From Vitreoscilla sp. (lineage in GTDB: Bacteria > Pseudomonadota > Gammaproteobacteria > Burkholderiales > Burkholderiaceae), in the NCBI GenBank assembly GCA_014378125.1, contig JACMOG010000953.1, positions 1 through 9,720 of the forward strand: a stretch of 9,720 nucleotides of DNA, written 5' to 3'. Positions 1-9,720 of this stretch are shown one piece after another. The notes under the pieces were generated by a model. That model was not told the DNA's origin. It did not search any database and saw nothing but the letters and a program-made list of their open reading frames with translations. A program made the translations under genes and the position numbers. The stretch's first letter is position 1. Every line of letters starts with the position of its first letter.

Positions 1-1089
1 CCGGGGGCCCCCCGCGGCGGCGCGCCGGCGGCAACCGCGGGGGGCACCGTGCGGAGGGCCGCGTGCGCCGACGGCGGCGGCTCCCTCCGCATCCCCGCGG
101 CCTGCTGCGGGCTGTTCGGGCTGCGTCCGTCGCGCGGCCGCGTGTCCGCCGGGCCGGGCATCGGCGAGGCCTGGTTCGGCGCGTCCAGCGAAGGCGTGCT
201 CTCGCGCAGCGTGCGCGACACCGCGCGCGCCCTCGACGCGATCGCCGGCCCCGAGCCGGGTGATCCGTTCGCCATCGCCACGCCGCGCTCGCCCTATGCC
301 GAGGCGATGCAGCAACCGCCCGGACGGCTGCGCATCGGCTTCACCACCACGTCGCCGCTGGGCACGCCGGTGCACCCCGAGGCAGTGGCCGCGGTCGCCG
401 ACGCGGCGCGCCTGCTGGCGTCGCTGGGCCACGACGTGGAAGAGGCCGCGCCCGCCATCGACGGCCCGCTGCTGGCGCGCAACTACCTGCACGTGTACTT
501 CGGCCAGGTGCCCGCCGCGATGGCGCGCGCCTATGCGGCCGGCGCTAAACGCGGCGAGTTCGAGCCGCTGACGCGCGTCATCGAGACGTTGGGCAAGTCC
601 ACGTCCGCCGCCACGCTCACCGCCAACCTGGGAATGTGGAACCAGCACGCCCGCGCGCTGGCGGCGTTCCACCAGCGCTACGACCTGCTGCTGACCCCCA
701 CCCTCGCGCACCCGCCCGTGCGCCACGGTGCCGGCGACCCGCCGAAGGCGCAGCAGGTGGCGCTCGACGTGCTCGACCGCACCGGCCTGCTGGGCCTGCT
801 CGCGCGCTCGGGCTTGCTCGCGTCCACGATAGACAAGATCGCCACCGACAGCCTGCAGTTCGTGCCCTTCACGCAACTGGCCAACCTCACCGGCACGCCC
901 GCGATGAGCGTGCCGCTGCACTGGACGGCCGACGGCCTGCCGCTGGGCGTGCAGTTCGTGGCGTCGTTCGGGCGCGAAGACCAGCTGCTGCAGTTGGCGG
1001 CGCAGCTGGAGCAGGCGAGGCCGTGGTTCGGGCGGATGCCGGCGTGGGTCACGGACGGGGCTGGCCAGGCCGCGGCGCAGGATGTCTGA
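1..1089 (+). CDS. Amidase-signature family hydrolase, C-terminal part (5' end missing)
   Basis: The reading frame is open from base 1 to the TGA at 1087-1089 and covers about 362 codons. Full amidase-signature enzymes are usually about 470-500 residues, so roughly the first 130, including the catalytic Lys, lie outside the window. The visible signature is DGGGSLRIPA followed by CCGLFGLRPSRGR. By family knowledge the Ser at bases 82-84 is the acylated nucleophile of the Ser-cisSer-Lys triad, which hydrolyses amide bonds. The C-terminal half carries the usual NLTGTPAMSVPL and GLPLGVQFVASFGRED blocks. The preceding GGSSGG loop, which supplies the cis-Ser, reads GAPRGG here (bases 4-21). The surrounding residues are also poorer than expected, so a sequence error at a contig end is suspected. 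The overall type resembles amidases related to 6-aminohexanoate-cyclic-dimer hydrolase, but the substrate cannot be told. The GTG at 49 is not a credible start because it lies inside the catalytic core. Confidence 0.9.
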   Translation, partial: PGAPRGGAPAATAGGTVRRAACADGGGSLRIPAACCGLFGLRPSRGRVSAGPGIGEAWFGASSEGVLSRSVRDTARALDAIAGPEPGDPFAIATPRSPYAEAMQQPPGRLRIGFTTTSPLGTPVHPEAVAAVADAARLLASLGHDVEEAAPAIDGPLLARNYLHVYFGQVPAAMARAYAAGAKRGEFEPLTRVIETLGKSTSAATLTANLGMWNQHARALAAFHQRYDLLLTPTLAHPPVRHGAGDPPKAQQVALDVLDRTGLLGLLARSGLLASTIDKIATDSLQFVPFTQLANLTGTPAMSVPLHWTADGLPLGVQFVASFGREDQLLQLAAQLEQARPWFGRMPAWVTDGAGQAAAQDV

Positions 1090-1094
1090 CCGGA

Positions 1095-1203
1095 GGTGTC
1101 TGGCATCTCCTGCGTACCCGCCGGCCATGCCTGACACCGATTCGGAGCAGCTCGCGTTCGGGATCAGGCATTGCCGCTGAATACAGCGGAGATGCCAGAC
1201 CCC
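1095..1203. repeat. Double-hairpin inverted-repeat array (REP/MITE-like or terminator)
   Basis: A motif close to TGTCTGGCAT occurs four times in alternating orientation: forward at 1097-1106, inverted at 1127-1136 (ATGCCTGACA), forward at 1163-1171 (ATCAGGCAT) and inverted at 1192-1200 (ATGCCAGAC). The outermost arms, 1095-1110 and 1188-1203, are complementary at 15 of 16 positions. Copies 1 and 2 form a 9/10 stem around a 20-nt loop. Copies 3 and 4 flank a perfect inner stem (1174-1179 CCGCTG, loop AATA, 1184-1189 CAGCGG), giving a 36-nt hairpin. The array begins six bases after the amidase stop and lies between convergent genes, so it could end transcription, although no T-run follows. The layout also fits a REP doublet or a small non-autonomous element with terminal inverted repeats. 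No target-site duplication is visible. Confidence 0.6.
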
Positions 1204-1284
1204 TCGGGCACCCAGCGACCATAGTCTTCGAGCACCCGTTCGCCGTCGTGCGAACGATCTCCGACCGCAGGACGTATTGCAGAC

Positions 1285-1319
1285 AAAGAAAAAGCCCGCG
1301 CTCCGTGAGGAGGGCGGGC
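1285..1319 (-). terminator. Rho-independent terminator of ssb
   Basis: Read on the minus strand, GCCCGC then CTCC pairs with GGAG then GCGGGC around a TCAC tetraloop, with one internal mismatch. A TTTTTCTTT tract follows directly. It starts about 30 bases after the ssb stop codon. It is the clearest intrinsic terminator in the window and isolates ssb from the convergent amidase. Confidence 0.9.
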
Positions 1320-1347
1320 CTTGGATCGGCCGGAAAGCCTGGAAGAA

Positions 1348-1890
1348 TCAGAACGGAATATCGTCGTCCATGTCGTCGAAGCCCGTCGAGGCCTTCGGAG
1401 CCGGACGCGGCGACGGGGCCGGGGCCGGACGGGCCGCCGGGCGCGACGGGGCGGCGTTGCGGTCTTCGTTGCCGTCGACGCCGTCGCGCGGGGCCAGGTA
1501 GCGGCCACCGCTGGCACCGCCGCCTCCGCCTCCGCCCCCTTCATCGCCGCCGCTGTCTCGGCCGCCGAGCATCTGCATCTGTTCGGCGACGATGTCGACC
1601 GTGTTGCGCTCGATGCCGTCCTTGTCGGTGTACTTGCCGTACTTCAGGCGCCCTTCGATGTAGACGGGCTTGCCCTTCTTCAGGTACTCGCCGGCGATCT
1701 CGGCCAGGCGGTCGTAGAACGTGACGCGGTGCCACTGGGTGTCTTCGATGCTCTCGCCGCTGGCCTTGTCCTTGCGGCGGCTGGAGGTGGCCACCGAGAC
1801 GTTGCAGATGGCGGTGCCGCCGGGCGTGTAGCGAACTTCGGGGTCGCGCCCGCAGTTGCCGATGAGGATGACCTTGTTGACTGACGCCAT
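1348..1890 (-). CDS. ssb: Single-stranded DNA-binding protein
   Basis: This is the essential bacterial SSB, which coats single-stranded DNA in replication, recombination and repair and recruits partner proteins through its C-terminal tip. The 180-residue product starts MASVNKVILIGNCGRDPEVR and carries the OB-fold over about residues 1-110, with TQWHRVTFYDRLAEIAGEYL (51-70) and KKGKPVYIEGRLKYGKYTDK (71-90). A disordered linker follows with an eight-glycine run (118-125) and a Pro/Ala stretch. The protein ends in the acidic tip DDMDDDIPF, the conserved partner-binding peptide. I chose the ATG at 1888-1890 rather than the in-frame ATG at 1894-1896. The GGAG ribosome site (1898-1901) is 7 bases from the former and only 1 from the latter, and SSBs in this group begin MASVNK. 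It is a single-gene unit closed by its own terminator. The cupin gene behind it is read in the same direction. Confidence 0.97.
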   Translation of the reverse strand: MASVNKVILIGNCGRDPEVRYTPGGTAICNVSVATSSRRKDKASGESIEDTQWHRVTFYDRLAEIAGEYLKKGKPVYIEGRLKYGKYTDKDGIERNTVDIVAEQMQMLGGRDSGGDEGGGGGGGGASGGRYLAPRDGVDGNEDRNAAPSRPAARPAPAPSPRPAPKASTGFDDMDDDIPF

Positions 1891-1897
1891 GTGCATG

Positions 1898-1901
1898 CTC
1901 C
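1898..1901 (-). promoter_or_regulatory. Ribosome binding site deciding the ssb start
   Basis: On the minus strand GGAG is followed by seven bases and then ATG GCG TCA (Met-Ala-Ser). The spacing fits the internal ATG and rules out the ATG two codons upstream. Confidence 0.75.
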
Positions 1902-1911
1902 AGGAAATGTT

Positions 1912-1954
1912 GGGGGACGGCTCCCCCGTGGCCGGCCGCCTGAAAAAAGGCGGC
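1912..1954 (-). other. Two small stem-loops in the ssb leader
   Basis: Two perfect 6-bp stems lie just upstream of the ssb ribosome site. One is 1912-1917 with 1922-1927 (GGGGGA/TCCCCC, 4-nt loop). The other is 1935-1940 with 1949-1954 (GCCGCC/GGCGGC, with the A-run in the loop, so T-rich on the minus strand). They could form in an ssb leader RNA, but no promoter could be fixed, so transcription through them is an inference. GC-rich DNA produces such stems by chance. Confidence 0.3.
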
Positions 1955-1980
1955 TACTTGGGTTAACCTGGATTATGCCG

Positions 1981-2035
1981 GGCCGCCCCGGTCGGCGGCC
2001 GGCGCGAACCCCGGGATTTCGCCAGGGTTCGCGCC
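1981..2035 (-). terminator. Tandem GC-rich hairpins downstream of the cupin gene
   Basis: A perfect 11-bp inverted repeat (2001-2011 GGCGCGAACCC with 2025-2035 GGGTTCGCGCC, 13-nt loop) starts 12 bases past the cupin stop. A second 7-bp perfect stem (1981-1987 with 1994-2000) abuts it. There is no T-tract on the minus strand, so this is not a canonical intrinsic terminator. It may stabilise the 3' end or assist termination before ssb. Confidence 0.5.
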
Positions 2036-2046
2036 GCTGCCGCGGT

Positions 2047-2553
2047 TCAAGGTTCGCCGTCCCAGTAGTCCAGATCGGTATCCAGCCGGTTCATCCGGGC
2101 GAACCCGAAGTCGTTGCCGGCCACGCGCGCGTTTGTGAGCACCTTGTTGGAATCGGGGTACTCCACCACCTCCGGGGTGTCCTTCGTCGAGATCGACAGG
2201 TACTTCAGCGGCGCGTCGGAGGTGTTGATCATCTGGTGCGGGTAGTCCGGCCCCGGCGGCACGAACACGATGTCGCCCGCCTTGACCGCCAGCATCTCGC
2301 CGGCCACGCGCATCGTGCCGTGGCCTTCCAGCACGATGAACATCTCCTCCTGCGCGTGATGCAGGTGATACGGACAGCCCCGCTTGCCGGGCTCCAGCAC
2401 GTCGACGCTGGCGCCCATCTTGAGGGCGGCCGTGCCGCGCGCCAGGCGCGCGCCCATCCCGTCGTAGTGCGGCTCGCGCGTGTCGCGCGTGAGCGGCGCC
2501 TCGTTGAAGTTGCGGATGAGCTTGGCGCGGAGTTCTTCGGCTTTGGCGGACAT
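2047..2553 (-). CDS. Cupin-domain protein
   Basis: A 168-residue single-domain cupin. Motif 1 is GKRGCPYHLHHAQEEMFIVLE (about 56-76), with His63, His65 and Glu69/70 as likely metal ligands. Motif 2 is GDIVFVPPGPDYPHQMINTSD (about 93-113), with His106 as the fourth ligand. By family knowledge this is a beta-barrel with one metal site, but members range from dioxygenases and isomerases to non-catalytic sensors, so no reaction can be assigned. The N-terminal helix (EELRAKLIRNF) and the C-terminal tail ending DLDYWDGEP lie outside the barrel. There is no signal peptide, so it is probably cytoplasmic. The ATG follows an AGGAG with only four bases of spacing, short but usable. It is divergent from the DUF1800 gene across a 146-base gap and in line with ssb, from which a hairpin region separates it. 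Confidence 0.88.
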   Translation of the reverse strand: MSAKAEELRAKLIRNFNEAPLTRDTREPHYDGMGARLARGTAALKMGASVDVLEPGKRGCPYHLHHAQEEMFIVLEGHGTMRVAGEMLAVKAGDIVFVPPGPDYPHQMINTSDAPLKYLSISTKDTPEVVEYPDSNKVLTNARVAGNDFGFARMNRLDTDLDYWDGEP

Positions 2554-2699
2554 GGCGCTCCTGTTGGAGGTTCGGCGGCGGGTTCAGGGTCGTGCAAGCC
2601 ATTCTGCGACACACAGCTTTACCCTGCCGCGGCGAAGATCCCTATCAACCGATGGCCCCCGCCGGCCGTTGATCTGCAAAGAGGTCCGATCCCAACCCA

Positions 2700-4361
2700 A
2701 TGACCGCTCACCATCCCGCCCCGCGCACGCGAGCGCGCGTTCCCGCGTTCGTGTGCACGACCGCGTCAGTGCGCGCGACCGCGCTCGCGCTCGCGGCGGC
2801 CGCGCTGGCGGGCTGCGGCACGCCACCCGCCGCGTCGCCGCCCCCGCTCGGACCGGCGCCGGTGATCGCTAGTCCGGACACGCATCAAGAGGCCGACGCC
2901 ATGCGCGTGAGCACGCTCGATGCCCGCCGCGTCGACCGCGCCGGTTTCGGCGTCGACGCGCTCTCGCTGCAACAGGTCGGCCGCCTGGGCTATGCGCGCT
3001 GGGTCGACGAGCAGTTGCATCCCGCTCCGTTCGCGCCGCCGGCGCCGGTGGCCGAGCGCATCGCACGGATGAAGATCGTGCGCGAGCCGCTGCTGGTTCG
3101 ATTGCGCGACGAGGCGGCGGTGAAGAAGGCCGCCGATGGCGTGGCCGACGACGAGCAGAAGAAGACGGCGCAGCAGGCCTACCAGAAGGACCTGTACGTG
3201 CAGGCCGACGAGGCCACGCAACGCTGGCTGCTGACCGCGGTGAACTCGCCCAACCAGGTGCAGGAGCGCCTCGTGTGGTTCTGGGTGAACCACTTCTCCA
3301 TCGCGCAGGGCAAGGCCAACCTGCGGGTGCTGGTGGGCGACTACGAGGCCACGCTGCGGGCGCATGCGCTGGGCAAGTTCCGCGACCTGCTCGAGGCCTC
3401 GGCCATGCATCCGGCCATGCTGCGCTACCTGGACAACGAGCGCAACGCCGCCGGCCAGCTCAACGAGAACTACGCCCGCGAGCTGATGGAGCTGCACACC
3501 CTGGGCGTTGACGGCGGCTACTCGCAGGCCGACGTGCAGGAGATGGCGCGCGTGCTCACCGGGCTGGGCATCCGCATCGACGCCACCGATTCGAAGGTGA
3601 AGCCGCAGCTGCAGGCGCAATACCTGCACGCCGGCGCGCTGGAGTTCAACCCGAACCGCCACGACCAGGGCACCAAGGGGGTGCTGGGCCTGCAGGTGCC
3701 GCCGGCGGGCATCGCCGAGGTGCACCTGATCCTCGATCGGCTGTCGCGCAACCCGGCCACCGCGCGCCACGTGAGCGCGCAACTGGCGCAGTACTTCGTG
3801 GCCGACGTGCCGCCGCCGGCGCTCGTCGACCGGATGGCGCGCCGCTGGCTGGCCACCGACGGCGACATCGCCGAGGTGATGAAGCTGCTGCTCACCTCGC
3901 CCGAATACGACGCGTCGCTGGGCACCCGCTTCAAGGATCCGTGGGCCTACGTGGTGTCGGCCGCGCGCCTGGCCTACGACGGCGACGTGGTGGTCAACCC
4001 GGCGCCGCTGGTCAACGCACTGCGCCAGCTGGGCGAGATGCCGTTCGGGCGCGAGACGCCGGACGGCTGGTCCATGACCGAGGCCGCGTGGGCCAGCCCG
4101 GGCCAGATGACCGCGCGCTTCGACGTCGCGCGCAACCTCGTGGGCGGCAACGGCAATGGCAACGGCGGGCTGTTCCGCGTCGACGGACTGGCCGCGCCGG
4201 CGCCGCTGCCCAGGGCCCGGGTGGAGAGCGCGGCGTGGCTGCGCACGCAGGCGCCGAGAGAATCCGAGGCCACGCGGCAGGCGCTGCTGGAGACGCTGCA
4301 GTCGCACCCGGGCGAGTGGTCGTGGGTGGCCCTCGTGTCGCCCGAGTTCATGCGCAACTGA
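2700..4361 (+). CDS. DUF1800-domain lipoprotein
   Basis: A 553-residue protein with family landmarks in order: FWVNHFS (194-200), the long block NENYARELMELHTLGVDGGY with QADVQEMARVLTG (255-288), HDQGTKGVLG (321-330), FKDPWAYVVSAAR (411-423) and MPFGRETPDGW (447-457). The N-terminus has an alanine-rich hydrophobic stretch ending in the lipobox LAGC, with the lipidated Cys at about residue 39. It is therefore predicted to be anchored to a membrane outside the cytoplasm. The basic leader before the hydrophobic core is long, and AGAGG sits about 15 bases before the ATG, so a downstream GTG (2751 or 2769) is a possible start. A GGNGNGNGG low-complexity patch lies at 482-490. The biochemical role of DUF1800 is unknown. 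It commonly neighbours DUF1501, as here. The stop codon lies inside the first unit of a 12-bp tandem repeat. Confidence 0.92.
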   Translation: MTAHHPAPRTRARVPAFVCTTASVRATALALAAAALAGCGTPPAASPPPLGPAPVIASPDTHQEADAMRVSTLDARRVDRAGFGVDALSLQQVGRLGYARWVDEQLHPAPFAPPAPVAERIARMKIVREPLLVRLRDEAAVKKAADGVADDEQKKTAQQAYQKDLYVQADEATQRWLLTAVNSPNQVQERLVWFWVNHFSIAQGKANLRVLVGDYEATLRAHALGKFRDLLEASAMHPAMLRYLDNERNAAGQLNENYARELMELHTLGVDGGYSQADVQEMARVLTGLGIRIDATDSKVKPQLQAQYLHAGALEFNPNRHDQGTKGVLGLQVPPAGIAEVHLILDRLSRNPATARHVSAQLAQYFVADVPPPALVDRMARRWLATDGDIAEVMKLLLTSPEYDASLGTRFKDPWAYVVSAARLAYDGDVVVNPAPLVNALRQLGEMPFGRETPDGWSMTEAAWASPGQMTARFDVARNLVGGNGNGNGGLFRVDGLAAPAPLPRARVESAAWLRTQAPRESEATRQALLETLQSHPGEWSWVALVSPEFMRN

Positions 4362-4423
4362 GGGCGCAACCGAGTGCACAACCGAGTGCTCAACTGATTG
4401 CTCACCCGAGTGCGCAACCGAAT
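4352..4423 (+). repeat. 12-bp tandem repeat, six copies, bridging the DUF1800/DUF1501 junction
   Basis: Six consecutive 12-base units fit the consensus GCGCAACCGAGT: 4352 GCGCAACTGAGG, 4364 GCGCAACCGAGT, 4376 GCACAACCGAGT, 4388 GCTCAACTGATT, 4400 GCTCACCCGAGT and 4412 GCGCAACCGAAT. Unit 1 contains the last two sense codons and the TGA of the DUF1800 gene. The last unit ends 12 bases before the DUF1501 ATG, and that remaining segment holds the GAGGA ribosome site. The array therefore forms almost the whole intergenic spacer. In the DUF1501 frame it is open and would read as a four-residue Ala-Gln-Pro-Ser-like repeat. It looks like slippage or duplication of the gene's 3' end followed by drift. 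Confidence 0.9.
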
Positions 4424-4435
4424 CGAGGACACCCC

Positions 4436-5665
4436 ATGCAACGACGCCATTTCCTGCACGCCGGCGCGGCGGCCGCCCTGTCGCTCAATGCCACGCACAC
4501 GTGGGCCACCCCTGCGGGATCGACGCTCGACACCCGCCTGCTGGTGGTGTTCCTGCGCGGCGCCTACGATGCCTGCAACGTGCTGGTGCCGCAGACCTCG
4601 TTCTACGCCGAGTCTCGCCCCAACATTGGCATTGCACGTCCCGGCGCAGGCAAGGACGCCGCGCTACCGCTCGATGCCGACTGGGCCCTGGCGCCCGCGT
4701 TGCAGTCCACGCTCTACCCGCGCATCCGCGCCGGCGAGGTGGCGTTCGTGCCGTTCGCCGGCATCGCCGACCTCACCCGCAGCCACTTCGAGACGCAGGA
4801 TCGCGTCGAGCTGGGGCTGCCGCTGCCGGGCGAGCACGTCGAGCCCTCCGCGCCCCGCGCCGACACCACGCAGGGCTTCCTGAACCGGCTGGCGCAGGAG
4901 CTGGGCGCGCGGCTCGACTCCGACCAGCGCGTGATGGCGTTCACCGATCGCCTGCCCAGGGTGATGCAGGGCCGGCACATGGTGGTCAACACGAGCCTGG
5001 CACGCACGGGCAAGCCCGGCACCGACGCGCGCCAGGCCGCGCTGCTGCAGCGGATGTACGCCGGCACGCCGCTGGAGCGCGGCGTGGTGGAGGGCCTGGA
5101 CACGCAGAAGCAGGTCGCCCTGGAGATGGCCGCCGAGATGCAGGAGGCCAGCCGCAACGCGATCTCGCCGAAGGGCTTCGACCTCGAGGCCACGCGTATC
5201 GCTCGCCTGATGCGCGACCAGGTGCGCGTGGGCTTCATCGACGTCGGCGGCTGGGATACCCACGTCGCCCAGGGCGGCGCCACCGGCGCGCTGGCCGGCC
5301 GCATCACCGACCTGAGCCGCGGGCTCGAGACGTTCGCGCGCGAGATGGGCCCGGCGTGGAAGGACACGGTGGTGGTGGTGATCAGCGAGTTCGGCCGCAC
5401 GTTCAAGGAGAACGGCAACCGCGGCACCGACCACGGACACGCCACCGCGTACTGGGTGTTGGGCGGTGGCGTGCGCGGCGGCGTGAAGGGCGAACAGGTG
5501 GCGCTCACCGGTCCCGGTGCGCTCAACGAGGGACGCGACTGGCCCGTGCTCAACGAGTACCGCGGCATGTTCGGCGGGCTGTTCCAGCGGATGTACGGGC
5601 TGGATGCGGCGGCGCTGCAGCGGGTGTTTCCGGGCGGGCAGCCGAAGGATCTCGGGCTGGTCTGA
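4436..5665 (+). CDS. DUF1501-domain protein, Tat-exported
   Basis: A 409-residue protein beginning MQRRHFLHAGAAAALSLNAT, a twin-arginine signal (RRxFL followed by an alanine-rich core), which predicts export in a folded state. After it come the LLVVFLRGAYDACNVLVP block (35-52), SHFETQDRVELG (116-127), GGWDTH (271-276), SEFGRT (317-322) and GTDHGH (330-335). The last three are hallmarks of DUF1501, whose fold is related to alkaline phosphatase/sulfatase. Their Asp and His residues are plausible metal ligands, but no substrate is established. The ATG at 4436 has GAGGA upstream with good spacing. The frame is open much further upstream, but only as a shadow through the DUF1800 gene. It forms an operon with the DUF1800 lipoprotein, so the pair probably works together in the periplasm or cell envelope. 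Length is normal and there is no frameshift. Confidence 0.93.
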   Translation: MQRRHFLHAGAAAALSLNATHTWATPAGSTLDTRLLVVFLRGAYDACNVLVPQTSFYAESRPNIGIARPGAGKDAALPLDADWALAPALQSTLYPRIRAGEVAFVPFAGIADLTRSHFETQDRVELGLPLPGEHVEPSAPRADTTQGFLNRLAQELGARLDSDQRVMAFTDRLPRVMQGRHMVVNTSLARTGKPGTDARQAALLQRMYAGTPLERGVVEGLDTQKQVALEMAAEMQEASRNAISPKGFDLEATRIARLMRDQVRVGFIDVGGWDTHVAQGGATGALAGRITDLSRGLETFAREMGPAWKDTVVVVISEFGRTFKENGNRGTDHGHATAYWVLGGGVRGGVKGEQVALTGPGALNEGRDWPVLNEYRGMFGGLFQRMYGLDAAALQRVFPGGQPKDLGLV

Positions 5666-5762
5666 TGGCGCATCGGCACGCGTGGATTTCGCGACCTCGC
5701 GCAGGGTGACGCTGCGCTTGGCGTTCGTTCAGGAATAAATCTTGCCGTGAGGGTGACCAATT

Positions 5763-5780
5763 CGTGGGCAGGCGCCCACG
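5763..5780 (+). other. Perfect 7-bp stem-loop before the membrane-protein gene
   Basis: CGTGGGC (5763-5769), loop AGGC, GCCCACG (5774-5780). It lies in the 179-base gap between the DUF1501 stop and the chosen start of the next gene, and it contains the alternative GTG start at 5764. It may be a leader hairpin or may help end the DUF1501 transcript, but no T-run follows. The relatively AT-rich GGAATAAATC at about 5730-5740 lies just upstream and could belong to a promoter, but no convincing box pair was found. Confidence 0.35.
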
Positions 5781-5844
5781 GTCGAGCCCATCGGAGACTC
5801 CCTCAACGAACGACAACACCCTGGCCAGCGACCTGCGCGCGGGA

Positions 5845-6657
5845 ATGCCTGCACGCACGCGGCCCCTCGCATCGGAGCCGCCTGCCCATGACCGTCCCGC
5901 ATCGGCCGTCTCGTGGGCCGCGATCATCGCAGGCGCGGCCGGCGCCGCGGCGCTGTCGCTGATCCTGCTGATCCTGGGCGTGGGCCTGGGGCTGTCGTCG
6001 GTCTCGCCGTTCGCCAACTCGGGCGCGAGCGCCACCACGTTCGGGGTCACCACGATCGTCTGGATCACGTTCACGCAACTGGCCGCGGCGGGCATCGGCG
6101 GCTACCTGGCCGGGCGCCTGCGCACGCGCTGGGCCGCGACCCACGTCGACGAGGTGTACTTCCGTGACACGGCGCACGGCTTTCTCGCCTGGTCCGTCGC
6201 CACGCTGGCGACGGCGGCGATGCTGACGTCGGCGGGCGGCTCCATCGTCGGCACCGGCGCCAGCGCGGGAGGGTCGGTGGGCGGGGGCGCCGCCCCGGCC
6301 GCCGCGGCCTCGGCACCCGCGACCGACGCCGCCCCGATGGGTGCCGAAGCCGGCCGCATCTTCGCGAGCGGCCTCGAGTCGGGCGCCCTGCCCGCCGACG
6401 ACGTGAAGTACCTCGGCCAGCAGGTGTCGCAACGCACCGGCCTGTCGCAGGCCGACGCCGAGAAGCGCGTGAACGACGCCTTCGCCCCCATGAAGGCCAA
6501 GGCAGACCAGGCCAAGGCGGAGGCCAAGGAGGCGGCCGACAAGGCACGCAAGGCCTCGGCCTACGCGGCGCTGTGGCTGTTCGTCTCGCTGCTGGTCGGC
6601 GCGTCCGTGGCCAGCCTGTCGGCCACCTTCGGCGGCCGCCAGCGCGACCTCGTCTAA
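5845..6657 (+). CDS. Predicted multi-pass membrane protein with Ala-rich loop
   Basis: 270 residues from the ATG at 5845. Four hydrophobic segments are visible (numbered from this Met): about 24-50 (AVSWAAIIAGAAGAAALSLI onward), 65-90 (TTFGVTTIVWITFTQLAAAG onward), 112-131 and 239-262 (AYAALWLFVSLLVGASVASL onward). Between the third and fourth lie a Gly/Ala-rich low-complexity region, a short domain (DDVKYLGQQVSQRTGLSQAD) and a charged Ala/Lys/Glu helix (PMKAKADQAKAEAKEAADKA) that could be a coiled coil. The family is widespread in Burkholderiales as a hypothetical protein. No function can be assigned. The start is uncertain: a GTG at 5764 would add 27 residues, but they have untypical codon use and the GTG is inside a hairpin, while the ATG lacks a good ribosome site. 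It is followed after 27 bases by the micro-protein gene, so it probably heads an operon with the hemerythrin gene. Confidence 0.8.
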   Translation: MPARTRPLASEPPAHDRPASAVSWAAIIAGAAGAAALSLILLILGVGLGLSSVSPFANSGASATTFGVTTIVWITFTQLAAAGIGGYLAGRLRTRWAATHVDEVYFRDTAHGFLAWSVATLATAAMLTSAGGSIVGTGASAGGSVGGGAAPAAAASAPATDAAPMGAEAGRIFASGLESGALPADDVKYLGQQVSQRTGLSQADAEKRVNDAFAPMKAKADQAKAEAKEAADKARKASAYAALWLFVSLLVGASVASLSATFGGRQRDLV

Positions 6658-6674
6658 GCAAACTCACCCTTTCC

Positions 6675-6678
6675 GGAG
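6675..6678 (+). promoter_or_regulatory. Ribosome binding site of the 24-residue membrane protein
   Basis: GGAG is followed by six bases and then ATG at 6685, near-ideal spacing. It is the main non-coding evidence that the very short reading frame is translated. Confidence 0.65.
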
Positions 6679-6684
6679 ACTCAC

Positions 6685-6759
6685 ATGCGTTCACTGATTC
6701 TTCTGTTCCTTGGCGTACCCATCCCCATCATCATCCTCATTGCGCTGTTCTCGCACTGA
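6685..6759 (+). CDS. 24-residue single-pass membrane micro-protein
   Basis: A 25-codon frame (ATG to TGA) encoding MRSLILLFLGVP followed by IPIIILIALFSH. It is almost entirely hydrophobic, with one Arg at the N-terminus and a His at the C-terminus, so it should form one membrane-spanning helix with a Pro-x-Pro kink in the middle. It has an ideally placed GGAG, sits 27 bases after the membrane-protein gene and 19 bases before the hemerythrin gene, and its base composition is clearly less GC-rich than its neighbours, as expected for hydrophobic codons (ATC, ATT, CTT, TTC). I recognise the style of small conserved membrane proteins but no named family. It could be a subunit or regulator of the upstream membrane protein. 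It is below the length limit of most gene finders. Confidence 0.65.
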   Translation: MRSLILLFLGVPIPIIILIALFSH

Positions 6760-6763
6760 TCCC

Positions 6764-6769
6764 AGGAGG
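6764..6769 (+). promoter_or_regulatory. Strong ribosome binding site of the hemerythrin gene
   Basis: AGGAGG, the full anti-Shine-Dalgarno match, ends nine bases before the ATG at 6779. It is the strongest ribosome site in the window and suggests high expression. Confidence 0.7.
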
Positions 6770-6778
6770 CAAATCATC

Positions 6779-7342
6779 ATGGCAACTGCAACCCGCAAGA
6801 CCGCCGCGGCCCCCGCCAAGCGCGCGCCCGCTACCCCTCGCCCGCCCGCCGTCCAGGAGGCCACGGCGCTGTTGAAGGCCGATCACAAGCGCGTCAGCGA
6901 CCTGTTCGACCAGTACGAGCACACGCGCTCCACGGCGAAGAAGAAGGCCCTGGTGGCCTCCATCTGCATGGAGCTGGGCATCCACGCCAAGGCCGAGGAA
7001 GAGATCTTCTATCCTGCCGTGAAGGCGGCGTTGAAGGACAAGGAAATGGTCCCCGAAGCGACCGTCGAGCACGCCACGCTGAAGGAGCTGATGGCCCAGG
7101 TGGAGGGCAAGGAGCCCGACGGCGAGATGTTCGACGCGAAGATCAAGGTCATGTCCGAATACGTGAAGCATCACGTGAAGGAAGAGGAGACCGAGATGTT
7201 CCCGAAGGCGCGCAAGACCAAGCTCGACATGAAGGCTCTGGGCGCGCAGATCGCCGCGCGCAAGGAAGAACTGAAGGCGTCTTGGCCGCTGTCGGAAGAC
7301 AAGCCCGGCCTGCCGGGCCGCGTCGTGGAAGCGGTGTCCTGA
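6779..7342 (+). CDS. Hemerythrin-domain protein with basic Ala/Pro/Lys N-terminal tail
   Basis: 187 residues. Residues about 25-145 form a hemerythrin/HHE four-helix bundle. Likely di-iron ligands are His36 (in LLKADHKRVSDLF), His69 and Glu73 (GIHAKAEEEIFYP), His98 (TVEHATLKELM), and the His131/His132 with Glu135/136 cluster (YVKHHVKEEETEMFP). By family knowledge such proteins bind oxygen, store or sense iron, or act in nitrosative or oxidative stress. The exact role here is not known. The first 24 residues (TRKTAAAPAKRAPATPRPP) are rich in Lys, Arg, Ala and Pro and resemble histone-H1-like tails, which might bind nucleic acid. That is inference. There is no signal peptide, so it is cytoplasmic. 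It is the last gene of a tight run with the membrane protein and micro-protein, and is followed by a strong hairpin at 7351-7389. Several internal Met codons are ruled out by the AGGAGG at 6764. Confidence 0.92.
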   Translation: MATATRKTAAAPAKRAPATPRPPAVQEATALLKADHKRVSDLFDQYEHTRSTAKKKALVASICMELGIHAKAEEEIFYPAVKAALKDKEMVPEATVEHATLKELMAQVEGKEPDGEMFDAKIKVMSEYVKHHVKEEETEMFPKARKTKLDMKALGAQIAARKEELKASWPLSEDKPGLPGRVVEAVS

Positions 7343-7350
7343 GCGAACGC

Positions 7351-7389
7351 GACGGCAGGCGCCCCGGCTCAGCGGGGCGCCTGGCCGTC
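7351..7389. terminator. Long hairpin between the convergent hemerythrin and PAS genes
   Basis: GACGGC plus AGGCGCCCC (7351-7365) pairs with GGGGCGCCT plus GCCGTC (7374-7382, 7384-7389) around an 8-nt loop, with a single bulged G at 7383. This 15-bp stem is followed by GTTTCC on the plus strand. It starts nine bases after the hemerythrin stop. The PAS gene's stop codon (7369-7371) lies in the loop, so the right arm is also the coding 3' end of that gene. It probably serves the plus-strand operon and perhaps both directions. Confidence 0.75.
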
Positions 7390-7926
7390 GTTTCCGATGG
7401 CGCGCTCGACGGCCTCGCGTGCAATGCGCGTGGCCGTCGCGTCATGATCGCCGGCCGGCGCCGCGCCCGCGGCGATGCCGGATTCCCTCATCAGTTCGCC
7501 CGCGGCTTGGGCCACCTGCGCAAGCAACGTCGCGTCGCGCGCGATGGCCTCGTCCGCGCCGTCGCCCCGAGCGTCGATCAGCGAGCAGAGCAGGCACAGC
7601 GGCGCGCCATCGGCGCCCCGCACTGCCGCGATCGACAACGCGGCGGGAAACACGCGGCCATCGGCCGTTTCGACGTCCATTCGCAGCGTGCCGCCCGGCG
7701 TCAGGTCGGCATGCGGCGTCGTCGACAGCGTGCTCAACGGCCGCCCCGCCAACGCCGCGGGATCCCGGCCCAGCAGGGCGCCGAACGCGTCGTTCGCGAA
7801 CAGGATGGGAGCGCCCGGCGCCGCGGCGTCGGCGAGGGCGAGCGGCGTCTTCGCCAGGCGCGTCGCGACGATCACGGGCGCGGCCGGGCAACCCGGCGTC
7901 GACGAAAGGTGGGGGAGGGAGTTCAT
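7369..7926 (-). CDS. Single PAS-domain protein, LOV-like but without the flavin-binding cysteine motif
   Basis: 185 residues from the ATG at 7926. Residues about 26-120 fit a PAS fold: PLALADAAAPGAPILFANDA (28-47), FGALLGRDPAALAGRPLSTL (48-67), then the strands LRMDVETADGRVFPAALSIA and GAPLCLLCSLIDARG. The arrangement is like LOV proteins, but where photoactive LOV domains have GRNCRFLQ this protein has GRPLSTLS, so the reactive cysteine is missing and blue-light adduct chemistry is not expected. A C-terminal helical part (about 126-178) follows, with no kinase, cyclase or DNA-binding domain. It could be a stand-alone sensor or a partner-binding module. The start is uncertain: no candidate has a good ribosome site, and in-frame ATGs exist at 7959, 7998 and 8070. 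The last would overlap the divergent YqcI/YcgG gene. Its 3' end shares a terminator hairpin with the convergent hemerythrin gene. Confidence 0.7.
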   Translation of the reverse strand: MNSLPHLSSTPGCPAAPVIVATRLAKTPLALADAAAPGAPILFANDAFGALLGRDPAALAGRPLSTLSTTPHADLTPGGTLRMDVETADGRVFPAALSIAAVRGADGAPLCLLCSLIDARGDGADEAIARDATLLAQVAQAAGELMRESGIAAGAAPAGDHDATATRIAREAVERAIGNDGQAPR

Positions 7927-8039
7927 GGCGGCAGGAGTCTCGCGCCGGATCGGCGTCATCGATGTCGGCACGCCGCGATCCCGCGGCAGGCTCGACATTC
8001 GATTCGGCCCGGCGGCTTCCCGATTGCCTGAAGCAGTCC

Positions 8040-8735
8040 ATGAACAAGCTCCAGACATCGACACGCGCATTGGGCGCGCTCAAGGACGGATTCGTCGCCC
8101 GCTTCAAGGCCTTCGTCGCCAACCCGAAATTCCCCTGCGTGGGGGCCAAGTCGGCCATGAACCGCGACCGCATGCGCTTCGGGCTCTATGACACGCTCAG
8201 CGGCGAAGAGGCCGCCCGCACCCTGTGCGAGCAGTTGGCCGACTTCTCGGGACAGTATCCGAAGCCCGGCACCGACCCGGTGTCGTACGTGGCGATGTTC
8301 CGCGACCCGGTGGCCAACGAGGACGAGTTCCATCGCCGGCTGTGGACGCACCTCCAGGCGATGCACGACATCGACTCCGCATCCCATCCGTGGGACGACG
8401 CCGTCAGCGCCGACGCGGACGACGCGCAGTTCTCGTTCAGCATCGCGTCGCGCGCCTTCTTCGTGGTGGGCCTGCATCCGCATGCGTCGAGGCTGGCCCG
8501 GCGGGCGCCGTTCCCGTGCCTGGTGTTCAACTTCCACGACCAGTTCGAGGCGATGCGCCAGGATGGTCGCTACGCCAAGCTGCAGGACGCGATCCGCGCG
8601 CGCGACGTCGCGCTGCAAGGCAACATCAATCCGGTGCTGGCGCGGTTCGGCGAGGCGTCGGAGGCGCACCAGTATTCGGGCCGCGCGGCGTGCGATGCCG
8701 ACCCGGTCGCCTTCCTCGCGAGGCAAGCCGCGTGA
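8040..8735 (+). CDS. YqcI/YcgG family protein (GntA/DcsA-like, putative heme-dependent guanidino N-hydroxylase)
   Basis: 231 residues with the family's conserved blocks in order: FPCVGAKSA (31-39), PWDDAVSADADD (117-128), FSFSIASRAFFVVGLHPHAS (131-150) followed by RLARR, FNFHDQFE (163-170), ALQGNINPVL (191-200) and FGEASEAHQYSGR (203-215). Characterised relatives, GntA of guanitoxin and DcsA of D-cycloserine biosynthesis, are small heme proteins that N-hydroxylate guanidino groups of arginine-type amino acids. His146, His148, His166 or His210 could be heme ligands, but I cannot tell which. The Cys-Pro-Phe-type ending I expect in this family is not present after QYSGR. The substrate is unknown. 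The ATG at 8040 has no good ribosome site. Its TGA overlaps the next gene's ATG by one base (TGATG at 8733-8737), so the two are translationally coupled. It is divergent from the PAS gene. Confidence 0.88.
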   Translation: MNKLQTSTRALGALKDGFVARFKAFVANPKFPCVGAKSAMNRDRMRFGLYDTLSGEEAARTLCEQLADFSGQYPKPGTDPVSYVAMFRDPVANEDEFHRRLWTHLQAMHDIDSASHPWDDAVSADADDAQFSFSIASRAFFVVGLHPHASRLARRAPFPCLVFNFHDQFEAMRQDGRYAKLQDAIRARDVALQGNINPVLARFGEASEAHQYSGRAACDADPVAFLARQAA

Positions 8736-9349
8736 TGGCGCAGTCGATGACCTGCGGCTGCACGCGGATCGCGCCGCAGTCGGGCGCGGGCTTCCGGCTG
8801 AGCAAGGGCGACGTCCTGCGCGTGATCGATCCCGAGGGCGAGCAGGTGTCCGACCTGTTCGCGTTTTGCGATGGCGAGCCGGCGTGCAGCCTGTCGTCGG
8901 GCCGCACCATCGACTATGCCGGCAAGATCTACCTGTCCAAGGGCGACGTGCTGTGGTCCAACGACAGCCGGCCGATGTTCACGATCCTGGAGGACGACGT
9001 AGGGCGGCACGACTTCCTGCTCACCCCGTGCAGCCAGGAGATGTTCGAGATCCTCTACAGGCACCGCGGCCACCACCCGAGCTGCTTCGAGAACCTGTGC
9101 CGCGCGTTCGAGCCGTTCGGCATCGAGCCGGCGCGCATCTCGACCACGTTCAACATCTTCATGCGCGTGGACGTGGCGCCCGACGGCGCCGTCGCGGTGA
9201 AGCCGCCGCTGTCCAAGGCGGGGGACCGGATCGAGCTGCGTGCCGAGATGGACATGGTGTGCGCGCTCACGGCCTGCTCGGCAGAGGGCTCGAACAACGG
9301 CACGTTCAAACCCATCGATTTCGAGATCATTCCCGCGGGCGCGGCGTGA
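8735..9349 (+). CDS. DUF1989 (urea-carboxylase-associated family) protein
   Basis: 204 residues. Visible family blocks are DPEGEQVSDLFAF (32-44), RHDFLLTPCS (91-100), CFENLCRAFEPFGI (117-130), TTFNIFMRVDV (137-147) and the highly typical C-terminus PLSKAGDRIELRAEMDMV (158-175) then ALTACSAEGSNNGTFKPIDF (177-196). Cys99, Cys181 and His92 are candidate active-site or metal residues. In this family, paired proteins next to guanidine/urea carboxylases form carboxyguanidine deiminase, which removes ammonia from a carboxylated guanidine. The partner carboxylase is absent here, so this protein may act on a different guanidino or ureido compound, perhaps the product of the upstream YqcI/YcgG enzyme. 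The start ATG overlaps the preceding stop and a GAGG lies 11 bases upstream. The stop overlaps the next gene's GTG by four bases (GTGA, 9346-9349). There is no signal peptide. Confidence 0.87.
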   Translation: MAQSMTCGCTRIAPQSGAGFRLSKGDVLRVIDPEGEQVSDLFAFCDGEPACSLSSGRTIDYAGKIYLSKGDVLWSNDSRPMFTILEDDVGRHDFLLTPCSQEMFEILYRHRGHHPSCFENLCRAFEPFGIEPARISTTFNIFMRVDVAPDGAVAVKPPLSKAGDRIELRAEMDMVCALTACSAEGSNNGTFKPIDFEIIPAGAA

Positions 9350-9720
9350 CGCGCGGGCGCACCCACACGCCCATCGTCGCCACGCTGCGGGGCCTGATCG
9401 CCGAACACGACTGGGCGCCGCGCTTCGATGCGGCCGTGCAGCAACTCGTGGCCCAGGCCATCCCGGCGCTCGCGGGCATCCGCACGCTCGACGACTATCT
9501 CGCGTTCATCGACGACATGGTCGCCTGGGCACCGCGCGAGCGCACCGACTCCCTGCTCGTGCACGACAAGCTGGTGACGTTCCACTTCCTGCTCGACCAG
9601 CCGGCGCTGCGGCCGCTGCAATCGCCGCGCGACGCGGCGGTGGCCGACCCGGCATTGACGCAGCTGACGGCGGGGAGCAGCGACTCCGCCGGCACCTGGG
9701 GGGCCCGGCTGGACACGACG
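9346..9720 (+). CDS. N-terminal part of an unidentified protein, possibly phosphatidylserine-decarboxylase-like (3' end missing)
   Basis: The frame is open from the GTG at 9346, which overlaps the DUF1989 stop (GTGA), to the end of the window: 125 codons with typical GC-rich third positions. The product begins with a helical region (TPIVATLRGLIAEHDWAPRF, then DAAVQQLVAQAI). A well-formed block follows: TLDDYLAFIDDMVAWAPRE (about 51-69) and LVHDKLVTFHFLLDQPALRP (75-94). The pattern of a helical domain with WxP, FxFxLDQ and a terminal TWGxxLDT reminds me of the N-terminal domain found before some phosphatidylserine decarboxylase-like pyruvoyl enzymes. That is recollection of a pattern, not proof, and the catalytic part would lie beyond the window. 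It is the third member of the coupled run with the YqcI/YcgG and DUF1989 genes. The last 20 or so codons look less orderly, as at the other end of the window. Confidence 0.6.
   Translation, partial: MTRGRTHTPIVATLRGLIAEHDWAPRFDAAVQQLVAQAIPALAGIRTLDDYLAFIDDMVAWAPRERTDSLLVHDKLVTFHFLLDQPALRPLQSPRDAAVADPALTQLTAGSSDSAGTWGARLDTT

Follow-up and report, generated by a model that had tools for sequence, protein, structure and literature searches.

A YqcI/YcgG gene followed directly by a DUF1989 gene in a 9,720-nucleotide stretch of Vitreoscilla sp. DNA (the window, by which we mean this whole stretch) belongs to a gene pair that recurs in bacteria, and the pairing of the two families is near certain to be real. 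Since the two genes travel together across many unrelated bacteria, the pair probably carries out one shared, undescribed two-step reaction. We infer with moderate confidence that genes 1 and 2 (Table 1) form a free-standing module in which a guanidino group would be N-hydroxylated and the product then processed by the DUF1989 protein in a redox-neutral manner. In a literature search that mostly covered journals outside subscription, none of the papers listed dealt with the YqcI/YcgG-DUF1989 pair.

Table 1. Features of the window discussed in the text.
Feature	Position	Strand	Remarks
Gene 1: YqcI/YcgG	8040..8735	+	231 aa; ATG at 8040, stop TGA 8733-8735 (read directly)
Gene 2: DUF1989	8735..9349	+	204 aa; ATG 8735-8737, stop TGA 9347-9349 (read directly)
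Gene 3: phosphatidylserine-decarboxylase-like, 5' part	9346..9720	+	GTG 9346-9348, runs open to window end
Small cupin-domain gene	2047-2553	opposite to module	5.5 kb upstream of module

Direct reading confirmed that the three genes interlock as the sequence-only reading had described, gene 1 sharing one base with gene 2 and gene 2 sharing four (GTGA) with gene 3. Gene 3 is visible over 125 codons, and all window-level scans refer to the gene content up to position 9720. The families proposed for the first two genes were borne out by Pfam profile searches, in which gene 1 matched PF08892 YqcI_YcgG (E 3.2e-53, 181 bits, cut-off 27) and gene 2 matched PF09347 DUF1989 (E 2.5e-56, 190 bits, cut-off 27). 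The eight upstream genes that were scanned included none named as a carboxylase or as another gnt-type gene, as the sequence-only reading had also found.

The AlphaFold2 model of the gene 1 protein (pLDDT 89) was compared with known structures using Foldseek. Crystal structures of AglA were matched with TM scores of 0.73-0.76 and E values of 1.2e-9 to 5.9e-9, the top match being 9ubb (E 1.2e-9, TM 0.76), at 21-22% identity over the Foldseek alignments. Nitric oxide synthase heme domains were rejected as relatives, their scores being at noise level (E at least 0.65, TM 0.15-0.27). Cys33 aligns with the AglA heme ligand Cys44, and F141 and F169 correspond to Phe152 and Phe182, which sandwich the guanidine in AglA. 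We assessed conservation of the catalytic residues, which both proteins keep, over 89 YqcI-DUF1989 pairs, a set from which six repeats and any pair whose partner scored low (being cut or broken) had been removed: C33, N164 and F169 were each present in 89/89, and position 141 was F or Y in 88/89. AglA Arg179, which grips the substrate backbone, is replaced by His in the module YqcI. Because the aromatic sandwich is kept and this arginine is not, the substrate would have the same guanidine end as that of AglA and a different remainder. Gene 1 is thus predicted to encode a thiolate-heme guanidine N-hydroxylase of a GntA-like branch. Oxidation of guanidines has been reported for AglA, ChmN and GntA; DcsA activity had no in vitro confirmation at the time of report.

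The model of the gene 2 protein (pLDDT 94.8) gave TM scores of 0.85-0.91 to the DUF1989 structures 3siy, 3oru and 3di4. Its residues C99, C117, C181, D40 and H114 align with C263, C279, C343, D198 and H276 of Tdm, and E184 aligns with D346, the Tdm numbers being based on a chain offset derived by hand from the alignment. Over the 89 pairs C99, C117 and D40 were each conserved in 89/89 and C181 in 88/89 (one gap), and the second-site residues H114 and E184 were found in 83/89 and 71/89. These features are those of a predicted Zn-dependent enzyme, which would work on the product of gene 1. In a DUF1989 tree, a branch with an SH-aLRT of 69 set 89 rows apart from the rest, L033 and L078 forming long branches; a single clade of module copies is only weakly supported.

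A YqcI profile scan found at least 562 relatives, of which the 80 best were taken. A DUF1989 gene lay just downstream on the same strand in 73/80 of these loci, a fraction biased upwards by this choice and by a profile built partly from paired copies. The gap between the profile-aligned ends of the paired genes had a median of 17 nt and was at most 470. Among the 73 paired loci, a contig end truncates DUF1989 in L023 and L036, and in L026 the gene is spread over more than one frame; the scan also contains near-copies or loci of the same genome (L035/L036, L037/L042, L019/L020). Genomes drawn by phylum, with centre genomes left out (G002, G017, G011, G020, G009, G013), provided a fairer count: 15/18 GntA-like YqcI genes were paired (Pseudomonadota 7/8, Actinomycetota 3/4, Nitrospirota 1/1, Planctomycetota 0/1, Bacteroidota 4/4), two of the genomes, G022 and G401, having already been met in the scan (the DUF1989 of G401 matches that of L025). 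No GntA-like YqcI gene was seen in the Acidobacteriota genomes drawn. Paired copies span 12 bacterial phyla, and one pair (L016) is that of the cultivable Roseateles terrae. DUF1989 genes are scarce, exactly one copy being present in 22/30 genomes behind the loci and in 12/14 of the drawn paired genomes searched. Distances between YqcI proteins correlated with those between their DUF1989 partners (0.71 over the 89 pairs, against 0.08 for the best of 1000 permutations), the common descent of the hosts being left uncontrolled in this figure.

Not every GntA-like YqcI gene has DUF1989 as its neighbour; the exceptions are 7/80 in the scan (the same 80 top-scoring loci; L045 and L048 lie at contig ends), 3/18 in the drawn genomes (L100, L106, L111) and the plasmid-borne L009 and L010. 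No DUF1989 was present in the 14-kb stretches L121-L123 around the three drawn cases, and genome G649 had no DUF1989 match at all. Because of such copies, we conclude that the hydroxylase can work by itself or with a partner encoded elsewhere. A divergent type of YqcI scores 41-64 bits on the module profile, compared with 251-332 bits for paired copies, on a scale composed of sequences other than GrbE and ChmN. In the bacterial genomes drawn, no DUF1989 lay within the 3.6-kb stretch around divergent genes (2/2 from non-centre genomes, L101 and L114, and L093 from a centre genome); L107 and L112 fell below the family cut-off and were left uncounted. In haloarchaea the gene order is reversed, with DUF1989 ahead of a divergent YqcI in 4/5 loci read, as judged by annotation in L134 and L136 and by profile in L137 and L141; the pair is absent in L138. 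This haloarchaeal pair consists of YqcI and DUF1989 subfamilies other than those of the bacterial module, and its DUF1989 proteins carry P and K instead of the His/Glu second site.

How might the two enzymes cooperate? By analogy with its family, the Cys-ligated heme YqcI/YcgG protein would use O2 to hydroxylate a guanidino nitrogen of a small metabolite, with electrons presumably drawn from the general ferredoxin system. The DUF1989 protein, with its Cys3 zinc and nearby His/Glu second site, would then convert the N-hydroxyguanidine without further redox chemistry. Two outcomes of this second step appear likeliest by analogy: the N-alkyl carbon could be the site of dehydration and hydrolysis, yielding an aldehyde and a guanidine, following TMAO demethylase, or hydrolysis at the guanidine carbon could yield a urea and hydroxylamine or ammonia, following carboxyguanidine deiminase. 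A wider claim, which we advance only tentatively, is that this is an N-hydroxyguanidine module of general metabolism that spans at least 12 phyla of bacteria and was put together a second time, from other subfamilies, in haloarchaea, and that DUF1989 is a new redox-neutral enzyme for processing N-O compounds. For example, the two proteins could be an oxidative N-dealkylase pair, with free guanidine as the product or methylguanidine as a substrate for demethylation.

We looked for links to guanidine around the module. Neither the window nor 20 module loci yielded a guanidine riboswitch, the loci being searched at Rfam's gathering scores only, and riboswitch control was rejected for the window and these loci; the positive control was found at 2/3 UAAP1-UAAP2 loci. 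The listed recurrent neighbours likewise include no conspicuous guanidine gene. For these two reasons, little but family membership appears to tie the module to guanidines. The pair could instead act on a non-guanidine nitrogen compound (an amine, amidine or amide), with YqcI as an N- or C-hydroxylase and DUF1989 as a hydrolase or demethylase. We consider this unlikely, though to be taken seriously: the missing riboswitches and the His in place of AglA Arg179 are consistent with it, as is the demethylation of TMAO, an N-O compound, by the DUF1989 member Tdm, but the module retains the aromatic residues that sandwich the guanidine side chain, and guanidines are the substrates of those characterised YqcI/YcgG enzymes whose descriptions were consulted.

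A third partner was also sought. Clustering of the ORFs around 90 loci (L001-L090) revealed no recurrent gene, and a Pfam search of 144 of the 278 neighbour ORFs, which were mechanically picked and partly trimmed, gave short-chain dehydrogenases as the commonest family (6/144) among the 25 commonest of 99 matched families inspected. A fixed third partner was rejected, no family exceeding 6/144. A shared setting of stress genes was considered, since hemerythrin-like ORFs lie near the module in L011, L019, L066 and L068, and LigD-like ORFs in L007, L035, L055 and L076; both are small, uncontrolled counts.

The sequence-only reading had treated the three genes as one coupled cassette and had named a failure of the trio to recur as a refutation; the pair does recur in both surveys described above, whereas a homologue of gene 3 adjoins it in only 1/80 of the top-scoring scan loci (L015). 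Pfam gave no match for the visible part of gene 3, but over 122 residues this part shares 52% identity with the N-terminal portion of L015 7264-8406, a translated stretch of 380 residues bearing PF02666 PS_Dcarbxylase (E 1.1e-41), which supports the earlier guess of a decarboxylase-like protein; the window ends before the part of gene 3 that would correspond to this domain. A three-enzyme cassette, in which this gene would make an amine from the product, draws on the translational overlaps and on the intact trio of L015, yet we regard it as a weak and improbable explanation: in the closest relative, L011, the third gene is a broken remnant of which the C-terminal 58 residues match, and the 125 visible residues have no match among 72,556 plasmid records. 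Gene 3 is a local hitch-hiker outside the conserved module.

It is slightly less probable still that the module represents part of a specialised-metabolite pathway of the guanitoxin, D-cycloserine or graminine/gramibactin type. In favour of such an origin, gene 1 passes the equivalog cut-off of the NCBIfam model NF041366 GntA (263 bits, cut-off 145), and the cupin-domain gene that lies upstream on the other strand is a conceivable candidate for the SznF type. However, the unpaired L009, L010, L121, L122 and L123 pass this cut-off too, which makes the model a broad one. The RefSeq label 'guanitoxin biosynthesis heme-dependent pre-guanitoxin N-hydroxylase GntA' was carried by 14/17 plasmid records with a gene 1 relative, but ten plasmid regions with such a relative had no other gene annotated gnt; the name "GntA" is probably too specific for such genes. 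The absence of any family above 6/144 neighbour ORFs and the spread over 12 phyla in unrelated contexts are also unlike a biosynthetic cluster. The gramibactin-type end point suggested earlier did not hold up either: siderophore assembly genes were found neither among the window proteins scanned nor in the 25 commonest families of the 144 neighbour ORFs, and the divergent-type YqcI is unpaired in the bacterial genomes drawn.

The comparison ties two poorly understood families together, so that the substrate of one constrains that of the other, and turns the 'function unknown' of DUF1989 into a two-protein assay. The module may also explain the DUF1989 hits that a Nitrospirales study discounted, judging that they were probably not true carboxyguanidine deiminases but false positives. 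An oxidative N-dealkylase pair would, if true, add a broad biological source of guanidine.

Taken together, the tested features do not fit the guanitoxin, carboxyguanidine-deiminase or gramibactin systems. The DUF1989 fold of gene 2 and its Cys3 zinc site recur in CgdAB (UAAP1/UAAP2), but a variant of this nitrogen-scavenging route through guanidine carboxylase and carboxyguanidine deiminase is mostly refuted and the least credible of the explanations, since gene 2 is far under the UAAP1 (81.6 bits, cut-off 205.95) and UAAP2 (110.9 bits, cut-off 284.7) cut-offs, forms one subunit instead of two and has no biotin carboxylase among the window genes scanned. At the second metal site the His/Glu of gene 2 (H114/E184) is Met or Gln/Leu or Ile in 5/5 UAAP2 proteins compared, and the earlier analogy with carboxyguanidine deiminase is weakened accordingly. 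Moreover, genomes G006 and G015 carry separate UAAP1-UAAP2-carboxylase operons with a Guanidine-I or Guanidine-II riboswitch, whereas no such element accompanies the module in L024 and L050, the loci from these genomes.

With Tdm, gene 2 shares the Asp, three Cys, His and an acid (Glu184 for Asp346) at the metal site. Tdm, however, has a fused GcvT domain and a further domain at its N terminus, whereas gene 2 encodes a lone domain that scores 87 bits against the Tdm family model (cut-off 1100, passed by the comparison proteins L118-L120). The DUF1989 proteins of L133, L140 and L142 also carry a His and Asp pair, two of these loci having amino-acid ABC transporter genes, and the haloarchaeal proteins lack the His/Glu site; for these reasons the likeness to TMAO demethylase is unspecific.

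The YqcI/YcgG N-oxygenases AglA, ChmN, DcsA and GntA share with gene 1 the Pfam family, the Cys heme ligand, the predicted fold and the aromatic sandwich, residues and fold having been compared with AglA and the other three likened through family and descriptions. They differ in the Arg179 position of AglA and in context, the module YqcI sitting with DUF1989 and with no biosynthetic cluster seen. The graminine systems GrbE/GrbD and ChmN/ChmM carry siderophore or chalkophore assembly genes, in contrast to what was seen beside the module. As in the module, they associate a YqcI/YcgG-type oxygenase with a second enzyme that is proposed to act on the N-hydroxyguanidine; theirs is an SznF-like (cupin) protein proposed to form an N-N bond, and that of the module would be DUF1989.

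The three genes at the right end of the window overlap and lie on the forward strand. The stop/start overlaps described by the sequence-only reading, 1 base between genes 1 and 2 and 4 bases between genes 2 and 3, are both correct. Pfam gave no match for the 125 visible residues of gene 3. They are nevertheless 52% identical to the start of a translated stretch of 380 residues in locus L015 with a phosphatidylserine decarboxylase domain, which supports the guess in the sequence-only reading that gene 3 is decarboxylase-like. Upstream of the module, the window carries a gene with a hemerythrin domain and a PAS-like gene (opposite strand, below Pfam cut-offs) at 6710-7342 and 7369-8070; L011, the closest relative, also has a hemerythrin-like ORF upstream, and L019, L066 and L068 have such ORFs near the module. 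Further left are a DUF1800 gene followed by a DUF1501 gene (2700-5665), the latter with a weak Tat-signal match, and an amidase-family gene cut by the left end of the window (1-1089), which scored far below the cut-off of allophanate hydrolase models (76 of 511 bits).

Genes at the right end of the window and inverted pairs in haloarchaeal loci
Feature	Location	Strand or arrangement	Basis
Gene 1, YqcI/YcgG protein, 231 aa	8040-8735	+	Pfam
Gene 2, DUF1989 protein, 204 aa	8735-9349	+	Pfam
Gene 3, phosphatidylserine decarboxylase-like, 125 residues visible	9346 to window end	+	52% identity to L015 stretch
Halomarina sp. BND7	L134:2989-4485	DUF1989 then divergent YqcI	annotated
Halorussus limi	L136:6989-8432	DUF1989 then divergent YqcI	annotated
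Halorussus aquaticus	L137	DUF1989 then divergent YqcI	profile, 30 bits over part of protein
Halomarina sp. PSR21	L141	DUF1989 then divergent YqcI	profile

Genome contigs were scanned with a profile of gene 1 relatives, and the best 80 loci of at least 562 relatives were kept. A DUF1989 gene lay downstream on the same strand in 73 of these 80, at a median spacing of 17 nt (maximum 470 nt) between profile-aligned ends. A relative of gene 3 was adjacent only in L015 (1/80), and in L011 the last 58 residues of such a relative alone were recognisable (59% identity). The coupled trio proposed from the sequence does not recur as a trio; genes 1 and 2 do recur together, and gene 3 is not part of the conserved module. 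The visible part of gene 3 had no match in the plasmid collection, clustering and Pfam analysis of neighbouring ORFs found no other widely recurring neighbour, and paired copies on the plasmids read were surrounded by unrelated genes.

Because the profile scan favours loci that resemble the window, PF08892 genes were also taken from genomes drawn by phylum (samples of 200, 198, 118, 119, 119 and 198 genomes). With the centre genomes left out, 15 of the 18 GntA-like YqcI genes (module-profile score above 200 bits) had an adjacent DUF1989 gene; the other three (L100, L106, L111) had none within their 14 kb stretches, and two divergent YqcI genes, which scored 42 and 44 bits, had no DUF1989 partner alongside. 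DUF1989 is scarce: exactly one such gene was found in 22 of the 30 genomes behind the loci and in 12 of the 14 drawn paired genomes searched. In our judgement, the repeated position of a sole DUF1989 beside its YqcI partner is far beyond chance. Across 89 pairs, YqcI and DUF1989 distances correlated at 0.71, against at most 0.08 in 1000 permutations, as expected of co-inherited genes, although common descent of the hosts would give the same.

Paired copies were found in Pseudomonadota, Actinomycetota, Nitrospirota, Bacteroidota, Verrucomicrobiota, Planctomycetota, Acidobacteriota, Gemmatimonadota, Chloroflexota, Armatimonadota, Vulcanimicrobiota and Deinococcota. A Nitrospirales study judged DUF1989 matches without other guanidine genes to be likely false positives (PMC12342949); Nitrospira is among our module hosts. 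One Nitrospira YqcI locus (L044) lacks DUF1989, the only match in that genome lying near the end of another contig (G014:C64:277-771). In a Phycisphaerales locus, the paired YqcI gene is directly preceded by another, divergent YqcI-like ORF (L029:5226-5744, + strand; 50.5 bits to PF08892). A planctomycetotal GntA-like gene without DUF1989 (L123:3136-7616, - strand) has an open frame that overlaps the frame of a protein kinase-WD40 protein (1226 aa) lying downstream.

A second pairing, in inverted order, occurs in haloarchaea. A plasmid search with gene 2 alone matched 492 records, and the 30 listed yielded five haloarchaeal loci, all of which were read. In four of them DUF1989 is followed by a divergent YqcI gene (see table), while no YqcI match was found in the stretch read from the fifth, Halalkalicoccus (L138). 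Pfam confirmed the YqcI assignment in both annotated loci (L134, L136) and the DUF1989 assignment in L134. The L134 YqcI falls below the NCBI GntA cut-off (48.6 of 145 bits), and the L134 and L141 proteins have Gln and Arg at the positions of Gln177 and Arg179 of the guanidine N-oxygenase AglA. An asparagine-synthetase-like gene precedes the pair in L134. Since the subfamilies differ and the order is inverted, these data suggest that the YqcI-DUF1989 association formed on two occasions; this speaks for a common chemistry in addition to common ancestry.

Gene 1 is a YqcI/YcgG member. Its Cys33 aligns with Cys44, the reported heme ligand of AglA (PMC12866846), and is conserved in every one of the 89 paired copies. 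Its predicted structure (pLDDT 89) matched five AglA entries (TM 0.73-0.76) and no others at E 0.001 or better. In AglA, Phe152 and Phe182 are described as sandwiching the arginine side chain, Gln177 as positioning the guanidine through water and Arg179 as holding the substrate backbone (PMC12866846). In our reading of the alignments, the first three correspond to F141, F169 and N164 of gene 1 and Arg179 to H166; the pocket therefore appears to be conserved at its guanidine end and altered at the opposite end. Gene 1 passes the NCBI GntA model; however, no other gnt gene was found among the window genes scanned or in the plasmid regions read, so the RefSeq name GntA should not be taken as function. 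An actinomycetotal open frame encoding a YqcI/YcgG and then a cupin domain (L124:6272-7462, - strand) looks like a natural fusion of the oxygenase with a cupin partner. On a Rahnella sikkimica plasmid (L009:7953-13238), a GntA-like gene without DUF1989 is followed in one direction by SDR, hypothetical, 2Fe-2S, LysE-type exporter, PheT-like and MOSC genes, which looks like an uncharacterised cluster.

Gene 2 is a DUF1989 member whose predicted fold resembles DUF1989 crystal structures (TM 0.85-0.91), and by the features tested it is neither carboxyguanidine deiminase (CgdAB) nor the TMAO demethylase Tdm. Where tested, the comparison proteins passed their NCBI models (UAAP2 for L115-L117, UAAP1 for L115 and L116, and Tdm for L118-L120); UAAP1 and UAAP2 of L132 and L135 carry their annotated labels. 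UAAP2, which we take to be the deiminase subunit CgdB, differs in all five proteins by Met or Gln at the H114 position and Leu or Ile at the E184 position, and in UAAP1 most of the metal site is missing. In gene 2, C99, C117 and C181 align with the zinc cysteines of Tdm, and D40, H114 and E184 with Asp198, His276 and Asp346, the last a proposed iron ligand (PMC12560246). A special tie to Tdm is weakened because His and Asp occupy the H114 and E184 positions in the DUF1989 proteins of L133, L140 and L142 as well. Two module hosts, a Nitrosomonas (G006) and a Thiobacillus (G015), carry a separate UAAP1-UAAP2 tandem adjoining a biotin-dependent carboxylase, and a Guanidine-I and a Guanidine-II riboswitch were found at these tandem loci; a third tandem locus (L117) had none. 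No guanidine riboswitch was detected at the module loci of these two hosts (L024, L050), in the window or at 18 other module loci; hence none of these known sensors of guanidine was seen to accompany the module.

We propose that the gene 1 protein would N-hydroxylate a guanidino metabolite in a heme-dependent reaction, and that the DUF1989 metal enzyme would convert the N-hydroxyguanidine in a redox-neutral step. This second step might be a C-N cleavage to an aldehyde and guanidine, our own proposal by analogy, or a hydrolysis at the guanidine carbon; the data do not favour one over the other. Oxidation of guanidines by YqcI/YcgG enzymes is also treated in PMC10673588, and PMC11271267, PMC8319176 and PMC8976061 were consulted as well. 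A related division of labour, a YqcI/YcgG oxygenase followed by a second enzyme, has been proposed for graminine formation (see also PMC6771848, PMC9679993): arginine is hydroxylated by the oxygenase, and an SznF-like enzyme, which had shown no activity in vitro, is proposed to act next (PMC10849742).
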